NCBI GenBank assembly: GCA_019636445.1 | Contig: JAHBXO010000001.1 | Coordinates: 124,001-188,000 of the forward strand | DNA length: 64,000 bases | Direction of reading: 5' to 3' | From: Gemmataceae bacterium | GTDB taxonomy: Bacteria > Planctomycetota > Planctomycetia > Gemmatales > Gemmataceae | Shown here: in pieces, positions 1-64,000 of the stretch | Numbering within the stretch: position 1 is the stretch's first letter | Layout: the number at the start of each line of letters is the position of its first letter | Made by a program: the position numbers and the translations under genes | Notes under the pieces: generated by a model | Seen by the model: only the letters and a program-made list of their open reading frames with translations | Told to the model about the DNA's origin: nothing | Databases searched by the model: none

Positions 1-1
1 C

Positions 2-1984
2 ACCATCAACAACTTCACGCTCGGGGCGCACTCCATCCAGGCGCAGTTCCTTGGCGCGACCAGCTTCAATACGAGCATCTCGAACGGCCTCGCCCTCCCG
101 GTCGCCCGTGCGAACTCCACCGTTTCCATCGCCATCGACAAGACGAGCGCGACCTTCGGCGACACCGTGGTTCTCAGTTCGACCGTCGCGATCGCCTCGC
201 CGGGCGTCGGCGTGCCGACCGGCAGTGTCGAGTATTACGAGGGAAGTTCCAAGATCGGCGTGGCGGCGGTGGATTCCTCGACCGGCAAGGCGAGTCTTGC
301 CGTGCCGGGTCTGTCCGTGGGCGGGCACACCTTCTTCGCCAAGTACCTCGGCAATACCGGCGTCGCCGGCTCGCAGTCCGGCACGGTCGGTGTCATCATC
401 GATCCGACCCAGTCGCAGGCCAGCCTCTCCGCCCCGGTCACGATTCAAGTCGGCCAGACCGCGACCCTGACCGCGTTCGTGACCGACAGCATGTCGCCGC
501 CCCGCCCCGTGAACGTCGGCACGGTGATATTCACCGGCGCGGACGCGAATGGCGCACCCATCACCATCGGCCCGGTTACGGTCGTCAACGGCGTCGCCAC
601 CGCGGATGTCGCCGGCCTGCCCCAGGGGAACGCCAACTTCACCGCGACCTTCAGCGGCACCGCGTCCATTACCTCCGCCATCACGAACCCGGTCTCGGTC
701 TTTACCGCCCGGGCCGTGCCCAACGGCGATATCGCGAACTCCGCCGGCGGCGCTTCGTCCGTCCTCGGCAAGAGCATTACCTTCACTGCGACCTTCACGC
801 CCTCGAACGGCCTCGCGGTCCCCGTCGCCGGTACCGCGACCTTCTTCGACAACGGCACGCCGCTCGCCACGGTTCCGCTCGTCGACGGCGTCGCCTCCGT
901 CGCCGCCCGACTCGCGCTCGGCGATCACAAGATCACCGTCAACTACTCCGGCAGCCCGACCTACACCGATCTGCAGCAGTCCGCCAACTTCACCGTGACC
1001 CGCCCGATCGATCCGATCGCCGTCGGTGCCGGCGTCGGCGGTACCGACATCGTCCGCATCTACAACCCCGACGGCACCGTCAGCAAGGATCCGCTGTTCG
1101 CCTTCGGCCCCGACCACACCGCCGGTGCCCGCATCGCCACGGGCGACGTCAACGGCGACGGCGTCCCTGACCGCATCATCGCCACCGGACCCGGCACCCA
1201 GGCGCGCATCCGCGTCCTCGACGGCGCCACCGACCTGCCGATCTTCGAGAAGTTCCTCTTTGAGAATTTCACTGGCGGCGTCTACGTCGCTGTCGGCGAC
1301 ATCACCGGCGATCTCCGGGCCGACATCGTCGTTTCGCCCGACGAGGGCGGCGGACCCCGCGTCACCGTCTTCGACGGCAGCAACCTCAACGTCCTCGCCG
1401 ACTTCTTCGGCATCGACGACAAGAATTTCCGCGGCGGCGCCCGCGTCGCCCTCGGCGACATCAACGGCGACTCCGTGAACGACGTCGTCGTCGCCGCCGG
1501 CTTCGGCGGCGGACCCCGCATCGCCGCTTACAGCGGCACCTCCGTCCGCGCCGGCGTCCCCATCAAGCTGTTCAACGACTTCTTCGCCTTCGAGCAGACG
1601 CTCCGCAACGGCGTCTTCGTCGCCGCCGGCGACGTCGACGGCGACGGCTTCGGCGACATCGTGCTCGGCGGCGGTCCCGGCGGCGGACCCCGCGTCATCG
1701 CCGTCAGCGGTGCCGAACTTATCAGCTCCGGCGGCGCGATTATCTCCTTCAAAGCCAACTTCTTCGCCGGCGACAGCAACCTCCGCAACGGCGTCCCCGT
1801 CGCGGTCCGCCAGCTCGACGGTGACACCAAGGCCGACATCGTCACCGGCTCCGGCCCCGGCGGCCGCCGCGTCAACGCCTACCTCGGCGCCAACATCACC
1901 CCCAACAACCAGCCGATCGCCTCGCAGTCGTTCGACGCGTTCGACGCGAACTTCAACCCGCTCGGCGGCGTGTTCGTGGGGTAA
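2..1984 (+). CDS. Ig-like repeat / FG-GAP (VCBS-type) surface protein, 5' partial
   Basis: The frame is open from the left edge, so the start lies outside the window. The first half carries bacterial Ig-like repeats of about 90-100 residues (phrases such as GTVIFTGADANG, GTATFFDNGTPLATVPL). The second half is a string of FG-GAP-type units with acidic loops (GDVNGDGVPD, GDINGDSVND, GDVDGDGFGD) each followed by a GGGPRV-like strand, as in integrin-like beta-propellers that bind calcium. Such proteins are usually secreted or cell-surface in planctomycetes. It ends just after the last propeller blade, with no sorting signal visible. A strong hairpin follows the stop. The role (adhesion, matrix) is inferred from family only. 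Confidence 0.85.
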   Translation, partial: TINNFTLGAHSIQAQFLGATSFNTSISNGLALPVARANSTVSIAIDKTSATFGDTVVLSSTVAIASPGVGVPTGSVEYYEGSSKIGVAAVDSSTGKASLAVPGLSVGGHTFFAKYLGNTGVAGSQSGTVGVIIDPTQSQASLSAPVTIQVGQTATLTAFVTDSMSPPRPVNVGTVIFTGADANGAPITIGPVTVVNGVATADVAGLPQGNANFTATFSGTASITSAITNPVSVFTARAVPNGDIANSAGGASSVLGKSITFTATFTPSNGLAVPVAGTATFFDNGTPLATVPLVDGVASVAARLALGDHKITVNYSGSPTYTDLQQSANFTVTRPIDPIAVGAGVGGTDIVRIYNPDGTVSKDPLFAFGPDHTAGARIATGDVNGDGVPDRIIATGPGTQARIRVLDGATDLPIFEKFLFENFTGGVYVAVGDITGDLRADIVVSPDEGGGPRVTVFDGSNLNVLADFFGIDDKNFRGGARVALGDINGDSVNDVVVAAGFGGGPRIAAYSGTSVRAGVPIKLFNDFFAFEQTLRNGVFVAAGDVDGDGFGDIVLGGGPGGGPRVIAVSGAELISSGGAIISFKANFFAGDSNLRNGVPVAVRQLDGDTKADIVTGSGPGGRRVNAYLGANITPNNQPIASQSFDAFDANFNPLGGVFVG

Positions 1985-2003
1985 CGAATTGTGGCGAATC
2001 ACG

Positions 2004-2040
2004 CGCGGGCCGTCGGGAAACCGACGGCCCGCGTCGTTTC
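2004..2040 (+). terminator. Intrinsic terminator-like hairpin after the surface protein gene
   Basis: A perfect 13-bp GC-rich stem (2004-2016 with 2021-2033) closes on a GAAA tetraloop and is followed by a short T-containing tract (tcgtttc). It lies 20 bases after the stop codon. The T-run is weak, so it may act mainly as an RNA-stabilising or partly rho-independent end. Confidence 0.6.
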
Positions 2041-2102
2041 CGAACCCGTCACGGGATTCCGTAGAATTGCCCCACAGCTCCTCTCCCCTCACCGGGTTCG
2101 CC

Positions 2103-3041
2103 ATGCGCTTCCTTCTCACGCTCTTAGTCCTGCTGCCGTCGCTCGCCTTCGCCGCCGAGCCGGTCGCGCACCGCGTCCTCGCCGCCGACCGCGGCACCGG
2201 CAAACTCGCCATCGTGAACGCCAAGGGCGAGGTCGAATGGGAGTTCGCCAACAAGCACGACGTCCACGACCTGCACGTCCTGCCGAACGGGAACATCCTC
2301 ACGCACACCTCGAACACCAACGTCGTCGAGATTTCCCCGAAGAAGGAAATCGTCTGGAAATACGAGGCGAAACCGAAGGAAGGCTACAAGGGCCGCATCG
2401 AAATCCACGCCTTCCAGCGCCTCGCCGACGGCAATACGATGGTCGCCGAGTCCGGCAATTCCCGCATCGTCGAAGTGAACGCGAAGGGCGAAATCGTCAA
2501 AACGATTCCGTTGCAGGTGAAGAAGTCCGACGCCCACCGCGACACGCGGATGGTACGGAAGCTTGCGAGCGGGAACTACCTCGTCTGCCACGAGGCCGAG
2601 GGCTGCGTGCGCGAGTACGACGAGTCGGGGAAGGTCGTGTGGGAGTACGCGCTCGACCTCGCTGGCCGGCCGCGCTCGAACGGCCACGGACCGGAGGGCC
2701 ACGGCGTCGAGGTCTTCGGCGCCATCCGCCTCGCGAACGGGAACACGCTCATCGCCGGCGGGAACAACAACCGCGTCATCGAGGTGAACCCCAAGAAGGA
2801 GATCGTCTGGCAGGTGGACCAGAAGGACCTCCCCGGCATCACGCTCGCGTGGGTGACGACGCTGCACGCCTTGCCGAACGGGAACATCGTCATCGGCAAC
2901 TGCCACGCCGGCGAGGCGAACCCGCAATTGATCGAAGTGACTCGGGAAAAGAAGGTCGTGTGGACCTTTAAGGATTTCAAGACCTTCGGCAACAACCTCG
3001 CCTCGGCGGTGATCCTCGACGAGCCGAAGGCGATCCGATAA
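2103..3041 (+). CDS. Exported beta-propeller protein (PQQ/arylsulfotransferase-like repeats)
   Basis: 312 residues. A clear signal peptide (MRFLLTLLVLLPSLAFAAEP) sets the start; longer upstream frames have no coding character. The body is built of about seven repeats with the pattern NGN(I/T)L...S.N.(R/N)VVEV..KGEIVW, typical of PQQ-like or arylsulfotransferase-type propellers in which each blade ends in a Trp. No cysteine heme motif and no catalytic residues of sulfotransferase can be picked out, so a binding or structural periplasmic role is as likely as an enzymatic one. It starts 62 bases beyond the upstream terminator and the next gene begins 22 bases after its stop, so the two may be co-transcribed. 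Confidence 0.8.
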   Translation: MRFLLTLLVLLPSLAFAAEPVAHRVLAADRGTGKLAIVNAKGEVEWEFANKHDVHDLHVLPNGNILTHTSNTNVVEISPKKEIVWKYEAKPKEGYKGRIEIHAFQRLADGNTMVAESGNSRIVEVNAKGEIVKTIPLQVKKSDAHRDTRMVRKLASGNYLVCHEAEGCVREYDESGKVVWEYALDLAGRPRSNGHGPEGHGVEVFGAIRLANGNTLIAGGNNNRVIEVNPKKEIVWQVDQKDLPGITLAWVTTLHALPNGNIVIGNCHAGEANPQLIEVTREKKVVWTFKDFKTFGNNLASAVILDEPKAIR

Positions 3042-3063
3042 ATTTGGCCCCGCAGGAGCGCCC

Positions 3064-4503
3064 ATGAGCCAGCAGAGCGTCATTCACAAGCTCGAGACCG
3101 ACCGACCGGACACGCACGGCAAAGCACTGCGGATCAACCTGGACCTGCGCCGCTATGGCACGTTCGCCGAGATCGGCGCGGGGCAGGAAGTCGTGCGCTG
3201 GTTCTTCCGAGTCGGCGGTGCCGCCGGCACCGTCGCCAAGAGCATGTCCGCCTACGACATGGCCGTCAGCGACGCCGTCTACGGACCCGCCGACCGCTAC
3301 GTCAGCCGCCAGCGCGTCGAATCGATGCTCGACCACGAGTACAAGCTCAACCTCGATCGACTCGCCGTCAACCGCTCCGATACGACGACCTTCTTCGCCT
3401 TCGCCGATTCCGTCGCGGCGCGCAACTACTCCGGCACCAACGACTGCCATGGCTGGATGGGCGTCCGCTTCCAGGTCTACCCGCGCGACCAGGAATCGCA
3501 GGTCATCATCCATTTCCGCCTGCTCGATCCGTCGAACGTACTCCAGCAGGAAACGCTCGGCATCATCGGCGTGAACCTGCTGTATGCCGCGTTCTTCCTG
3601 CACCACGAGCCGGAGCAGTTCATCCAGTCGCTGATGGACGACTTGAACTCGAACCGGATCGAGATCGACCTCATCGAGTTTTCGGGGATCGGCTTCCGGG
3701 CGATCGACAACCGGGTGATGAGCCTGAGCCTGGTGCAGCACGGGCTGTCGAAGGCGGCGATGTTCGGACCCGACGGCAAGGTGCTCCTTTCGACCGACCT
3801 GCTGCGCAAGCGGCCGGTGCTCGTCGAGCGCGGCAGCTTCCGCCCCGTCACGCACGTGAACCTGGACATCTTCGAATCCGCCACGCGCGCCTTCGAAGCC
3901 CAACTCCCCGAATCGGATCGCGGCAAGATCGTGAACGTCGCCGAGATCACGATGCGAAACCTGATGGGGAACGACGGGAAGGGCGCGCCGAACGTACGGG
4001 ACTTCCTCAGCCGCGCTGACGCGATGTGCGCCTGCGGGTTGAACGTGCTGGTCTCGGACTTTTCGGAGTTCTACCGGCTGGCGGCGCACCTGCGGCGGCA
4101 GACGACGAAGCCGATCGGCCTGGCGATGGGCACGGTCACCATTCCCGAAATCTTCGATCCGAATTATTACGCGAATCTGGAAGGCGGCCTGCTGGAGGCG
4201 CTCGGCCGGCTGCTCAGCGGCAATGTGACGTTGTTCGTGTATCCGTACCGCGACCGGAAGTCGGGCCAGGTGCTGACGGTGGAGAACCTCGCGCTGCCGG
4301 CCGACACGAAGCCGCTGTACGACTACGCGGTGCGGAATGGCCGGATCGTGGGGCTGGAGTGCGTGAAGCCGGAGTGCCTGAGCATCGACAGCCGGGAGGT
4401 GCTGGCATGCATCGCGTCCGGCGACCGGAGTTGGGAGACGATGGTCCCCGAACCGGTGGTGAAGCTGATCCGCGAGCGCCGGCTCTTCGGACACCGCGGA
4501 TGA
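3064..4503 (+). CDS. Conserved protein of unknown function (479 aa)
   Basis: A full-length soluble-looking protein starting MSQQSVIHKLETDRPDTHGK after a GGAGCG ribosome site. Related proteins occur widely in bacteria and, to my knowledge, are often labelled TonB-dependent receptor or nicotinate-nucleotide adenylyltransferase. Nothing in this sequence supports either label: there is no signal peptide, plug or beta-barrel pattern, and no HxGH nucleotidyltransferase motif. Conserved-looking blocks are GAGQEVVRWFFRVGGAAGT near residue 40 and the DPNYYANLEGGLLEALGRL stretch near residue 365. The function should be treated as unknown. Confidence 0.8.
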   Translation: MSQQSVIHKLETDRPDTHGKALRINLDLRRYGTFAEIGAGQEVVRWFFRVGGAAGTVAKSMSAYDMAVSDAVYGPADRYVSRQRVESMLDHEYKLNLDRLAVNRSDTTTFFAFADSVAARNYSGTNDCHGWMGVRFQVYPRDQESQVIIHFRLLDPSNVLQQETLGIIGVNLLYAAFFLHHEPEQFIQSLMDDLNSNRIEIDLIEFSGIGFRAIDNRVMSLSLVQHGLSKAAMFGPDGKVLLSTDLLRKRPVLVERGSFRPVTHVNLDIFESATRAFEAQLPESDRGKIVNVAEITMRNLMGNDGKGAPNVRDFLSRADAMCACGLNVLVSDFSEFYRLAAHLRRQTTKPIGLAMGTVTIPEIFDPNYYANLEGGLLEALGRLLSGNVTLFVYPYRDRKSGQVLTVENLALPADTKPLYDYAVRNGRIVGLECVKPECLSIDSREVLACIASGDRSWETMVPEPVVKLIRERRLFGHRG

Positions 4504-4586
4504 AACCGGGGTTCGGAGACTTCCCCTTGCCTCCGCCGCGCGCTTCGGGGTAGTTTGCCGTCCTTCGCACGAGGGAAGGACCCCCG

Positions 4587-5399
4587 ATGACTCACCCGTT
4601 CATTCACCCCACCGCCGTCGTCGCCCACGGTGCCGACCTCGCCTCCGATGTGCGCGTCGGCCCGTTTGCGATCATCGACGGCGCCGTGACGCTCGGCGCC
4701 GGCTGCGTCGTCCGCGCCCACGCCCACATCATGGGACCGCTCACCGCCGGCGAGAACAACGACTTCGGTTCGCATTGCGTGATCGGCGACCGGCCGCAGC
4801 ACCTCGCATACAAGGGCGAAGTCACCGAACTCGTCATCGGCGACGGCAACACTTTCCGCGAGCATGTGACCATCCATCGCGGCATGCCCGGCACGCGCGG
4901 CACCATCGTCGGCGACGGCAACTACCTGATGGTCGGTGCCCACATCGGTCACGATTGCCGGGTCGGCAACCAGGCCATCCTCGTCAACGGCGCCATGCTC
5001 GGAGGCCACGGCGAGGTCGGCGACCGCGCCTTGCTCTCCGGCAATGCCGGCATTCACCAGTTCTGCCGCGTGGGCCGGCTCGCCCTCGTTCGCAGCCAGG
5101 CCATCATGACCATGGACACGCCGCCGTTCTGGATCGTCGGAGGGGAGAATCAAGCGGTTGGGGTGAACGTCGTCGGCATGCGCCGCTCCGGGGTTCCCGC
5201 GCCGGAAATCCAAGCCGTCCGCAAGGCGTTCCGCATCATCTACCGCGGCGGGCGGATGCTCTCGCTCGCCGTTGCGCAGGTCGAGGCGGAACTCGGTGCG
5301 CACCCCGCCATCCGCGAACTCGTCGCGTTCATCCGCTCCGCGAAGCGCGGCATCCCGGGCGCGCACCGCATGCTCGACTCCGACTCCCAGGCCGCATGA
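4587..5399 (+). CDS. lpxA: Acyl-ACP--UDP-N-acetylglucosamine O-acyltransferase
   Basis: First step of lipid A synthesis: transfer of a hydroxyacyl chain from ACP to UDP-GlcNAc in the cytosol. 270 residues, close to the family norm of about 262. The N-terminal two thirds are hexapeptide repeats forming a left-handed beta-helix (IHPTAVVAHGADLASDV, VRVGPFAIIDG). The catalytic His is His122 in the AHIGHDC motif, matching His125 of E. coli LpxA. The C-terminal helical domain is present (AIRELVAFIRSAKRGI). A GAAGGA site precedes the ATG. The following membrane protein overlaps by ATGA. No other lpx gene is in the window. Lipid A genes are known in planctomycetes, so this is expected rather than foreign. 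Confidence 0.93.
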   Translation: MTHPFIHPTAVVAHGADLASDVRVGPFAIIDGAVTLGAGCVVRAHAHIMGPLTAGENNDFGSHCVIGDRPQHLAYKGEVTELVIGDGNTFREHVTIHRGMPGTRGTIVGDGNYLMVGAHIGHDCRVGNQAILVNGAMLGGHGEVGDRALLSGNAGIHQFCRVGRLALVRSQAIMTMDTPPFWIVGGENQAVGVNVVGMRRSGVPAPEIQAVRKAFRIIYRGGRMLSLAVAQVEAELGAHPAIRELVAFIRSAKRGIPGAHRMLDSDSQAA

Positions 5400-6589
5400 A
5401 CGAGTGGCGCACCGTCCTCCTCCGCCTGCCGCGATGGGCGCTCGCCGTGTGGGTCGTCCTCGCGGTCGCAGTGGCGCTGCGCGTCGCGTTCGCCGGGCCG
5501 AACTCCGGCACCGTCGTGCCGATCTATCTCAAGGCCGGCGAGCGCTGGCGCGCCGGCGAAAACATCTACGCCCCCTGCTGGCCGCTGGACATCTACCGCA
5601 ATCCGCCCGGCGTCGCCGCCTTCTTCGCCCCGTGGTCGCTCCTCCCGCCGAAGACCGCCGGCCTCTGCTGGCGCTTCCTCGGCCTCGGCCTGTACGTCGC
5701 CGGACTCGCCGCCCTCGTTCGGGGGCGAACCGAATCGCTCGGCCGCTTCGCCCTCGTCGCAGCGCTGCTCGTCATCCCCAGCTTCAACAACGGCCAGGTG
5801 AACGTCCTGCTCGTCGGTTGCCTGCTCCTCGCGCTGGCGAACGTTGAACGCGAACGGTTCTGGCGCGCCGCCGCCTGGGTTGCCTTCGCCGGCTTCTTCA
5901 AGCTCTACCCCCTCGCCGTCGGACTGCTCTTCTGCGTCGTACGCCCGAAGCTTGCTCCGCGCATGTTCGCCGTCTTCGCCCTCGCCATGCTGCTCCCCTT
6001 CGCGGCTCAGCGACCCGACTACGTCGCCGACATGCACCGCGCCTTCGTGGATTTCCTGGAACTGGAATCGAAATACCGGCAGATGCTCGACCGACCGCCT
6101 TGGGACTGGACGATCGTGCCCCGCGCCTGGCTCGGCCTGCGCGTGCCGGCGGAAATCACGAAGCTCGTCTCGGTTCTCGCCGGCCTCGCGATGGCCGCGC
6201 TCGTCGCCCGCCGCCGCCACGACGCGGACGCGCTCCGGTTCGCTTTCGGCCTCGGCTGCGTCTGGATGACGCTCTTCGGCCCCGCCACCGAAAACGCCAC
6301 GTATACCCTCATCGCTCCGACGGCGGCGCTGCTCGCCCTCGCCCCATGGTCGTGGCGGTCGCTCGCGGTGTTCGGCCTGTTCCTGCTGCCGATCCTCCGC
6401 GGCCTCTTCCCCAGTAGCGAGACGCTTCCGTTCCGTACCGCCCAGCCGTGGGGCGCGCTGGCCCTGCTGGCGCTGCTCGTGGGCGACCGATCGACCGCGC
6501 CCCGATCGACCTGTCTCGGTCCGTTCCGAACGGTTCGGAACGAACGCGCCATCGTTCCGCGATCAGCCCAGCCAGTGGATTGCCAGTAG
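5396..6589 (+). CDS. GT87/DUF2029-like polytopic membrane glycosyltransferase
   Basis: 397 residues. The start ATG overlaps the lpxA stop (ATGA), indicating translational coupling. It has about nine hydrophobic segments, beginning with WALAVWVVLAVAVALRVAFA. The loop after the first segment (DIYRNPPGVAAFFAPWSLLP) and the later FFKLYPLAVGLL are the usual conserved points of the GT87/DUF2029 family, which act as polyprenyl-phosphate-sugar-dependent mannosyl- or arabinosyl-type transferases. Coupling to lpxA suggests a part in outer-membrane glycan assembly, which is inference. Its last 27 bases overlap the tail of the opposite-strand gene ending at 6563. Confidence 0.75.
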   Translation: MNEWRTVLLRLPRWALAVWVVLAVAVALRVAFAGPNSGTVVPIYLKAGERWRAGENIYAPCWPLDIYRNPPGVAAFFAPWSLLPPKTAGLCWRFLGLGLYVAGLAALVRGRTESLGRFALVAALLVIPSFNNGQVNVLLVGCLLLALANVERERFWRAAAWVAFAGFFKLYPLAVGLLFCVVRPKLAPRMFAVFALAMLLPFAAQRPDYVADMHRAFVDFLELESKYRQMLDRPPWDWTIVPRAWLGLRVPAEITKLVSVLAGLAMAALVARRRHDADALRFAFGLGCVWMTLFGPATENATYTLIAPTAALLALAPWSWRSLAVFGLFLLPILRGLFPSSETLPFRTAQPWGALALLALLVGDRSTAPRSTCLGPFRTVRNERAIVPRSAQPVDCQ

Positions 6590-7486
6590 GAGCGCGCTCT
6601 CGAGCGTGGCCAACATCGCCAGAAGCCGCAGCCACGTCCTGCGGCCGTAGCCCCAGCAACGGATTCCGAGGTAGCACGATCCCGCTCCGGAACAGACGAA
6701 GATGGCCGCGAACCACGGCGGGGGCGCGTCGGCCGGAATGCGGATCGCCGGATCGGCGAGCGCGGCGACGCGCACGGCCAGCAGGCCGAAGCCCGCGAGC
6801 CAGTGCGAAATGCCGATGACCAGCGCGAACGCGCCGAAGACATAGGACCACCGTCGCGCACGCGTCTGGGGCGTGGAATGCTCCGCGGGCGGCGGGTCGA
6901 ACGACAATTCCACCTTCAACGCTGCCGCCAGCGCCGCGCCCAGCGCCTCGGCCAACTCCCAGCCGTCGAGGTTCGAGAAGAACGGCGGCGGCAATTCCAC
7001 ATAGCGGCCGTCCGTCGTTTCCACGTAGACGTGCGCGAAATAGCGCTCGTAGTTCGGGCCACTTTCGGGATTCATCCATTCCGACAGGCGCTCGACGCGC
7101 ACGCTGGCGGCGGCGCCCTCGCCGACCAGCAACTGCGAGCCGTAGCGGACCGGTCCGTTCGGTTCGGCAACGAGGGGGCGACCAAAGCCGCGCGCGAGTT
7201 TGACGCAGCCGGCGACGGCGAGCACGCCGATCGGCAGCAGGATGCCGCTGGGGCAGACCCACGGCAGCCAGACTGGCTGTCCCATCGGATTGCGTGCGAT
7301 CTTGTTTTGGAAGAACAAAGCGGCGGCGACGTATCCGCCGAGGAAGACGACGCCGAGGACAAGGCCGAGGACGAAGGCGAGGCGGGCCGTGCGCCCCGGT
7401 CCGGTGCCGGCCATGGGCGCCAGCTGAAGCGTTCCCGCGACCCGTTGCACGGCGTACGCGGTCGTCAGATCGAAGAGGGGCGGCAT
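6563..7486 (-). CDS. Membrane protein of unknown function
   Basis: 307 residues, starting MPPLFDLTTAYAVQRVAG. A longer frame would begin inside the next gene and was not used. Five or so hydrophobic segments are seen: two near residues 35-95 (ARLAFVLGLVLGVVFLGG; GILLPIGVLAVAGCV) and three after residue 205. Between them is a soluble stretch with YFAHVYVETTDGRYVELPPPF, which looks like a small beta domain facing one side of the membrane. No family recognised. It follows the DUF3179-like gene by 5 bases, so the two probably form an operon, and it overlaps the GT87-like gene tail to tail. Confidence 0.65.
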   Translation of the reverse strand: MPPLFDLTTAYAVQRVAGTLQLAPMAGTGPGRTARLAFVLGLVLGVVFLGGYVAAALFFQNKIARNPMGQPVWLPWVCPSGILLPIGVLAVAGCVKLARGFGRPLVAEPNGPVRYGSQLLVGEGAAASVRVERLSEWMNPESGPNYERYFAHVYVETTDGRYVELPPPFFSNLDGWELAEALGAALAAALKVELSFDPPPAEHSTPQTRARRWSYVFGAFALVIGISHWLAGFGLLAVRVAALADPAIRIPADAPPPWFAAIFVCSGAGSCYLGIRCWGYGRRTWLRLLAMLATLESALLLAIHWLG

Positions 7487-7491
7487 TCGGG

Positions 7492-8106
7492 TCAGTTTAA
7501 CAAACCGACCGGGATCGCTTCCAGGAATACGTCGGTTGTCGGATGGGCCGTGCGCCACGCGTGCCACGTGGTGGTTTCGATTTCGATCGCTTCATAAGGG
7601 AACGCGGGCGCGGCGGGATCGAGCGCGTCGCCGGATTTCAAACGGTAACGGTTCGGACCCACACGGACGAGCATGTCGGTGCTGCCGTCTTCGTTGAACC
7701 AGCCGCCGACGGCGAGATCGAGCGGACCGGAGTGGCCGGGCTTCTTGAAGAGCCGGGCGCAGTCGGTCCGATCGCAATAGGCCACGGAGAACGCCTGGCC
7801 GTCGAGGACATCGTTGACGATGTGCGAGCGGGACTTCGAGAGCCGTTCGAGGGGATAGGCGCGGTGCCAGTCGCCGATGGAGACGCCGAGGACGCGAGCG
7901 GCCGGTGCCAGGCTCGCGGAATCGGCCGTCACGGTGCGTGCCGTGGTGATCGCCGGCACGTCGACGTATTTCGTGGGCCAGTTCGCGTTGGCGGCCGGAT
8001 TCCCGGGATCCATTTGTCGGCTGAACCAGAAGATCGCACCCACGACCAGGACGATGGCGAGTCCGGGAACGACCTTCGACCAGCGAAAACCTGTTGGGCG
8101 CTCCAT
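7492..8106 (-). CDS. DUF3179-like membrane-anchored protein
   Basis: 204 residues with an N-terminal hydrophobic anchor (VVPGLAIVLVVGAIFWF, residues 12-28). The core reads VLGVSIGDWHRAYPLERLSKSRSHIVND, then GQAFSVAYCDRTDCARLFKK, which resembles the DUF3179 pattern in which a conserved Cys pair (here YCDRTDC) follows a strand. The protein is much shorter than typical DUF3179 members, so it is a reduced relative at best. Probably periplasmic, facing outward from the single membrane segment. Upstream of the ATG is a divergent region with a candidate promoter for the phage-like genes on the other strand. Confidence 0.65.
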   Translation of the reverse strand: MERPTGFRWSKVVPGLAIVLVVGAIFWFSRQMDPGNPAANANWPTKYVDVPAITTARTVTADSASLAPAARVLGVSIGDWHRAYPLERLSKSRSHIVNDVLDGQAFSVAYCDRTDCARLFKKPGHSGPLDLAVGGWFNEDGSTDMLVRVGPNRYRLKSGDALDPAAPAFPYEAIEIETTTWHAWRTAHPTTDVFLEAIPVGLLN

Positions 8107-8256
8107 CCCGGCGGACTCTCCTCGGCGCGGACAAGACCATCACCTTAGGACCGGTTGGTCCGGGTCGCAAGTTCCGCCCCGTCCGGGTCGCGATCCGCTC
8201 ACGGGGCTTTCATTTCTTCGCCCGCCCTCCGGGAAAAAGAAATCAGCGATTCGCGT

Positions 8257-8284
8257 TTGACATTGTGGAATGGAATCTTATTCA
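8257..8284 (+). promoter_or_regulatory. Candidate sigma-70-type promoter before the phage head module
   Basis: A consensus TTGACA (8257-8262) is followed after 16 bases by TATTCA (8279-8284), which is a poor -10 box. The surrounding 60 bases are much more AT-rich than the genes, as expected for a promoter region. It would drive the small gene at 8366 and possibly the portal gene. The call rests on the -35 match and context only. Confidence 0.3.
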
Positions 8285-8365
8285 CTACTGTTCAAAATAA
8301 CACATACGCACCGCGGAAGCGCGACGACTGTCCCCGTCCGGCCGCCCGGACACGGAGGACGCCCG

Positions 8366-8614
8366 ATGGCCGTCCCGCGCAAACCTCACGGCATCGGCGA
8401 CCGCCACGTCGGCAGCGACTTCGCCGCCGACGAGATCGAGTTCCTTCGGGCGATGGAGCACTTCAAACGCTCGCGCCCGTTCCCGACCTGGACCGAGGTG
8501 CTGAAAGTCCTGAAGGGCCTGGGCTACCGCAAGGTCGACGCGTCGGTCGGCGAGGCCCCGGGTGGGGGCGATGGGGCTGCGGGAAACGGAACCGCGCTCC
8601 TCCCCCCACCCTAA
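8366..8614 (+). CDS. Small protein at the head of the phage-like module
   Basis: 82 residues, starting [19 protein letters not shown] after a GGAGGA site. Residues 1-57 look like a genuine helical domain ([32 protein letters not shown], with a Trp-containing putative winged-helix turn). The last 25 residues are low complexity ([14 protein letters not shown]) and run into a palindromic GC-rich repeat, so the original C-terminus may have been altered by repeat insertion. Its place before the portal gene suggests a small phage-derived regulator or terminase-small-like remnant, but no family was recognised. Confidence 0.55.
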
Positions 8615-8625
8615 TCGCTCAATCT

Positions 8626-8648
8626 CCCTCCCCCTCGAAGGGGGAGGG
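8626..8648. repeat. GC-rich palindrome between the small gene and the portal gene
   Basis: A 9-bp perfect stem (CCCTCCCCC, 8626-8634, with 8640-8648) and a 5-base loop lies 12 bases after the stop codon. There is no T-run on either side, so it is better called an interspersed palindrome than a terminator. Confidence 0.55.
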
Positions 8649-8676
8649 GACAAGAGTCTATTTCCGGAGTCGTACC

Positions 8677-9888
8677 ATGTCGATCGTCCGCCGAATCGCC
8701 GAGGCCGTGAAGGCGCTGCGGGGCGCGCCGGAGAAGCCGGCCCCGCCGAAGATCGCGTCGCTGCTGGCACAGCCGTTCGCCCCGGCGGCGGGGTGGTGGC
8801 GTGACGACCCGACGGAACAACTGCGCAACTATCAATCGTGGGTCTACGCGGCGGTGAACGCCATCGCGCAGGAGGTGGCGAAGCAGCGGCCGCACCTGTT
8901 CCTCAACACCGGCCCGGCCGAGCACGAGCAAGCCGCCCTGCCGCACACGCATCCCCTCGCGCGCCTTCTCGACAACCCGAACCCGTGGCTGACGGCGTGG
9001 GAGCTGTGGTACCTGACGGTGGCGTACCTGGAGCTGACGGGCAACTGTTTCTGGTACGTCGCCCCGCTGGCGCACGCGAACGCGCCGGGCGAGATCTGGG
9101 TGGTGCCGACGCCGTGGGTGACGGTGGTGCCCGACGCGACGCGCTACGTGAAGGAGTACCGCGTGGCCGCCCCGAACGCGCGGGCGGAATCGTTCGACCC
9201 CGCCGAGATCATTCATCTCAAGTATCCGAATCCGCTCGATCCGCACTGGGGCCTCTCGCCGTTGCAGGCGAACGCGCTCACCGTGGACGCGAACGTCGAG
9301 CTGCTCAAGTCGCGCCGGCAGACGTTCCTCGCCGGCCCGCGCCCCGGCGTGGTGCTCCGCACCGACCAGACGCTGACCGACCAGACCGTGCGGCGGCTGG
9401 AGGAGAAGCTGCAGGCGAAGTTCGGCGGGCGCGAGCACTGGCACCGGCCGCTGGTGCTGGAGCAGGGGCTGACGGCGTCGCCGTGGACGCTGACGCCGGC
9501 GGAAATGGACTTCCTCAACTCCTCGAAGATGACGCGCGACGAGATCTTCGCGCTCTTCCGCGTGCCGCCGCCGATCGTGGGCCTCGTCGAGAACGCCGGT
9601 CTCGGCGGCGAAATCTGGCACGGTGCCCGCGCCATGTTCTGCGAGGGGACCGTGCAGCCGAAGCTGGACCTGCTGGCGCAGGCGCTGACGCGGGACCTGG
9701 GCCGGCGCTACGGGCCGGACGTGGCGATCGCGTTCCCGGACTGTTCGCCGCGCGTCCAGGAGCAGCGCCGCACCGACGACGAGTTGGACGCGAAGCTCGG
9801 CCTGCGGACTTACAACGAGATCCGCCGCGCGCGGGGATTGAAGCCGTTCGCGGACCCGCGTTTCGACGAGCCGATTCTGCCGCGGTGA
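8677..9888 (+). CDS. Phage portal protein, HK97/GTA family
   Basis: 403 residues, starting MSIVRRIAEAVKALRGAPEK; an upstream extension in the same frame lacks coding character. Portal proteins form the dodecameric ring through which DNA enters the capsid. Family-typical points are NYQSWVYAAVNAIAQEVAK near residue 50, HPLARLLDNPNPWLTAWEL near residue 95, the LELTGNCFWYV strand, DEIFALFRVPPPIVGLVENAG near residue 290, and the C-terminal EIRRARGLKPF. The length matches the family norm (about 400). It is followed by protease and capsid genes, the standard head order, but no terminase gene is visible upstream. Confidence 0.9.
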   Translation: MSIVRRIAEAVKALRGAPEKPAPPKIASLLAQPFAPAAGWWRDDPTEQLRNYQSWVYAAVNAIAQEVAKQRPHLFLNTGPAEHEQAALPHTHPLARLLDNPNPWLTAWELWYLTVAYLELTGNCFWYVAPLAHANAPGEIWVVPTPWVTVVPDATRYVKEYRVAAPNARAESFDPAEIIHLKYPNPLDPHWGLSPLQANALTVDANVELLKSRRQTFLAGPRPGVVLRTDQTLTDQTVRRLEEKLQAKFGGREHWHRPLVLEQGLTASPWTLTPAEMDFLNSSKMTRDEIFALFRVPPPIVGLVENAGLGGEIWHGARAMFCEGTVQPKLDLLAQALTRDLGRRYGPDVAIAFPDCSPRVQEQRRTDDELDAKLGLRTYNEIRRARGLKPFADPRFDEPILPR

Positions 9889-9925
9889 GGCGGGGTGCTG
9901 CGCTCAATGGAGCATCCCGCGATCC

Positions 9926-10008
9926 CCGCGCCCGGCTCCGAAGACCCGTTTGGGCCGTGGGAAGCTCCGCTGACAGGCCCAAACACTCGACAGCACTCGC
10001 GGCTAAAC
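9926..10008 (+). repeat. Long-form composite repeat with a central 9-bp hairpin
   Basis: Two outer pieces (9926-9945, ending GGCTCCGAAGAC; 9996-10008, CTCGCGGCTAAAC) match the two halves of the 38-nt repeat found at 42211, 45058 and, inverted, 44959. Between them is a hairpin with stem 9948-9956 (GTTTGGGCC) and 9976-9984, and a 19-nt loop. Read on the minus strand, this loop matches the loop of the hairpin inside hom at 40643-40679 at 18 of 19 positions. The element fills most of the gap between portal and protease genes. Confidence 0.75.
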
Positions 10009-10051
10009 GATTTCTGATTCCTGACCTCCGACCCCTGACTCCTGGTGCCCC

Positions 10052-10738
10052 ATGAACGAGACCATCCGCGCCGATCCGGCGACGATCCGCCAACTGCCGA
10101 ACGGAACGTTCGGTCGCGTCAACCCCGCGAACGAGACCCTGACGGTGGACGGTGGGGCGATGCTCGTGCGCAGCGTCATCACGACGATCGACCCGGACCG
10201 CTCCGGGGACGTGGTGGTGCCGGCGGGGCTGAAGAACGCGGAGGAGTACCTGCTGAACCCGGTGGTGCTGTGGGCGCACAACCGGGCGCAGTTCCCGCCG
10301 ATCGGGACCTGCGCGTGGCTGGACGTGCAGCCGCGGCGCGTCGTGGCCGAGACGCGCTTCGCGAAGAAGGTGCAGTTCGCGGAGGACGTGTTCCGGCTGT
10401 ACGAGCAGCGGGTGCTGCGGGCGTGGTCGATCGGGTTCGTGCCGCGGAAGGCGTACCGGGTGCCGTCGTCGCACCACGCGGTGCCGGGGCACTATCCGGC
10501 CGACCGCTTCGCGCTGCGGGTGGACGAGTGGGATCTGATGGAGTACTCGGCGGTGCCGATTCCGGAGAACCCCGGCGCGCTGACGGTGGCGCTGCAGAAG
10601 GGCCTGGTGCGCGACCCGACGCTGCGCGACTGGCTCTGGCAAATCCCCGACGACCGCGGCGGCCGGCTGCACCGCGTGGACGCGCTGGCTCCGCTGGTGC
10701 GGCCTGTCGAACGTGACGACACGCGGCATTCGGAGTGA
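10052..10738 (+). CDS. HK97-family prohead protease
   Basis: 228 residues. This family cleaves the scaffold part of the capsid protein during head maturation. The catalytic pair typical of the U35/S78 proteases is visible: His76 in VVLWAHN and Ser126 in RAWSIGF. The N-terminal strand VRSVITTIDPDRSGDVVVPAGL is also characteristic. The length is a little above the usual 170-200, with a Pro/Arg-rich tail after residue 200. It lies 163 bases after the portal gene, with a repeat between, rather than tightly packed as in an active phage. Confidence 0.88.
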   Translation: MNETIRADPATIRQLPNGTFGRVNPANETLTVDGGAMLVRSVITTIDPDRSGDVVVPAGLKNAEEYLLNPVVLWAHNRAQFPPIGTCAWLDVQPRRVVAETRFAKKVQFAEDVFRLYEQRVLRAWSIGFVPRKAYRVPSSHHAVPGHYPADRFALRVDEWDLMEYSAVPIPENPGALTVALQKGLVRDPTLRDWLWQIPDDRGGRLHRVDALAPLVRPVERDDTRHSE

Positions 10739-10771
10739 GCCGGGTTTTGCGTCCCGGAGGGACGCCGGACT

Positions 10772-11045
10772 GTAGCCACGGGTGGAGCGAAGCGGAACCC
10801 GTGGTCGGTCGGAGTTTAAATTCTGCCCCGGAGGGGCAGCGGAACGATGACGGTTCCGTCGCCCCTCCGGGGCGAGTGTGGGTGATGCCGCTTTCCACGG
10901 GTTCCGCTTCACTCCACCCGTGGTCGGTCGGAGTTTGAATTCTGCCCCGGAGGGGCAGCGGGACGAAGGAGGTCCCTTCGCCCCTCCGGGGCGAGCTTTC
11001 CGTCCGTCGCATCCACGGGTTCCGCTGCGCTTCACCCGTGGCTAC
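10772..11045. repeat. Large palindromic repeat, family B, copy 1
   Basis: The left end GTAGCCACGGGTGGAGCG (10772-10789) is matched in inverse orientation at 11028-11045. Inside are repeats of CCACGGGTTCCGCTTCACTC-type hairpins and paired GCCCCGGAGGGGC hairpins, arranged as two tandem half-units of about 130 bases. The same family at 61420-61579 keeps the ends but has a different middle. Confidence 0.75.
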
Positions 11046-11090
11046 AGCCCGCGGCCCCATCCGGGGCCGAAGACGAGAACCAAAAACCTC

Positions 11091-11141
11091 TGAACCCTGA
11101 TTCCCGAACCCTGATTCCTGAACCCTGATTCCTGAACCCTG
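11091..11141. repeat. Short tandem repeat (TGA-CCCTGATTCC type)
   Basis: Four imperfect direct copies of a roughly 15-base unit (variants of CTGAACCCTGATTC) precede the capsid gene. A weaker relative (CTGATTCCTGACCTCCGACC) sits before the protease gene at about 10014. There is no CRISPR-like alternation of repeat and unique spacer. Confidence 0.6.
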
Positions 11142-11159
11142 TTTTCAAGGAGATTTCCC

Positions 11160-12527
11160 ATGTCGATTCACACCGCGGACCCGTTCCAGACGCGCGAGGA
11201 ACTCGTGACGTTCATCGAGCAGCAGGCGGGCACTGCTGTTGAGAAGGCACTGCCGGCGCGCGTGGAACGGCGCGTGCCGTGGGCCACGTCCGGCCCGGTC
11301 GGCCGCGACTCGGCCGGCTACTCGATGCTCAAGGCGGCGGCGTACGCGCTCGGATTCGTCGGCCCCGAACAGGCCAAGGAGGAGATCCACGCGCACCACC
11401 AACTGCGCGACCTGTACGCGAGCTACGGGTTCCTGCCGCACCACGGGCAGCAGTCGTTCCTGGTGCCGTTGGCGTCGGCGCACCTGCCGGCATACGAACC
11501 GCAAGGCCGCAAGCTCCGCGACGAGCTGCGCCAGAAGATGTCGGCGCAGGCGGACCGGTTCGACCCGGACGAGGCCGACTGGATCGGCCGGAAGCTGCGG
11601 CGCAAGGCGCTCGGCCTGGTGGCGGAGGAAGGGGCGGAGCTGGTGCCGAACGCGATGCTCGGCGAGCTGATCGAGCTGCAGCGCAGCCTGGAGGTGTTCG
11701 CGTCGGCCGGGGCGCGCGAGATCGCGCTGCCGCCGAACGGGCGCGTGTCGTTCCCCAAACTCGCGTCGGCGTCGCTGGCGTACTGGGTCGGCGAAGGGGC
11801 GTCCATCACGGAGAGCCAGCCGAGCACGGGCAACCTCGAACTGACGGCGAAGAAGCTCGGCGTGTTCGTGAAGCTGAACAACGAGCTGCTGCGGTTCGCG
11901 TCGCCGTCGGCGGAGGGGCTGGTGCGGTTCGACATGGCGCGGGCCGCGGCGTTGAAGGCGGACCTGGCGATGCTCGAAGGCAGCGGCAGCACGCAGATCA
12001 AGGGGATCACCACCTACTCCGGCATCACGACGCACGTGGCCGGTACGACGGGCGCGAACGGCGACACGTTCACACCGGCCGACGTGGCCGCGATGGAGGC
12101 GCTGCTGCCCGACGCGGTCGAAGCGCCGACGGCGTGGGTGATGCGCAAGGCGATGTTCGCCGCGCTCGTCAACCGGCGCGCCGACGCCGTCAGCGCCGCC
12201 GACGGCAAGGGGCCGTTCCTCTTCCGCGACACGCGATCCCTCGGCGCCGACCGGCCCTCGGAACTGTTCGGCACGAAGGTCGTGCGCTCCGCCCAGGTCG
12301 CCGCGAACCGCACCAAAGGCAGCGCGTCGAATCTGACGTACATCCTGCTCGGGCATTTCCCGGACTGGATCATCGCACGGCTCGGCGTCATGGAGTTCCT
12401 CGCCTCCGGCCACGGCGACACCGCCATCCAGAACGACCAGACGTTCCTCCGCGGCATCCAGCACATCGACGCGGGACCGCGCCACGAGGCGAGCTTCGTC
12501 TTCTGCGACGACCTCGTGATCGCGTGA
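11160..12527 (+). CDS. Major capsid protein, HK97 fold
   Basis: 455 residues, preceded by AAGGAG at good spacing. Residues 1-170 are charged and helical, fitting a scaffold (delta) domain removed by the protease. After about residue 175 comes the HK97 core: LVPNAMLGELIELQRSLEVFASAGAREIALP, then SLAYWVGEGASITESQPSTGNLELTAKKLGVFVKLNNELLRFASP, the hallmark of the family. The C-terminal part (SASNLTYILLGHFPDWIIARLGVMEFLASGH... GPRHEASFVFCDDLVIA) is also typical. The gene appears intact with no frameshift. Confidence 0.92.
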   Translation: MSIHTADPFQTREELVTFIEQQAGTAVEKALPARVERRVPWATSGPVGRDSAGYSMLKAAAYALGFVGPEQAKEEIHAHHQLRDLYASYGFLPHHGQQSFLVPLASAHLPAYEPQGRKLRDELRQKMSAQADRFDPDEADWIGRKLRRKALGLVAEEGAELVPNAMLGELIELQRSLEVFASAGAREIALPPNGRVSFPKLASASLAYWVGEGASITESQPSTGNLELTAKKLGVFVKLNNELLRFASPSAEGLVRFDMARAAALKADLAMLEGSGSTQIKGITTYSGITTHVAGTTGANGDTFTPADVAAMEALLPDAVEAPTAWVMRKAMFAALVNRRADAVSAADGKGPFLFRDTRSLGADRPSELFGTKVVRSAQVAANRTKGSASNLTYILLGHFPDWIIARLGVMEFLASGHGDTAIQNDQTFLRGIQHIDAGPRHEASFVFCDDLVIA

Positions 12528-12543
12528 TTGCGAATTTCGATCC

Positions 12544-12574
12544 GCCCGCGGACGTTCGTCCGCGGGCTTCTTTT
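12544..12574 (+). terminator. Intrinsic terminator after the capsid gene
   Basis: A perfect 10-bp stem (12544-12553 GCCCGCGGAC with 12558-12567), a 4-base GTTC loop and a TTCTTTT tail start 17 bases after the capsid stop. This is the best terminator in the window. It separates the capsid from the connector gene, implying high capsid and low connector output, or independent transcription. Confidence 0.75.
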
Positions 12575-12586
12575 CGGGAGAACACC

Positions 12587-13171
12587 GTGCCGACTCCACT
12601 TGAAAGCCTCTCCGACACCAAGCAGGCGCTCGGCATCGCCGGCACCGACGACGACGACCTTCTCGAACAACTCCAGGCGATGGCGGACGAGTTCATCCTC
12701 CGCCACTGCGGCCGCGACTTCGCCGGCGGCACCTTCACGGAACTTCATCCGACCGGCGGACGGATGATCTTCCTGGCGAACTATCCCGTGACCGAACTCA
12801 CGTCCGTGAAGGTCGATCCCGACGGCGCGTTCGGAGCGGAGACGCTCTTGGACCCGGCGGCGTACACGCTGGTGGCCGAGCGCGGCGTGATCGTATCCCG
12901 CGGCGGGCGCTTCGGCGGCTGCGTCGCGCCGGCCGCGGTGCAGGTGGTGTACGAGACGGCCGCGGACGCCGTGCCGGCGGCGGTGGGCCGGGCGCACATC
13001 GACTTGGTCGGCCACTGGTACCGGCAGGTGAAGACCAACGTGAACTTGAACCAGTTGAACGTGCTGTCGAGGAACGAGAGCGACATCGAGACGCGTTACG
13101 CGGCGGCGGACGCGCCGGTGCCGGCCGCGATCCTGCGGACGCTCGCGCTGTACCGCGTGCCCGCGCAGTAG
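12587..13171 (+). CDS. Phage gp6-like head-tail connector protein
   Basis: 194 residues from a GTG start preceded by a CGGGAG site. The N-terminus (LESLSDTKQALGIAGTDDDDLLEQLQAMADEFILRHCGRDF) is the helical bundle typical of gp6/gp15-like connectors, which sit beneath the portal. A beta-rich middle follows (LANYPVTELTSVKVDPDG), then a final helix (IPAAILRTLALYRVPAQ-like ending). It is the last phage-type gene; its stop is one base from the stop of the opposite-strand histidine kinase, so no tail genes follow. Confidence 0.8.
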   Translation: MPTPLESLSDTKQALGIAGTDDDDLLEQLQAMADEFILRHCGRDFAGGTFTELHPTGGRMIFLANYPVTELTSVKVDPDGAFGAETLLDPAAYTLVAERGVIVSRGGRFGGCVAPAAVQVVYETAADAVPAAVGRAHIDLVGHWYRQVKTNVNLNQLNVLSRNESDIETRYAAADAPVPAAILRTLALYRVPAQ

Positions 13172-13172
13172 G

Positions 13173-14657
13173 TCAATGTTCGACGGAGGCTCTTTCGAGC
13201 AGATTGGCGACACATTCGAGGAGTTCGGGCGGCCGGAAGGGTTTGCGGATGTCGGCCATGGGCGGCCCGCCGGCGAATTCGCGCGACAGGTCGAAATCGG
13301 AGTAGCCGCTCATGACGACGACCGGGACACGGGAGCCGCGGCGGCGAAGGGCGGCGAGGGTGGCCTGGCCGTCGAGGACCGGCATGAGCAGGTCGAGCAC
13401 GATGAGCTTCAGGGCGTCGCCGTGGCGGTCGGCGAGGGCGAGGGCCTCTTCGCCGTGCTCGGCGGTGAGGACGGTCCAACCGGCGGCGCGGAGCGTGAGG
13501 GCGGCGAGTTCGCGGACGGTGGCGTCGTCGTCGACGACGAGAGCGAGATCGCGAAACGTTTTCGAATCGGCCTGTTCGGTGGGGCGGCGCGCCGGGGGAG
13601 GCGTGGCCACAAGGTCCTGTCCGGCGCGGTCGAGGAGTTCGACGCGGACGACGGCACCGGCGGCGCTGGAGGCGAAGGCGACGGTGCCGCCGTGGGCGCG
13701 GGCGATGCCGCGGACGGCGGCGAGGCCGAGGCCGCGGCCCGGCGCCTTGGTCGTGAAGAACGGTTCGCCAAGCCGCTCGCGAATCGTGGGATCGATACCG
13801 GGACCGGAGTCGGCGATCTCGATCCAGACGCGTGTGTCCCCGGCGGAATCGGCGGCCGGTTCGGCACCGTAGCGCACGGTGATCGGCGCGCCCGGGCGGA
13901 TATGGGCCTCCGCGGCATTGCGCAGCAGGTTGGTGACGAGCCGGCGGAGCTGCACCGCGTCGGCAGAAATGCGAACGGGCGAACCAGTCGCGATGGTCAC
14001 AACGGGGTCGTTCGGCAGCATGGGCCGCACGTCCGTGGCGACTTCGTTCAGGAAATCGTTCAGTACGAGGGGCTGGCGGACGACCGTTCCCTTGCCGGTG
14101 TAGGCGACGATCTGGGCGCAGACTTCACCGGCGCGGGCGACGTCGGTTTCGATTGCCTGGGCGGCGGCGGCCGCGTCGCTACCGGCGTCCCTCAAGCGGT
14201 TGGCATGCCCCAGAAGACCGGTGAAGAGGTTGTTGAACTCGTGGGCCAGTCCGCCGGCGAAGCGGACCAATTCCGCGTCGTGACGGAGCTTGAGGCGGGC
14301 CGTTTCCCGACGGATTCGGTCGGCGGTCCGGCGGTCGAGCGCGGTGGGATCGGGTCCCGCTCGATCGGTGAGCGCGAGCAAGCCTAGGGATATCAGACCG
14401 GCCGCGGTGAGGACGAGATCGGCGGGCGCGGCGGGGACGATGGCGAGCGTGGCGAGTCCGAGGCCTCCGAGCGCGACGCCGCGCCAGAGCGGCCACCCGC
14501 CGGCGAGCCAGCCGGCGAAGAGGATGCCAAGCGAGGGTAGCAGCGCGAGCCCGTCGGCGGCGGGAAAGCCGAGCCGAGCCATGACCGCGACCGCACTCCA
14601 GCATGCCGTCGCGAGTGCGACGGACCATAGCCAATACGTTTGCACGAAAGGATCCAA
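13173..14657 (-). CDS. Hybrid sensor histidine kinase / response regulator
   Basis: 494 residues from a TTG start (a GTG four codons in, at 14645, is possible). Four to five membrane segments fill residues 7-97 with no recognisable sensor domain. A kinase core follows: H-box His139 in GGLAHEFNNLFTGLL, N-box Asn247 (LLRNAAEA), G1 DSGPG at 283-287 and G2 GRGLGLAAV. A C-terminal receiver has acidic pocket Asp376-378, phosphoacceptor Asp422 (LDLLMP) and Lys472. The HEFNN box is typical of PleC/NtrB-like hybrid kinases. No partner regulator is adjacent, so the output may pass to a remote HPt or other protein. Confidence 0.9.
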   Translation of the reverse strand: MDPFVQTYWLWSVALATACWSAVAVMARLGFPAADGLALLPSLGILFAGWLAGGWPLWRGVALGGLGLATLAIVPAAPADLVLTAAGLISLGLLALTDRAGPDPTALDRRTADRIRRETARLKLRHDAELVRFAGGLAHEFNNLFTGLLGHANRLRDAGSDAAAAAQAIETDVARAGEVCAQIVAYTGKGTVVRQPLVLNDFLNEVATDVRPMLPNDPVVTIATGSPVRISADAVQLRRLVTNLLRNAAEAHIRPGAPITVRYGAEPAADSAGDTRVWIEIADSGPGIDPTIRERLGEPFFTTKAPGRGLGLAAVRGIARAHGGTVAFASSAAGAVVRVELLDRAGQDLVATPPPARRPTEQADSKTFRDLALVVDDDATVRELAALTLRAAGWTVLTAEHGEEALALADRHGDALKLIVLDLLMPVLDGQATLAALRRRGSRVPVVVMSGYSDFDLSREFAGGPPMADIRKPFRPPELLECVANLLERASVEH

Positions 14658-14884
14658 CGGACGGAGTTTGGGCGTCTGTCCCGTCGTCAGGAACGAAAAA
14701 TGCTAGAGCGCGACCATGGGAACATTACCTCGAGAGTCGACTTTTCTTGAGGAAATGTCGAAATCTGAGCGTGGTTTTGTGTCGGTAACGGATATTTTTG
14801 GGCAGTTGAGATATTACAAAACGGGAACAGGTAAACGCGCGCCAGTACGTGACGCGCGATTGCTTGTCGGATCGATCGTCAAGT

Positions 14885-16990
14885 TTACTTCTTAGGAGTC
14901 GCCGGTGCGGGTGGTGCAGCTGGAGTGGCCGGTGCCGGTGCGGGCGCGGGAGCCGGAATCGGTGGTTTCGGCGTCAGCTTCTCCAGCTTCGCCTTGGCGG
15001 CGGCGACTTCCGCGTTGACTGCATTCAGGTTCGCCTGGGCCGCATTGAAGGCGTCGAACACGGGCTTCCGCGCGGCGGTCTGGTCGGCGACCGCCTTCTG
15101 CGCCGGCGGGATCTTCGGCATCGCGTCGGCGGAGGCTTTTTGGAGGATGGGGAGCTTGTCCGTCGCCGCTTTGGCAACCGCTTGCGCGTCGACGACGGCC
15201 TTGTTCGCGGCCGCCACTTCGTCCGCCGCCGTCTTCGCAAGGGCGGCGGTCTTCGTCGCCTGGTTCTTGAGTTCCGCGTTCGCCGGGGTCGCGGTCGCGG
15301 CGGCTTGCACCTTGTTCGCCGCCTCCTGGAGCGCGCCCGCCGTCACTTGCTTCGCGGCCACGACGGCCTGTGCCGTCACGACGGCGGCGTTCGCCGCGGT
15401 CACGGCGGCCTGGCCCTGATCGGCGGCCGCCTTTGCCGCGTTGGCCGCGTTCGTCAGATCGGTGACGGTCTTGATGAAGGGTGCCAGCTCCGCGTTCGCT
15501 TTGTCGACGTTGGCCTTCGCCGCCGCGAGTGCGTCCGTCGTGGGCTTCACCTTCGCCTCGGCCGCGGCGATGGCCGCCTTCGCGATCTCGATCTGCTCGG
15601 CGATCGTCTTCGGGTTCGTGTCGGCGGCGATGAGTACCTTGCCGTCGGCTGCGGCCCACGCCTTCACGGTGCCGGACCAGTCGCCGGCGAAGACCTTGGC
15701 GTTATCGTGGTTGATCGCCACCTTCAGGCCGAGGTCGGCGAACGGTTCGAACTGCTTCTGCATCGCGCCGTTCTGGTCCCAGAGCTTCGTGACCTTGTCG
15801 CGGCCCGTGGAGGCGAGCCGGCCGTCGTGGCTGAATTTCACGCTGGCCGTGCCGCCGCCGTGCGCGCCCCAGTTGCGGATGTTTCCGCCATTCTCCATTT
15901 CCCAGAGCTTGATCGTGCCGTCTTCGCTGCAACTGGCGAGAACGTTGGAGTCGTCCCGCCAGCTCACGTCGGTGATCATGGCCGTGTGGCCGCGGAGGCT
16001 GAAGTATTCGCGGCCGGTGAACGATTCCCACACGAACAGGCCGGCGCTGCGGTCGCCGGTGGCGAGCAGCACGCCGTCGGGTGAGAACTCGACCGCGCAG
16101 ACCCAGTCGGTGTGCTTCTTGATCTCGCGCACAACCGAGCCGTCGGCCGTGGAATAGATGCGAATGAGCTTGGACGGGCTGCCGACGGCGATCAGCGTCT
16201 GGTCGGGGCTGATATCGGCGGCGAGGAGGGCGTCGGACTCGATGCCGACTTCGACGATCTTGTCGCCGGTTACGACGTTGTAGAGGACCGCCTTGCCGCC
16301 CTGTCCGCCCCGACCGCCGGCGACGAGGATCAGCTTGCCGTTGCGGCTGAACTTGATGCTGTTGATCTGGCCATGTTCGTAGGGGAGGAAGCCGAGGGTG
16401 TCGCCGGTGTCGGCGTGCTGGAGGATGACCTGCTTCTGCCCGCCGATAGCGACGAGCGGCGCCCAGGGGGACGTGGCCATGGCGAGCACGGCACCGGGGC
16501 GGCGCGCCTTCGTCAGTGGCTCGAGCTTGAACTTGCCGGCGATCGGCATCGGCGGAGGGCCTTCGGGCCGACCCTTCGAAACGGACTTCAGGCCGATGTC
16601 GTTCTTCGGCTTGGCGGCCATCGCCTTGCTGCCGGCGTTCTCCCGCAGGCCTTGTTCAATCCAGGTGCGAAGGATGGTGATTTGCGCGTCGGGGATCTTC
16701 TGTCCGCTCGGCGGCATCTTCGGCTCGGCGGTGTGTGCCGTGAGCGTGTAGAGGCGGGACTTGTTCGGGTCGCCGGCCGCCACGACCGCGCCGGATCCGC
16801 CGCCTTCCATCACGGCCGCGAAGGTCGCCGCGTTCAGGCCGCCCTTCTGCTTGTCGTTGCCGTGGCAGTTGACGCAGTGCTGCTTGAGGATCGGCAGCAC
16901 GTCGTCGTCGAAGGTCGGCTTCGCCGGATCGGCAACCGCCGGGGCCGCGACGAGGGCGAAGGCGAAGAGAACGAATGTCGGACGGAGCAT
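14885..16990 (-). CDS. Planctomycete cytochrome (PSCyt1) - WD40 - Ala-rich coiled-coil protein
   Basis: 701 residues. I start it at the ATG followed by LRPTFVLFAFALVAAPAVA (signal peptide), which has GAGG 9 bases upstream; an ATG 18 bases earlier lacks one. Domains in order: a PSCyt1-type heme domain with CVNCH near residue 40 and Met in PKMPPSG; WD40 repeats at about 170-465 (HTDWVCAVEFSPDGVLLATGD, GHTAMITDVSWRDDSNVLASCSEDGTIKLW); a long Ala/Lys-rich coiled coil; and a Pro/Ala tail. Periplasmic. In planctomycetes such fusions accompany large exported enzymes, but none is adjacent here. Confidence 0.88.
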   Translation of the reverse strand: MLRPTFVLFAFALVAAPAVADPAKPTFDDDVLPILKQHCVNCHGNDKQKGGLNAATFAAVMEGGGSGAVVAAGDPNKSRLYTLTAHTAEPKMPPSGQKIPDAQITILRTWIEQGLRENAGSKAMAAKPKNDIGLKSVSKGRPEGPPPMPIAGKFKLEPLTKARRPGAVLAMATSPWAPLVAIGGQKQVILQHADTGDTLGFLPYEHGQINSIKFSRNGKLILVAGGRGGQGGKAVLYNVVTGDKIVEVGIESDALLAADISPDQTLIAVGSPSKLIRIYSTADGSVVREIKKHTDWVCAVEFSPDGVLLATGDRSAGLFVWESFTGREYFSLRGHTAMITDVSWRDDSNVLASCSEDGTIKLWEMENGGNIRNWGAHGGGTASVKFSHDGRLASTGRDKVTKLWDQNGAMQKQFEPFADLGLKVAINHDNAKVFAGDWSGTVKAWAAADGKVLIAADTNPKTIAEQIEIAKAAIAAAEAKVKPTTDALAAAKANVDKANAELAPFIKTVTDLTNAANAAKAAADQGQAAVTAANAAVVTAQAVVAAKQVTAGALQEAANKVQAAATATPANAELKNQATKTAALAKTAADEVAAANKAVVDAQAVAKAATDKLPILQKASADAMPKIPPAQKAVADQTAARKPVFDAFNAAQANLNAVNAEVAAAKAKLEKLTPKPPIPAPAPAPAPATPAAPPAPATPKK

Positions 16991-17009
16991 AGTCGAAAAC
17001 CTCGGCATG

Positions 17010-17474
17010 TTAATTCGTTGGCGTCGGATCGTTCGGGAGCGTTTGCAAGAAGGACACGGGGTCGAGGATGGTCAGGGCGGGACAGGTCTGGCGGAAGGCC
17101 TCATCGTTCATGAGATCCAACAGGTCGTTGTCGCGGCTGACGAGCAATCGAGCATCGGCGGCGATGGCGAGGTTGATATAGCGTTCATCCTTCGGGTCGC
17201 GGGGATAGTCAAATACGCGAGGTACCGGATCGACGAACTTCGCGTACTGGAACAGGTCGTCCAGAAACCTGTTGGCAGCCTCATCGGTTAGGGTCTTAAA
17301 TTTGTTTCGGATCTTGGGCCGAAACAACACGTCTTCGATTTCCTCCAACACCGCCGAGCTCAGCAAAAGTTCGACGCGTTTCTGTCGAATGGTCTCGAAA
17401 CACCCGACGGCCGGGCCTCTTGGAAACCCGGCCGCTTGCAAGAGCACGACGCAGTCGAAGACCGCGCGGTTCAT
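17010..17474 (-). CDS. PIN-domain toxin of a type II toxin-antitoxin pair
   Basis: 154 residues. PIN toxins are metal-dependent RNases. The start (MNRAVFDCVVLLQAAG) overlaps the antitoxin stop by ATGA, so translation is coupled. Acidic PIN residues are visible: Asp near residue 7, the central Glu in LEEIEDVL, and DPKDERYINLAIAADARLLVSRDNDLLDL near residue 95, which is the COG1569-type signature. The length is normal for that family. Confidence 0.85.
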   Translation of the reverse strand: MNRAVFDCVVLLQAAGFPRGPAVGCFETIRQKRVELLLSSAVLEEIEDVLFRPKIRNKFKTLTDEAANRFLDDLFQYAKFVDPVPRVFDYPRDPKDERYINLAIAADARLLVSRDNDLLDLMNDEAFRQTCPALTILDPVSFLQTLPNDPTPTN

Positions 17475-17728
17475 TGCCGATGGCCCGCGTGCTTCTCCTT
17501 CCAAATCTCCTCACGAATTTCTTGGATAAAATCGCCAAACTCTTCTTCCGTCATCCCGCTCTCGGCCACCTCTTGGCGAAACGGTGCGAGAACTTCGTCG
17601 AGCGAACGGGCATGCAACTCTCGATCGAGGACCTTTGCGGCAAAATCTTCCGGCGTGCGGCCGTACCGCGCCGCACATTCAGCGAGTCTTTTCTCGGATG
17701 CTTCCGACAATTCGATCGTGATCGACAT
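17471..17728 (-). CDS. Antitoxin partner of the PIN toxin
   Basis: 85 residues, starting MSITIELSEASEKRLAECAARYGRTPEDFAAKVLD. The beginning resembles a ribbon-helix-helix DNA-binding domain (strand, then two helices). The acidic C-terminal half (EEEFGDFIQEIREEIWKEK) would wrap the toxin. A GGGAGG site lies 7 bases before this ATG; an earlier in-frame start lacks one. Such antitoxins usually repress their own operon. It begins 29 bases after the end of the upstream pectate-lyase-like gene, so read-through transcription is possible. Confidence 0.8.
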   Translation of the reverse strand: MSITIELSEASEKRLAECAARYGRTPEDFAAKVLDRELHARSLDEVLAPFRQEVAESGMTEEEFGDFIQEIREEIWKEKHAGHRQ

Positions 17729-17757
17729 CCCATTACCTCCCTGACCCAAATGCCATA

Positions 17758-19596
17758 TTACCGCGCGCCATCTTTCCCCGACACGAACAGCGGCAGCAGC
17801 GCCCCGATACCGAAGCGGCTCGGGGCCTCCTTGCGGCTCAGCTCCTTCGTCGTGCCGCCGCGCGTCTCGCGCACCAGCACCGGGAAGTTCCCGCCAAAGT
17901 GCGCCTCGCCCATCGTGGCGCTGAAGGCCGAGTCGCTCACCACGAACATCGGGTCCGCCGACACGCCCGTCGTGGCGTAGGCGAAGCAGCCAAGCACTTC
18001 GGTCTTGCCGCCGTTCTTCGTTTCGAGCAGCGTGCCGGATCGCTCCGTCTTGTAGCCGAGAACCCAGAGCGAGCCGCCGTCGTTGAGGACGTGCAGGCCC
18101 TTGGTCTCCTGGTTCAGTTGCCGTGCCCAGACCGCCTGCTGGCGGAACAGGAACGGTCCGCCGCAGACATCTTCGATGAACACCCGGCCGCCCGTCCCTT
18201 CGAACTTCCCGAAGATGCAGTTCTTCACGACCAGCGTCCGGTTCGTCGCATGTTCGATCCAGGTCTTGGCCTTCGAACCATACGTTTCATTCATCCGTTC
18301 GAGGATCACGGTCTGCGATTCGCCGTCCGCGATCCTGAAGGCGGGTTTGTCGCCGATCCGGTCGCCGCCGACCAATTGCGAACCCATGAAGACGATCCGC
18401 CGGACCTTCCCGCGCATCGTGACGGTGTCGTGCAGGACGTAGAAACCGCGGGGCACGTAGATCGTCGTGGCGCCGCTGTCGATGGCTTTCTGGAACGCCG
18501 GGGCATCGTCTTGGACGTTGCGTTTCTGGTAGGTGTTCCCGCCGGCCCCGAATTTCACGACGTTCGCCCTAGTCGCCGGGTCGTCGTCCGGCACGGTCGG
18601 CTCATCCTCCACCTTCAGATTGAGCGACTTCCCGCTCGATTCGAACAGGTGCATTGCCGGCAGTGCGGTGAACTCGTCGAGGGTCAATCCGTCCGGTGCC
18701 GGCGTCGTGCCCAGCGTGTTCTCCAGGGCCTTCGCGTAGCCGCTCGCCGTCACGTTGCGGGCGAAGAGCGGCGCGGCGTTCTTGATTGCCGCCGTACCGG
18801 GCGCACCGCCCGTCAACTTTGCATCCACTAGCGTCAGGACGCCCGGCCCCTTCGCGTTCACGATGGCCGGGACCGCGTTGTCACTCTTGAGTTTTCGAAT
18901 GTTCAGCACCTGCCCCTGATTCTTGATGCCACACTCGGTCTGCTTCGCGACGCGGACGTTCTCCATCGTGACGCTGTTGACCGCCGAGCGCAGGTCGATG
19001 CCGACCTTGTAGCCGATCACGTCGACGTTCTTGATCAGGCACGGGCCGTTCTCGTCGGTGTAGCCGAGGTCGAGACCGATCGGGCCGTTCCCGCGGATCG
19101 TCACGTCGCGGACGGTGCCTTCGTTGTTGGCCATGAACTGCGCGCCGATGGCGCCGGCGTTCGTGCCCGTGTCGATTGTCAAAGATCGCACCGCATTGCT
19201 GAACCGCTGTGCCGGCGCGCTTCCGGTCCAGATCACGGCCTTCGGCTTGGCCGCGTCGCCGAACCCCGGCGTGTCGTCGGCCACCTTCAGGATCGTCTTC
19301 TCGCGGCTCGCCCCTTCGAGCTGGGTCCGCTTGTATTCCATCCCGCCGTGCGGCCCTTTCGGCCAACGCAGGGTGTCCGAGATCCGATAGACCCCATCCG
19401 GTAGGTAGATGATCGCTCCCGCGTTGGGGTGGTCGTCCAGCGCCTTTTGGATGGCGGCCGTATCGTCGGCCACGCCATCCCCTTTCGCGCCATAGGGGGG
19501 CCGGGTCACATCCACGATCCCGCTATCGGCGGGGTACTTGGCGACCGGGCCAGCCATGGCCGAAAAGGCCAATACCAGAAACACATTCGTAAGCAT
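17758..19596 (-). CDS. Exported pectate-lyase-3 / GH55-like beta-helix protein
   Basis: 612 residues with a short signal peptide (MLTNVFLVLAFSAMAGPVA). Two pectate_lyase_3-type entry motifs mark two right-handed beta-helix halves: PYGAKGDGVADDTAAIQKALDDHP near residue 34, and a second, looser one (NVQDDAPAFQKAIDSGATTIYVPRGFYVL) near residue 365. Paired helices of this type are found in GH55 glucanases and in polysaccharide lyases; catalytic residues cannot be assigned by eye. The DGVYRISDTLRWP strand is also typical. Likely acts on external polysaccharide. Confidence 0.82.
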   Translation of the reverse strand: MLTNVFLVLAFSAMAGPVAKYPADSGIVDVTRPPYGAKGDGVADDTAAIQKALDDHPNAGAIIYLPDGVYRISDTLRWPKGPHGGMEYKRTQLEGASREKTILKVADDTPGFGDAAKPKAVIWTGSAPAQRFSNAVRSLTIDTGTNAGAIGAQFMANNEGTVRDVTIRGNGPIGLDLGYTDENGPCLIKNVDVIGYKVGIDLRSAVNSVTMENVRVAKQTECGIKNQGQVLNIRKLKSDNAVPAIVNAKGPGVLTLVDAKLTGGAPGTAAIKNAAPLFARNVTASGYAKALENTLGTTPAPDGLTLDEFTALPAMHLFESSGKSLNLKVEDEPTVPDDDPATRANVVKFGAGGNTYQKRNVQDDAPAFQKAIDSGATTIYVPRGFYVLHDTVTMRGKVRRIVFMGSQLVGGDRIGDKPAFRIADGESQTVILERMNETYGSKAKTWIEHATNRTLVVKNCIFGKFEGTGGRVFIEDVCGGPFLFRQQAVWARQLNQETKGLHVLNDGGSLWVLGYKTERSGTLLETKNGGKTEVLGCFAYATTGVSADPMFVVSDSAFSATMGEAHFGGNFPVLVRETRGGTTKELSRKEAPSRFGIGALLPLFVSGKDGAR

Positions 19597-19871
19597 GTTT
19601 CGCGCCTTTCACCCTGATGGTTGGTGAGAGGTTGGAACGGTCGCTGGGAAAGCGGCGACGGGGTTCCTTCCGCGCGAATACAGCCGTTGGTCGGCAGGCG
19701 GGTTCGGACCCCGTTTATCTTAGTCGAATCCTCGGCGGTAGAAAACGCCAACCCGGCAAAAGTTTCCGTTTACGGGGCCTGTGCGGTTTCGTGACGGTTA
19801 TAACGAACAAGCGGGCAAGCGAATCTTGTTGAATCGCGCCAACGCCCAGCCCGGCCGCGCGTTACACCACC

Positions 19872-20558
19872 ATGAATGGACGGGTTCGCGGTCGGCCGAA
19901 CGCCCCAACTGGACTCCCCCGCCCCGGGGGCGTATCGTGCCCCGACGCCATTCCGTTCCCCCCGACCCCGCCGGTCCGCGTGACCCACGATCCGGATGAC
20001 CTCCTCCGCGCCGAGGAACCGCGATGGATCGAGGCCGCCCAGGCCGGCGACCGCGAGGCATTCGGACGCCTCGTCGAGAAATACTGGGACGGCCTGCACC
20101 GCTGGCTGTTCCATCTGACCCGCGACCGCCACCGGGCCGAAGACCTGACGCAGGAAACCTTCACGAAGTCGCTCGCCGCCATCGGTTCGTTCCGCCCCGG
20201 CAGCAACTTCCGCGCGTGGCTCTTCCGCATCGGGCACAACAACTTCGTGAACCTGAAGCGCGCCGAGCGCCGCACGAAGCAGCCCCTGACGGATGACGCC
20301 CCGGCCGCGACCCCCGGCCCGTCGGCGCACGAGAGCCTCGCCGAACGGGAAACCCTCGCCGTGGTCCTCAAGGCCGTCGGCGACCTGCCCGCCGACTTCC
20401 GTGCCGCCCTCCTCCTCCATGCGCAGGAGGGGATGAGCTACCGCGAAGTCGCGAACATCCTGAAGACGACCGAGGAGACCGCCCGCTGGCGAGTCTTCAA
20501 AGCGCGACAGAAACTGATGAAGGTGCTGAACCCGGAACTGATCCCGGAGAAAGATTGA
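19872..20558 (+). CDS. ECF-type RNA polymerase sigma factor
   Basis: 228 residues as written. Sigma region 2 spans DREAFGRLVEKYWDGLHRWLFHLTRDRHRAEDLTQETF and continues to FRAWLFRIGHNNFVNLKR. Region 4 is LPADFRAALLLHAQEGMSYREVANILKTTEETARWRVFKARQKL. The first 36 residues are Pro/Gly-rich with no sigma similarity, so a GTG at 19980 (VTHDPDDLLRAEEP) is a plausible true start; neither start has a clear ribosome site. The next gene encodes a zinc-binding anti-sigma-like protein, the usual partner. Confidence 0.88.
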   Translation: MNGRVRGRPNAPTGLPRPGGVSCPDAIPFPPTPPVRVTHDPDDLLRAEEPRWIEAAQAGDREAFGRLVEKYWDGLHRWLFHLTRDRHRAEDLTQETFTKSLAAIGSFRPGSNFRAWLFRIGHNNFVNLKRAERRTKQPLTDDAPAATPGPSAHESLAERETLAVVLKAVGDLPADFRAALLLHAQEGMSYREVANILKTTEETARWRVFKARQKLMKVLNPELIPEKD

Positions 20559-20561
20559 ACC

Positions 20562-20632
20562 ACGAATGACACGAATCGGACGAATCAAAACATGATTGAT
20601 CTGTTTTCATCCGTATTCATCTGTGGCTCAAT
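20562..20632. repeat. Imperfect palindrome between sigma factor and anti-sigma genes
   Basis: CCACGAATGACACGAATC at the left is partly mirrored by the right end (TTCATCTGTGG). The words CATCCGTATTCATCTGTGG recur in related form at 27771-27866. It is AT-rich relative to the genes and sits in an 86-base gap inside what is otherwise an operon. Confidence 0.5.
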
Positions 20633-20644
20633 GTTTGGTGATTT

Positions 20645-21445
20645 ATGAAGTGCGATGCCGTTCGAAACCGATTGCTCGACCTGCCGGACCTCGCGGAGGT
20701 TCCGCACGAGCTGCACGCGCACGTCGATGGCTGCGCGGCGTGTACGGCGTTCCTGGCGAAGGCGCGCGTCCTCGTCGCCGATCTCGCCGTCCTGCCGGCA
20801 CCGTCGGGCGAGTCCGCGAAGCTGGCGTTCCTCGATTCCCTCGTCGCCGCCGGCCCGGTCATCAAAACCGTCCCCACGACACTTGGTTCCGGCACGACGC
20901 TCCGCGACCTGCTGGCGCGGATCCCGTTGCGGCCCGTCGGCGCGGTGGCCGCGGCGGCGCTCGTGGGCGTCGGCGTCTGGAGCGCGCTCCCCGGCCCCCG
21001 ACCGCCGCAGGCGAAGGCCGATCCGCCCCGCCACGAACTGCTCACCAAGGTGGTGGCATTGAACACCGAACTCGCCGGCCTCGCCGCTCCCAAGGACCGC
21101 GTGACCAAGCTCGCCGGCCTCGCCGCCGACCTCCGTGCCGAGACGCAGGCGCTCGCCAAGGCCGCCCCGCGCGAGGAGATGCTCGCGCTGGTGAAGATGG
21201 TCGAGACGGTCGTCGAGAAGGGGATCGTGAGCCAGGCCGAGAAGATGACGATGTTCAACACGCCGGTCGCCGAGCGCCAGGCCGCGCTCAAGACCGCCAT
21301 GGCGGAACTCTCGCGCACCGCGACCGATGTGACGGCGATGGTGCCCACGGCGTCGCAGCAGGTGCAGCCGCTGCTGCAACGCATCGCCAAGACCGCCCGG
21401 GACGGCGAAGCCCGACTGCAGAAACTCGCCAACGGGGAGGCGTAA
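20645..21445 (+). CDS. Zinc-type anti-sigma factor-like membrane protein
   Basis: 266 residues. The N-terminus has the ZAS signature His-X3-Cys-X2-Cys (HVDGCAAC near residue 27) used by anti-sigma factors to hold ECF sigma factors. One membrane segment follows (VGAVAAAALVGVGVWSALPG, about residues 98-117). The C-terminal 140 residues are helical and probably periplasmic (NTELAGLAAPKDRVTKLAGLAADL). It follows the sigma gene and precedes a small exported protein by 2 bases. It most likely releases the sigma factor on an envelope signal; that role is inferred from family and order. Confidence 0.8.
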   Translation: MKCDAVRNRLLDLPDLAEVPHELHAHVDGCAACTAFLAKARVLVADLAVLPAPSGESAKLAFLDSLVAAGPVIKTVPTTLGSGTTLRDLLARIPLRPVGAVAAAALVGVGVWSALPGPRPPQAKADPPRHELLTKVVALNTELAGLAAPKDRVTKLAGLAADLRAETQALAKAAPREEMLALVKMVETVVEKGIVSQAEKMTMFNTPVAERQAALKTAMAELSRTATDVTAMVPTASQQVQPLLQRIAKTARDGEARLQKLANGEA

Positions 21446-21447
21446 CC

Positions 21448-21981
21448 ATGACCCGCTTCGCCGCCACACTCGCCATTTTGACCGCGTTTGCCGCCTGGGC
21501 CGGCGCGCAGTCGAATCCGTCCGCCCCGCTCGCCGCCGAGCAGCTCCGGCTGTTCCAGTCGAACCGCGAGCTGCTGGAGAATCTCGTCGAGCACAGCGTC
21601 GAGCTTGCCAACGCCGATACGCCGGTGGCGAAGGTGAAGGCGTGCCGCGCGTCCGCGAAGGATCTCGGCCGCGCGCTGCGCGACGCCGCGGACCGCGACG
21701 ATCCGGACCGCGTCGCGGAGTTGGGCGATTACCTCGCGGCCGTCCTGCGCCACGGCCTGGCGCCGGCCATCGACGAGGCCCGCCGCACCATTCCCGCCGG
21801 CACCGCCGCCGAGGCCGAACTCGCCGAACAGGCGCGGGCCGCAACCGAAGACGCGAAGGCGTTTGAACTGTCGATCCCCGCGCTCGGCAAGGTCGGCGCC
21901 TCCGCGAAGGCGAAGGACGCGCGCGCCAAGCTGCAGCACGCCGGCGAAGCGCTCAAGACGCCCGAGCCGCGGAATCCCTGA
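21448..21981 (+). CDS. Small exported helical protein of the sigma/anti-sigma operon
   Basis: 177 residues with a signal peptide (MTRFAATLAILTAFAAWAGAQ) and a strong GGGGAGG ribosome site overlapping the end of the previous gene. The mature part is almost all helix (LLENLVEHSVELANADTPVAKVKACRASAKDLGRAL), like a small four-helix bundle. Its helical pattern resembles the periplasmic part of the anti-sigma protein before it. A periplasmic sensor or chaperone acting on the anti-sigma factor is a reasonable guess; no family is recognised. Confidence 0.65.
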   Translation: MTRFAATLAILTAFAAWAGAQSNPSAPLAAEQLRLFQSNRELLENLVEHSVELANADTPVAKVKACRASAKDLGRALRDAADRDDPDRVAELGDYLAAVLRHGLAPAIDEARRTIPAGTAAEAELAEQARAATEDAKAFELSIPALGKVGASAKAKDARAKLQHAGEALKTPEPRNP

Positions 21982-22020
21982 TCGGATCCCTACCAAACGA
22001 GAAACCCGAAATGGGTCCCG

Positions 22021-22770
22021 TCATAGCCAGCCGCCCGTGACGGGCAGCACGTGACCCGTGATGTAATCGCTCTCCTCGCTCGCCAAGAACAGGATCGCGT
22101 TCGCGATGTCCTCCGGCCTCCCCAACCGCCCCATCGGGATCTGCTTCAGATACTCCGCCTGAACCTCCGGCTTCACCTCGCCGAGCATCTTCGTCTGGAT
22201 CACGCCGGGGGCGATCGCGTTCACGGTGATCTTCCGCCGCGCCAGCTCCTTCGCCAGGACGCGCGTGATGCCGATGACACCCGCCTTCGCGGCGGCGTAG
22301 TTCGTCTGCCCGTGGAAGCCGAGGATGCCGGCGATGCTGCTGATGCTGACGATCCGCCCGCCGTCGCGGAGGATTTCGGAGCCGTACTTGCAGCAGTGGA
22401 AGACGCCGGTGAGGTTCGTCTGGATGACGGCGTGCCATTCGTCGAGCGTCATCTTCTTCAAGGTGCGGTCGCGGATGATGCCGGCGTTGTTGACGAGGAT
22501 GTCGAGGCCGCCGAGCTTCGCCTTGACGCGGTTCATCAGCGCCTCGACCTCGCCGGCGTCGCGGACGTCGGCGCTCTCGAGGTGGACGTTGCGCCCCAGC
22601 TCTTCGGCGAGCTTCGTGGCGTCGGCTTGGTTCTCGCCCGCGGGGTCGTCCCAATAATGGAGCACGCAGGTCGCGCCGGCCTTCGCGAAGGCGGCGAGCG
22701 TCGTCGCGCCGATGCCCCGCGAGCTGCCCGTGACGAGGACGACCTTACCCGTGAAGTCGAAGCGGATCAT
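22021..22770 (-). CDS. fabG: SDR-family 3-oxoacyl-ACP reductase-like enzyme
   Basis: 249 residues. Classical short-chain dehydrogenase: cofactor motif TGSSRGIG at residues 14-21, NNAG at 94-97, and catalytic Tyr158 and Lys162 (YAAAK) with Ser in the SISS segment at 142-145. The closing LFLASEESDYITGHVLPVTGGW is typical of FabG, which reduces 3-oxoacyl-ACP in fatty acid synthesis. FabG paralogues are frequent and no fatty acid genes are nearby, so the substrate is uncertain. The start MIRFDFTGK overlaps the preceding gene by 26 bases. Confidence 0.85.
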   Translation of the reverse strand: MIRFDFTGKVVLVTGSSRGIGATTLAAFAKAGATCVLHYWDDPAGENQADATKLAEELGRNVHLESADVRDAGEVEALMNRVKAKLGGLDILVNNAGIIRDRTLKKMTLDEWHAVIQTNLTGVFHCCKYGSEILRDGGRIVSISSIAGILGFHGQTNYAAAKAGVIGITRVLAKELARRKITVNAIAPGVIQTKMLGEVKPEVQAEYLKQIPMGRLGRPEDIANAILFLASEESDYITGHVLPVTGGWL

Positions 22771-23455
22771 GCGAATGGCCGGCGTTGGGAAAGAGCGGGA
22801 ACGGCGGCTGCCCGGCGTCGACATGGGCCTTCCAGTCGAGGTAGCCGAGATACAGCAGCGCTCCGAGGATGGTGTAGCAAACCGTCGTCGCGGGGACCGA
22901 GTCTGAGAAGAATTTCAGCGCACTGCCGGAGGATTTCTTGACCGTGAGTTTCACGCCGTTGAAGTCGACGGAATAGATTTCGTCGAGGACGAGGTGGGAG
23001 AGGAAGCCGAGCATGACGCCGACGGCGAGTTCCATGCGGAGTTTGTAGTCGGCGGTGTGGTAGCCGAGGTAGACGGCCAGTCCGGCGATGAACATGGCGG
23101 GGATGCTGTGGAACATGCCGCGGTGGACGGAGAACTGGCTGAAGAGCCAGGCTAGGCCGTAGCGGACGAACAGGTAGCCGAGGACGAGGCAGGCGAGCAC
23201 GCCTTCGGGCGACAACCCCAACTGGCTCAATCGCGGCATGATGACGAGGGGCAGGACGGCGGCGGCGAGGCCGAAGATTTCGCGCACCGGCCGGCCGGTG
23301 TCGCTGTCGAGGTCCGGGAGCATGCCTCCGACGGCGGTCAGCGTGGCGCAGAGCACGCCGCTCTCCCAGTGGCAGCCGACGCCCTTGTGCATCAGGTAGC
23401 CGTAGCCGACCCCGATGGTGGCCGCGACCCCGACGTGCGTGCGAAACCCGGCCAT
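22745..23455 (-). CDS. YdjM-like membrane-associated metal-dependent hydrolase
   Basis: 236 residues, starting MAGFRTHVGVAATIGVGYGYL, with GAGG seven bases upstream; a TTG two codons earlier is less likely. Family motifs are the first His (FRTHVGVA), GGMLPDLDSDTGRP near residue 47, HRGMFHSIPAM near residue 114, and GFLSHLVLDEIYSVDFNG near residue 153. The His/Asp residues resemble those of the LexA-regulated YdjM family. About five membrane segments. It shares an operon with the SDR gene through a short overlap. Substrate unknown. Confidence 0.8.
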   Translation of the reverse strand: MAGFRTHVGVAATIGVGYGYLMHKGVGCHWESGVLCATLTAVGGMLPDLDSDTGRPVREIFGLAAAVLPLVIMPRLSQLGLSPEGVLACLVLGYLFVRYGLAWLFSQFSVHRGMFHSIPAMFIAGLAVYLGYHTADYKLRMELAVGVMLGFLSHLVLDEIYSVDFNGVKLTVKKSSGSALKFFSDSVPATTVCYTILGALLYLGYLDWKAHVDAGQPPFPLFPNAGHSHDPLRLHG

Positions 23456-23475
23456 GGTCAATCCCTCGACAACAC

Positions 23476-23583
23476 ATGGCCCGCAGATGACGCAGATTGG
23501 AGGACGAAGATAAAGATGATCAGAATTTTAAGGTTTTCATCATCTTCATCTGCGTCCGTAGGTCAGCGTCATCTGCGGGCCAT
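23476..23583. repeat. Long palindrome with 18-bp perfect outer arms
   Basis: ATGGCCCGCAGATGACGC (23476-23493) is exactly mirrored at 23566-23583; an inner imperfect stem pairs AAGATGAT with ATCATCTT. The loop is AT-rich. It lies between divergent genes (YdjM-like leftwards, HhH protein rightwards) and therefore cannot be a simple terminator. Confidence 0.75.
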
Positions 23584-23655
23584 TCTGTTCCTACCAACCT
23601 TGCATCGCCCCACCGTTAACGGCGAAACTGTTCGCATTCGACGGAGGGTAATCCC

Positions 23656-23916
23656 ATGACGAACGCGGACGTGGTTCGGAAGTTGCGCGAGCACGCGGGC
23701 GCGCTCGGCCGGTCGGGCGCGAACTTGTACCGTGTTCGCGCATTCCGTCAAGCCGCAGTTGCGGTGCTAGCCGCCGAACGGGACGTGGAGGTCATAGCGG
23801 CGGAAGCGGGCCCGGCCGGTCTGCAGAGAGAATTCGGGCTTGGAAAAAGCGTCGCCGAGACGATCGCGGAGTACTTGCGCTCCGGCGCCTGGCTGCCGCA
23901 CGAGGGCGGGCGGTGA
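23656..23916 (+). CDS. Stand-alone PolX-type helix-hairpin-helix (8-kDa-like) domain
   Basis: 86 residues preceded by GGAGGG. The sequence follows the N-terminal DNA-binding domain of family X DNA polymerases: NLYRVRAFRQAAVAVLA, then the hairpin-helix LQREFGLGKSVAETIAEYLRSG, where the usual GIGKS appears as GLGKS. In PolX this domain binds the 5' side of a gap and is followed by a polymerase and PHP domain; here the gene simply stops and the next gene (hisC) is on the other strand. It may be a free DNA-binding protein or a leftover of a split polX gene. Confidence 0.7.
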   Translation: MTNADVVRKLREHAGALGRSGANLYRVRAFRQAAVAVLAAERDVEVIAAEAGPAGLQREFGLGKSVAETIAEYLRSGAWLPHEGGR

Positions 23917-23919
23917 ACG

Positions 23920-24963
23920 TCAGACAATCTTCCGCAGCTCCGCCAGCAGCTTGTCGATCTCGGCGTCGGTGCCGACGGAGATTCGCAGGCCGTCGCCGTA
24001 ACCGGCGTAGTTCATGTAGCGCACCAGCACGTTCTTCGCCTTGAGCGCCTCGTAGATCGGCTTCACGGGCTTGTCGGCCCGCCGACACCACAGGAAGTTC
24101 GCCTGGCTCGACGTGACGCGGAAGCCCAGCTTCGACAGCTCCGCGTGCATCCGGCCGCGCGTGGCGAGAATGCGCGAGCGGACGTCGGCGAAGTAGTGCT
24201 GGTCCTCGATCGCGGCCGTCGCGGCGGCGAGGGCGAGCACGTCGCAGTTGTAGGAGTCCTTCACTTTCAGCAGTTCGCGCACGATCGCCGGGTCGGCGAC
24301 GGCGAAGCCGAAGCGGATGCCCGCGAGCGAATAGGACTTGCTGAACGATCGCGTGACGATCACGTTCGGCAGCTCCTTCGCCAGTGGCAGGCCGTTCCAC
24401 TCGGCGAAATCGGCGTAGGCCTCGTCCAGCACGAGCGGGCCGTCGATCGCATCGGCGAAGCGCTCGAGCGCGGGCAGGCGCAAGCAGGTGCCGGAAGGGG
24501 AATTGGGGTTCGGCAGGAACGTCAGGTGCGCGCCCGTCACCGGCCACGGGTGCGGCAGCGTCCAGTCGTCCGTGAAGGGCACCATCTGGAACTTCGCGTT
24601 CTGAATCTCGGCGAGCGACTTGTAGAGGATGTAGCTGGGCGTCGGCGACGCGATGAGGCCGCCCTCCGGCACAAAGGCGCGCGTGAGGATGGTCAGGATG
24701 TCGTCGGAGCCGTTGCCGATGAGGATGGAATCGGGATCGACGCCGAGGACGCGGCCGGCGGCCTTGCGGAAGTCGTCGCCGGCCGGCTGTGGGTACTTGC
24801 GGAGCTTGTCGCCGGTGAGGGCAGCGCGGAGCGCCTCGAAGACGCGCGGCGACGGCGGGTAGGGGTTTTCGTTGGTGTTAAGTTTGACGATATCCGGCGC
24901 GTTGAGCTGCTCGCCCGGCACATAGCCGGCCATCGCGCGAATGTTGGATCGGATTCCATTCAT
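23920..24963 (-). CDS. hisC: Histidinol-phosphate aminotransferase
   Basis: 347 residues, a PLP enzyme that converts imidazole-acetol phosphate to histidinol phosphate. Visible residues: LNTNENPYPPSP near residue 28, GNGSDDIL at 83-90, NPNSPSGT near 152, Asp180/Tyr183 (VLDEAYADF), and the PLP Lys209 in RSFSKSYSLAGIRFGF. The length is typical. It lies directly downstream of hisD on the same strand, separated by 76 bases that contain a palindromic repeat. Confidence 0.92.
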   Translation of the reverse strand: MNGIRSNIRAMAGYVPGEQLNAPDIVKLNTNENPYPPSPRVFEALRAALTGDKLRKYPQPAGDDFRKAAGRVLGVDPDSILIGNGSDDILTILTRAFVPEGGLIASPTPSYILYKSLAEIQNAKFQMVPFTDDWTLPHPWPVTGAHLTFLPNPNSPSGTCLRLPALERFADAIDGPLVLDEAYADFAEWNGLPLAKELPNVIVTRSFSKSYSLAGIRFGFAVADPAIVRELLKVKDSYNCDVLALAAATAAIEDQHYFADVRSRILATRGRMHAELSKLGFRVTSSQANFLWCRRADKPVKPIYEALKAKNVLVRYMNYAGYGDGLRISVGTDAEIDKLLAELRKIV

Positions 24964-24976
24964 GATCGGTGTCAGT

Positions 24977-25035
24977 TGTCAGTGTCAGTGGTCAGTATGG
25001 AAAGGATTATTGCTTTCTGACCACTGACACTGACA
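24977..25035. repeat. Palindrome with 19-bp perfect arms between hisD and hisC
   Basis: The left arm (24977-24995, built from TGTCAGTG units) is exactly mirrored at 25017-25035, with a 21-base AT-rich loop. It sits inside the hisDC gap and would form a stable mRNA hairpin between the two cistrons. No T-run follows on the minus strand, so read-through is expected. Confidence 0.7.
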
Positions 25036-25039
25036 CGAA

Positions 25040-26470
25040 TCACTTCTTCCCGCCCGCGCCGGCGGCGGCGAGCACTTTTTCGGGCTTCGGCTTGGGTCGG
25101 GCGGCGGGGCCGTTGTCGTTGGCGCGTTGCTCAACGCTGGCGGCATGGGCCGTCAGGCCTTCCTTCTTGGCGAAGAAGACGACGTCGTCGGAGATGTCGC
25201 GCAGGCCGTTGCGGGTGAAGCGCAGGATGCTGGTGCGCTTGCGGAAGTCGTTGGCGGTGAGGCCGCTGGAGAAGCGTGCCGTGCCGCCGGTCGGCAGGAC
25301 GTGGCTGGGGCCGGCGGCATAGTCGCCCAAGGCCACCGGGGTGAACGGGCCGAGGAAGATCGCGCCGGCGCTGTCCACCGCTTCGGCGAAACCGTCGGGG
25401 TCCCGCGTCTGGATGTGCAGGTGCTCCGGGGCGAGGGCGTTCACGCAGTCGATCGCACCCTGTTTGTCCGGCGCCAGCACGAACGCGCCGTAGCGCTCCA
25501 GTGAGTCCTTGGCCAGGTCGGCCCGCGAGAGCTTCGCCATGCGCTTCACGAGCGCCGCTTCCACCTCGCCCAACAGCGGCTCATACCACGTCACGAGGAT
25601 CGGCACGCCCGGCGAGTGCTCCGCCTGCGCGAGCAGGTCGAGCGCGACGTAGCTGGGGTGTGCGGAGTCGTCCGCGGCGACCACGATCTCGCTCGGCCCG
25701 GCGATGCAGTCGATCGCGCAGGTGCCGCAGACGAACTTCTTGGCGAGCGCGACGAACTGGCTGCCGGGGCCGACGATCATCTCGACCGGCTTCATCCCCT
25801 CCACACCATATGCCATGGCCGCGACGGCCTGCGCGCCACCCACGCGATAAACTTCGTCCACCTCGAGTTCGTGGCAGACCGCCAGCATGTCCTTGCTGTA
25901 GGCACCGGTGTCCTTCGGCGGCAGGCAGACGATGATCTCCTTCACGCCGGCGGCTTTCGCCGGGCAGACGGTCATGAGCAGCGTGGACGGGTACGCGGCC
26001 GCGCCGCCGGGGCAATAGACGCCGATGCGGTTCAGCGGTCGGTAGCGGAGCGTGACCTCGTGTTGACCGGAAACTCGCAGTTCGGCGTCCTGGTGCAACA
26101 GGCCGTGCTGGAACGAGTCGATGTTGTAACGGATCCGCCGGATGACCTCGAGGAACTCCGGCGCGGCCGCGGCGTGCGCGGCGGCCATCTCTTCTTTCTT
26201 GACCCGCAGGGCGTCCGGCTTGAGTTTCACCTTGTCGAGCGCTTCGGTGTAGTGCAGTAGTGCCGACACGCCCTTCGTCTTGACGTCGAGGCAGATCTTT
26301 TCGACCGCCTGCGCGGGGGTCAGGGCACTACCGAAGACGGCCTGGGTGAGTTTCTTGGCCGCAGCCGAGACGACTTCGGACTCAGGCCGAAATTGGTCGC
26401 GCAATTTGGCGAGCTGGGCGTTGGCGTTATTCGCCGTGAGATCGATCTTGCGGATTTTCAAGGCAGCCAT
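25040..26470 (-). CDS. hisD: Histidinol dehydrogenase
   Basis: 476 residues starting MAALKIRKIDLTANNANAQL, with GAGGA shortly upstream; the longer frame upstream is not coding-like. Zinc enzyme that carries out the last two steps of histidine synthesis. Motifs: YVPGG-like YCPGGAAAYPSTLLM, the cofactor region GPGSQFVALAKKFV followed by IAGPSEIVV, HSPGVPILVT, APEHLHIQT, and GPSHVLPTGGTARFSSGL. The extra C-terminal tail (NDNGPAARPKPKPEKVLAAAGAGGKK) is longer than usual and low complexity. Confidence 0.92.
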   Translation of the reverse strand: MAALKIRKIDLTANNANAQLAKLRDQFRPESEVVSAAAKKLTQAVFGSALTPAQAVEKICLDVKTKGVSALLHYTEALDKVKLKPDALRVKKEEMAAAHAAAAPEFLEVIRRIRYNIDSFQHGLLHQDAELRVSGQHEVTLRYRPLNRIGVYCPGGAAAYPSTLLMTVCPAKAAGVKEIIVCLPPKDTGAYSKDMLAVCHELEVDEVYRVGGAQAVAAMAYGVEGMKPVEMIVGPGSQFVALAKKFVCGTCAIDCIAGPSEIVVAADDSAHPSYVALDLLAQAEHSPGVPILVTWYEPLLGEVEAALVKRMAKLSRADLAKDSLERYGAFVLAPDKQGAIDCVNALAPEHLHIQTRDPDGFAEAVDSAGAIFLGPFTPVALGDYAAGPSHVLPTGGTARFSSGLTANDFRKRTSILRFTRNGLRDISDDVVFFAKKEGLTAHAASVEQRANDNGPAARPKPKPEKVLAAAGAGGKK

Positions 26471-26814
26471 TCTGCGTCCTCGTCTGCGGCGGTTGCGATA
26501 ACCGGAGTCCGCAGCACAGTTTGCGTCGAGCCATCGTCCGCCATCGAACGCGGCGGTGGGAGAAAGGTCATCTTTGTTATAGGAATGAAGCGAACGATCC
26601 GCAATGGACGCCAACCGATCCGTGAAGGTAGGCAAGCTGTATCGATAGTTGGTTGTTCGAGTTGCGACGATTGTGCGGCCTGGGGAATCGGGGCCGTCAC
26701 GTGCCGCGCGGCGGACGATCACGAACGAAACAAAAATCGCACTGATAATCGATTGTGCTAATGTGTTTCTTTGGTTCGTCTCGGTGTCCCCAGGTCGGTC
26801 GGCCCGAGGGCGAA
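26471..26814. other. Intergenic region upstream of hisD (344 bases)
   Basis: No gene is seen. The region is more AT-rich than its surroundings and holds a candidate promoter for hisD at 26576-26604 and about 100 bases of leader. I see no T-box stem, histidine-rich leader peptide or riboswitch-like core. The rest, towards the ABC gene, holds nothing I recognise. Confidence 0.6.
26576..26604 (-). promoter_or_regulatory. Candidate promoter for hisD
   Basis: Read on the minus strand: TTGCGG (26599-26604), 17 bases, TATAAC (26576-26581). The -10 box matches consensus at five of six positions and the spacing is ideal. It would give a leader of about 100 bases before the hisD ATG. Confidence 0.4.
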
Positions 26815-27750
26815 TCAGTTCGTGATCCCCTTCGTGATCCGCATGAAGACGTCCTCCAGGTTGATTTCCTCTTCCTTGAACGCTCTCAGCTTGAACCCCT
26901 CCGCGATGAGCCGTTCGGGGATGAAGCTGCCGTCGGCGTTCTCGTCCTTCATCGTCACCTTGATCGACTCGCCTTCGCCGGTCAGTTCAACGCTCTCGAA
27001 TTCGGGGTAGGTTTGGAGCTTCTTCGCGGCGAGTTCGTTCGACTCCTTGCCGACCGAGACGACGTAGATGTGCTTCTGGCGGACCTGCTTGATGGCGCTG
27101 GCGACGTCGTTGTTGAAGATGAGCTTGCCGCGCTCGATGATGCCGATCTTGTTGCAGATGTCCGCCAGTTCCGGCAGGATGTGCGACGACACCATGATCG
27201 TCTTGTTCATCTTGCGGAGTTCCTTGATCAGCTCCCGCATCTCGATCCGGGCGCGGGGGTCGAGGCCCGAGGCCGGTTCGTCCAACAACAAGACTTGCGG
27301 CTCGTGCAGCAGCACGCGGGCCAATCCGAGTCGCTGTGTCATTCCGCGGCTGAGGCTCGTGACGAGCGCGTCCCGCTTGTAGCCGAGTTCCACGAGGTCC
27401 AGCACCTGGTCGCACTTCTTGCGGCGCTCCGGCCCCTTGATGCGGTACGCGGCCGCGAAGAATTCCAGGTATTCGATCACCTTCATGTCGTCGTAGACGC
27501 CGAAGAAGTCGGGCATGTAGCCGATGCTGCGCCGGATTTCCTTCGAGCCGGTGTAGATCGAGTAGCCGCACACGCTCGCTTCGCCCCAGCTGGGGTTCAG
27601 GAGTGTGGCGAGGATGCGCATGGTCGTGGTCTTGCCCGCGCCGTTCGGGCCGATGAAGCCGAAGACATCGCCTTGATCGAGCTTGAGCGTGAGGCGGTCG
27701 AGGGCGAAAAGGTCGCCGTATTTCTTCGTCAGGTCGCGCGTTTCGATCAT
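26815..27750 (-). CDS. ABC transporter ATP-binding protein
   Basis: 311 residues, starting MIETRDLTKKYGDLFALDRL. Walker A GPNGAGKTT near residue 35, signature LSRGMTQRLGLAR, Walker B VLLLDEPASGLDP, and switch His in VSSHILPEL. The length and the C-terminal extension (KEEEINLEDVFMRITKG) fit CcmA/NatA-type exporters working with a separate permease. The upstream gene is a large membrane protein that lacks a permease fold, so the true permease is elsewhere or this pair forms a Gld-like export/motility-type system, which is only a guess. Confidence 0.88.
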   Translation of the reverse strand: MIETRDLTKKYGDLFALDRLTLKLDQGDVFGFIGPNGAGKTTTMRILATLLNPSWGEASVCGYSIYTGSKEIRRSIGYMPDFFGVYDDMKVIEYLEFFAAAYRIKGPERRKKCDQVLDLVELGYKRDALVTSLSRGMTQRLGLARVLLHEPQVLLLDEPASGLDPRARIEMRELIKELRKMNKTIMVSSHILPELADICNKIGIIERGKLIFNNDVASAIKQVRQKHIYVVSVGKESNELAAKKLQTYPEFESVELTGEGESIKVTMKDENADGSFIPERLIAEGFKLRAFKEEEINLEDVFMRITKGITN

Positions 27751-27770
27751 GATGGTCTCAAAGAGAATTT

Positions 27771-27866
27771 CGCCACAGATCAACACGGATGAAAACAGAT
27801 CAGACCCAGAAATCAATTTTGGATTTTTTCGGATCTGTCTTCTCGGTGTTCATCTGTGGCCATTCA
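27771..27866. repeat. Imperfect palindrome (CCACAGAT family)
   Basis: CCACAGATCAACACGGATG at the left is mirrored by GTGTTCATCTGTGG at the right, with an inner AACAGATC/GATCTGT stem around an AT-rich loop. It fills the 113-base gap between the large membrane protein gene and the ABC gene. Related words occur at 20562-20632. Confidence 0.6.
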
Positions 27867-30284
27867 TTTCTTAAAGGGTTTCACCGGGAGATAAATCCGC
27901 ACGAAGGTTTCCTGTTGAAGGGTACCCTGTTGCGGGGTGCGGTTCGCCGCGCCGCCGGGGAGTTCCTTGAGCCAGATGCGCGTCGGTGAGGGCGAGTCCG
28001 CGGCCGTCAGCAGTTCCTCCGCGGGAACATCGCGGACGGCGGGGACGCGGCCGATCACGATCACTTCGTCCCGGTGCAGGCTGGAGAGGCGCCACGATTG
28101 ATCGAGCCGGCGGAGCGTGCTGTTGCGCGGGGCGGCGGTGTCGTTCGATTTCAGCGTCTCTTCGTGGAACATCATCTGGAACGCCGGTGCCGCACCGTTC
28201 GATTGCAGTTTCTGCGTGCTGGCACGGCCGAAGTTCGGCGGATTCACGGTGGTGAACACCGACAGGCTCGTCAGCTTCGCGATCCAATCGCCATCGACTT
28301 TGGTGTCGTCGAGAAAGGCGTTCACCGGTACGCCGGTCGGGATCGCGTCCCACTTGTACGCCTTGCCGGCGTAGACGAGGTGCACGTCTTGCAGTTCCTT
28401 GAACGGCAGGTTCAGGGTGAAGGTGCCGACGACGTTGGCCGGGTTCGCCGGCGGATGGACGAGTTCGGAGACGACGGGCGGCGTGGCCTTGTCGAGGACG
28501 GCGTTCCAGTCGGCGGTGAAGCCCTTGGTGGACCAGACCTGGATCGGCACGTCGACCAGCCCGTCGGCGAAGCGGGCGGTGGCGGGATCGCCGGGCTGCG
28601 TGAGGCCGTACTGGTAGGAGCGGCGGAAGAGTCCGCCGCGGCGGCCGCTGCCGGCACCGGTCCAGTCGACGAGGGCGCCGCCGTGTGCGCCGCCGGGGGC
28701 GGCCCAGCCGGGTGCGGGTTCGACGCCGACGCGGTAGGTGTCGATGCGCGGGCTGAAGACCGTGAACCAGGTGCGCCCATAGACGCGGTTCGTCGCCGGG
28801 TCGATGTCGACGATGTCCACCTTGTTCACCTTCATGTCGCTTCCCTTCAGGGCGTACGCGCTGAAGTAGGCGATGGCGCTGACGGTGAGAACGATGATCG
28901 GGAAGGTGATCCAGGTGAGTTCGAGCCGCTTGAAGACCTTCTTGAGCACGTAGTATTCGACCGGCCCGATGAGCAGCGTGTAGAGGACGATGAACGCGGC
29001 GACCCAGCCGAAGGAGATGACGGGGACGCTGGCGAAGGCGTCGGCGTGCTGGCGCATCTCGTTGGCGAGTTCGTCCTCGGCGATGCCGGAGTAGGAGTAG
29101 TTGTTCTTGTTGAACGACTGGGGCGCGCGGTTGGCGCCGCACTCGCGGAGGATCAGGTCCCAGGCGCGGGGGCGGTCATCGTAGTCGACGAACGGCGAGC
29201 GATCGAGGTCGAAGGCGACGAGGGTGACGCGCCCGAGGCCGTAGGGTGCCTGCACAACGGCGCGGCGTGTGCCTTCGCGCAGCGAGTCGGCCGGCGGCAC
29301 GATCTGCCGGGCACCCCGGTCGGTGTGCGGCTCGAAGCGGACGAGCGGGAAGGTGCCCCCTTTCGCCGTGAGCGTATTCAGCTTGGTCTTCTTCTCGCTC
29401 ACGCCGTGGGTGAGCCACTCCATCGGGAGGTCCTTCACCTGCTCGACGAGGTTTTCCCGCGGCAGGCGCATCGGCAGGAGTTCCTGCAACACGGGGAAGC
29501 TTGCGGCGACGCCGGCGTTCTGGCCCACGCTGACGACCAGCCGCCCACCGCGACGGACCCACTCGACGAGCGCATCGAGGCGCGGCTTGTGTTGCGGATC
29601 GGTGAACAGCGGGGCGAGGAAGTTCTGCACGGACGCCGAACCGGTGGCGAGGACGACGAGGTCGGCGGCGTCGTAGCCGTACCAGCGGTCGGGCAGGAGG
29701 TACGGATTGTCGATGACGGCCAGATCGACCTTCGAGCCGCGATTGGCGCCGGGTGCCTCGGGGGGTAACTCGAATCCGGGCAGTCGGGAACCGAGCGAGA
29801 GGACGACGTAGGCGGAGGTGTCCTTGCTGCGGACGAAGCTGAGGCGTTTGGGTTCGGCGAGATTGCGGCCACTGCCGGGGTCGCGGATGGAGACGGAGAG
29901 ATCGCGGCCGCCGAGGCGGACGCAGGGCAGGTAGGCGAGTTCGGCGGCGGAGAGCGTGGTGCCGGGGCGCACGTCCGAGAGGTTCTGCAACGGCACGGTC
30001 ACGCTGGTGCCGAGGTCGTCGGGGTCGCTGGCTTCGAGGACGATGGCGGCGGGGCGATCGACGGTGCGGAGGATTTCCAGTTCGAGGTAGACGGGGGTCC
30101 AGAAGTTGGTTTTGCAGATGTAGGAACCGCTGCCGTCGTCGTCGCGCTGGGTGACGTTCGGGCCGTGGGGGAAGCCGGTCTTGACGGACTTGATCTTGAT
30201 CGGGTGCGACTGCGCGGCGGCGGACGCGGCGGCCAGCGCGAGCGCCGCGATTACCGCGAAGCACCGAAAGAGGGGACGGGTCAC
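27864..30284 (-). CDS. Large exported membrane protein (CARDB/amidotransferase-like ectodomain)
   Basis: 806 residues from a GTG start (VTRPLFRCFAVIAALALAAASAAAQ, signal peptide) that overlaps the MazG-like stop by four bases; GGAG lies just upstream. Residues 60-430 form a periplasmic domain with a glutamine-amidotransferase-like segment (DAADLVVLATGS... LVEWVRRGGRLVVSVGQNAG) but no catalytic Cys. Two membrane helices follow (FGWVAAFIVLYTLLIGPVEYY; FPIIVLTVSAIAYFSAYAL), then a second soluble domain. In planctomycetes such proteins often sit beside ABC exporters, as here. Function unknown. Confidence 0.8.
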   Translation of the reverse strand: MTRPLFRCFAVIAALALAAASAAAQSHPIKIKSVKTGFPHGPNVTQRDDDGSGSYICKTNFWTPVYLELEILRTVDRPAAIVLEASDPDDLGTSVTVPLQNLSDVRPGTTLSAAELAYLPCVRLGGRDLSVSIRDPGSGRNLAEPKRLSFVRSKDTSAYVVLSLGSRLPGFELPPEAPGANRGSKVDLAVIDNPYLLPDRWYGYDAADLVVLATGSASVQNFLAPLFTDPQHKPRLDALVEWVRRGGRLVVSVGQNAGVAASFPVLQELLPMRLPRENLVEQVKDLPMEWLTHGVSEKKTKLNTLTAKGGTFPLVRFEPHTDRGARQIVPPADSLREGTRRAVVQAPYGLGRVTLVAFDLDRSPFVDYDDRPRAWDLILRECGANRAPQSFNKNNYSYSGIAEDELANEMRQHADAFASVPVISFGWVAAFIVLYTLLIGPVEYYVLKKVFKRLELTWITFPIIVLTVSAIAYFSAYALKGSDMKVNKVDIVDIDPATNRVYGRTWFTVFSPRIDTYRVGVEPAPGWAAPGGAHGGALVDWTGAGSGRRGGLFRRSYQYGLTQPGDPATARFADGLVDVPIQVWSTKGFTADWNAVLDKATPPVVSELVHPPANPANVVGTFTLNLPFKELQDVHLVYAGKAYKWDAIPTGVPVNAFLDDTKVDGDWIAKLTSLSVFTTVNPPNFGRASTQKLQSNGAAPAFQMMFHEETLKSNDTAAPRNSTLRRLDQSWRLSSLHRDEVIVIGRVPAVRDVPAEELLTAADSPSPTRIWLKELPGGAANRTPQQGTLQQETFVRIYLPVKPFKK

Positions 30285-30580
30285 GGTTTCTCCGCGAGGG
30301 CGCAGGCACAGGGTACTTGACGGCAGCCGGGGCAACCGGTGCCGTATTTCCGCGCGATGGCGTCGTCGAGATTCACGCCGACTCCGTTCGCCAGGGTCGC
30401 CAGCCACGCCAGCACGTCGGCGAATTCGAGGGTTCGTTCCTCGTGGGTGCCCCCGCGCAGGGCGCCGGCGAGTTCGCCGACCTCTTCGAGGAACCACATG
30501 AAGGTGCCTTCGACGCCGCGGCGGGAATCTTTTTCGCCGTAGAGTTCCCGGATACGATCTTGCAGTTGGCCGAGGGTCAT
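30281..30580 (-). CDS. MazG-like nucleotide pyrophosphohydrolase
   Basis: 99 residues. The MazG fold metal site is seen as FLEEVGELAGAL (E-E-x-G-E-L) near residue 30 and LEFADVLAWLATLANGVGVNL near residue 51, which matches the E-x-x-D arrangement. Such small enzymes hydrolyse noncanonical or alarmone-type NTPs. The tail has a cysteine pair plus two more (GTGCPGCRQVPCACA), an unusual possible metal-binding addition. It is translationally coupled to the large membrane protein by the GTGA overlap. Confidence 0.82.
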   Translation of the reverse strand: MTLGQLQDRIRELYGEKDSRRGVEGTFMWFLEEVGELAGALRGGTHEERTLEFADVLAWLATLANGVGVNLDDAIARKYGTGCPGCRQVPCACALAEKP

Positions 30581-30656
30581 GGTCCCGCGATTCTAGCACG
30601 GCTGCAAGTATCCGGCCAATTTACGTTTCGGAACCGGGTTGGGTTCGCGCGGGCGA

Positions 30657-32903
30657 TCACTCCGCGGTTTCGCGGTAGATTTCGTCGAACTTGTCGGCGA
30701 TGCTGCGGAAGACAGGGATCAGACCGGGATCGAAGTGGCCCGGCGACGCATCCAACATCGTCATGAGCGCCATGTTGTGCGACAGCGACGGCTTGTAGAC
30801 GCGTCGGGAGCGGAGGGCGTCGTAGACGTCGCACAGGGCGAGGAGGCGCGCCGCGAGCGGGATCTCTTCGCCGGCGAGGCGGTCCGGGTAGCCGGTGCCG
30901 TCCCATTTCTCGTGGTGGTGGCGGGCGATGTCGGTCGCCATCTGCAGGAACCCGGTGGCGAAGCGGTAGCGGCGGGCGACCTCCTGCAGCGTGTCGGCAC
31001 CGTTGGTGGTGTGCGCCTCCATGAGCACGCGCTCGTGGGGGTCGAGCCGGCCGGGCTTGTTCAGGATGTAATCGGGCACGGCGGCCTTGCCGATGTCGTG
31101 CAGCGGAGCCGCGTCCTCGAGTGTCTGGAGGAAGTCCGGGGCGATGCGGTCGGCAAAGGCGGGCACGCGCCGTGCTGCGTCGCCGAGCACGCGGCAATAC
31201 TTCTGAAGGCGGATCAGGTGCGCGCCGGTCTCGGCCGAACGCTGTTCGACCAGCTTCGCCAGAGCCAGCACCATCGCCCCGCGCGCCATCAGCAGCTCGC
31301 CGTCCCGCGAACTCACCCCGCGCTCCAGCTCCGCGTTCAGCGTCATCAGATGCCCGTTGAGCGTCTCCGCGCGGTCCTGCGCGTCCTTCAGCTTCAGCGC
31401 CGACTTCACCCTGGCCCGGAGTTGCACCAGGCTGAACGGCTTGGTCAGGAAGTCGTCCGCCCCGGCGTTGAGCATCCGCGAGAGTTCGTCCCCGCTCGTG
31501 CGGCCCGACAACATGATGACCTTGATGTTCGGCGACGGCGGATGCTGGCGGATCTTCCGCAGCACCTGCTCGCCGTTCAGCCCCGGCAGGTCCACATCCA
31601 GCAGCACGAGGTCGTAGTCCGTCTCGCGAACCCGCGTCAGCGCGTCCGGTCCGGTGCCGACCTCGTCGCACTTCGCGCCGTCGCCGGCGATGGCGAGCTT
31701 GCAGACGCGGCGCACGTCGACCTGGTCGTCCACGATGAGGATGCGGTGCGGCGCCGGCATGGCGTCCGGCACGCCGTCGGGCGCGGTGTCCGACGCCGTC
31801 GACTCGGCCGTCTCCGGCAACGGCCGCGCCACTGGCCGCGTGATCGACTTCAAGAACGGCATCAACTCCCGCATCGCCGCCTCGGCCGACGGCACGCGGT
31901 CGTCCGCACGCAACGCCATCAGCCGACCCAGCGTCGCGTCCAGCGCCGCCGGCACCTCCGGTCGGAACTCCCGCACCGACGGCGGATGCAACGCCCCCGC
32001 CGCCCCGATCGGCGGCTCGAACGGATCGCGGCCCGTCAGCATGAAAAACAACGTCGCGCCCAGCCCGAAGACATCCGCCCGCGCATCCACGCCCCGCGCG
32101 TTCCGCACTTGCTCCGGCGCCATGTAGCCGATGGTGCCCAGGCGCGCCCCGTCCTTCGTCAGGCGGTCGTCCGGCGTCGGCAGCCGCGCCACCCCGAAGT
32201 CCAGAAGCTTCGCCGCTCCGTCCGGCGCGATCAGCACGTTCCCCGGCTTGATGTCCCGGTGGATCAATCCCTGCCGGTGCGCCTCCGTCAGCGCGTCCGC
32301 CACCTGATGGATCACCAGGCACGACTTCTCGATCGGCATCGGCCCGTCCGCCGTCACGCCGTCCTCGAGGTTCTGGCCCGCCACGTACTCCATCACCAGA
32401 TACGGCACCGGCGCGCCGTTCGGACCTGCCCCCGGCTGCTCCCCGGCGTCCACCGCCGCCACGATGTGCGGATGCTTCAGCCGCGTGACCGCCAGCACTT
32501 CGTTGAAGAAGCGATCCAGCGCCCGCCGGTTCTTCTCCCCGTCCACGAACAGCGCCTTCACCGCCACCGGCTTCCGCAGCTTCACGTGCTCCGCCCGGAA
32601 GACCACGCCCATGCCGCCGGCGCCGATCTTCTCCAGAACGCGGTAGTTCCCCAGCACCAGCGTGTGCCACTCGTTCGACCGCAGCCGCCCCACCTGATAG
32701 GGGGTCAGCAGGTTCACCGCGAGCAACGCATTCAAGAGGTGGTCGTCGTCCGGTGCCGCCAGCACCGCGTCGCGGCGGTCGGAACCGAGCGCCTCCCAAT
32801 CGCCCGCCGGCACGATGGACGCCGCCAGCAATTTGCGCATCAGGGGCGGGGACGGCGGCGGGGTCTTCAGCGCGTCGGATAAGCCGAGCGTACGGAGTGA
32901 CAT
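30657..32903 (-). CDS. Ser/Thr protein kinase - receiver - HD-GYP fusion protein
   Basis: 748 residues, soluble. Domain 1 (about 87-345): Hanks-type kinase with glycine loop IGAGGMGV (93-100), Lys116, HRD at 215-217, DFG at 235-237 and APE at 262-264, all intact. Domain 2 (about 376-495): receiver with acidic Asp382-383, phosphoacceptor Asp426 and Lys478. Domain 3 (about 530-740): HD-GYP phosphodiesterase with His552, HD at 592-593, His621, the HHHEKWDGTGYP stretch (652-663) and CDVYDAL. It could link Ser/Thr phosphorylation, two-component input and cyclic di-GMP breakdown in one chain. No transmembrane segment and no adjacent histidine kinase. Confidence 0.93.
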   Translation of the reverse strand: MSLRTLGLSDALKTPPPSPPLMRKLLAASIVPAGDWEALGSDRRDAVLAAPDDDHLLNALLAVNLLTPYQVGRLRSNEWHTLVLGNYRVLEKIGAGGMGVVFRAEHVKLRKPVAVKALFVDGEKNRRALDRFFNEVLAVTRLKHPHIVAAVDAGEQPGAGPNGAPVPYLVMEYVAGQNLEDGVTADGPMPIEKSCLVIHQVADALTEAHRQGLIHRDIKPGNVLIAPDGAAKLLDFGVARLPTPDDRLTKDGARLGTIGYMAPEQVRNARGVDARADVFGLGATLFFMLTGRDPFEPPIGAAGALHPPSVREFRPEVPAALDATLGRLMALRADDRVPSAEAAMRELMPFLKSITRPVARPLPETAESTASDTAPDGVPDAMPAPHRILIVDDQVDVRRVCKLAIAGDGAKCDEVGTGPDALTRVRETDYDLVLLDVDLPGLNGEQVLRKIRQHPPSPNIKVIMLSGRTSGDELSRMLNAGADDFLTKPFSLVQLRARVKSALKLKDAQDRAETLNGHLMTLNAELERGVSSRDGELLMARGAMVLALAKLVEQRSAETGAHLIRLQKYCRVLGDAARRVPAFADRIAPDFLQTLEDAAPLHDIGKAAVPDYILNKPGRLDPHERVLMEAHTTNGADTLQEVARRYRFATGFLQMATDIARHHHEKWDGTGYPDRLAGEEIPLAARLLALCDVYDALRSRRVYKPSLSHNMALMTMLDASPGHFDPGLIPVFRSIADKFDEIYRETAE

Positions 32904-33010
32904 GGGGGGAACCGGAGGCTGCCGGAGGCTCGGACCGACGCACGCGGGGCGACAGTGCGGGGCGGTCGAGCGAAACTCGTCTTGCGAAGAATGTAGCCCG
33001 CCGTTGGCGT

Positions 33011-33039
33011 ATGACAGCGCGAATCGGAAATTCCGTCAA
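33011..33039 (-). promoter_or_regulatory. Candidate promoter for the kinase fusion gene
   Basis: On the minus strand: TTGACG (33034-33039), 17 bases, TGTCAT (33011-33016). Five and four matches to consensus with ideal spacing, in an AT-richer gap. The leader would be about 100 bases. Confidence 0.4.
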
Positions 33040-33170
33040 AAGATGAATCGCGCAGCGACGCAATTTTCCGTCGAGGTCGCGACTCCTCCTGCGATGGCGC
33101 GAATTTCGCCGCCGGGCGCAAAAACCCCGATTCGTCGATGGGGCCCGACCTACGATTTTGCCACCGCCGC

Positions 33171-33860
33171 TTATCGCAGGTTCGATTGCTTCAGCAGCAA
33201 CTCCACCCACGAGCGACCCACGTCCGACAGCTTCACGCACCCCGGCAGCGGATCGCCGTACCGCACCTGCTTCCCGAATCCGCCCAGGTCGTACGCCCGC
33301 CGGAACACGTCCTGCAAATCCAGCATCGCGTCCCGGTCGTCCACCGCCAGCGGCAGCTTGAACTTCGGCAGGCGCTTCTGCACCGTCGCCGTGTAGATCT
33401 CGAACTTCCCCGGCGACATCGCCCGCGTCACCGTGAAGGTGTAGTCGTGCTCCGGCAGCGCGTCCCGCGAGTAGTCCAACAGCGGCGACCCCTGCGTCGA
33501 CAGGTCGACCTCCAGCGCGTTCGCCCGTTGCGACTCCACCAGCTTGCGCGTCGCCAGGTACGCCTCGCGGCCCGCCGTCGTCGTCTTGTTCGCCGGGCTG
33601 GCGAGGTCGATCAACGTCACCAGCCGCCCGTCCCCGCGCTCGCGGATCTCGATGAACGGCTCCTCGTGCTGCTCGCGCACCACCGACGTGAACAGCGGCA
33701 TCTCCACCGTGTACGACCGCATTCCCACACGCGCGCGGTAGCGGTCCACGAGGCCGGGCAGCAGCGTGTGGTACAGTGCGGCGACGAACTGGTGCTGGAA
33801 GCTCTTCCAGTGCTTCGGGTCTTCGAGGAACGGGTCCATGCCGGGAAAGGGGCTGGGCAT
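33171..33860 (-). CDS. DUF4058-like protein
   Basis: 229 residues, starting MPSPFPGMDPFLEDPKHWKSFQHQFVAAL, the characteristic opening of the DUF4058 family common in cyanobacteria and planctomycetes. A strand-rich middle follows (YTVEMPLFTSVVREQHEEPFIEIRERGDGRLVTLIDLASPANKTT) and a C-terminal part with LPLAVDDRDAMLDLQDVFRRAYDLGGFGKQVRYGDPLP. The fold resembles restriction-endonuclease-like Uma2 proteins in some members, but that is not established here. Function unknown. A promoter-like pair sits 70-100 bases upstream. Confidence 0.82.
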   Translation of the reverse strand: MPSPFPGMDPFLEDPKHWKSFQHQFVAALYHTLLPGLVDRYRARVGMRSYTVEMPLFTSVVREQHEEPFIEIRERGDGRLVTLIDLASPANKTTTAGREAYLATRKLVESQRANALEVDLSTQGSPLLDYSRDALPEHDYTFTVTRAMSPGKFEIYTATVQKRLPKFKLPLAVDDRDAMLDLQDVFRRAYDLGGFGKQVRYGDPLPGCVKLSDVGRSWVELLLKQSNLR

Positions 33861-33932
33861 CGGGGTGCGTCTCCGGGTCGGTCCGGGGCGTGGGACCGGG
33901 AACGATCGATTCGGATGATACGGATTGCAACG

Positions 33933-33962
33933 ATTGTACCGCGCCGCCGGGCGCGCGCTCAA
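33933..33962 (-). promoter_or_regulatory. Candidate promoter for the DUF4058-like gene
   Basis: On the minus strand: TTGAGC (33957-33962), 18 bases, TACAAT (33933-33938). The -10 box matches consensus at five of six positions. It lies where the upstream gene's frame loses coding character, which supports an independent transcript. Confidence 0.45.
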
Positions 33963-34527
33963 ACAGAATTGGTCGCGGGCCGCAGGTCGACTCGTCGACC
34001 GGCCTGTCGTCCCGTCCACCGGACGGTCGCGTTGGCGGAATCGGCTTCGGACGCCCGCCGAACTGCGAATCGTCATCCGGCGGATCGTCCGGGTCGTCGG
34101 ATCGTTGGATGCCGTAGTAATCGTCGATATCGCGGTGCACTTCTTCGGGCGTCATCTTCGCCATCATGTCGTCCGCGACGGCCTGGAGATCGAACGGCAT
34201 CGCCGTCTTGTTCTTCTCCCCGTGGCGCACCGAAGTCATCCAGACCTTGAGCAGGCAGACGGCCGCCTGGAGGACGAGTTTGTCGTCCGTGTGGCGGAGC
34301 AGCTTGCGGAGCGCGAGCAGCGCCTCCGACCCCGACTGCCCGAGGCAGCGCTTGCGTTCGCGGCGGACGAATCGGTTCCATGTCGCGGATTCGTTCATGC
34401 GATAGCGGTTCAATTCGTCGAGGGGGACGTTCCCTTCGCGTGCCGCCGCTTCGAGGGAGCTTCCCTGCGCGACCGCCTCCGCCGCGACGCGGAAGGCGGG
34501 ATCGATGGTGGAGGCGAAGCAGACCAC
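33948..34527 (-). CDS. HTH-like hypothetical protein, 3' end unresolved
   Basis: Starts at a GTG preceded by GAGGTG. The first 190 residues look real: FRVAAEAVAQGSSLEAAAREGNVPLDELNRYRMNESATWNRFV suggests a helix-turn-helix DNA-binding region, followed by a helical block (EALLALRKLLRHTDDKLVLQAAVCLLKVWMTSV) and an acidic linker (DDYYGIQRSDDPDDPPDDD). After about residue 190 the residues become random-looking, yet the frame stays open until 30577, across the next two genes. I give an approximate end at the point where coding character is lost. A lost stop or a frameshift is likely. Confidence 0.5.
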
Positions 34528-34572
34528 GGGTCACCTCGATTCGGGAGGCGGGGAAGTGAGCGGGGACGACGA

Positions 34573-34600
34573 ACCGTAAGCGATGATGTACGTTTGTCAA
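34573..34600 (-). promoter_or_regulatory. Candidate promoter for the HTH-like gene
   Basis: On the minus strand: TTGACA (34595-34600), 16 bases, TACGGT (34573-34578). The -35 box is perfect, the -10 box poor. It lies in the short gap after the HNH gene and about 45 bases before the GTG start. Confidence 0.35.
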
Positions 34601-34648
34601 CCGGATGTGTGGGAAGGACCGGAGGTGCGTTGGCCGAGGGGGTCGGGG

Positions 34649-35452
34649 TCACGAACGGTCGTTGCTAAAGCCGACGCTCGCGAGGAAGTCGCGCGCCATC
34701 GCGGAGTATTCGGCGGATGGATGGATGGCCTGCCGGAATTGATTCTGATAGGACCGAATCACTTCTTGCAACTCGGGATCGGATCGCCGTGTCGATAGGA
34801 GCTGGAGTTTACGCCAATTCGTCCAATCGTTCTGCAATCGAAGATACGACTCCTTCCGACGATCCACTGGATTCTTATTTTTGCCGTCACGTTTGGTTCG
34901 ATTCAAATCGAGGATCTCGATTGTCGTCGATCCGTGCCGACTACCATTCACAGGTGTGGCGACATGTTCTCGGAATCGGATATGAAGTTCGGGTTGCACG
35001 CTGGTTGGGTCGATGAGCAAGGGTTGTTCTTGCGAGAGGTTCCGCTGGGTCGGCTTCGCCCGTTTCTTTGGATCGACCAATGGGAACCAATTCGCTTTGT
35101 GATTGTTGCACCGCCAGCAGCTCAAGAGCAGATTGTCCCACGAATACGCGAGCCAGAAGTATCCGGGCGAAATTAATGAATGATTCGACTCGTCCTGCTT
35201 GTACCCGGCTTTCGGTCGAAAGTGTTCCACGTCGCCGGGATGGTCATCGCCGATGTAATGTTCGCAATAGGCGCACTTTCGATTCTGGGCTTCAATATAC
35301 GCGTCGCGCACTTCCTTCGAGCGATAAATCGATTCTCGAAAATGCAAGGACGCCGAACGATCCGCCCGGTGGGCGGCGAATAGTACCTTTACCGCCTCGG
35401 TGACTTTTGCGTCCCACCCATCGGGTTTGCTTGGACGGGCGATCGAGATCAT
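34649..35452 (-). CDS. ptuB: HNH endonuclease, PtuB-like (Septu-type defence)
   Basis: 267 residues. The nuclease core has a first Cys pair (Cys60, Cys63 in CAYCEHYIG), the VEHFRPK motif with His77, the NLLLSC strand with Asn107, and a second Cys pair (Cys112, Cys115) followed by NNHK. This layout, with two zinc Cys pairs around an EH motif, is that of the TIGR02646/PtuB nucleases found with Septu ATPases and some retrons. The start overlaps the ATPase stop by four bases (ATGA). GC content is lower than the neighbours. Confidence 0.82.
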   Translation of the reverse strand: MISIARPSKPDGWDAKVTEAVKVLFAAHRADRSASLHFRESIYRSKEVRDAYIEAQNRKCAYCEHYIGDDHPGDVEHFRPKAGYKQDESNHSLISPGYFWLAYSWDNLLLSCWRCNNHKANWFPLVDPKKRAKPTQRNLSQEQPLLIDPTSVQPELHIRFREHVATPVNGSRHGSTTIEILDLNRTKRDGKNKNPVDRRKESYLRLQNDWTNWRKLQLLSTRRSDPELQEVIRSYQNQFRQAIHPSAEYSAMARDFLASVGFSNDRS

Positions 35453-36813
35453 TCGAGCTTTAACCCTTCCTTCTCGAGCAGTCGGTCCAAGGCCTTGGTG
35501 ATACGATCCATCTCCTGCCGTTGCTGTTTCGACTCGCCGACCGGTAGTTCGCCAATCTCGGCTTCCAAGCGTTTCAGTTCTTTCTCGTCGGCCTTCGTCA
35601 GTTTAGCCTTGCCGAGGATCGCGTCGCGCTCGGCGAGCAGCTTCGCGATGTGTGGCGGGCGAGCGGAGTCGAGGCCGAACAGGTCACTCGTGAGAATCTG
35701 ATCGACGCGCCAGTTGCGGATGTATTCCACGTCGTTGTCAATGATGACGTGGTCGCCGACTCGCCGAAGGACGGCGAGGTTCGCAGCCGCTTGCGCGATG
35801 AGCGGGCTGTGGGCCGTGGCGATGAACTGCGTGTTCGGGAACAGGTTCGTCAGCCGGTCCATCAGCTCGCGCTGCCACTTGGGGTGCAGGTGCAGGTCGA
35901 TCTCATCCACGAGGACGACGGCCGGCTCTTCGAGCGGGTTCTTGCTCTCCGGGTACCGCTCGACCATGCGGCTGGCGAAGTCGGCCACCCACGTCGCGAG
36001 CGATTGGTAGCCGTAGCCAAGTTGGCGGAAGGGCACCCAGCCATAGGGAGTCTTGAATTCGACGCGAGGCTTAGGGCGAACACCCTCGCCGGGGATGAAG
36101 CGGATGTCAGAAATTTCCCAAAGGACTTGTTTCAACAAATTAATAGCTTGGTCACGCCGAATACTTTGTTGTTCTTGAACATTCGACTTCTTTGCCGAAG
36201 TATAATCGAGATATAATAACCACTCTTCCGGGCTACGTAGATTAAAATTGTCAGAGAATAGCGTTCCTCTAGGCGAATCCTCTTCTACCTCCTCTAAGAA
36301 TGCGAGTATGCCAACTCGCCTGCCTGCACCATAACCAACACAGAGTGGTAGATCTAACGTTGAAGAATCTACGTGACTATATTGAAACACCATTTCATCT
36401 AGGAATTCAATATCAAAATCTAATCTAGTCGAACTGGCTTGCTTTAATTGGTGTGATATGAAGTGAGTTGCTCTGATTTCGCATGACTTTTTCCCCCCTG
36501 TTCGCAATAGGCCATCTGGTATTTCATTCACAAACGCGGCTGGACTATAAATCCTCGTGCGTTTTCCACCCCCGCCACTGACTTCTATTTCAAACATCGT
36601 TAGCAACTGCAACAGCGTTGTCTTTCCCGTCCCGTTCACGCCGAGGATGATCGTCCACGGAGCCGGCTTGCCGTTGCCGTCGGACAGATCGAGTTTCTGC
36701 TTCGGGCCGAAGCAGCGGACGTTCTCTACCTCCAGCGACAGGAAGTACGCCGTCGGCGGTCGCTCGGCGGGCTTCGCGGAGGCGTGACCGTTCTTGCTCG
36801 GTGTCTTGGCCAT
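35449..36813 (-). CDS. ptuA: AAA-type ATPase, PtuA-like (Septu-type defence)
   Basis: 454 residues. An SMC/OLD-like ABC-ATPase: N-terminal strand LEVENVRCFGPKQKLDLSD, Walker A GVNGTGKTT at 58-66, a long insert, then QLGYGYQSLATWVADFASRM (signature-like), Walker B VVLVDEIDLHLHPKWQ, and the QFIATAHSPLIAQ switch. The C-terminal coiled tail (LTKADEKELKRLEAEIGELPVG) also fits. Together with the coupled HNH gene this is the Septu arrangement, in which the ATPase holds the nuclease until phage infection. The stretch at about 36140-36600 is strikingly AT-rich. Confidence 0.82.
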   Translation of the reverse strand: MAKTPSKNGHASAKPAERPPTAYFLSLEVENVRCFGPKQKLDLSDGNGKPAPWTIILGVNGTGKTTLLQLLTMFEIEVSGGGGKRTRIYSPAAFVNEIPDGLLRTGGKKSCEIRATHFISHQLKQASSTRLDFDIEFLDEMVFQYSHVDSSTLDLPLCVGYGAGRRVGILAFLEEVEEDSPRGTLFSDNFNLRSPEEWLLYLDYTSAKKSNVQEQQSIRRDQAINLLKQVLWEISDIRFIPGEGVRPKPRVEFKTPYGWVPFRQLGYGYQSLATWVADFASRMVERYPESKNPLEEPAVVLVDEIDLHLHPKWQRELMDRLTNLFPNTQFIATAHSPLIAQAAANLAVLRRVGDHVIIDNDVEYIRNWRVDQILTSDLFGLDSARPPHIAKLLAERDAILGKAKLTKADEKELKRLEAEIGELPVGESKQQRQEMDRITKALDRLLEKEGLKLE

Positions 36814-36863
36814 GGCGGTATTTTAGCGGATCGAAGTCCCACACCGGAATACCATTGCTCCGT

Positions 36864-36898
36864 CCACGGAAAACCCCCTCGCTCGTGGTGTTGCACAA
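36864..36898. repeat. Flanking repeat left of the DUF6508-like gene
   Basis: About 35 bases (TCCACGGAAAACCCCCTCGC and on) closely match 37421-37456 (TCCACGAAAAAAACCCCGTC and on), in the same orientation, including TCGCTCGTGG and GTTGCAC. The left copy has lost the closing arm of the hairpin. Confidence 0.6.
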
Positions 36899-36990
36899 GT
36901 CGCACGCTTCCGGCGAGAATGGCGGGCGACAACGGTCAACGGACCCAGGCCCCGGATGCCCTGGATTCTCACAGCGGCGGAGGCGCAGCA

Positions 36991-37419
36991 ATGACGGAAG
37001 CCCCCATTACGAAACAGCGGATCGATGAACTCCTGCGCTTCCTGCCCGCGTTCGGCACACCGGGGCCGGGCACCGAACCGGAATGGCACGGTCTGGTCCA
37101 AGATCCGGAGGACGGCATGTTCACCCTGCCGTATCCAACTTATCCCATCGTGGTCGTGGAATTTTTCCATCTTGCGAAACAGGAATGGTGGTGCGACTTC
37201 AACTACGACCCGGTCCAGGCAGACGCGATGATTCGCGACGATGCCGCCATCGCCTCCGCTTCGCTGGCCCAGATCAAGAGCATGCTCACGTCCTGCGTGC
37301 GGGGCGAACGGTTCTGTGACGGTTACCGCGGCAGGATGGTCCGCGAGGGCCGAATCGGGGCCATTCTCCGTCGGTTGAGTCAACTCCGGGACGAGGTTCC
37401 CGATGGCGAACCGGGATAA
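36991..37419 (+). CDS. DUF6508-like protein
   Basis: 142 residues from an ATG with a good GGCGGAGG site. The sequence has the DUF6508 pattern: a helix KQRIDELLRFLPAF at the start, DGMFTLPYPTYPIVVVEFFHLAKQEWWCDFNYDP in the middle, and AQIKSMLTSCVRGERFCDGYRGRMVREGRI at the end. Function unknown; small single-domain family spread through bacteria. The gene lies between two near-direct repeats (36864 and 37421), which suggests it moved as a unit or that the repeats mark its transcript ends. Confidence 0.75.
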   Translation: MTEAPITKQRIDELLRFLPAFGTPGPGTEPEWHGLVQDPEDGMFTLPYPTYPIVVVEFFHLAKQEWWCDFNYDPVQADAMIRDDAAIASASLAQIKSMLTSCVRGERFCDGYRGRMVREGRIGAILRRLSQLRDEVPDGEPG

Positions 37420-37426
37420 GTCCACG

Positions 37427-37470
37427 AAAAAAACCCCGTCGCTCGTGGCGTTGCACCACAGGCGACGGGG
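37427..37470 (-). terminator. Minus-strand intrinsic terminator-like hairpin
   Basis: Read on the minus strand, a 9-bp stem (37462-37470 with 37434-37442) with an inner GTGG/CCAC stem and a GCAA-containing loop is followed by seven Ts. It sits directly after the stop of a plus-strand gene, where no minus-strand gene ends. Confidence 0.6.
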
Positions 37471-37644
37471 CCGGAACAGAGAAGAGGCCCGCGTAAGGTC
37501 CACAATTCGGGCAAGCCTGTCAAGACGAACTTTGCAAAAAATACCGACGATTGCAAAAACGACCGATCCGATCGCCCTTCCCCTCCGCCGCTGCGCGCTG
37601 CAAAATGACCGGGGGCGACTCTCCGCCCACCCCGGAGATACCGC

Positions 37645-39390
37645 GTGATCCGCAGCCTGTTCGCTCTTGCCCTCTGCGCCGGCAGCCTCGCCGCCGCGGA
37701 GCCGGCCCCGCCGCTCGGCACCAAGATCGCCGACTTCACCCTCGCCAACGCCGCCGACGGCAAGGCGTGGAACTTCGTCGAGGCCACGCGCGGCGCCAAG
37801 GCCGTCGTCGTGCTCTTTCCGAGCACTGCCTGCCCCGTCAGCCTCGCGTACGTGCCGCGCCTCATCGAACTCGAGAAGAAGTACCGCGACGAGGGGGTGC
37901 GGTTCGTCGCCATCTACAGCCACGATTCGGACGAATCCGCCGACATCGCGAAGCAGGCGAAGCACTTCGGTATCCCGTACCCGACGCTCAAGGACGACGG
38001 CGTGAAGATGGCCGACAAGTTCCACGTCGAGCGCGTGCCGAGCGCGTTCGTGCTGGATGCCACGCGAACCGTGCGCTACCACGGCCGCATCGACGACCAG
38101 TTCTCCGTCGGCGTCCACAAGGATAAGGCGACGACGCGCGAGCTGGCGAACGCGATCGATTCCATCCTCGAAGGCTCCGACGTGCGCGTGCCCTCCACGA
38201 CGACCAGCGGGTGCAAGCTGACGCGGGAGAAGCCGGTCGCCAACTCCGGCCCGCTCGTCACGTACACGAAGGACGTCGCCCGGATTCTTCAGGCGAAGTG
38301 CCAGGACTGCCACCGCGCCGGCGAGGCGGCGCCGTTCGCGCTCGACAGCTACAAGGCCGCGAAGAGCTGGGCCGGCATGATGCGCGAGGTCGTCGCCGAC
38401 GACGTGATGCCCCCGTGGCACGCCGACGCCGCGTTCGGCCACTTCAAGAACGATCGCCGCCTGACGCCCGAAGACAAGGCCACGCTGCTGAAGTGGATCG
38501 ATCAGGGTTGCCCCGAAGGCAGCGCCAAGGACCAGCCGCAGCCGCGCCAGTTCCTCGACGGCTGGCGGCTGCCCCGCGAGCCGGACGTCGTGCTCAAGAT
38601 GCAGAAGCCGGTCAAGGTGCCGGCGAGTTCGTTCCTCGGCATCGGTGTGCCGTACCAGTATGTGCCGGTCGGCGAACCGCTGGCCGAGGACACCTGGGTG
38701 GAAGCGGTGGAAGTGCGGCCGGAATACCGCGCCGTCGTCCACCACATCATCTGCTTCATCATCCCGCCGGGCGGCACGATCTTCGACGTCGCCGGCCGCG
38801 ACTTCGGCCGGCACATGCTCGGCGCGTACGTCCCCGGCGACGCGCCGGTCGTGATGCCCCCGGGCCATGCGCGCAAGATCCCGAAGGGGTCGCAGCTGAT
38901 GTTCGAGATGCACTACACGCCCAACGGCAAGGCCGGGCCCGATCAATCCATGATCGGCCTGTGCCTCGCCAAGGGGCCGCCGAAGCACGAGATCCAGAAC
39001 GCGTCCATCATGAACGGCCGCTTCCGCATCCCGCCGGGCGATCCGAACTTCGAGGTGAAGTCGGTCAAGGAGTTCCCGAAGGACACGCGGCTGTTCATCT
39101 TCACGCCGCACATGCACGTCCGCGGCAAGGCGTTCAAGATGGAACTCGTGGGCAAGGACGGGTCTCGCGAGGTGCTGCTGAATGTGCCGAAATACGACTT
39201 CAACTGGCAGGCGAACTACGAGCTGGCGAAGCCGAAGGACATCCCCGCCGGCTCGAAGATCGAGTGCACGGCCTGGTACGACAACTCGAAGGCGAACCCG
39301 TCGAACCCCGACCCAAGCGCGACGGTGCGCTGGGGCAATCAGACGTGGCAGGAGATGATGATCGGCTTCGTGGTGTTCACGGAGAAGTGA
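37645..39390 (+). CDS. Redoxin - cytochrome c - copper monooxygenase-like fusion
   Basis: 581 residues from a GTG start with GGAGA upstream; signal peptide MIRSLFALALCAGSLAAAEP. Residues about 25-185 form a thioredoxin/AhpC-like domain with a single Cys in FPSTACPVSLAY. Then comes a heme c motif CQDCH (CXXCH) near residue 225, with MPPWH a likely ligand region. The last 300 residues resemble the copper type II ascorbate-dependent monooxygenase fold: VVHHIICFI, HMLGAYVPG, MFEMHYTPNG and TPHMHVRGKAF supply the His/Met copper ligands. Periplasmic. Fusions of this order are found in planctomycetes. The substrate is unknown. Confidence 0.85.
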   Translation: MIRSLFALALCAGSLAAAEPAPPLGTKIADFTLANAADGKAWNFVEATRGAKAVVVLFPSTACPVSLAYVPRLIELEKKYRDEGVRFVAIYSHDSDESADIAKQAKHFGIPYPTLKDDGVKMADKFHVERVPSAFVLDATRTVRYHGRIDDQFSVGVHKDKATTRELANAIDSILEGSDVRVPSTTTSGCKLTREKPVANSGPLVTYTKDVARILQAKCQDCHRAGEAAPFALDSYKAAKSWAGMMREVVADDVMPPWHADAAFGHFKNDRRLTPEDKATLLKWIDQGCPEGSAKDQPQPRQFLDGWRLPREPDVVLKMQKPVKVPASSFLGIGVPYQYVPVGEPLAEDTWVEAVEVRPEYRAVVHHIICFIIPPGGTIFDVAGRDFGRHMLGAYVPGDAPVVMPPGHARKIPKGSQLMFEMHYTPNGKAGPDQSMIGLCLAKGPPKHEIQNASIMNGRFRIPPGDPNFEVKSVKEFPKDTRLFIFTPHMHVRGKAFKMELVGKDGSREVLLNVPKYDFNWQANYELAKPKDIPAGSKIECTAWYDNSKANPSNPDPSATVRWGNQTWQEMMIGFVVFTEK

Positions 39391-39474
39391 TCGGCTCCGC
39401 CGTTTCGGTCCGCATGGCCGCGATTCCCCGCGGACCGTAAGAACACTTCCGACCCATCATCGAGGACGAAGGAC

Positions 39475-40824
39475 ATGGCGGAATCGCTAGGGATAGCGCT
39501 CGTCGGCTGCGGGACCGTCGGTACCGGGGTCGCCCGAATTCTCACCGAACACGCCGGCCGCATGACCGCCCGCGCTGGGGGCCGATCCCTCGTCCTCCGC
39601 CATCTCGTCGTGCGCGACCGCGCGAAGCCGCGGGACGTTGTCGTTCCCGGCGCGACGGTTGGCACCGACTGGCGCGCCGCCGTCGCCGACCCGGCCGTGC
39701 ACATCGTCGTCGAACTGATCGGTGGAACCACGGTCGCTAAGCAGGTCGTCCTTGCGGCGCTCGCGGCGGGCAAGCACGTCGTCACCGCGAACAAGGCGCT
39801 GCTGGCCGCGCACGGCTTCGAGCTGTTCGAGGCCGCCCGCCAGGCCGAGCGCGTTGTCTGCTTCGAGGCCGCCGTCGCCGGGGGCATCCCGATCATTCGC
39901 GCCCTCGGGGAGAGCCTTGCGGCGAACCAGATCACCGGCATCCAGGGCATCCTCAACGGCACGTCGAACTTCATCCTCAGCGCCATGGCGGAGAGTGGCA
40001 CGAGCTACGCCGACGCGCTCAAGGAAGCCCAGCGCCTCGGCTACGCGGAGGCCGACCCGACGCTCGACGTCGACGGCTCCGACGCGGCGCACAAGCTCGC
40101 CGTGCTGGCGCAGATCGCCTTCGGCGTCACGGCGCAACCCGGCGACATCGAGAAGCAAGGCATCGCCGGCATCGACGCGATGGACACGCGCTTCGCCGCC
40201 GAACTGGGCTACACGATCAAGCTGCTGGCGGAGGCGTGGGTGGCGGACAAGACGGTGGCGCTGCACGTGGCGCCGGTGCTCCTGCGCCGCACCGATCCGC
40301 TGGCGCAGGTGCGCGGGGCGTACAACGCGGTGCTCGTGACCGGCGACGTGGTGGGCGAGACGCTGTTCCAGGGGGCGGGCGCGGGGATGATGCCGACGGC
40401 GTCGTCGGTGGTGGCGGACATCCTGGACATCGCGGTGGGCCGGGCGCAGAAGACGTTCGCGGCGGCGAAGCTGTGGAGCGGGAAGACGGAGTTCGCGCTG
40501 GCGCCGTCGGACAAGGTGCGTTCGCGGTTCTATCTGCGGGCGCTGGTGCGGGACGAGCCGGGGGTGCTGGCGGACGTGTGCCGGTGCCTGGCGAACGAGC
40601 GGATCAGCATCGCGTCGATCATCCAGCACGAAGCAGTCGAGAGTCCGGCCCTGTCAGCGGAGCTTCCCGCGGGCCGGACGGGCGAAGGCCAACCGATCTT
40701 GATGGTGCCGCTGGTGATCATGACGCACGTGGCCGAGACCGGCCGCTTCCGCGCCGCCGCGAAGGCGCTCGCGAAGCTCCCCGGCGTGTGCGGCCCGGCG
40801 GTGTTCTTCTCGGTGGACGACTGA
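39475..40824 (+). CDS. hom: Homoserine dehydrogenase
   Basis: 449 residues. Reduces aspartate semialdehyde to homoserine on the way to threonine and methionine. NAD(P) site VGCGTVGTGVA near the start, catalytic region KHVVTANKALLAAHG, GILNGTSNFILS, and GYAEADPTLDVDGSDAAHKLAVLAQIAFG. A C-terminal ACT domain (LRALVRDEPGVLADVCRCLANERISIASIIQHEAVE) gives allosteric control, usually by threonine. Between that and PLVIMTHVAETG is an extra segment (SPALSAELPAGRTGEGQPIL) encoded partly by a palindromic element, not seen in typical family members. Confidence 0.92.
   Translation: MAESLGIALVGCGTVGTGVARILTEHAGRMTARAGGRSLVLRHLVVRDRAKPRDVVVPGATVGTDWRAAVADPAVHIVVELIGGTTVAKQVVLAALAAGKHVVTANKALLAAHGFELFEAARQAERVVCFEAAVAGGIPIIRALGESLAANQITGIQGILNGTSNFILSAMAESGTSYADALKEAQRLGYAEADPTLDVDGSDAAHKLAVLAQIAFGVTAQPGDIEKQGIAGIDAMDTRFAAELGYTIKLLAEAWVADKTVALHVAPVLLRRTDPLAQVRGAYNAVLVTGDVVGETLFQGAGAGMMPTASSVVADILDIAVGRAQKTFAAAKLWSGKTEFALAPSDKVRSRFYLRALVRDEPGVLADVCRCLANERISIASIIQHEAVESPALSAELPAGRTGEGQPILMVPLVIMTHVAETGRFRAAAKALAKLPGVCGPAVFFSVDD
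40643..40679 (+). repeat. Coding palindromic hairpin element inside hom
   Basis: Stem 40643-40651 (GTCCGGCCC) pairs exactly with 40671-40679; the loop is TGTCAGCGGAGCTTCCCGC. The loop is nearly identical to that of the portal-protease intergenic copy (minus strand of 9948-9984), while three stem base pairs differ and are compensated. It is read in frame as part of the hom ACT domain. Confidence 0.75.
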
Positions 40825-40839
40825 GTGGTGGATAGAATG

Positions 40840-40868
40840 AAAAAACCCTCCGGATTGCTCCAGAGGGT
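40840..40868 (-). terminator. Minus-strand intrinsic terminator-like hairpin with GCAA loop
   Basis: Read on the minus strand, a 10-bp stem (ACCCTCTGGA with TCCGGAGGGT) closed by a GCAA tetraloop is followed by six Ts (complement of 40840-40845). One pair is a G-U wobble on the minus-strand RNA but a C-A mismatch on the plus strand, which favours minus-strand function. It lies between two plus-strand genes. A second small hairpin (CCACGG/CCGTGG) follows at 40873-40890. Confidence 0.6.
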
Positions 40869-40929
40869 TGGGCCACGGCTCTCACCGTGGGGTTGTAGTT
40901 GCTTCATATCCTACCCTTTGGTCATCGGC

Positions 40930-41589
40930 TTGACAACTCCAATCGATGAGCAAATTCTCGAATCCGCGACAAAAGTCGTCAGAGCCTGTGTTTACATCGA
41001 CGGTTTCAATTTGTTTTACGGAATGAAGGCCTCCAATTTTCGTCGGTATTACTGGCTCAATCTGGAAACGATGGCGCTGGGGTTGCCAAGCCAAGCCAAT
41101 ACCGAGGTCCAACGAGTCAAATACTTTACCGCGAGAATCACAGGCAATCCGCTCAAGCACGAACGCCAAGCGGTGTATCTGGACGCATTATCGACTTGTC
41201 GGTTGGTCAGTGTGTACGAGGGAAATTATTTGTCCGAACCCAATGATTGTCAGCATTGCCACTCGCGGCGCCCGGTCATGAAGGAGAAACAGACGGACAC
41301 GAATATCGCGACGGAGATCGTCAGCGATGCCTATCTCGACAGTTGGGATCTGGCCTACCTGATTTCGGGCGATTCCGATTTGGTGCCGCCCGTGCGTTTG
41401 GTCAAGGCGCGATTTCCTCTGAAAAAGGTCATCATCGTCAGTCCGCCAAGTCGGAGTTCGCGGGAATTGATCTCGATTTTCGGCAGTCATTTGTGGCTCA
41501 ACGAAGATCGACTGCGCAAGCATCAGTTTCCGGAAGAGGTCGTGACCGCGGCTGGGTTTCGATTGCAGCGGCCAGAAAAATGGAACTGA
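40930..41589 (+). CDS. NYN-domain (LabA/DUF88-like) putative RNase
   Basis: 219 residues from a TTG start; an ATG at 40837 with GGTGGA upstream would add 31 residues but runs through a hairpin, so the start is uncertain. The NYN/PIN-like fold shows in VYIDGFNLFYGM (first Asp), QTDTNIATEIVSDAY (second) and LAYLISGDSDLVPPVRL (third and fourth), the metal-binding acidic residues. A CQHC pair lies in the middle. Such proteins are metal-dependent RNases or RNA-binding relatives. GC content is clearly lower than in hom, suggesting recent acquisition. Confidence 0.75.
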   Translation: MTTPIDEQILESATKVVRACVYIDGFNLFYGMKASNFRRYYWLNLETMALGLPSQANTEVQRVKYFTARITGNPLKHERQAVYLDALSTCRLVSVYEGNYLSEPNDCQHCHSRRPVMKEKQTDTNIATEIVSDAYLDSWDLAYLISGDSDLVPPVRLVKARFPLKKVIIVSPPSRSSRELISIFGSHLWLNEDRLRKHQFPEEVVTAAGFRLQRPEKWN

Positions 41590-41606
41590 TGGTTCGCCAA
41601 TCCGAT

Positions 41607-41864
41607 CTATTCCCGTCGTTTCCGTAGCGCATATCGAACAAAAGAGCCGAGGCCGGCGAATTTGAACGACGGATCGACGTAGTGTTCGATGACGTAGAAC
41701 GCAAAGTAGTAGGCCCGCGCGAAGGCCCAGATGGCGATGGCCAGGAGCGCCGCGAGTTTCAGATCCGGGTAGAAGAACAGCGCGAGCGCCGAGGCGAGCA
41801 GGCCGACCAGCACGAAGAGTCCGAACTTGATCCAGAGCAGTGTCGGGCTGGTGATGTCGGGCAT
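41607..41864 (-). CDS. Small two-helix membrane protein
   Basis: 85 residues starting MPDITSPTLLWIKFGLFVLVGLL. Two hydrophobic segments (residues 8-28 and 33-55) with FYPDLKLAALLAIAIWAFARAYYFAFYVIEHYVD between and after. A basic C-terminus (RYALRKRRE) would stay in the cytosol. No family recognised. It follows the 84-residue gene at 41887 by 22 bases on the same strand. Confidence 0.6.
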   Translation of the reverse strand: MPDITSPTLLWIKFGLFVLVGLLASALALFFYPDLKLAALLAIAIWAFARAYYFAFYVIEHYVDPSFKFAGLGSFVRYALRKRRE

Positions 41865-41886
41865 GGGAGACTTATAGGATCGTTGA

Positions 41887-42141
41887 TCACGATTCCGGCC
41901 AGACAAATTGCTTGGCACGGAGACTGTCGGGATCGAACCATTCGCTGGCCGATTCGCAATATCGTGGCGTACCGTCTTTGTCGATTCGCATCAGAATCAT
42001 TTTGCCCACAGGAGCGCCGTGCGGATATCGCATTCGGCCGGTCTTGTCCGCGATGATCTTGCCCGCTTCGAACAAGGTCAAATAGGATGGCCAATCGGCA
42101 AGATTCGAACGTGTGATGATGATTTCGTCGGGCGGATCCAT
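41887..42141 (-). CDS. Small hypothetical protein
   Basis: 84 residues, starting MDPPDEIIITRSNLADWPSYLTL. Soluble and slightly acidic, with no transmembrane segment. It includes GKIIADKTGRMRYPHGAPVGKMILMRIDKDGTPRYCES, a beta-rich part. No family is recognised. Base composition is lower in GC than the chromosome average, as for the NYN gene nearby. Confidence 0.55.
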   Translation of the reverse strand: MDPPDEIIITRSNLADWPSYLTLFEAGKIIADKTGRMRYPHGAPVGKMILMRIDKDGTPRYCESASEWFDPDSLRAKQFVWPES

Positions 42142-42210
42142 TTTTCGTGGTCTCCGAGTCTTACCAAGTCACAGTAACGGTGTCGTTTCTTCTTGTCAAA
42201 GACGTAGCTT

Positions 42211-42248
42211 CCGCGCTCGGCTCCGAAGACTCCGCCTCGCGGCTAAAC
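42211..42248 (+). repeat. 38-nt interspersed repeat, family A, short form
   Basis: Begins CCGCGCTCGGCTCCGAAGAC and ends CTCGCGGCTAAAC. Identical over 38 bases to 45058-45095 and, inverted with one mismatch, to 44959-44996. It lies in the leader region of the helicase gene. Confidence 0.85.
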
Positions 42249-42371
42249 AAAATCCCCGCGCCGCTCACCTCGCGCCTGCGTATACTGTCCTCACTGGTGC
42301 CTTCATCCGGGGAATCGCGCGTACGTGTTGCGTCGAGCCGGTCCAAGGCTTTACGCTCCATCCACGCGATT

Positions 42372-42403
42372 CCGGCGCTCGACGCCGGACGGAAGGCTTT
42401 TTT
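42372..42403 (+). promoter_or_regulatory. Attenuator-like hairpin and T-run before the helicase start
   Basis: CCGGCG (42372-42377) pairs with CGCCGG (42383-42388); nine bases later come six Ts (42398-42403), ending one base before the ATG. GGAAGG between them is the likely ribosome site, so folding could affect initiation or termination. Confidence 0.4.
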
Positions 42404-42404
42404 C

Positions 42405-44096
42405 ATGTCCGAGTCGATCGTTCCGAATTCCCCCACCGAAGTTGCCAACGGTTTCGCCAATCTGGGCCTCGATGCCCGGCTCATGGCCGCGCTCGCCACG
42501 CTGAACTACACGCAGCCCACGCCGATCCAGGAACAGGCCATCCCGCACGTGCGCCAAGGCCGCGACCTCGTCGGCATGGCCGGCACCGGCACCGGCAAGA
42601 CCGCCGCGTTCGCCCTGCCCGTGCTGCACCGCCTCGCCGAGGCGAAGGCCGCCAAGCAGGACGCCGCCGCGCTCGTCCTCGTCCCCACTCGCGAACTCGC
42701 GATGCAGGTGGCCGAGGCGTTCCGCAAGTACGGCAAGACCATCGGCCTGCACGCCTTCGCCATCTACGGCGGCGAGAGTTATTCCGAACAGTTCCGCGCC
42801 CTGAAGCGCGGCGTCGATGTCGTCGTCGCCACCCCCGGCCGGCTCGCCGACCACATGCGCAACGGCGCCTTCCCGCACCGCAAGATCGCCGCCGTCGTCC
42901 TCGACGAAGCCGACGAGATGTTCGACATGGGCTTCGCCGACGAGATCGAAGCGATCCTCGCGGGGTTGCCGGCGGAGCGTCAGACGCTGCTCTTCAGCGC
43001 GACGATGCCGCCGCGGATCGCGCGTATCACGGAGAAGTTCCTGCGCGATCCGGTGCGCATCACGGTGGCGAAGCCGAAGGCGGTCGAAGGCGAGAAGCCG
43101 CGCGTCCGTCAGACGGCGTGCCTGGTGCCACGGGGCTTCAAGCCGGCCACGCTCGCCCGCATCCTCGGCATGGAAGACCCCACCTCCGCCATCGTCTTCT
43201 GCAAGACCCGCGGCGAGACCGAAGACCTCACGCGCGTGCTGCTCGAGCGCGGCTACCACGCCGCCGCCCTGCACGGCGGTATGGAGCAAATGCAGCGCGA
43301 CCGCGTCATGAAGCTCTTCCGCGAGGAGACGCTGACGGTGCTCGTGGCCACGGACGTGGCGGCACGCGGGCTGGACATCAGCCACCTGTCGCACGTGGTG
43401 AACTTCCACCTGCCGGAATCGCCGGAAGTGTACGTCCACCGCAGCGGCCGCGTCGGGCGAGCCGGACGGGAAGGCGTGGTGCTGACGCTGATCGACCCGC
43501 GCGAGCAGTATGCCCTGAAGGCGATCGAACGCCTCACGAACCAGCCGATCCAGATCGCGAAGGTGCCGACGGTCGCGCAGTTGAAGCAGCGGCAGATCGA
43601 GCGCACGATGGAACGGCTCGTCGAAGTGATCGAGGCCGGGCCGGGCGACGAGTACAAGCCGGTGCTCGAACAGATGCTCAAGATGTCCGACGCGAACACG
43701 GTGTTGCTGGCGGCGATCCAGCTCGCTCACCGGGCCGGGCAGCCGACGGAAGACGAGCAGGAAATTCCGGAGGTCTTCCCGAAGAAGCCGATGGCACCGC
43801 AGCGGGACGGCCCGCGGGATGCGCGGCCGATGCATCGGGGTCGCGGGCCGGCGATGGGTCGGCTGTTCTTCAGCCTCGGCCGCGAGGCGGGGATTACGCC
43901 GCGCGATCTCGTGGGCGCGATCGCGAACGAGGCCGGCGTGCCGAGCCGCGACATCGGCCCGATCGAGATCGCCGACCGCTTCGCGCTGGTGGACGTGCTG
44001 GACGAAGCCTGCGACCACGTGGTGGAGCGCCTGCACGAAAGCCGCATCAAGGGCCGCAAGGTCGCCGTGCGCCGCGATCGGGCACCGGTGCGGTAA
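42405..44096 (+). CDS. DEAD-box RNA helicase with DbpA-like C-terminal domain
   Basis: 563 residues, starting MSESIVPNSPTEVANGFANLG after GGAAGG. Helicase motifs in order: Q motif YTQPTPIQEQAIP, I AGTGTGKT, Ia PTRELAMQ, TPGRL, II DEAD, III SAT, and VI HRSGRVGRAG. The last 85 residues (GRLFFSLGREAGITPRDLVGAIANEAGVPSRDIGPIEI) form a DbpA/CsdA-like RNA-binding domain, linking it to ribosome assembly or cold adaptation. Longer upstream frame excluded because it spans repeat DNA. Confidence 0.93.
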   Translation: MSESIVPNSPTEVANGFANLGLDARLMAALATLNYTQPTPIQEQAIPHVRQGRDLVGMAGTGTGKTAAFALPVLHRLAEAKAAKQDAAALVLVPTRELAMQVAEAFRKYGKTIGLHAFAIYGGESYSEQFRALKRGVDVVVATPGRLADHMRNGAFPHRKIAAVVLDEADEMFDMGFADEIEAILAGLPAERQTLLFSATMPPRIARITEKFLRDPVRITVAKPKAVEGEKPRVRQTACLVPRGFKPATLARILGMEDPTSAIVFCKTRGETEDLTRVLLERGYHAAALHGGMEQMQRDRVMKLFREETLTVLVATDVAARGLDISHLSHVVNFHLPESPEVYVHRSGRVGRAGREGVVLTLIDPREQYALKAIERLTNQPIQIAKVPTVAQLKQRQIERTMERLVEVIEAGPGDEYKPVLEQMLKMSDANTVLLAAIQLAHRAGQPTEDEQEIPEVFPKKPMAPQRDGPRDARPMHRGRGPAMGRLFFSLGREAGITPRDLVGAIANEAGVPSRDIGPIEIADRFALVDVLDEACDHVVERLHESRIKGRKVAVRRDRAPVR

Positions 44097-44242
44097 GGAA
44101 GAATTTTCACCGCGGAGTTCGCGGAGGACGCAGAGAGAAAACAGAAGAGTGGATTTCAAATATCATTTCTTCGTTTTCTCACTGCGTTCTTTGCGTTCTC
44201 GGCGGTAAATCTAACGACACATCCCTCGCGGAGACCTCTCCC

Positions 44243-44956
44243 ATGCGCGCACTCACCGTTCTCGTCTGTCTCGCGAGTTTCATTTCCGCCGAAGAGCCGA
44301 AGAAGCCGCGCTACGAGTTCCGCAAGGACCACGACCCGGACGGCATCGGCAAGTTCTACCTCAACCGCGAGATCGCGTACGTCATGGGCCACCAGGCCGC
44401 CGGCTGGCTTGACCGCCCCGAGCGCGAAAAGGAAGAAGACCCCGCGAAGCTCATCAAGGCCCTCGACATCAAGCCCGGCATGACGATCGCCGACATCGGT
44501 GCCGGCAGCGGCTACCACGCCTTCCGCATGGCCCCGCTCGTCGGCGAGAAGGGGAAGATCCTCGCCGTCGACATCCAGCAGGAGATGCTCGACATCATGA
44601 ACGCGCGGATCAAGAAGGAGAAGATTCAAAACGTCGAGACGATCCTCGGCACCGAGACCGACCCGAAGCTGCCCGAGGGCAAGGTCGACCTGATGATCCT
44701 CGTGGACGTGTACCACGAGTTCTCGCACCCCTACGAAATGACGGAGAAGATGGTGGCGGCGCTCAAGCCCGGCGGTCGGATCGCGTTCGTCGAATTTCGT
44801 CTCGAAGATCCGAAGGTGCCGATCAAACTCGTCCACAAGATGAGCGAGCGGCAGGTGATGCTGGAGATGGAGCAGTTCCCGTCGATCTCGCATCTGAAGA
44901 CGGACAAGTCCCTCCCGTGGCAGCACATCGTGCTGTTCGAGAAGAAAAAGAAGTGA
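44243..44956 (+). CDS. Class I SAM-dependent methyltransferase with a signal peptide
   Basis: 237 residues. N-terminus MRALTVLVCLASFISAEEPKKPR looks like a cleavable signal peptide. The mature part has the Rossmann methyltransferase motif I (TIADIGAGSGYHAFRMAPLVG), an acidic post-I end (ILAVDIQQEMLD), motif II (VDLMILVDVYHEFSHP) and ALKPGGRIAFVEF. GGAGA lies at suitable spacing. An exported SAM enzyme is paradoxical unless the leader is not cleaved or SAM reaches the planctomycete periplasm. Substrate unknown. Confidence 0.82.
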   Translation: MRALTVLVCLASFISAEEPKKPRYEFRKDHDPDGIGKFYLNREIAYVMGHQAAGWLDRPEREKEEDPAKLIKALDIKPGMTIADIGAGSGYHAFRMAPLVGEKGKILAVDIQQEMLDIMNARIKKEKIQNVETILGTETDPKLPEGKVDLMILVDVYHEFSHPYEMTEKMVAALKPGGRIAFVEFRLEDPKVPIKLVHKMSERQVMLEMEQFPSISHLKTDKSLPWQHIVLFEKKKK

Positions 44957-44958
44957 CC

Positions 44959-45095
44959 GTTTAGCCGCGAGGCGCAGTCTTCGGAGCCGAGCGCGGCGGC
45001 TGCAACAAGTCATACAGAAGCGCGGATCACGATTTCGACCGAAGTGTTGCATCCGCTCCGCGCTCGGCTCCGAAGACTCCGCCTCGCGGCTAAAC
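44959..45095. repeat. Inverted pair of family A repeats (137-base palindrome)
   Basis: The 38-nt family A element occurs inverted at 44959-44996 (one mismatch) and direct at 45058-45095. Between them a smaller TGCAACA/TGTTGCA inverted pair continues the symmetry. The unit starts two bases after the methyltransferase stop. Confidence 0.8.
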
Positions 45096-45150
45096 GAAAC
45101 CTTTCTGATCGACATCGGGTATCCTCTCCGCCACGTCCCGGAGTATTCCC

Positions 45151-46320
45151 ATGCGCTACCTTGTCTTCACGTTCCTCCTCGCTCTCCCCGCTTCCGCCGC
45201 CGAGCCGCCGCTCGTCGAGAAGTACCTGCACTCCGGGCAGCTCGCCATCGGCGAACAGGTCCTCGAACGCGAACTCAAGAAGAACCCGAAGGACGACCAG
45301 CTCCGTTTCGGACTCGGCGTCCTCCGCCTCGCGCTCGGCGTCGAGCGGATGTCGCAGACGATGTACGAATACGGGGCAAAAGCCGATCTGCTCTTCATCC
45401 GCATACACAGTCGCGACAACCCCGAGCCGAACGTCATCACCTACGCGAAGATGCGCTCCCTCCTCGACGATGCGCGCCGCGGACTGATCGGCGTCGACGC
45501 CACGCTCGCCGGCATCACCGACGACAACGTGAAGCTTCCGCTGCGCCTCGCCAAGATCAAGCTCGACCTCGACGGCGACGGCAAGGCCACCGACGACTTT
45601 TCCACGATCCTCGTCAAATTCCTCGGCGGCCGGGCCGAATTCCTGACCAAGAACCCGGAGTTCCTCGTCCACTTCGATCGCGGCGACGTGGCATGGCTGC
45701 GGTCGTACTGCCACGTGGCCGCGGGGGCGATCGACTTCCTGCTGTCGCTCGACCTGAAGGACGAGTTCGAGCTGAACGAATGGGGGCCGTTCCCGAACGT
45801 GCGGCCGAAGTTCGCGGGCACGGAGGAGGAGCGGAAGGAGAAGCTCCAGAAGGCGAGGCAAACCCTGCGCATTGCGGAGCCGGCGCGGCTGACCCGCGTG
45901 CGCGAGCACTTCGTGCAAGTGGCGAAGCTCAACCGCGAAACGTGGCGGTATATCCGTGCCGAGACCGACAACGACCACGAATGGCTGCCGAACCCGAAGC
46001 AGACGAGCGTGATCGGCCTGCCGGTGAACGCCGCGATGGTCGACGGCTGGCTGGAGGCGATGGCGGAATTCGAGGCGATCCTGGAAGGGAAGAAGCTGCT
46101 CCCGATCGGCATCTTGTTTCCGACCGACGGCAAGAGCCTGAACTTGAAGACCGTGCTGGACGATCCGCCGGCGTCGCTCGACATCGCGAAACTTCAGATG
46201 AAGGGCGTCGACGCGAAGTATCTGGAGAAGGGCGTGGACGCCGACCTGAACAAACTGATCGCGGCGGCCCGGCTGTTCGACGGCGGCACGATGGGGATGT
46301 ACATGGCGTACTTCAACTGA
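45151..46320 (+). CDS. Exported protein of unknown function
   Basis: 389 residues with signal peptide MRYLVFTFLLALPASAAEPP. Early residues (YLHSGQLAIGEQVLERELKKNPKDDQLRFGLGVLRLALGVERM) look like a TPR pair. The rest is mixed helix and strand with no known motif: AWLRSYCHVAAGAIDFLLSLDLKDEFELN, LPNPKQTSVIGLPVNAAMVDGWLEAMAEFEAILEGKKLLP. Planctomycete-type periplasmic protein; no catalytic site visible. It is separated from the methyltransferase by the family A palindrome and from the toxin-antitoxin pair by 47 bases. Confidence 0.75.
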   Translation: MRYLVFTFLLALPASAAEPPLVEKYLHSGQLAIGEQVLERELKKNPKDDQLRFGLGVLRLALGVERMSQTMYEYGAKADLLFIRIHSRDNPEPNVITYAKMRSLLDDARRGLIGVDATLAGITDDNVKLPLRLAKIKLDLDGDGKATDDFSTILVKFLGGRAEFLTKNPEFLVHFDRGDVAWLRSYCHVAAGAIDFLLSLDLKDEFELNEWGPFPNVRPKFAGTEEERKEKLQKARQTLRIAEPARLTRVREHFVQVAKLNRETWRYIRAETDNDHEWLPNPKQTSVIGLPVNAAMVDGWLEAMAEFEAILEGKKLLPIGILFPTDGKSLNLKTVLDDPPASLDIAKLQMKGVDAKYLEKGVDADLNKLIAAARLFDGGTMGMYMAYFN

Positions 46321-46367
46321 TGGACAACGTCACCGGCCTTCGATTAAGATGGTTTGGGGAGTTCACT

Positions 46368-46619
46368 ATGACGGAATTGACTGATCGACAAATTCAGGCG
46401 TTGAACCAACCGACCGGTGCGCCGGCGCGCCTTGTGAACCCGCGCACGAACGAAACCTTCGTCTTGGTCCCAGTCGAAGAATACGAACGGCTCACGGCCG
46501 AATCGTACGACGATTCCCCGTGGACTGCGGAGGAACGGCTTTCGCTGGCGTGGAAGGCCGGTGCCGGTGTCGGCTGGGACGACATGGACGAGTATGACGC
46601 GCTGCCGGAGAAATCATGA
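46368..46619 (+). CDS. Antitoxin of a MazEF-like pair
   Basis: 83 residues after a GGGGAG site. The start (MTELTDRQIQALNQPTGAPARLVNPRTNETFVLVPVEEYERL) resembles the N-terminal dimerisation part of type II antitoxins of the PHD/YefM-like kind; the acidic C-terminus (WDDMDEYDALPEKS) would bind the toxin. The stop overlaps the toxin start (ATGA). Confidence 0.75.
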   Translation: MTELTDRQIQALNQPTGAPARLVNPRTNETFVLVPVEEYERLTAESYDDSPWTAEERLSLAWKAGAGVGWDDMDEYDALPEKS

Positions 46620-46966
46620 ACCGGGGCGACGTGGTTCTCGTCCGTTTTCCGCATCCCTCCGGATTGCGGGGAAAGAAACGGCCGGCCGTCGTCGTTCAAT
46701 CAAACCTCTATGCGGGCAGTCTTGGAACGGTCGTCGTGGCGGAGGTCACCAGCAACCTGGCGATGGCGAACGATCCCGCGTGTCTTTTCATCGATCTCAC
46801 CACTCCGGACGGCGCCGCGACGGGATTACTTCGAGATTCGGTCGTCTCGGGGCTTCTCTTGGCGACGATTGACGCCAGCACGATCGCGCAAGTGATGGGC
46901 ACCTTATCCCCCAATTTGCTCGCCCGTTTGGACTACTGCTTGAAAGCGGCCCTCGACATTCGGTGA
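46616..46966 (+). CDS. MazF/PemK-like toxin (mRNA endoribonuclease)
   Basis: 116 residues. The MazF fold opens with MNRGDVVLVRFPHPSGLRGKKRPAVVVQSN, including the conserved Arg near residue 24 (KKRPAVV), and continues with a VVVAEVTSNLAM strand and LLRDSVVSGLLLATIDAST, where the Ser/Thr and Arg form the active site. MazF toxins cut mRNA at short motifs in stress. Paired with the preceding antitoxin by overlap. Confidence 0.85.
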   Translation: MNRGDVVLVRFPHPSGLRGKKRPAVVVQSNLYAGSLGTVVVAEVTSNLAMANDPACLFIDLTTPDGAATGLLRDSVVSGLLLATIDASTIAQVMGTLSPNLLARLDYCLKAALDIR

Positions 46967-46976
46967 AGGGGTGGAC

Positions 46977-47453
46977 ATGCCCGTGACCATCGGCGAGCGC
47001 GGTCGGGCGGTGACGCCCCTGCGGCCCACGGGGTACGTGGAGGTGAACGGCACGCGCCTCGAAGCCAAGCTCGCGCCGTCCCGGTCCATCAGTGTGGAAT
47101 CGGGCACGGAGGTCGTGATTGTCGGCGCCGACACGTTCGGCCTGAGCGTGCGCGCCGCGGCGGACGTGATGAACGCGAACGAGCTGCCGGGCTACGGCGA
47201 GGAGGTGCCGCTGCCCGCCGAGCAGGGCGAACTCCGGGAGGAGCTCGAGCAGCAGAACTGGGAAGACGAAAAGGAGGGGACGAAGCGGGACCTGCAGAAG
47301 GAGACGATGCTCTTCGTCGTCCCGCTAATCATCCTGTTCGTCGGCGGTCAGATGCTGCTCGGCACACAGGCCGCCGTCGCCATCGGCCTGGCGTGGGTCG
47401 TCCTCTTCTTCGGCCTCGGCCTCGCACTCGCGTTCTTCGGTTCCGAAGGTTAG
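46977..47453 (+). CDS. NfeD-like protein with reversed domain order
   Basis: 158 residues starting MPVTIGERGRAVTPLRPTGYV, with AAGGGG upstream (an earlier GTG has no ribosome site). Residues 1-60 form the OB-fold typical of the C-terminus of NfeD proteins (GRAVTPLRPTGYVEVNGTRLEAKL... VVIVGADTFGLSVR). An acidic helical linker follows (EQGELREELEQQNWEDEKEG), then two membrane segments at residues 110-150. In ordinary NfeD proteins the membrane part comes first. Possibly a membrane-microdomain or stomatin-partner protein; not tested. Confidence 0.7.
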   Translation: MPVTIGERGRAVTPLRPTGYVEVNGTRLEAKLAPSRSISVESGTEVVIVGADTFGLSVRAAADVMNANELPGYGEEVPLPAEQGELREELEQQNWEDEKEGTKRDLQKETMLFVVPLIILFVGGQMLLGTQAAVAIGLAWVVLFFGLGLALAFFGSEG

Positions 47454-47552
47454 AGCGGGTCCAGAAAGGCCGCCTCGAAAAACCATCGGGTCGTTATCCC
47501 TCGCTGGCGCGTCGGGCTAACCAGAGTTCGCCACACGAAATCGGGAAACGCA

Positions 47553-48764
47553 CTAATTCCCCGACGCCGGCGGGGGGTTCGGGTTGTCCTCGCGCGGAGT
47601 CTCCCGGATGCGCTGCAACCACCCGGCCACCGATTCCGGCTTCAGCACGCTCCGCACCTCCACCGACGACCGCAATGCCGGATGCACCGGCGCGAAGAAG
47701 CCGATCGCCCAGCGCCGCGGCATCTCCGGCTTCGTTAGCAGCACGATCTTCATCCCGTCCAGCTCAACGATGTCCCGCGGGTACAACTCCGCCCAGACCC
47801 ACCACGGATGGTACGGGTGCGCCTTCTCCATCGTTTCGAGTTCGCCGTCGGGCTGGAGCGCCGGCCACTGGTAGAACTGCCAGATCGCGCGGTCGAAGAC
47901 TTCGCCCTTCTCGTTCATCAGATCGCCGGCCTGCCACTCGGCCGGCGTCACCGTGTCGACCATCCGTTCGCCCTTGGCGATCTGCACGAGCACGTCGTGG
48001 GCGCGCTCGCCGGCCCAGTCGGCGGCGGTGGGGTGCGCGAGCAGCGCGTCCTGGAGCAGCGTGAAGAAGTGGGCGTTGCTGCGCACGGCGTGGAGGCGGA
48101 CGATGAAGCCGAGGTTGCGGTCGAGGTCCAGCACGAGGACGTCGTCGTCGTCGGTCGCGAGGAGGACTTCGGCGAGGAAGTGCGCGTAGGGGTTGAAGGC
48201 GCGGGCCTCGACGGCGGCGAGGACGAGGTCTTCGTGGGCGCGCGCCCGTTCGCGCAGCTCCGCCGAGCGGCAGAGCATGGTCATGGCCGCGCGGCCGTTG
48301 AAGCCAATCCCCAGGAACTCGCGCATCCGCAGCGCCGTCTCGGGCGAGCGGTTCGCCAGACCCTCCCAGCGGTCTTCGGGGATCGTTTCGAGGTTGGGCG
48401 TGCCGACGAGTTCGGTCAGCTTCTCGCTCAGCTCCTTGGCGCCGCGCAACTGGCCCGCGATCCGGTCGAGGATGGGGGCGATGCAGTAGCCGGGGTCGGC
48501 GCCGTGCTCGACGGCGATGCCGCAGGTGTTCGCGAGGCAGGAGAACTCCCAGATCGGCAGTTCGGGATCGTGCAGCCGCGCGGCGAGGGCCTGGAAGACG
48601 GGGTTGCGCTGTGCGTCGTCGCGCGTCTGGAAGACCGATTCGAGGAACTCGTAGGTCTTCTGGAAGCGAGCGCGGACCTCGTCGGCGTCGTTGGAGGCGG
48701 TGCGCTCGAGCAGGAGTTTGACGAATCGGTCGGCGAGTTCGGTCGGCGAGATCGGCGTGGCCAC
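47553..48764 (-). CDS. Hypothetical protein
   Basis: 403 residues, no signal peptide or membrane segment. The sequence is mainly helical in the first half (ELADRFVKLLLERTASNDADEVRARFQKTYEFLESVF) and more beta-like near the end (DIVELDGMKIVLLTKPEMPRRWAIGFFAPVHPALRSSVEVRSVL). Conserved-looking stretch: WVWAELYPRDIVELDG near residue 325. No family or catalytic pattern recognised. It stands alone, facing the divergent Tad operon region. Confidence 0.65.
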   Translation of the reverse strand: MATPISPTELADRFVKLLLERTASNDADEVRARFQKTYEFLESVFQTRDDAQRNPVFQALAARLHDPELPIWEFSCLANTCGIAVEHGADPGYCIAPILDRIAGQLRGAKELSEKLTELVGTPNLETIPEDRWEGLANRSPETALRMREFLGIGFNGRAAMTMLCRSAELRERARAHEDLVLAAVEARAFNPYAHFLAEVLLATDDDDVLVLDLDRNLGFIVRLHAVRSNAHFFTLLQDALLAHPTAADWAGERAHDVLVQIAKGERMVDTVTPAEWQAGDLMNEKGEVFDRAIWQFYQWPALQPDGELETMEKAHPYHPWWVWAELYPRDIVELDGMKIVLLTKPEMPRRWAIGFFAPVHPALRSSVEVRSVLKPESVAGWLQRIRETPREDNPNPPPASGN

Positions 48765-49358
48765 GCGGCACCGGGGGTAAAGTTTCGAGGAGTGGGGACG
48801 TAGCGAACCCGCGGGGGTGGCGTCAAGGCGGAATGATCATTGGTGAAATTGGGGGATTTGGTAAACGGGATTGGTCATTTAGGGATTCTGATTAATGTCT
48901 GGCATGAATTAATTCCGGGAACAGCCTTTAGGTCGAACGTGACAGTGTCGTCAAATTAGGTATTTGTCGGCTTTCCGGGCATTTCGCGACGAATGGTCAA
49001 AATCGGCGCTCTCGATGCGGCCGGAAAAACTGAAGGGACCGATGCAACCCGGTCGAATGTAATCACCGTGGGAAACGATTTGCTACGACACGGAAACTAG
49101 GTAAGGCGCGAAAAAACGATTCAGGCGTCTCGCGCCTTGCGTCCCTCAAGGTTCGTTCTAGGGTTCCATGCCCAACGAACGGTCGAGCCGAGGGGACGCG
49201 ACCGGTTTCCACACAACGAACACACGCCACTCGAAGTGGCCCGTCCGCCGGGTTCGGCGGGTGGATAGTCGGAGACGCGCGTTCAACCCCTCGTGGCGCG
49301 CGGTGGACCTGCGGGTTCGCGCCGACATCCGCAAACGCAACCGACACGGGGGGACAAC
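48765..49358. other. Non-coding region upstream of the Tad operon (594 bases)
   Basis: No gene is seen. The first half is AT-rich (48835-48990), which fits promoters for the divergent transcripts, but no box pair stands out. A 10-bp palindrome GAATTAATTC lies at 48906-48915. A hairpin with a 9-bp stem (AAGGCGCGA, 49103-49111, with 49130-49138) is followed by no T-run. The last 200 bases look like a long leader with GC-rich sequence before cpaB. Confidence 0.6.
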
Positions 49359-50642
49359 GTGAAGCAGAAGAACCTGATTCTGATGGTGGTCGCGGTCGGC
49401 TGCGGGTTGGCGGCCGCGTTCCTGACCTCGCGAATGAGCGCGAAGCCGGCCACGGACCAGACGCCCATGAAGGAAGTGCTGGTGGCGGCGAAGGATTTGA
49501 ATCCGCCGACCAAGTTCACCAAGGAGGCCCTGAAGGACCTGGTGAAGAAGAAGGTGATGAAGGTCACCGATATTCCGGACAACGTGATCGAGACGGAAGA
49601 AGAATTGATCGACATGACGCTGCACAGCCCGGTGTCGGCGAACAACTTCTTCCAGAAGTCGCAGGTGAACAAGAACGAGGGGCTGTTGCCGCCGATCGGC
49701 AAGACGGGGTTGATGTCGGTGAAGCTGCCGCTGGCGCAGGTGACGCCGTTCATCAAGCCGACGAGCCGCGTGAACCTGGTCGGGACGGTGACGAACCGGA
49801 ACAACCAGAAGGTCGGCGGTCGGGTGCTGATTCCGAACATGCACGTGATGGCGGTGGACACGAACTATGTGCCGGCACCGGGCGCTCCGACGGGCATCAT
49901 GCAGGTGCAGGTGGTGACGTTGGCGGTTTCGAATGACGAGGCGACCCTGATCCGGATGGCGGAGACGGCCGGCGTGACGATGAGCTTCGTGCTGATCGGC
50001 AAGACCGACGAGATCGCGAATACGGCGACGGAATGGAACATTGAAGAGGTGATCGGCTGGATCAACGACGCGGTGGCGGGCGGCGGCGGCAACGGCGAAC
50101 AGAAGCTGCCGGAAACGACCCCGACGCCGGCCCCGGCCCCGATGTTCGTGAAGGTGCCGGTGGCGACCGAAGACCTGCCGGCGGGCACCGAACTGACGGA
50201 CGACGTGATCACGCAGAAGTTCCGGATGGTGGACTTCGTGGAGGCGCCGACGACGGCGGTGATCGACCTGAAGGCGAGCATCGGTCACTTTCTGGCGAAG
50301 GAAGTGTCGGCCAACCAGTTCCTGCCGAAGTCGGCAGTGAGCAAGACGGCCCCGAAGCCGCCCGAGGAACCGAAGCCCGAGGTGAAGCCGGAAGTCAAGC
50401 CCGAGGTGAAGCCGGAGGTCAAGCCGGCACCGAAGAAGGTCACGGTGGACAAGAGCATCACCGGGCCGAGCGGGACGAAGACTTATCGCTACGAGCAACA
50501 GGCGGACAAGTCCTGGAAGCTCCTGGGCGAAGTTCAGCCGGACGGCAGCGTGACCCCGACGACGGGCGTCGCACCGGCGGAGAAACAAGACGACAAGAAG
50601 GACGATGCGGCCCCGGCCCCGAGTGGCGGCCGGATCAGCTAA
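49359..50642 (+). CDS. cpaB: Tad/Flp pilus assembly protein CpaB (RcpC)
   Basis: 427 residues from a GTG with GGGGGGA upstream. One N-terminal membrane segment (LILMVVAVGCGLAAAFLTS) anchors it. Two SAF/CpaB-type beta-clip units follow (VLVAAKDLNPPTKFTKEALKDLV; VATEDLPAGTELTDDVITQKFRMVDF). Between them is the family's RcpC region (INPRVNLVG-like SRVNLVGTVTN). A K/P/E-rich repeat (KPEVKPEVKPEVKPEV) precedes a beta-rich C-terminal piece. It probably sits in the periplasm as a collar for the secretin. First gene of the operon. Confidence 0.88.
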   Translation: MKQKNLILMVVAVGCGLAAAFLTSRMSAKPATDQTPMKEVLVAAKDLNPPTKFTKEALKDLVKKKVMKVTDIPDNVIETEEELIDMTLHSPVSANNFFQKSQVNKNEGLLPPIGKTGLMSVKLPLAQVTPFIKPTSRVNLVGTVTNRNNQKVGGRVLIPNMHVMAVDTNYVPAPGAPTGIMQVQVVTLAVSNDEATLIRMAETAGVTMSFVLIGKTDEIANTATEWNIEEVIGWINDAVAGGGGNGEQKLPETTPTPAPAPMFVKVPVATEDLPAGTELTDDVITQKFRMVDFVEAPTTAVIDLKASIGHFLAKEVSANQFLPKSAVSKTAPKPPEEPKPEVKPEVKPEVKPEVKPAPKKVTVDKSITGPSGTKTYRYEQQADKSWKLLGEVQPDGSVTPTTGVAPAEKQDDKKDDAAPAPSGGRIS

Positions 50643-50825
50643 GTCCGACGAAGTCGGGGTCGGCCGCACGGACTGCGACCGACCATGGAAACAGCTCCCG
50701 CCCGGATGGCGGGAGCACGGCCCGCACCCCCATGCGGGCCAGACGTCCGGCCAGGCGATCCGCCCGATCGACTGTTCGTGCGGGCGGGTGGACCCCGCAG
50801 ACCTTTTAGCGAGAGAGGTGAATGG

Positions 50826-52703
50826 ATGCACCCGTTCAAACTAACCCGCCGGCTCTTGCTGGGCGGTCTGGTAGCGGCGGCCGGTCTCCACATGACGGAC
50901 CCGGCCCCCGCGCAAGCGCAAACCAAAGCCGCCCCGGCCGCGAAGGACGCCGGCGGCAAACCCGCGACCGTGCGGTTTGGCAAGACCGGCGAACTCCTCG
51001 TGCCGCTCGGCGGACTCGTGAAGTTCGAGCCGAAGCTGCCGCCCGGCGTGCACGTCGCCACGACCGAAGTCGGTAACGACCAGGTCGTGCAGACGCGGCC
51101 CGATCCGGACAACCCGGACGCGATCCTGATCGTCGGTTCGAACGCCGGGGTCACCCGCCTCACGTTCGCCCTGACGAACATGGCGAAAGTGGAATACGAA
51201 GTCGTGGTCCAGCCGGACTACGAGTTGCTGAAGAAGGTGATCCAGCGGGCGGTGCCGACGGCGAGCGTGGATGTGCTCCCCGGCGTGGGCAGCGGGATCA
51301 TCCTGACGGGCTACGTGAACAAGCCGTCGGACGCCGACATCATCACGCGGATCACGCAGAGCGCCGCGGGCACCGGCAGAGCCGGCGGCGGCAACAACGT
51401 GATCAACGCGATCCAGGTCGGCGGACCGCAGCACGTGATGATCGAGGTCGTCGTCGCGCAGGTGAACCGGTCGGAACTCCGGCAGCGCGGCGCGGACTTC
51501 TTCATCAACGGGAACTCCGGATCGTTCTCGAGCCTGATCAGCAACCTGGTGAACGCGACGCAGACGTCGTTCCTCGGCATTGCGAACGGCCAGGTCTCCC
51601 CGGACGCGAACTTGCGGTTCGGGTTGGCTTCGCCTCAGATCTTCGTCGCCTTGCGGGCCTTGCGGGCCGAGGGCCTCACGAAGATCCTCTCCGAGCCGAA
51701 GATCACGACGCAATCGGGCCGGTCGGCGTTGATCCGGTCCGGCGGCCAGCAGGCGGTGCTCAGCGCGACCGGTGGCGGTCTCGGCAGCATCAGCGTTACA
51801 CTCGAACAGGTCGGCACCACCCTCGAAGTGCTGCCGATCGTGTACGGCGACGGGAAGATCTATCTCGAAATCAATCCGTCGATCCGCGCCCGGAACGACG
51901 GCTTCGGGATCCAGACGGCGGCCGGCTTCTCGCCGGGGTTCACCGAACAGTCCACCCGGGCGACCGTGGTGCTCGAATCGGGACAGACCTTCGCGATCGG
52001 TGGCCTGCTCGAAACGACGACGCAGGCGGTGAACTCGAAGGTGCCCTTCGTCGGGGATCTCCCCTTCCTGGGCGCGGCCTTCAGCACCGTGCGGTACGAC
52101 GAACGCGAGCAGGAACTCGTGGTGCTCGTCACGCCGCGGCTGGTGGATGCCCTGGATTGCACCCAGGTGCCCCGCCGGCTTCCCGGCCGCGAGACGCGCA
52201 CGCCGGACGATTATGAACTATTCTTGGAAGGCCTGATCGAAGCCCCCCGGGGACAACGACAGGTCTGGAACGGCCGGTGCTACAACGCCGCCTACAAGTG
52301 CGACCCGACCTACGGCATCTTCCCCGCCAAGGGAAATGTCTGCAACCCCGCGACCGGCGGGTGCAGCCCGACGGGCGTGCTGACGGGTGGCTGCCCGGCT
52401 CCGACGACGCTCCCCGGAGCGCTCTCGGCCAAGCCGAAGTCGGTCCCGGTCGAGACCGCGGTGACGCTGGAACCGGAGACGCCTCCGGTCGTCCAGCCCG
52501 CGACGGCGGAAGTCAAGGTGGAAACGCCGGTGGAAACACCGATCCCGGCCCCGGTGGAGACCGTGCCGGTGCCTGAAGTTCCCGCGGCTCCGATGCCCGC
52601 TCCGGCGGCCGAGCCGCAACCGGCGACCGGTGGCACGCTGCCGCCGATCCCGGCCGAGACGCCTGTGCCGCTCCCGCCGGTCGAGGAGCCGGCGAAGCAG
52701 TAA
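50826..52703 (+). CDS. cpaC: Tad pilus outer-membrane secretin (CpaC/RcpA)
   Basis: 625 residues, starting MHPFKLTRRLLLGGLVAAAG, after GAGAGGTG. Periplasmic domains include a pilus-motif and BON-like part (VDVLPGVGSGIILTGYVNKPSDADIITRI). The secretin core lies at about residues 230-440: LKILSEPKITT-like LTKILSEPKITTQSGRSALIRSGG, TTLEVLPIVYGDGKIYLEINPSI, and VPFVGDLPFLGAAFSTVRYDEREQELVVLVTPRLVDAL. After it come a cysteine-rich segment (five Cys between GRCYN and GGCPAP) and a long Pro/Val-rich tail, both extra to the family. Confidence 0.9.
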   Translation: MHPFKLTRRLLLGGLVAAAGLHMTDPAPAQAQTKAAPAAKDAGGKPATVRFGKTGELLVPLGGLVKFEPKLPPGVHVATTEVGNDQVVQTRPDPDNPDAILIVGSNAGVTRLTFALTNMAKVEYEVVVQPDYELLKKVIQRAVPTASVDVLPGVGSGIILTGYVNKPSDADIITRITQSAAGTGRAGGGNNVINAIQVGGPQHVMIEVVVAQVNRSELRQRGADFFINGNSGSFSSLISNLVNATQTSFLGIANGQVSPDANLRFGLASPQIFVALRALRAEGLTKILSEPKITTQSGRSALIRSGGQQAVLSATGGGLGSISVTLEQVGTTLEVLPIVYGDGKIYLEINPSIRARNDGFGIQTAAGFSPGFTEQSTRATVVLESGQTFAIGGLLETTTQAVNSKVPFVGDLPFLGAAFSTVRYDEREQELVVLVTPRLVDALDCTQVPRRLPGRETRTPDDYELFLEGLIEAPRGQRQVWNGRCYNAAYKCDPTYGIFPAKGNVCNPATGGCSPTGVLTGGCPAPTTLPGALSAKPKSVPVETAVTLEPETPPVVQPATAEVKVETPVETPIPAPVETVPVPEVPAAPMPAPAAEPQPATGGTLPPIPAETPVPLPPVEEPAKQ

Positions 52704-52829
52704 CGCAGTCGCGCCCCTCGTGGCTCGCGGTGGTCGGCCCCGGAGATTCCGGGGCCGACAGCCGTGGGCCCTGCCCGGGGCGACGGACGGATCGAATGAG
52801 CCGACCCCTGGCCCCGCGGTAATGCCGTC

Positions 52830-54065
52830 ATGCAAAGAGTAGCCATCGTCGATCCGACCGAATCGTCCCGCGAGACGTTGCGTACGTTGCTCCTGGGCGT
52901 CGATTTCGTCTGGCTCGAAGCCGAATGCGCCCGGTACGAATACTTCTTCGACGTCATCGCGCAGTCGATGCCCGACCTCGCCATCGTTTCGCTCGACGCT
53001 GACAAGCAACGCGCCCTGCAGATGATCGGCCAGCTCGCCGTCGAACACCCGAAGCTCGCGATTCTGACGATCAGCAAGGACCACCAGGCGCTGCTGCTGT
53101 CGCTCCAGCGGGGCGCGAAGTACTTTCTGACCGAACCGGTGGAACTCGAGGATCTGCTCTCCGCGCTGCGGCGGGCGCTCGGCGAGAATACCGGCCTGCA
53201 GGAAACGTCCGTCTCGAACGGTCAGGTGTCGAGCGTCATCCCGCGGCAGGCCGCGCCGTCGTCCGTCATCGCCGTGCTCGGTTCGCGCGGCGGAGTCGGC
53301 ACCACGACCCTCGCCGTCAACCTCGCCGCCACGCTCGCCAACGATCCGAACCACGCGGTCGCCCTGCTGGACCTGGACCTCGCGCTCGGCGATGCCGACA
53401 TCGCGGTGGAAGTGCAGGGGATGGAGAACATCTCCATCGCCGACCTCGCGCGGAACATCCAGCGCCTCGACATGAACTTCCTGAAGCGGGCGCTCGTCAA
53501 GCACGAGCCCACGGGTCTGTCGATCCTGCGCCACCCGCTCGAAATCCAGGACATGGGCGTCATTCACGAATCGCACGTCGAGCGGATCGTGAACCTGCTC
53601 AAGATCAGCTACACGCACCTGGTGTTGGACCTGAGCAAGGCGTTCCTGCCGACGGACCTGATGGCGCTGCGGATGGCGGATCAGATCCTGCTCGTGGCGC
53701 AACTGGAACTGGGCAGCCTGCGGAACGTCGTGCGGCTGAACCATCTGCTGAACAACACCGAAGAACAGCTCGGCGAGCGGGTGCGCGTGGTCGTGAACCG
53801 CGTCGGCTCGGAGGCGGTGGAAGAGGGCATCAGTCTGAAGAAGGCGGAGGAAGTGATCGGCCGGCCGATCTTCTGGCAAGTGCCCAACGACTCGAAGGCG
53901 GTCATCGCCGCGCGGGTCGCCGGCCAGCCGATGGTCAAGCACAACCCGAAGAGCAAGGTCCAGCAGAACATTCAGGGCCTCGCCCTGGCGCTCTCCGGCA
54001 AGGCGCCCGTCGCCGCCGGGGCCACCGACAGCAAAAAAGGCTGGTTCTCCTTCGGGAAGAAGTAA
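52830..54065 (+). CDS. tadZ: Tad pilus localisation ATPase-like protein TadZ/CpaE
   Basis: 411 residues. Residues 1-115 form a degenerate receiver: Asp in IVDPTES and in VSLDAD, but LTEP where active receivers have LTKP. Then a MinD/ParA-like domain with an altered Walker A (GSRGGVGTTTL near residue 151; the usual second Lys is Thr), LDLDLALGDADIA, and LVLDLSKAF. This variant is normal for TadZ, which places the pilus machine at a cell site. The C-terminal tail ends KKGWFSFGKK. Confidence 0.88.
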   Translation: MQRVAIVDPTESSRETLRTLLLGVDFVWLEAECARYEYFFDVIAQSMPDLAIVSLDADKQRALQMIGQLAVEHPKLAILTISKDHQALLLSLQRGAKYFLTEPVELEDLLSALRRALGENTGLQETSVSNGQVSSVIPRQAAPSSVIAVLGSRGGVGTTTLAVNLAATLANDPNHAVALLDLDLALGDADIAVEVQGMENISIADLARNIQRLDMNFLKRALVKHEPTGLSILRHPLEIQDMGVIHESHVERIVNLLKISYTHLVLDLSKAFLPTDLMALRMADQILLVAQLELGSLRNVVRLNHLLNNTEEQLGERVRVVVNRVGSEAVEEGISLKKAEEVIGRPIFWQVPNDSKAVIAARVAGQPMVKHNPKSKVQQNIQGLALALSGKAPVAAGATDSKKGWFSFGKK

Positions 54066-54107
54066 CACACCGTGATTCGCACCGACGGACGAAACTGAGG
54101 ACGGACG

Positions 54108-55508
54108 ATGTCGCGCTTGCAACAAGGAATTTCGAAACTCAACAGCCTGAGCGGCCAAAGCTCGAGCGGGCTGGCGGGTCTCAGCCGCCTGTCCAGCCCC
54201 AGCTTCGGCGGTTCGAACGGCAGCAGCGGCGGCAAGAACCTGGAGGAACTCAAGCGGCAGATTCACTCGAAGCTCGTCGAGCGGCTCGACTTCACGCGGA
54301 TCAAGGACCTATCCAGCGACGCGATGCGCAAGGACATCCGCAAGGTCATCGAGCACCTCTGCGACACCGAGAATCCGCTGCTCAACCGGATCGAGCGCGA
54401 GAAGCTCATCGAGGAAGTCCTCGACGAAACGCTCGGCTTCGGCCCGCTCGAAATCCTGCTCAAGGACCCGACGATCAGCGACATCCTGGTGAACGGTCCG
54501 AAAAAGGTGTACGTCGAACGGCGCGGCAAGCTGGAAAAGTCCGAAGTGGTGTTCCGCGACAACGACCACCTGATGCAGATCATCGACCGGATCGTGTCGA
54601 AGATCGGCCGGCGCGTGGACGAAACCAACCCGATGGTGGACGCCCGCCTGCCGGACGGCTCGCGGGTGAACGCGGTGATTCCGCCGATCGCCCTCGACGG
54701 CGCCAGCCTCAGCATCCGGCGCTTCGGCTCGAACCCGCTGAAGCTCGAGGACCTGCTGAACTACAAGGCCTTCACGCCCGAGATCGCGATGCTCATGGAG
54801 GCGTGCATCAAGGCGCGCCTGAACGTGGTCATCAGCGGCGGTACCGGTTGCGGAAAGACGACGCTGTTGAACACGCTGTCGAGCTTCATTCCGTCCGACG
54901 AACGGGTCATCACGATCGAGGACGCGGCCGAACTGCAACTGCAGCAGGATCACGTGGTGCGGCTGGAAACGCGGCCGCCGAACATCGAAGGCAAGGGGGC
55001 CGTGACGACGCGGGACTGCGTGCGGAACGCCCTGCGGATGCGGCCCGAACGGGTGATCATCGGCGAGTGCCGGGGCGGCGAGACACTCGACATGCTCCAG
55101 GCCATGAACACCGGCCACAGCGGCTCGATGACGACGCTGCACGCGAACACGCCCCGCGAGGCGCTGAGCCGCCTCGAGACGATGATCCTGATGGGCGGGA
55201 TCGACCTGCCGATCAAGGCGATGCGGCAGCAGATCTCCGCGGCCGTGGACCTCATCATTCAGGCGAACCGCCTGCAAGGGGGTCCGAGAAAGATCACGAG
55301 CATCACGGAAGTGAACAACATGGAACAGGACGTGATCATCATGCAGGAGATTTTCCGGTACCGGCAGCTGGGGATCGACCAGAACGGCCGGGCGTTCGGC
55401 CAGTTCGAGGCGACGGGCGTGCGGCCGAGCTTCGTGCCGCGGCTGGAGCAGAAGGGCGTGAAACTGCCGAGCAACATGTTCGCCGAGCGCGTGCTGTTGC
55501 GGGATTGA
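54108..55508 (+). CDS. cpaF: Tad pilus secretion ATPase TadA/CpaF
   Basis: 466 residues. The hexameric ATPase that powers pilus assembly. Walker A is [13 protein letters not shown] near residue 243, with an N-terminal domain before it ([34 protein letters not shown]). Walker B is [13 protein letters not shown]; later [40 protein letters not shown] is the His/Asp box. A Ser/Gly-rich tail of about 45 residues opens the protein. Order and spacing with tadZ before it and tadB after it are standard for Tad clusters. Confidence 0.92.
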
Positions 55509-55646
55509 CGAGGATTACCGCCGCCAGGATGGCCGGCGGACGACGAGCGGCGACCGAACGGCCCGCTCGCCCAGGGATTCGGGCAACGCCTTCCGGCAGG
55601 GACCGGAGGCGAGCCGGCGGGAACCATCCCGTTCCAGGTGTTTGCC

Positions 55647-56603
55647 ATGAGTCCGCTGGTGCTTTCCGTGTTGGTCGGTGCCCTGGTGGTCGGGGCCGTG
55701 TTGGCCGTCATGCTGGCCTTCTCGGGCAAGAACGACGGCCGGGCCACCGAGCGCCTCGACGTGCTCGTCGGCCGCGGCAGCCGCCGCGAGTCGTCCGACC
55801 TGCTCCTGAAGCAGGCGCTGATGACCGTGGATCGCAAGACGGTCTTTGACAAATTGACCCCCGAATTCTTCAATGTGACGCGCATGGTCGAACAGGCCGA
55901 CGCGAACATCAAGCCGAGCGCGCTCTTCGGCATCGGCCTGGGCGTCGGCTTCGTGGCGTTCGTCATGGCCATCTGGACCGTGAACATGTACGTCGCCCCG
56001 ATCATGTTCCTCCTCGGCTTCCCGCTGCCGTTCCTCTGGCTGTCATGGAAGCGGAAGAAGCGGCTCGACAAGTTCGCCCAGCAACTGCCCGACGCGTTGG
56101 AACTGACCGCCCGCGCCCTGCGCACCGGGCACTCCCTCGCCGCCGGCATGCACGTCGTCGCCGAGGAAATGCAGGCCCCGATCGCCAAGGAGTTCAGCCG
56201 CGTCTACGAGGAGCAGAACCTCGGCATCCAACTGGAAGACGCCATGAAGAACATGTCCGATCGCGTGCCGAACCTCGACTTGCGGTTCTTCATCACCAGC
56301 GTCGCCATTCAGCGGCAGACCGGTGGCGACCTCGCGGAAATCCTCGACCGGATCGGCTACGTCATCCGGGAGCGCTACAAGATCTTGGGCCAGGTGAAGG
56401 CGTTGTCGGCGGAAGGGCGGCTGTCGGGCGTGGTGCTCATCGCCCTGCCGATCGGCCTGTTCTTCCTGATGCTCTTCATGAAGCCCGAATACGAAAAACT
56501 GCTCTGGACCGACCCGTTGGGCATCAAGATGTCGATCGGCGCGCTGGTCGCGATGCTCATCGGAGCCTTCGTCATCAAGAAAATCGTGGACATCAAGGTG
56601 TGA
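55647..56603 (+). CDS. tadB: Tad pilus inner-membrane platform protein TadB
   Basis: 318 residues, starting MSPLVLSVLVGALVVGAVLAVMLAF; a GTG nine bases earlier is less well placed. T2SSF-type domain: hydrophobic pairs at the N-terminus, in NMYVAPIMFLLGFPLPFLWLSW, and at the end (LIALPIGLFFLMLFM; IGALVAMLIGAFVIKKI). The cytosolic part has QLPDALELTARALRTGHSLAAGMHVVAEEM and FFITSVAIQRQTGGDLAEILDRIGYVIRER, the usual motif of the family. Confidence 0.9.
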   Translation: MSPLVLSVLVGALVVGAVLAVMLAFSGKNDGRATERLDVLVGRGSRRESSDLLLKQALMTVDRKTVFDKLTPEFFNVTRMVEQADANIKPSALFGIGLGVGFVAFVMAIWTVNMYVAPIMFLLGFPLPFLWLSWKRKKRLDKFAQQLPDALELTARALRTGHSLAAGMHVVAEEMQAPIAKEFSRVYEEQNLGIQLEDAMKNMSDRVPNLDLRFFITSVAIQRQTGGDLAEILDRIGYVIRERYKILGQVKALSAEGRLSGVVLIALPIGLFFLMLFMKPEYEKLLWTDPLGIKMSIGALVAMLIGAFVIKKIVDIKV

Positions 56604-56651
56604 CGGTCCGCCGTCCGGCCCCCTCAGCACAACGACATCGGGAGTTTCACC

Positions 56652-57629
56652 GTGGACCTGTTCGCATTCGTCACCGCCAGCCAGGCGTCGCCCGTACTGG
56701 TCTTCATCGCCATCATGGTCGGGACGTTCTGGCTACTGTCGCTGATTTCGCAGCGGAACAGCCAGGCGGAGGACCGGCTGGAGCGGATCGGGCGGCCGAA
56801 GTCGCTCGCGGAATTGGAGATCAATGATCACGAGTCCCAAAACCGATTTAAAGGGTTGAAGGATCAGCTCTCCAAGTTCGGGGCGGCGATGGAGCCGCAA
56901 TCGGATTTGGAGAAGAATTCGCTCAAGGTGACGCTGGCGAATGCCGGGTTCCGCCACGAGAGCGCCCCGGCGATCTACCAGGGCCTGCGGGTGGCGTGCC
57001 TGCTGCTGTTCTTCGTGCCGTCGGCGTTGTTCTTCTTCATGACGATGGGCTTCGGCATGAAGGCGCTGCAGTACGTGATCGCGATCACGGGGATCGGATT
57101 CTACCTGCCGCAGCTGATCCTGATGTTCCTGAAGAGCACGCGGCAGAAGGAAATCTTCGTGACGCTGCCGGACGCCCTGGACTTGCTGGTGGTGTGCGTG
57201 GAGTCGGGCCTCGGCCTCGACGCCGCAATGCGGAAGGTGACGGACGAGATGAAAGGCCACGCGAAGGTCATTACGGAGGAATTCGCGCTGGCGAACCTGC
57301 AGTTGCAGATGGGCCGGCCCCGCCGCGAGGTGCTCCACGACCTCGGCGTGCGGACGGGCGTGGACGACGTGCGCGCCCTGGCCGCGATCCTGATCCAGGC
57401 GGATCGATTCGGTTCGAGCATCGCGCAGGCCTTGCGCGTGCAGTCCGACTCGATGCGGACGAAGCGGCGGCAGATCGCCGAGGAGAAGGCGGCCAAGACC
57501 GCGGTGAAGCTGATCTTCCCGCTGGTGTTGTTCATCTTCCCCGCGGTGTTCGTGGTGCTGGTCGGCCCGGCGGCCATCCAGATCTACCGCAACCTGATTC
57601 TCAAGGCCAACCCGGGTGCCGGCGGCTAA
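56652..57629 (+). CDS. tadC: Tad pilus inner-membrane platform protein TadC
   Basis: 325 residues from a GTG start (MDLFAFVTASQASPV). Paralogous to TadB: TLPDALDLLVVCVESGLGLDAAMRKVTDEMKGHAKVITEEF and VDDVRALAAILIQADRFGSSIAQALRVQSDSMRTKRRQIAEEKAAKTAVKLIFPLVLFIFPAVFVVLVGPA form the cytosolic signature and final membrane helix. Three to four membrane segments. With TadB it makes the membrane platform on which CpaF works. Confidence 0.9.
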   Translation: MDLFAFVTASQASPVLVFIAIMVGTFWLLSLISQRNSQAEDRLERIGRPKSLAELEINDHESQNRFKGLKDQLSKFGAAMEPQSDLEKNSLKVTLANAGFRHESAPAIYQGLRVACLLLFFVPSALFFFMTMGFGMKALQYVIAITGIGFYLPQLILMFLKSTRQKEIFVTLPDALDLLVVCVESGLGLDAAMRKVTDEMKGHAKVITEEFALANLQLQMGRPRREVLHDLGVRTGVDDVRALAAILIQADRFGSSIAQALRVQSDSMRTKRRQIAEEKAAKTAVKLIFPLVLFIFPAVFVVLVGPAAIQIYRNLILKANPGAGG

Positions 57630-57697
57630 CGCCGGTCCGGAACCCTCGACCCCCGATCCCGGGCAGGATGCCCGACGGTTTTCAAGGAGGATACGCG

Positions 57698-58387
57698 ATG
57701 TTCCAGTACCACCGGATCGCCTTCGCGGCGGTGGCCGCCTGCGGGCTGGCCGCGACCGGATGCCAGATGGCCGAACGGCGTGCGGAACGCCCCGGCCTCG
57801 GGGAACGCTACCGCAACGCGGTCGATCCCTCGTGGCCCGAACGCTACAACCACGTGGCGCGCCAGGAAGCCCTCGCGCCGTTCCAGGTCCAGGCCCAAAA
57901 CGGCATGTACCTCGATCAGACCGTGTGGAACTACCACTTCGAACCCGCGACCGACAAGCTGACGGCCGCTGGGATCGAACGGCTCGATTACCTGGTCCGC
58001 AAGCGCGGCCTGCCGGAAGGCAAGGTCTACCTGCAGACCGCTCGCGACATCGGATTCGATCCGAACGCGCCCGAAAAGTACGCCGACACCCGCCGCGACC
58101 TCGACTCGCGCCGGGCGGCCACGGTCCACAAGTACTTCGCCGCCCAGACGGCCGGCTCGCCGATGAACTTCGAAGTTCAGGTCCACGACCCTGCGGACCC
58201 GGGCTTCCCGGCTCAGTTCCTCGGCAACGCGGTCCGCAGCCTGGGCACCCAGTACGGCGGCACCATCAGCGGCGGCCAGGGTGGCGGCCAGGGTGGTCAA
58301 GGCGGCGGCCAAGGTGGCGGCCAGGGTGGTCAAGGCGGCGGCCAGAGCGGCTCCAACTCCGGCGGCCAGAGCGGCACCGGCCGATAA
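57698..58387 (+). CDS. Lipoprotein of the Tad operon with Gly/Gln-rich tail
   Basis: 229 residues after a strong AAGGAGG site. The N-terminus is a lipoprotein signal with lipobox LAATGC (Cys near residue 22). The middle has a possible OmpA/CpaD-like strand-helix part (LTAAGIERLDYLVRKRGLPEGKVYLQTARDIGFDP). The end is a run of GGQGG-type repeats of about 40 residues. Position after tadC suggests the CpaD role of an outer-membrane lipoprotein that helps the secretin, but the sequence similarity is weak. Confidence 0.75.
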   Translation: MFQYHRIAFAAVAACGLAATGCQMAERRAERPGLGERYRNAVDPSWPERYNHVARQEALAPFQVQAQNGMYLDQTVWNYHFEPATDKLTAAGIERLDYLVRKRGLPEGKVYLQTARDIGFDPNAPEKYADTRRDLDSRRAATVHKYFAAQTAGSPMNFEVQVHDPADPGFPAQFLGNAVRSLGTQYGGTISGGQGGGQGGQGGGQGGGQGGQGGGQSGSNSGGQSGTGR

Positions 58388-58488
58388 GGCCAGCCGTGAC
58401 GGGAACGCAACGCCGCCCGACCGGAGGCCGACAAGGCCGCCGGTCGGGTTTGGCTATTGATGGTATCGAGTGAACCGAGGACGACACC

Positions 58489-58725
58489 ATGACGCGCATC
58501 CTGACCACCGGGCTTCTCACGCTGGCCGTGTGCCTCGCCACCGCCGCCCCCGCGCCCGCCGCCGAACCGCTCTTCGCCGCCAAGTCCTCCGTCCGGAAAT
58601 ACTGGGACGGCTTCAAGGAATACTGGGGCGGCGCGTTCAAGAACCAGAGCGCCGTCACCATGGTCGTCCTCGGCACCGGCGCGGTCGCGCTCTTCATCAT
58701 CACCCGCGGCAAGTGGAAGAAGTAA
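58489..58725 (+). CDS. Small exported membrane protein of the Tad operon
   Basis: 78 residues, with a signal peptide (TTGLLTLAVCLATAAPAPAAEP), a short Trp/Tyr-rich part (KYWDGFKEYWGGAFKNQ) and a C-terminal membrane helix (AVTMVVLGTGAVALFIITRGKWKK). It lacks the processing Gly/Glu-Tyr motif of Flp pilins, so it is not called a pilin, though it is the only pilin-sized protein in the operon. Confidence 0.65.
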   Translation: MTRILTTGLLTLAVCLATAAPAPAAEPLFAAKSSVRKYWDGFKEYWGGAFKNQSAVTMVVLGTGAVALFIITRGKWKK

Positions 58726-58730
58726 ACCCC

Positions 58731-58809
58731 GACTTCCGAAGTCCGGCTTCGACTTCGGAAGTCCCTCGGACCGGTCGACTTCCGAAGTCGAAGCCGGACT
58801 TCGGAAGTC
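58731..58809. repeat. 33-bp perfect inverted repeat
   Basis: The left arm (58731-58763, starting GACTTCCGAAGTCC) is mirrored exactly by 58777-58809; the loop is 13 bases. Each arm itself holds two GACTTC(C/G)GAAGTC-type palindromes. It lies between the small membrane protein and the AAA ATPase gene. Confidence 0.9.
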
Positions 58810-58843
58810 AAGCGCCCCGACTCAACTACCCGAGATCCGCAGC

Positions 58844-60193
58844 ATGACCACGCTCCGTCCACCCGTCGTCGATTGGGAATCGACCAACCCCGCGCCGGAA
58901 GTGCCGACGGCGCCGGACACGCTCAAGGAATGCGGCCTGTCGCAGTCGTTCCTCGCGGACATGATCCTGCGCACCATCTACGCCAAGGGGCCGATGGTCG
59001 GCCGCGACCTCGCGCAATTCCTTTGCCTGCCCTTCAAGATCATCCGCGAGACGCTCCGCTGGCTCAAGGATGAGAAGATGATTCAGGTCGACGGCGGCGA
59101 CCTCGTCGGCGAAGTGAGTTACCGGTTCAGCCTCACCGACTTCGGTCGCAACCGCGCGTACGAAGCGACCAAGCAATGCGCGTACGTCGGCCCCGCGCCG
59201 GTGCCGATCGAAGACTACGTCGAGCAGTGTTACCGCCAGGCCGTCACCGGGTTGCAGTGCTACCCGGAGGCGCTGCGGGCGCCGTTCGCGCATCTGGTGC
59301 TGAAGGAGGAGATGTTCAACGCCATCGGCCCCGCCATCATCAGCGGCCGGTCGGTGTTCATCTACGGCCCGCCCGGCAACGGCAAGACGGCGATGGCGCG
59401 CTCGATCGGCGAGTTCATGAACACCGCCGGCGGCTCGATCTACGTGCCGTACGCCTTCGTCGCCGACGGCAACATCGTGACGGTCTACGATCCGTCCCTG
59501 CACATCGCCGACGATACACCACTGGAATTCGGCGACGAGGCCGACGCCGCCGTCCGCCGCCTCCTCAACACCGGCTCCGCCGACCAGCGCTGGATCCGCA
59601 TCCGCCGCCCCGTCATCGTCACCGGCGGCGAACTCAATCTCGAGATGCTCGACCTCCGCTACAACAAGGAGTCGAACTTCTACCAGGCGCCGATCCACTT
59701 CAAGGCCAACGGCGGCGTCTTCCTCATCGACGACTTCGGCCGGCAGTTGTGCAGCCCGAAGGAACTCCTCAACCGCTGGATTCTCCCGCTCGAAGACCGG
59801 CACGACTTCCTCACGCTCGCCAGCGGGAAAAAGATTCAAGTCCCGTTCGAGCAGCTGATCATCTTCAGCACGAACCTCGACCCGAAGGCGCTGGTGGACG
59901 ACGCGTTCCTGCGGCGCATCCGGCACAAAGTCGGCATCAATGCGCCGACGCAGGACGTGTACCAGAAGATCTTCAGCGGCGTATGCAAGAAGCTGGGGAT
60001 GAACTACGACGCGGGGGCGATCGAGTATCTTTACGAGCGCTACTACAACAAGGGCCGGTCGCCGCGGGCCAGCGATTGTCGCGATTTGCTGGAAATCGTG
60101 CAGTCGATCTGCCGATACAGACGTCAACCCGTGCATTTAACGCGCGACCTGATGGTCGAGGCCGCGAACAGTTTCATCGCGGAATTCCAGTAG
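58844..60193 (+). CDS. AAA ATPase with N-terminal winged-helix domain
   Basis: 449 residues. Residues about 25-115 look like a winged helix (YAKGPMVGRDLAQFLCLPFKIIRETLRWLKDEKMIQVDGG). The AAA core has Walker A GPPGNGKTAMARS near residue 180, Walker B GGVFLIDDFGRQ, sensor 1 LIIFSTNLDP and a likely arginine finger in LRRIRHKVGIN. It resembles planctomycete ATPases linked to Tad clusters. It could act as a regulator or disassembly ATPase; there is no membrane segment. It is followed by the TPR lipoprotein 31 bases on. Confidence 0.82.
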   Translation: MTTLRPPVVDWESTNPAPEVPTAPDTLKECGLSQSFLADMILRTIYAKGPMVGRDLAQFLCLPFKIIRETLRWLKDEKMIQVDGGDLVGEVSYRFSLTDFGRNRAYEATKQCAYVGPAPVPIEDYVEQCYRQAVTGLQCYPEALRAPFAHLVLKEEMFNAIGPAIISGRSVFIYGPPGNGKTAMARSIGEFMNTAGGSIYVPYAFVADGNIVTVYDPSLHIADDTPLEFGDEADAAVRRLLNTGSADQRWIRIRRPVIVTGGELNLEMLDLRYNKESNFYQAPIHFKANGGVFLIDDFGRQLCSPKELLNRWILPLEDRHDFLTLASGKKIQVPFEQLIIFSTNLDPKALVDDAFLRRIRHKVGINAPTQDVYQKIFSGVCKKLGMNYDAGAIEYLYERYYNKGRSPRASDCRDLLEIVQSICRYRRQPVHLTRDLMVEAANSFIAEFQ

Positions 60194-60224
60194 GGATTTC
60201 CTCAAGATTCGAAGGACCGGCGCC

Positions 60225-61082
60225 ATGGATGGCAAATGCTGGAAGGCCCTTGTGGCCACGTCGCTCCTCGCCGCGAGTGCCGGTTGTCGGACCGGATCGA
60301 AGACCACGTCGGGAATGCCGGCACCGCCGGCGGCTGGGGGCGGCAACGCCGTCAGCCGGTTGTTCAAGCCGAAGCCCGCCGGGCCGGTGCCGCAGTTCCA
60401 GCCCGTCGACGCCGCCGTCGCCGATGCCGGGAAGAAGAAAGGCCCGCTCAAGGCCGAGACCGTCGCCGCGCTCGCCAACGCGCAGGTCGGCGCCGCCTTC
60501 GACTTCCAGGAGGAAGGTACGGTCAATCCGAACCTCGACCGCCTCGCCGACGACGCCCGCCAGAAGTTCCAGAAGGCGCTCGAACTCGACCCGAAGAACC
60601 GCGACGCCCTGCAAGGCCTCGCGCGCCTCTATACCCGCATCGGCGACCGCGACCGTGCGATCTCCACGCTGCAGACCCTGCAATCGCATTACCCGAACGA
60701 CCACAAGGTCGCCTACGAGTTGGCGCTGACGCACGCCCGCTTCGAGGACTGGACCAACGGCATCGCCGCCTGCCGCAACGCGCTCGCCGGCGACCCGGAG
60801 AACCGCCGCTACCAGAAGACGCTCGGCATCCTGACGGCGCGCACCGGCAATTTCGAGGAAGGCTTCACAACCCTCGCGAGCGTGATGCCCGAAGCCGAGG
60901 CGCGCATGACGATGGCGAAAGTGCTGGCCGACTCGGACCGTGCCGACCTGGCGGAGCAACAAGTGAAGCTCGCATTGAAGGCCGACCCGAACTTCGCCCC
61001 CGCCCACCAGTGGCTGGCGGAGCGGAAGGCCCCCGCCGGGGACGTTCAGCCCGTCGAGTTCCGTGTGCCCGAAGTGAAGTGA
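60225..61082 (+). CDS. TPR lipoprotein (TadD-like)
   Basis: 285 residues with lipobox LAASAGC (Cys near residue 21), so it is anchored by lipid. A Pro/Lys-rich linker leads to three to four TPR units (ARQKFQKALELDPKNRDALQGLARLYTRIGDRDRAI; VAYELALTHARFEDWTNGIAACRNAL; ADLAEQQVKLALKADPNFAPAHQWLAE). In Tad systems TadD is a TPR lipoprotein needed for pilus secretin assembly. Last gene of the operon; its end overlaps the antitoxin-like gene on the other strand by 37 bases. Confidence 0.82.
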   Translation: MDGKCWKALVATSLLAASAGCRTGSKTTSGMPAPPAAGGGNAVSRLFKPKPAGPVPQFQPVDAAVADAGKKKGPLKAETVAALANAQVGAAFDFQEEGTVNPNLDRLADDARQKFQKALELDPKNRDALQGLARLYTRIGDRDRAISTLQTLQSHYPNDHKVAYELALTHARFEDWTNGIAACRNALAGDPENRRYQKTLGILTARTGNFEEGFTTLASVMPEAEARMTMAKVLADSDRADLAEQQVKLALKADPNFAPAHQWLAERKAPAGDVQPVEFRVPEVK

Positions 61083-61324
61083 GCATCGGGTAATCGATCA
61101 TGCGGTTCGGGCTCCACATCCGGTACTTGGCGCAGCGCCGCCTCGAAGCGGGAACGATCGCCTCGCGCGGCGCGTTGTGCCAACCATTCAGGACCCGCGA
61201 GCGCCGCCACTTTTTCGGATAATGCCGATGCGAGAAATTGACCGACCGTCACCCCGGTTGCACGCGCCAATTCGCCGGCCGCGTCGTGCAACGATTCGGG
61301 TAACTCGACGCTGACGATGTTCAT
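61046..61324 (-). CDS. Ribbon-helix-helix-like antitoxin or regulator
   Basis: 92 residues, starting MNIVSVELPESLHDAAGELARATGVTVGQFLASALSEKVAAL, which is the strand-helix-helix of CopG/RHH DNA-binding proteins. A TTG two codons earlier has a better placed GGAAAGG site and cannot be excluded. No toxin gene lies beside it. The C-terminal half is charged and probably unstructured. It may be an orphan antitoxin. Confidence 0.6.
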   Translation of the reverse strand: MNIVSVELPESLHDAAGELARATGVTVGQFLASALSEKVAALAGPEWLAQRAARGDRSRFEAALRQVPDVEPEPHDRLPDAHFTSGTRNSTG

Positions 61325-61330
61325 TTTCAA

Positions 61331-61738
61331 CGCGAACCTTTCCGGCGATCGACCAGAAGATGATCCGGATGTCGTGGTACATCATGTCGGGTTTTGGCCC
61401 CGGCAGGGGCCGCGGAACGTAGCCACGGGTGGAGCGCAGCGGAACCCGTGGAAATCGATGGACATTTCACGACCCCGGCTGGGGTCGCGGGAGCTAAGAC
61501 CGTCCCTTCGCCCCATCCGGGGCGAGAGGACAAGTGTCCCCGTTTCCACGGGTACCGCTGCGCTCCACCCGTGGCTACACTCCTTTGCCCCGTTCGGGGC
61601 AAAATACCAAGGCCGTGTTGGTGGATCCAAAGCTCGCCAAGCAAGGCCCAACAATTTTTGGACTGCGTAGGGGTGCCGGGTCGAGTTAGTGAGCCAAAGT
61701 CGATGAGCACGGCCATCGGCGAATTCATAGGAACCGAA
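61331..61738. other. 408-base gap holding a family B palindrome
   Basis: No gene is seen. The family B repeat fills 61420-61579. Beside it are GGCCCCGGCAGGGGCC (61397-61412) and GCCCCGTTCGGGGC (61588-61601) hairpins. The stretch to 61738 is plain sequence with nothing recognised. Confidence 0.75.
61420..61579. repeat. Large palindromic repeat, family B, copy 2
   Basis: Starts GTAGCCACGGGTGGAGCG and ends in its mirror image CGCTCCACCCGTGGCTAC, as at 10772-11045, with a shorter and different centre. Inner hairpins such as CGACCCCGGCTGGGGTCG recur. Confidence 0.8.
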
Positions 61739-62371
61739 TCACTGGCTCCGCAGGGGATCGGCCTTCGTCGCCTCCACCATCCCCACGATCGACACCAAGT
61801 CGGCCATCGCGCCGATGCCGACGTCGCCGCAGGCGAGCGCCTTCGACACCGGCGCCGCGACGCGAAGGCCCTTGCAGCGATCGTTCATCACCGGCACGAG
61901 CTGGTCCTGATCGAGATGACCGGGGATGTGTCCGGCGCCGAAGTCGGCCGCGATCGAGCGCAGGTGGCGGCGCGTGAAGCTGTTCTCCCACATCAGCGTG
62001 TTCATCGCGGGGGCGAGCACGACCGGTTTGGCGGGATCCCAGGCGCGCCAGACGCAGGTGAGCGCGTTGTCGCACAGGCCGAGGGCGAGCTTCGCCAGAG
62101 TGTTCGCGTCCAGCGGGGCGATGAGGAAGAGGTCCGCCCACTTCCGCAACTCGATGTGCTTCACGGCGTCGCCGCGTTCGTAGCGCTCGCCGGGCCATTC
62201 GTCGGCGTCGCGCACGAGTTCGCAGCCGAGCGCCGCCGGGTTGAAGAAGTACGTCGCGGCGTCGGTGGCGACCGCCTTCACGGCGTGGCCCTTCGCGAGG
62301 AGCGCGGCCGTCAGCTCCGGCGCCTTCACCGCCGCCACCGATCCCGTCAGCCCCAGCAGGACGTTACTCAT
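61739..62371 (-). CDS. coaC: Phosphopantothenoylcysteine decarboxylase
   Basis: 210 residues. FMN enzyme of coenzyme A synthesis. Motifs: GLTGSVAAVKAPEL near residue 7, catalytic His72 in KHIELRKWADLFLIAPLDANTLAK, the PAMNTLMWEN loop at 121-130, and the substrate-clamp-like region with Cys in ALACGDVGIGAM. The usual bacterial CoaBC is a fusion; here the decarboxylase is separate and follows the synthetase gene with an 8-base overlap. Confidence 0.87.
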   Translation of the reverse strand: MSNVLLGLTGSVAAVKAPELTAALLAKGHAVKAVATDAATYFFNPAALGCELVRDADEWPGERYERGDAVKHIELRKWADLFLIAPLDANTLAKLALGLCDNALTCVWRAWDPAKPVVLAPAMNTLMWENSFTRRHLRSIAADFGAGHIPGHLDQDQLVPVMNDRCKGLRVAAPVSKALACGDVGIGAMADLVSIVGMVEATKADPLRSQ

Positions 62372-63122
62372 GGTCGTGCCAGCTCCCCTGCCCCGTGCGG
62401 CGCATGTGTTCGATGACGAGCATGAGGCGGTCCGATACCTCGCGCCGCGGTACGCGTTCGTATCGTCCGTCCACCGGGCCAATCAGCGACCAGTGCGCCA
62501 GCGAGTCCATGGTGCTGGCGACGACGAGATCGGCACCGGACTGCTTGCGCGTGAATTCGGCCGCGCCGCGCAGTTCGCCATCGCTCTTGCCCAGTTCGAT
62601 CGTGAACCGGACGACGAGGCCGCGATAGCCCCAGTCGCGCAGGCGTTCGATGAGTCGCGGCGCGCGCACCAGCCGTACCCACAGTTCCGGTTCGGCGGAG
62701 TTGATCCGGTCGACGGGTTGCTCGACCATCTTCGGCTTGCCGCGGGCGTCCCATTCCTTCGTGCGCGCGTTGAAGTAGGTCCCGAGTTCCGGCGCGAAGC
62801 TGCCCGCGACGAGGTAGTCGGTGGACCCGGCGGCGTGGATGACGACGTCGAACGCCTTCGAGCGCACTTGTTGCTGCACGAGCGCCGCGAGGTCGTCGAC
62901 GTTGGAGTAGAGGATGGGTTGCAGGCGGCGTTCGGAGAGGCCGGCGTCGGCGGGGATTTCGGGCAGGCGTTCGGGATTCGAGGTCAGGAACGTGACGGAA
63001 TGCCCGCGGGTCCAGGCGATCTGCGCGATCTGCGCGCCGGTGCGGCCGGTGAAGATCGTGCCAACGCGCCGCACCTTGTCGATGGGCGAACTCGGACTGC
63101 CGGCGGTGATGAGGAAGTTCAT
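62364..63122 (-). CDS. coaB: Phosphopantothenate-cysteine ligase-like protein
   Basis: 252 residues. The start MNFLITAGSPSSPIDKVRRVGTIFTGRTGAQIAQIAWTRGHSVTFLTSNP follows the CoaB pattern (ITAGGTxEPIDxVR...SSGxxG), with Gly replaced by Ser in parts. Later FDVVIHAAGSTDYLVAG resembles the FDxxIxAAAVSDY strand. Some standard residues differ (HAAGSTDY instead of the usual AAVADY). Coupled to coaC by overlap, so together they replace the fused CoaBC. Confidence 0.8.
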   Translation of the reverse strand: MNFLITAGSPSSPIDKVRRVGTIFTGRTGAQIAQIAWTRGHSVTFLTSNPERLPEIPADAGLSERRLQPILYSNVDDLAALVQQQVRSKAFDVVIHAAGSTDYLVAGSFAPELGTYFNARTKEWDARGKPKMVEQPVDRINSAEPELWVRLVRAPRLIERLRDWGYRGLVVRFTIELGKSDGELRGAAEFTRKQSGADLVVASTMDSLAHWSLIGPVDGRYERVPRREVSDRLMLVIEHMRRTGQGSWHDHE

Positions 63123-63137
63123 CGAGTTACGCGATTG

Positions 63138-63210
63138 TTCACCGCGGAGGACGCAGAGATCGCGGAGAAGAATTTCTTATCTCCGCGATCTCTGCGTCCT
63201 CCGCGGTGAA
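63138..63210. repeat. 30-bp perfect inverted repeat, family C
   Basis: The left arm (63138-63167, starting TTCACCGCGGAGGACGC) mirrors 63181-63210 exactly, with a 13-base loop that is itself partly symmetrical. A decayed relative (TTTCACCGCGGAGTTCGCGG) opens the intergenic stretch at 44104-44212. Confidence 0.88.
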
Positions 63211-63255
63211 AATTGTCTTTTGATCTCTCGATGGATTGTACACCGCGATCGACAA

Positions 63256-64000
63256 TCAGCGCGATTGTTGTCCGTGCCCGACGGTCGGGAAGTCGGTCTT
63301 CGTGAGGTGATCAGCGAGCGCCTGGTTCGGGTCGATCATTGTTTCGCGGAGCTTCGGCAACAGCGGACCCGGCGTGGCCGTCGAACGGAGCTGCTGGACA
63401 TAATCGAGCAGCGCGGCCCGCGCCGGGGCGTCGCCCCGCAGCATCAGATGCACCCACGCCCAGGCTTCCCGGTACTCCGGCTTTTCCATCTGGCTGACCT
63501 GCCCGAACTTCTCCAGCCGTGCGAGGTCCGGCTGGAACGGCCCGCGCCGCAGCACTTCGAGGTGGGCCACATTCACGCCGTGATGCTGCGGCGGCAGTTC
63601 GAAGTACCCGGCCAGTCCTTCGTCCAGCCAGAGCGGCACGCCTTTGAGCACGCCGTGCAGGGTCGCGTGCGTCAGTTCGTGGCGCAGGTCGGTCCGCAGG
63701 TTCTCGCTCATCCAGGTGAATACGAGCAGGTCGTCGCCGCCCCCGGTCCGCGGCTCGGCCACGAAGTACGCGCGCCGGTTCGGGAACTTCGGATAGCGCG
63801 CCTTCAGGAAGGCGTCGTACTTCTCCTGCGTCTCGAACAGGAAGACCTGCACCAACGTGTCGCCGGGTGGAAGTTGCAGTTCGGTCTGGATCTGTTCCGG
63901 GAGTTCGCCGAGTTCCTGGAAGAGCGGGTCGTGCTGGTCGAGCGGCACGTCGGCGTAGAAGACGGACTGACCGACGCGAAGCCAGTGCTTGGCGGGGCGT
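63256..64000 (-). CDS. DUF1570-like zinc metallopeptidase, 5' partial
   Basis: The frame is open to the right edge, so the start is missing (a GTG at 63948 is internal: the upstream residues KHWLRVGQSVFYADVPLDQHDPLFQ are in frame and coding-like). Zinc site HELTHATLHGV, with Glu following at WLDEGLAGYFE, is the gluzincin pattern of the DUF1570 family. The strand FVAEPRTGGGDDLLVF precedes it. Likely an exported or lipid-linked protease; its N-terminal part lies outside. Confidence 0.82.
   Translation of the reverse strand, partial: RPAKHWLRVGQSVFYADVPLDQHDPLFQELGELPEQIQTELQLPPGDTLVQVFLFETQEKYDAFLKARYPKFPNRRAYFVAEPRTGGGDDLLVFTWMSENLRTDLRHELTHATLHGVLKGVPLWLDEGLAGYFELPPQHHGVNVAHLEVLRRGPFQPDLARLEKFGQVSQMEKPEYREAWAWVHLMLRGDAPARAALLDYVQQLRSTATPGPLLPKLRETMIDPNQALADHLTKTDFPTVGHGQQSR

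What the first reader, a model, noticed from the sequence alone, without database searches (positions are those of the whole stretch)
9948..9984. Hairpin element with a conserved loop and compensating stem changes, in two unrelated loci
The portal-protease gap (read on the minus strand) and the hom gene at 40643-40679 each hold a 9-bp stem and a 19-nt loop. The loops agree at 18 of 19 positions (TGTCAGCGGAGCTTCCC is identical). The stems GTTTGGGCC and GTCCGGCCC differ at positions 3, 4 and 7, and in each copy the opposite arm has changed to match. Conserved loop plus covarying stem is a sign of selection on structure (RNA or single-strand DNA), not just copying. I know of no described element with this loop.
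Basis: seen in the sequence. Interest (0 to 1): 0.78.

Follow-up and report, generated by a model that had tools for sequence, protein, structure and literature searches.

The report
Mobile 45-base hairpin inside essential genes
A 45-base DNA hairpin with a fixed loop and freely changing (but always matching) stem has jumped around the genomes of two genera of planctomycete bacteria, landing in frame inside essential genes such as homoserine dehydrogenase and leucyl-tRNA synthetase; it is a new family of a rare kind of miniature selfish DNA.

Summary
The two hairpins belong to a dispersed family: 9 copies in this 5.9 Mb genome (Gemmataceae), 7 in a congener, 8-52 in each of six genomes of one other genus, none elsewhere in a 392-genome sample of the phylum. 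Alignment with empty orthologous sites shows a mobile insertion of exactly 45 bp (8-nt variable leader + 37-nt hairpin), put into a C^GG-like site without target duplication. Five species-specific in-frame insertions (carB, leuS, DUF1501 twice, a ferritin-like gene), the shared hom insertion and a tandem pair in an aminotransferase are 45 bp or 2x45; one in ftsK is 42 bp with three arm bases missing. Loops of independent insertions differ by 5%, arms by 41%, leaders by 72%, yet arms stay complementary. After insertion the loop can decay while the arms stay paired, so the loop is probably conserved by the mobilising machinery, not by host function. The window copy at 9948 sits in a separate REP element (three empty copies lie in the window); the other is in the ACT-domain region of hom. 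It works like Rickettsia palindromic elements and REPs but fails their defining tests. The enzyme is unknown; single-strand (HUH-type) transposition in trans is my best guess.

The parts
9948..9984 (-). Hairpin copy 1: 9-bp stem GTTTGGGCC/GGCCCAAAC, 19-nt loop TGTCAGCGGAGCTTCCCAC
   Evidence: Sequence; folds as DNA at -9.5 kcal/mol, z -2.7; CM hit 61.1 bits
9985..9992 (-). 8-nt leader (TGTCGAGT) completing the 45-bp unit 9948-9992
   Evidence: Length inferred from filled/empty comparisons of other copies and from three empty REPs in the window
9926..10009 (-). REP element (CGTTTAGCSGCGAG...TCTTCGGAGCCG..GCGCGG) interrupted by the 45-bp unit; orthologous filled copy in congener G053 (L149)
42211..42248 (-). 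Empty copy of the same REP
44958..44996 (+). Empty copy of the same REP; its ortholog in G053 (L151) carries the hairpin, 45 bp longer
45058..45096 (-). Empty copy of the same REP, facing the previous one (inverted pair)
40643..40679 (+). Hairpin copy 2: 9-bp stem GTCCGGCCC/GGGCCGGAC, 19-nt loop TGTCAGCGGAGCTTCCCGC
   Evidence: Sequence; folds as DNA at -14 kcal/mol, z -3.9; CM hit 63.3 bits
40635..40642 (+). 8-nt leader AGTCGAGA completing the 45-bp unit 40635-40679 (15 codons in frame)
   Evidence: Filled/empty alignment of hom
39475..40824 (+). hom (homoserine dehydrogenase); insert lies within the C-terminal ACT-domain region
   Evidence: Pfam Homoserine_dh 2e-63; ACT match ends at residue 388, profile position 37 of 66, just before the insert

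Best explanation
A non-autonomous mobile element of exactly 45 bp: an 8-nt leader of free sequence followed by a 37-nt hairpin (9-bp stem, 19-nt loop TGTCAGCGGAGCTTCYCRC). SHOWN: it inserts at new sites without target duplication, mostly between C and GG, in either orientation, into genes (adding 15 codons in frame) and inside or next to REP-type repeats. INFERRED: a host-encoded enzyme acting in trans recognises the extruded single-strand hairpin, reading the loop by sequence and the stem by structure only, and cuts at the foot of the hairpin and 8 nt before it; an HUH (Y1/RAYT-like) single-strand transposase fits best. Because only copies with an intact loop and a paired stem can move, successful lineages keep the loop and let the stem change in compensating steps. 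Once landed in a gene, a copy is translated and drifts.
For: Empty and filled orthologous sites: carB 197 vs 242 bp, leuS 221 vs 266, ferritin-like 212 vs 257, DUF1501 236 vs 281, hom 242 vs 287, aminotransferase 179 vs 269 = 2x45 with tandem period 45; second DUF1501, 45 bp; REP sites 45 bp. The filled sites in carB, leuS, ferritin-like and both DUF1501 genes separate this genome from its congener, and outgroups are empty, so these are insertions. Conserved loop, covarying arms (5%, 41%, 72% pairwise difference for loop, arm, leader). Leader and arm distances correlate between copies (Mantel r 0.40, P 0.011 in g1; 0.47, P 0.006 in g7), as expected if arms travel with the element. Both orientations and five reading frames are used. 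Loop decay but arm pairing in old glyS-leader copies.
Against: No transposase is linked: none of 30 Y1_Tnp loci searched has a copy within 1.5 kb, and genome G010 has 15 copies but no Y1_Tnp hit. No strand segregation of the 52 copies in G027 (24 plus, 28 minus; two-block test P 0.88), which lagging-strand transposition might have given, though most of these copies sit inside larger repeats. The correlation of leader and arm in g1 weakens to P 0.10 if two related copies are dropped. The same data fit a double-strand mechanism without target duplication.
Confidence: 0.7

Rival explanations
1. A structured RNA or cis-regulatory motif of the host, conserved for its function in transcripts.
For: Conserved loop and covarying stem. 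At the glyS leader the arms change in compensation between species (GAC/GTC, GGC/GCC, GGT/ACC).
Against: Copies lie in unrelated genes, in both orientations, inside coding sequence, and are absent from orthologs in the congener. At the glyS leader the site is empty in many genomes of the same genus and the loop is degraded in four of the seven filled ones. No Rfam family matches the window at gathering score.
Confidence: 0.07
2. Mobile element as above, but the perfect arms are kept by mutation (template-switch correction between the two arms of a quasi-palindrome) rather than by selection.
For: Stems are nearly all perfect in recent insertions; the arms at glyS stay paired even where the loop has decayed, which selection for mobility cannot explain.
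Against: Many copies in genus g7 do carry uncorrected mismatches, so correction is not efficient; it does not explain loop conservation.
Confidence: 0.3
3. The arms are made anew at each insertion from sequence at or near the target.
For: Arms and leader differ strongly between recent insertions while loops do not.
Against: Arms and leaders show no similarity to target flanks (16 permutation tests, no excess) or to the surrounding 3 kb; leader and arm distances correlate between copies; arms share a weak consensus NNNCGRNCC.
Confidence: 0.05
4. The element is mobilised by the RAYT of the surrounding GTTTAGC REP, as a passenger or variant of that REP.
For: All REP-borne copies in genus g1 share flanks like GAGTGC..GGGTCTTC and so may have spread as filled REPs. 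REP copies lie about 250-330 bp from Y1_Tnp genes on contigs C20 and C21.
Against: The coding-gene copies carry no REP sequence at all, so the 45-mer moves alone.
Confidence: 0.2

Closest known systems
Rickettsia palindromic elements (RPE; Ogata et al. 2000, 2002, as summarised in PMC10969869)
   Same: Short palindromic DNA inserted in frame in unrelated, conserved protein genes; selfish.
   Different: RPEs are about 150 bp and described there in Rickettsia. This is 45 bp, in planctomycetes, with a fixed loop and free stem. Direct sequence comparison with RPE families was not made.
REP / REPIN elements moved by RAYT transposases (PMC3733652)
   Same: Small hairpin, some copies inside genes, found in genomes with Y1 transposases.
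   Different: REPs are tagged by GTAG or CGTC at one end; here there is no tag (leader positions at most 0.42 bits), it is the loop that is conserved, and no linked RAYT was found.
MITEs of DDE transposons (general knowledge)
   Same: Miniature, non-autonomous, foldback.
   Different: No conserved terminal inverted repeat and no target-site duplication in the filled/empty comparisons.

Membership tests
Rickettsia palindromic element (RPE) | Palindromic element inserted in frame into protein-coding genes | tested here: met
   Filled/empty ortholog alignments for eight genes
Rickettsia palindromic element (RPE) | Length of about 150 bp | tested here: not met
   45 bp in all but one case
Rickettsia palindromic element (RPE) | Sequence membership of a known RPE family | not tested
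   RPE sequences were not compared; the element was found only in two Gemmataceae genera among planctomycetes
REP (RAYT-associated) | GTAG or CGTC tag at one end of the hairpin | tested here: not met
   Leader and flanks carry no conserved tetranucleotide
REP (RAYT-associated) | Cognate RAYT gene flanked by copies | tested here: not met
   30 Y1_Tnp loci without a copy within 1.5 kb; G010 without any Y1_Tnp hit
REP (RAYT-associated) | Moved by an HUH tyrosine transposase through single-strand DNA | not testable with these tools
   Needs a transposition assay
MITE | Target-site duplication on insertion | tested here: not met
   Empty versus filled sites differ by 45 bp with no flanking duplication of fixed length
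Rfam structured RNA | Match at gathering score | tested here: not met
   0 matches in the window; nothing on the element at E up to 1 in L002 and L029
Intrinsic terminator | T-run directly after the hairpin | tested here: not met
   3' flanks are mostly GG-rich (GGGTCTTC, GGGCGAAG and others)

The most novel reading that the evidence does not exclude
A minimal mobile element with no ends of its own: 45 bases recognised only by a 19-nt loop sequence and by the shape (not the sequence) of its stem, moved as single-stranded DNA by an enzyme acting in trans, and of a length (15 codons) that makes nearly every insertion into a gene an in-frame peptide insertion.
Probability: 0.4. Interest if true: 0.75.

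Novelty: new variant of a known kind. Interest (0 to 1): 0.62.

Why it matters
In-frame selfish palindromes in essential genes are best known from Rickettsia. A second, distinct family in planctomycetes, with recent insertions, intact empty sites in a close relative and a built-in covariation signal, makes two open questions testable: how such elements move without a transposase gene of their own, and how proteins tolerate repeated 15-residue insertions. It is also a caution: loop conservation plus stem covariation, usually read as a sign of a functional RNA, can come from the mobility of a selfish element.

Tried and rejected
Arms copied from the target: rejected. Insertion into pre-existing palindromes as a rule: not seen at coding sites, although many g7 copies sit at the middle of C-rich/G-rich foldbacks. 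Two-ended master transposon: inverted copy pairs 1.5-4 kb apart in G027 were fetched; Pfam found no transposase in the long frames between them. Link to Y1_Tnp genes: none. Strand bias: none in G027. Strand that folds, judged by G-T versus A-C mismatches: inconclusive (T-G at pair 1 in 8 copies favours the TGTCAGCGG strand; elsewhere A-C types are commoner). Viral collection: 0 matches. L006 sits in an open frame with a ribosomal L3 match, but probably upstream of the gene; not counted as coding.

Full report
OBSERVATION. The 17-mer TGTCAGCGGAGCTTCCC occurs exactly six times in the 5.9 Mb genome and its reversed control never; all six copies, and the near-exact ones, have 7-9 bp complementary arms of differing sequence. 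An alignment of 12 copies gives 98.1% paired cells and a covariation score of 0.815 against 0.211 in shuffles and at most 0.202 for slid partners; a covariance model was built from it.

DISTRIBUTION. The model finds copies only in two genera of the family: 8 in this genome, 7 in congener G053, 1-52 in members of genus g7, and none in the other genomes of a 392-genome sample of the phylum. The viral collection holds none. One more variant copy (L012, 18-nt loop) lies between the two domains of a YhcG-type nuclease gene of this genome.

WHAT IT IS. Several copies lie in frame inside conserved genes: hom, carB, leuS, two DUF1501 genes, a ferritin-like gene (my name; no Pfam match), an RHS-type gene, an aminotransferase (two in tandem), ftsK. 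Aligned with orthologs, the insert is exactly 45 bp: hom 242 to 287, carB 197 to 242, leuS 221 to 266, ferritin-like 212 to 257, DUF1501 236 to 281, aminotransferase 179 to 269 = 2x45 with tandem period 45, second DUF1501 45 bp. ftsK has 42 bp, with three bases missing from the 3' arm. carB, leuS, the ferritin-like gene and both DUF1501 genes are filled in only one of the two congeners and empty in outgroups, so these are recent insertions. The unit is 8 nt of variable leader plus the 37-nt hairpin. For example carB on the element strand is GATCCC^GGT when empty, with CAGAAGTT-GGGTTGTCC-loop-GGACAACCC between when filled. The base before the insert is C in 10 of 16 copies, and the first and second bases after it are each G in 10 of 16. 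No target duplication is needed.

THE TWO WINDOW COPIES. The copy at 9948 lies in the gap after the phage portal gene and before a phage capsid gene (Pfam; the gene in between has no Pfam match), inside an 84-bp REP-type repeat. Three empty copies of that REP are in the window (42211-42248, 44958-44996, 45058-45096) and 37 matches to its first 14 bases are in the genome. The same copy is present at the orthologous place in G053 (92% identity over 1.48 kb). One of the window's empty REPs (45.0 kb) is filled in G053, 45 bp longer. All REP-borne copies in this genus share similar flanks (GAGTGC..GGGTCTTC), which differ from those of empty REPs, so they may have spread as filled REPs or by conversion. 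The copy at 40635-40679 adds 15 codons to hom just after the part of the ACT domain that Pfam matches; it is shared with G053.

SEQUENCE RULES. Among independent insertions, loops differ at 5% of positions, 5' arms at 41%, leaders at 72%. Arms share a weak consensus NNNCGRNCC. Arms and leaders bear no relation to target flanks or to nearby DNA. Leader and arm distances correlate between copies, so arms are inherited with the element rather than made at the target. In orthologous pairs the arms do not evolve faster than the loop: hom, loop 1 of 19, arms 0 of 18, leader 1 of 8; portal-gap copy, loop 1 of 19, arms 0 of 18. At an old insertion upstream of glyS in genus g7, seven genomes are filled and the others empty; arms read GACCGGGCC, GGCCGGGCC or GGTCGGGCC with matching partners, while the loop has decayed in four of the seven. 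Loop conservation is thus probably a property of copies that move, not of copies that sit; why the arms stay paired in sitting copies is not explained by mobility and may reflect mutational correction between arms.

MECHANISM. Fixed length, no target duplication, a preferred C^GG junction, a hairpin read by loop sequence and stem shape, and no coding capacity point to mobilisation in trans of a single-strand hairpin, as HUH (Y1) transposases do (established knowledge of the IS200/IS605 and RAYT families; inference here). Against: no Y1_Tnp gene is flanked by copies, G010 has copies but no Y1_Tnp hit, and no strand segregation is seen in G027. I hold the mobile-element reading with high confidence and the HUH step at about 0.4.

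UNBIASED CHECK. Over about 365 kb aligned between the two congeners, indels of 18-130 bp include two 45-bp events made by this element, and several other foldback insertions of other families (66, 75 and 81 bp with stems of 31-33 bp). Such genomes are rich in small palindromes; this family stands out by its fixed 45 bp, fixed loop and free stem.

KNOWN OR NEW. No paper found in the held library describes it (searches; text checks). It works like Rickettsia palindromic elements and resembles REPs but fails their defining tests; I call it a new variant of a known kind.

Noticed in passing
L029:2383-2471 (carB of G053): A second, different palindrome (repeats of GGAATGC / GCATTCC, read as MRNAECGMRNEIP...IPNSAFRIPN) also sits in frame in the same carB gene that carries the hairpin; it gave sub-threshold Rfam miRNA hits on both strands.
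   Followed up: no
G000:C1:182725 and 67956; G053:C6 site opposite G000:C1:54263: Species-specific insertions of 75, 81 and 66 bp that are almost perfect inverted repeats (stems 31-33 bp), two sharing the sequence CGACTTCCGAAGTC: other foldback families in the same genomes.
   Followed up: partly
window 42211-42248, 44958-44996, 45058-45096, 9926-10009: REP family CGTTTAGCSGCGAGGCGSAGTCTTCGGAGCCGAGCGCGG, including an inverted pair (REPIN-like); copies lie about 250-330 bp from Y1_Tnp genes on contigs C20 and C21.
   Followed up: partly
window 8155-12527: Phage portal and capsid genes with the hairpin-bearing REP in the gap after the portal gene; the same arrangement is in the congener around that gap.
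   Followed up: partly
L297, L302, L303, L306, L307, L308, L314: Hairpin about 20 nt upstream of the glyS start in seven genomes of genus g7 (G009-G012, G014, G017, G018), on the strand opposite the element; the kept pairing may have been taken up for regulation.
   Followed up: partly
G027:C1:3966099-3966181 (L057, L124): Two head-to-tail 45-bp units inside an aminotransferase gene, adding 30 codons.
   Followed up: yes
G027:C1 4.2-5.7 Mb: Nearly half of the 52 copies of genome G027 lie in this 1.5 Mb of a 9.8 Mb chromosome.
   Followed up: no
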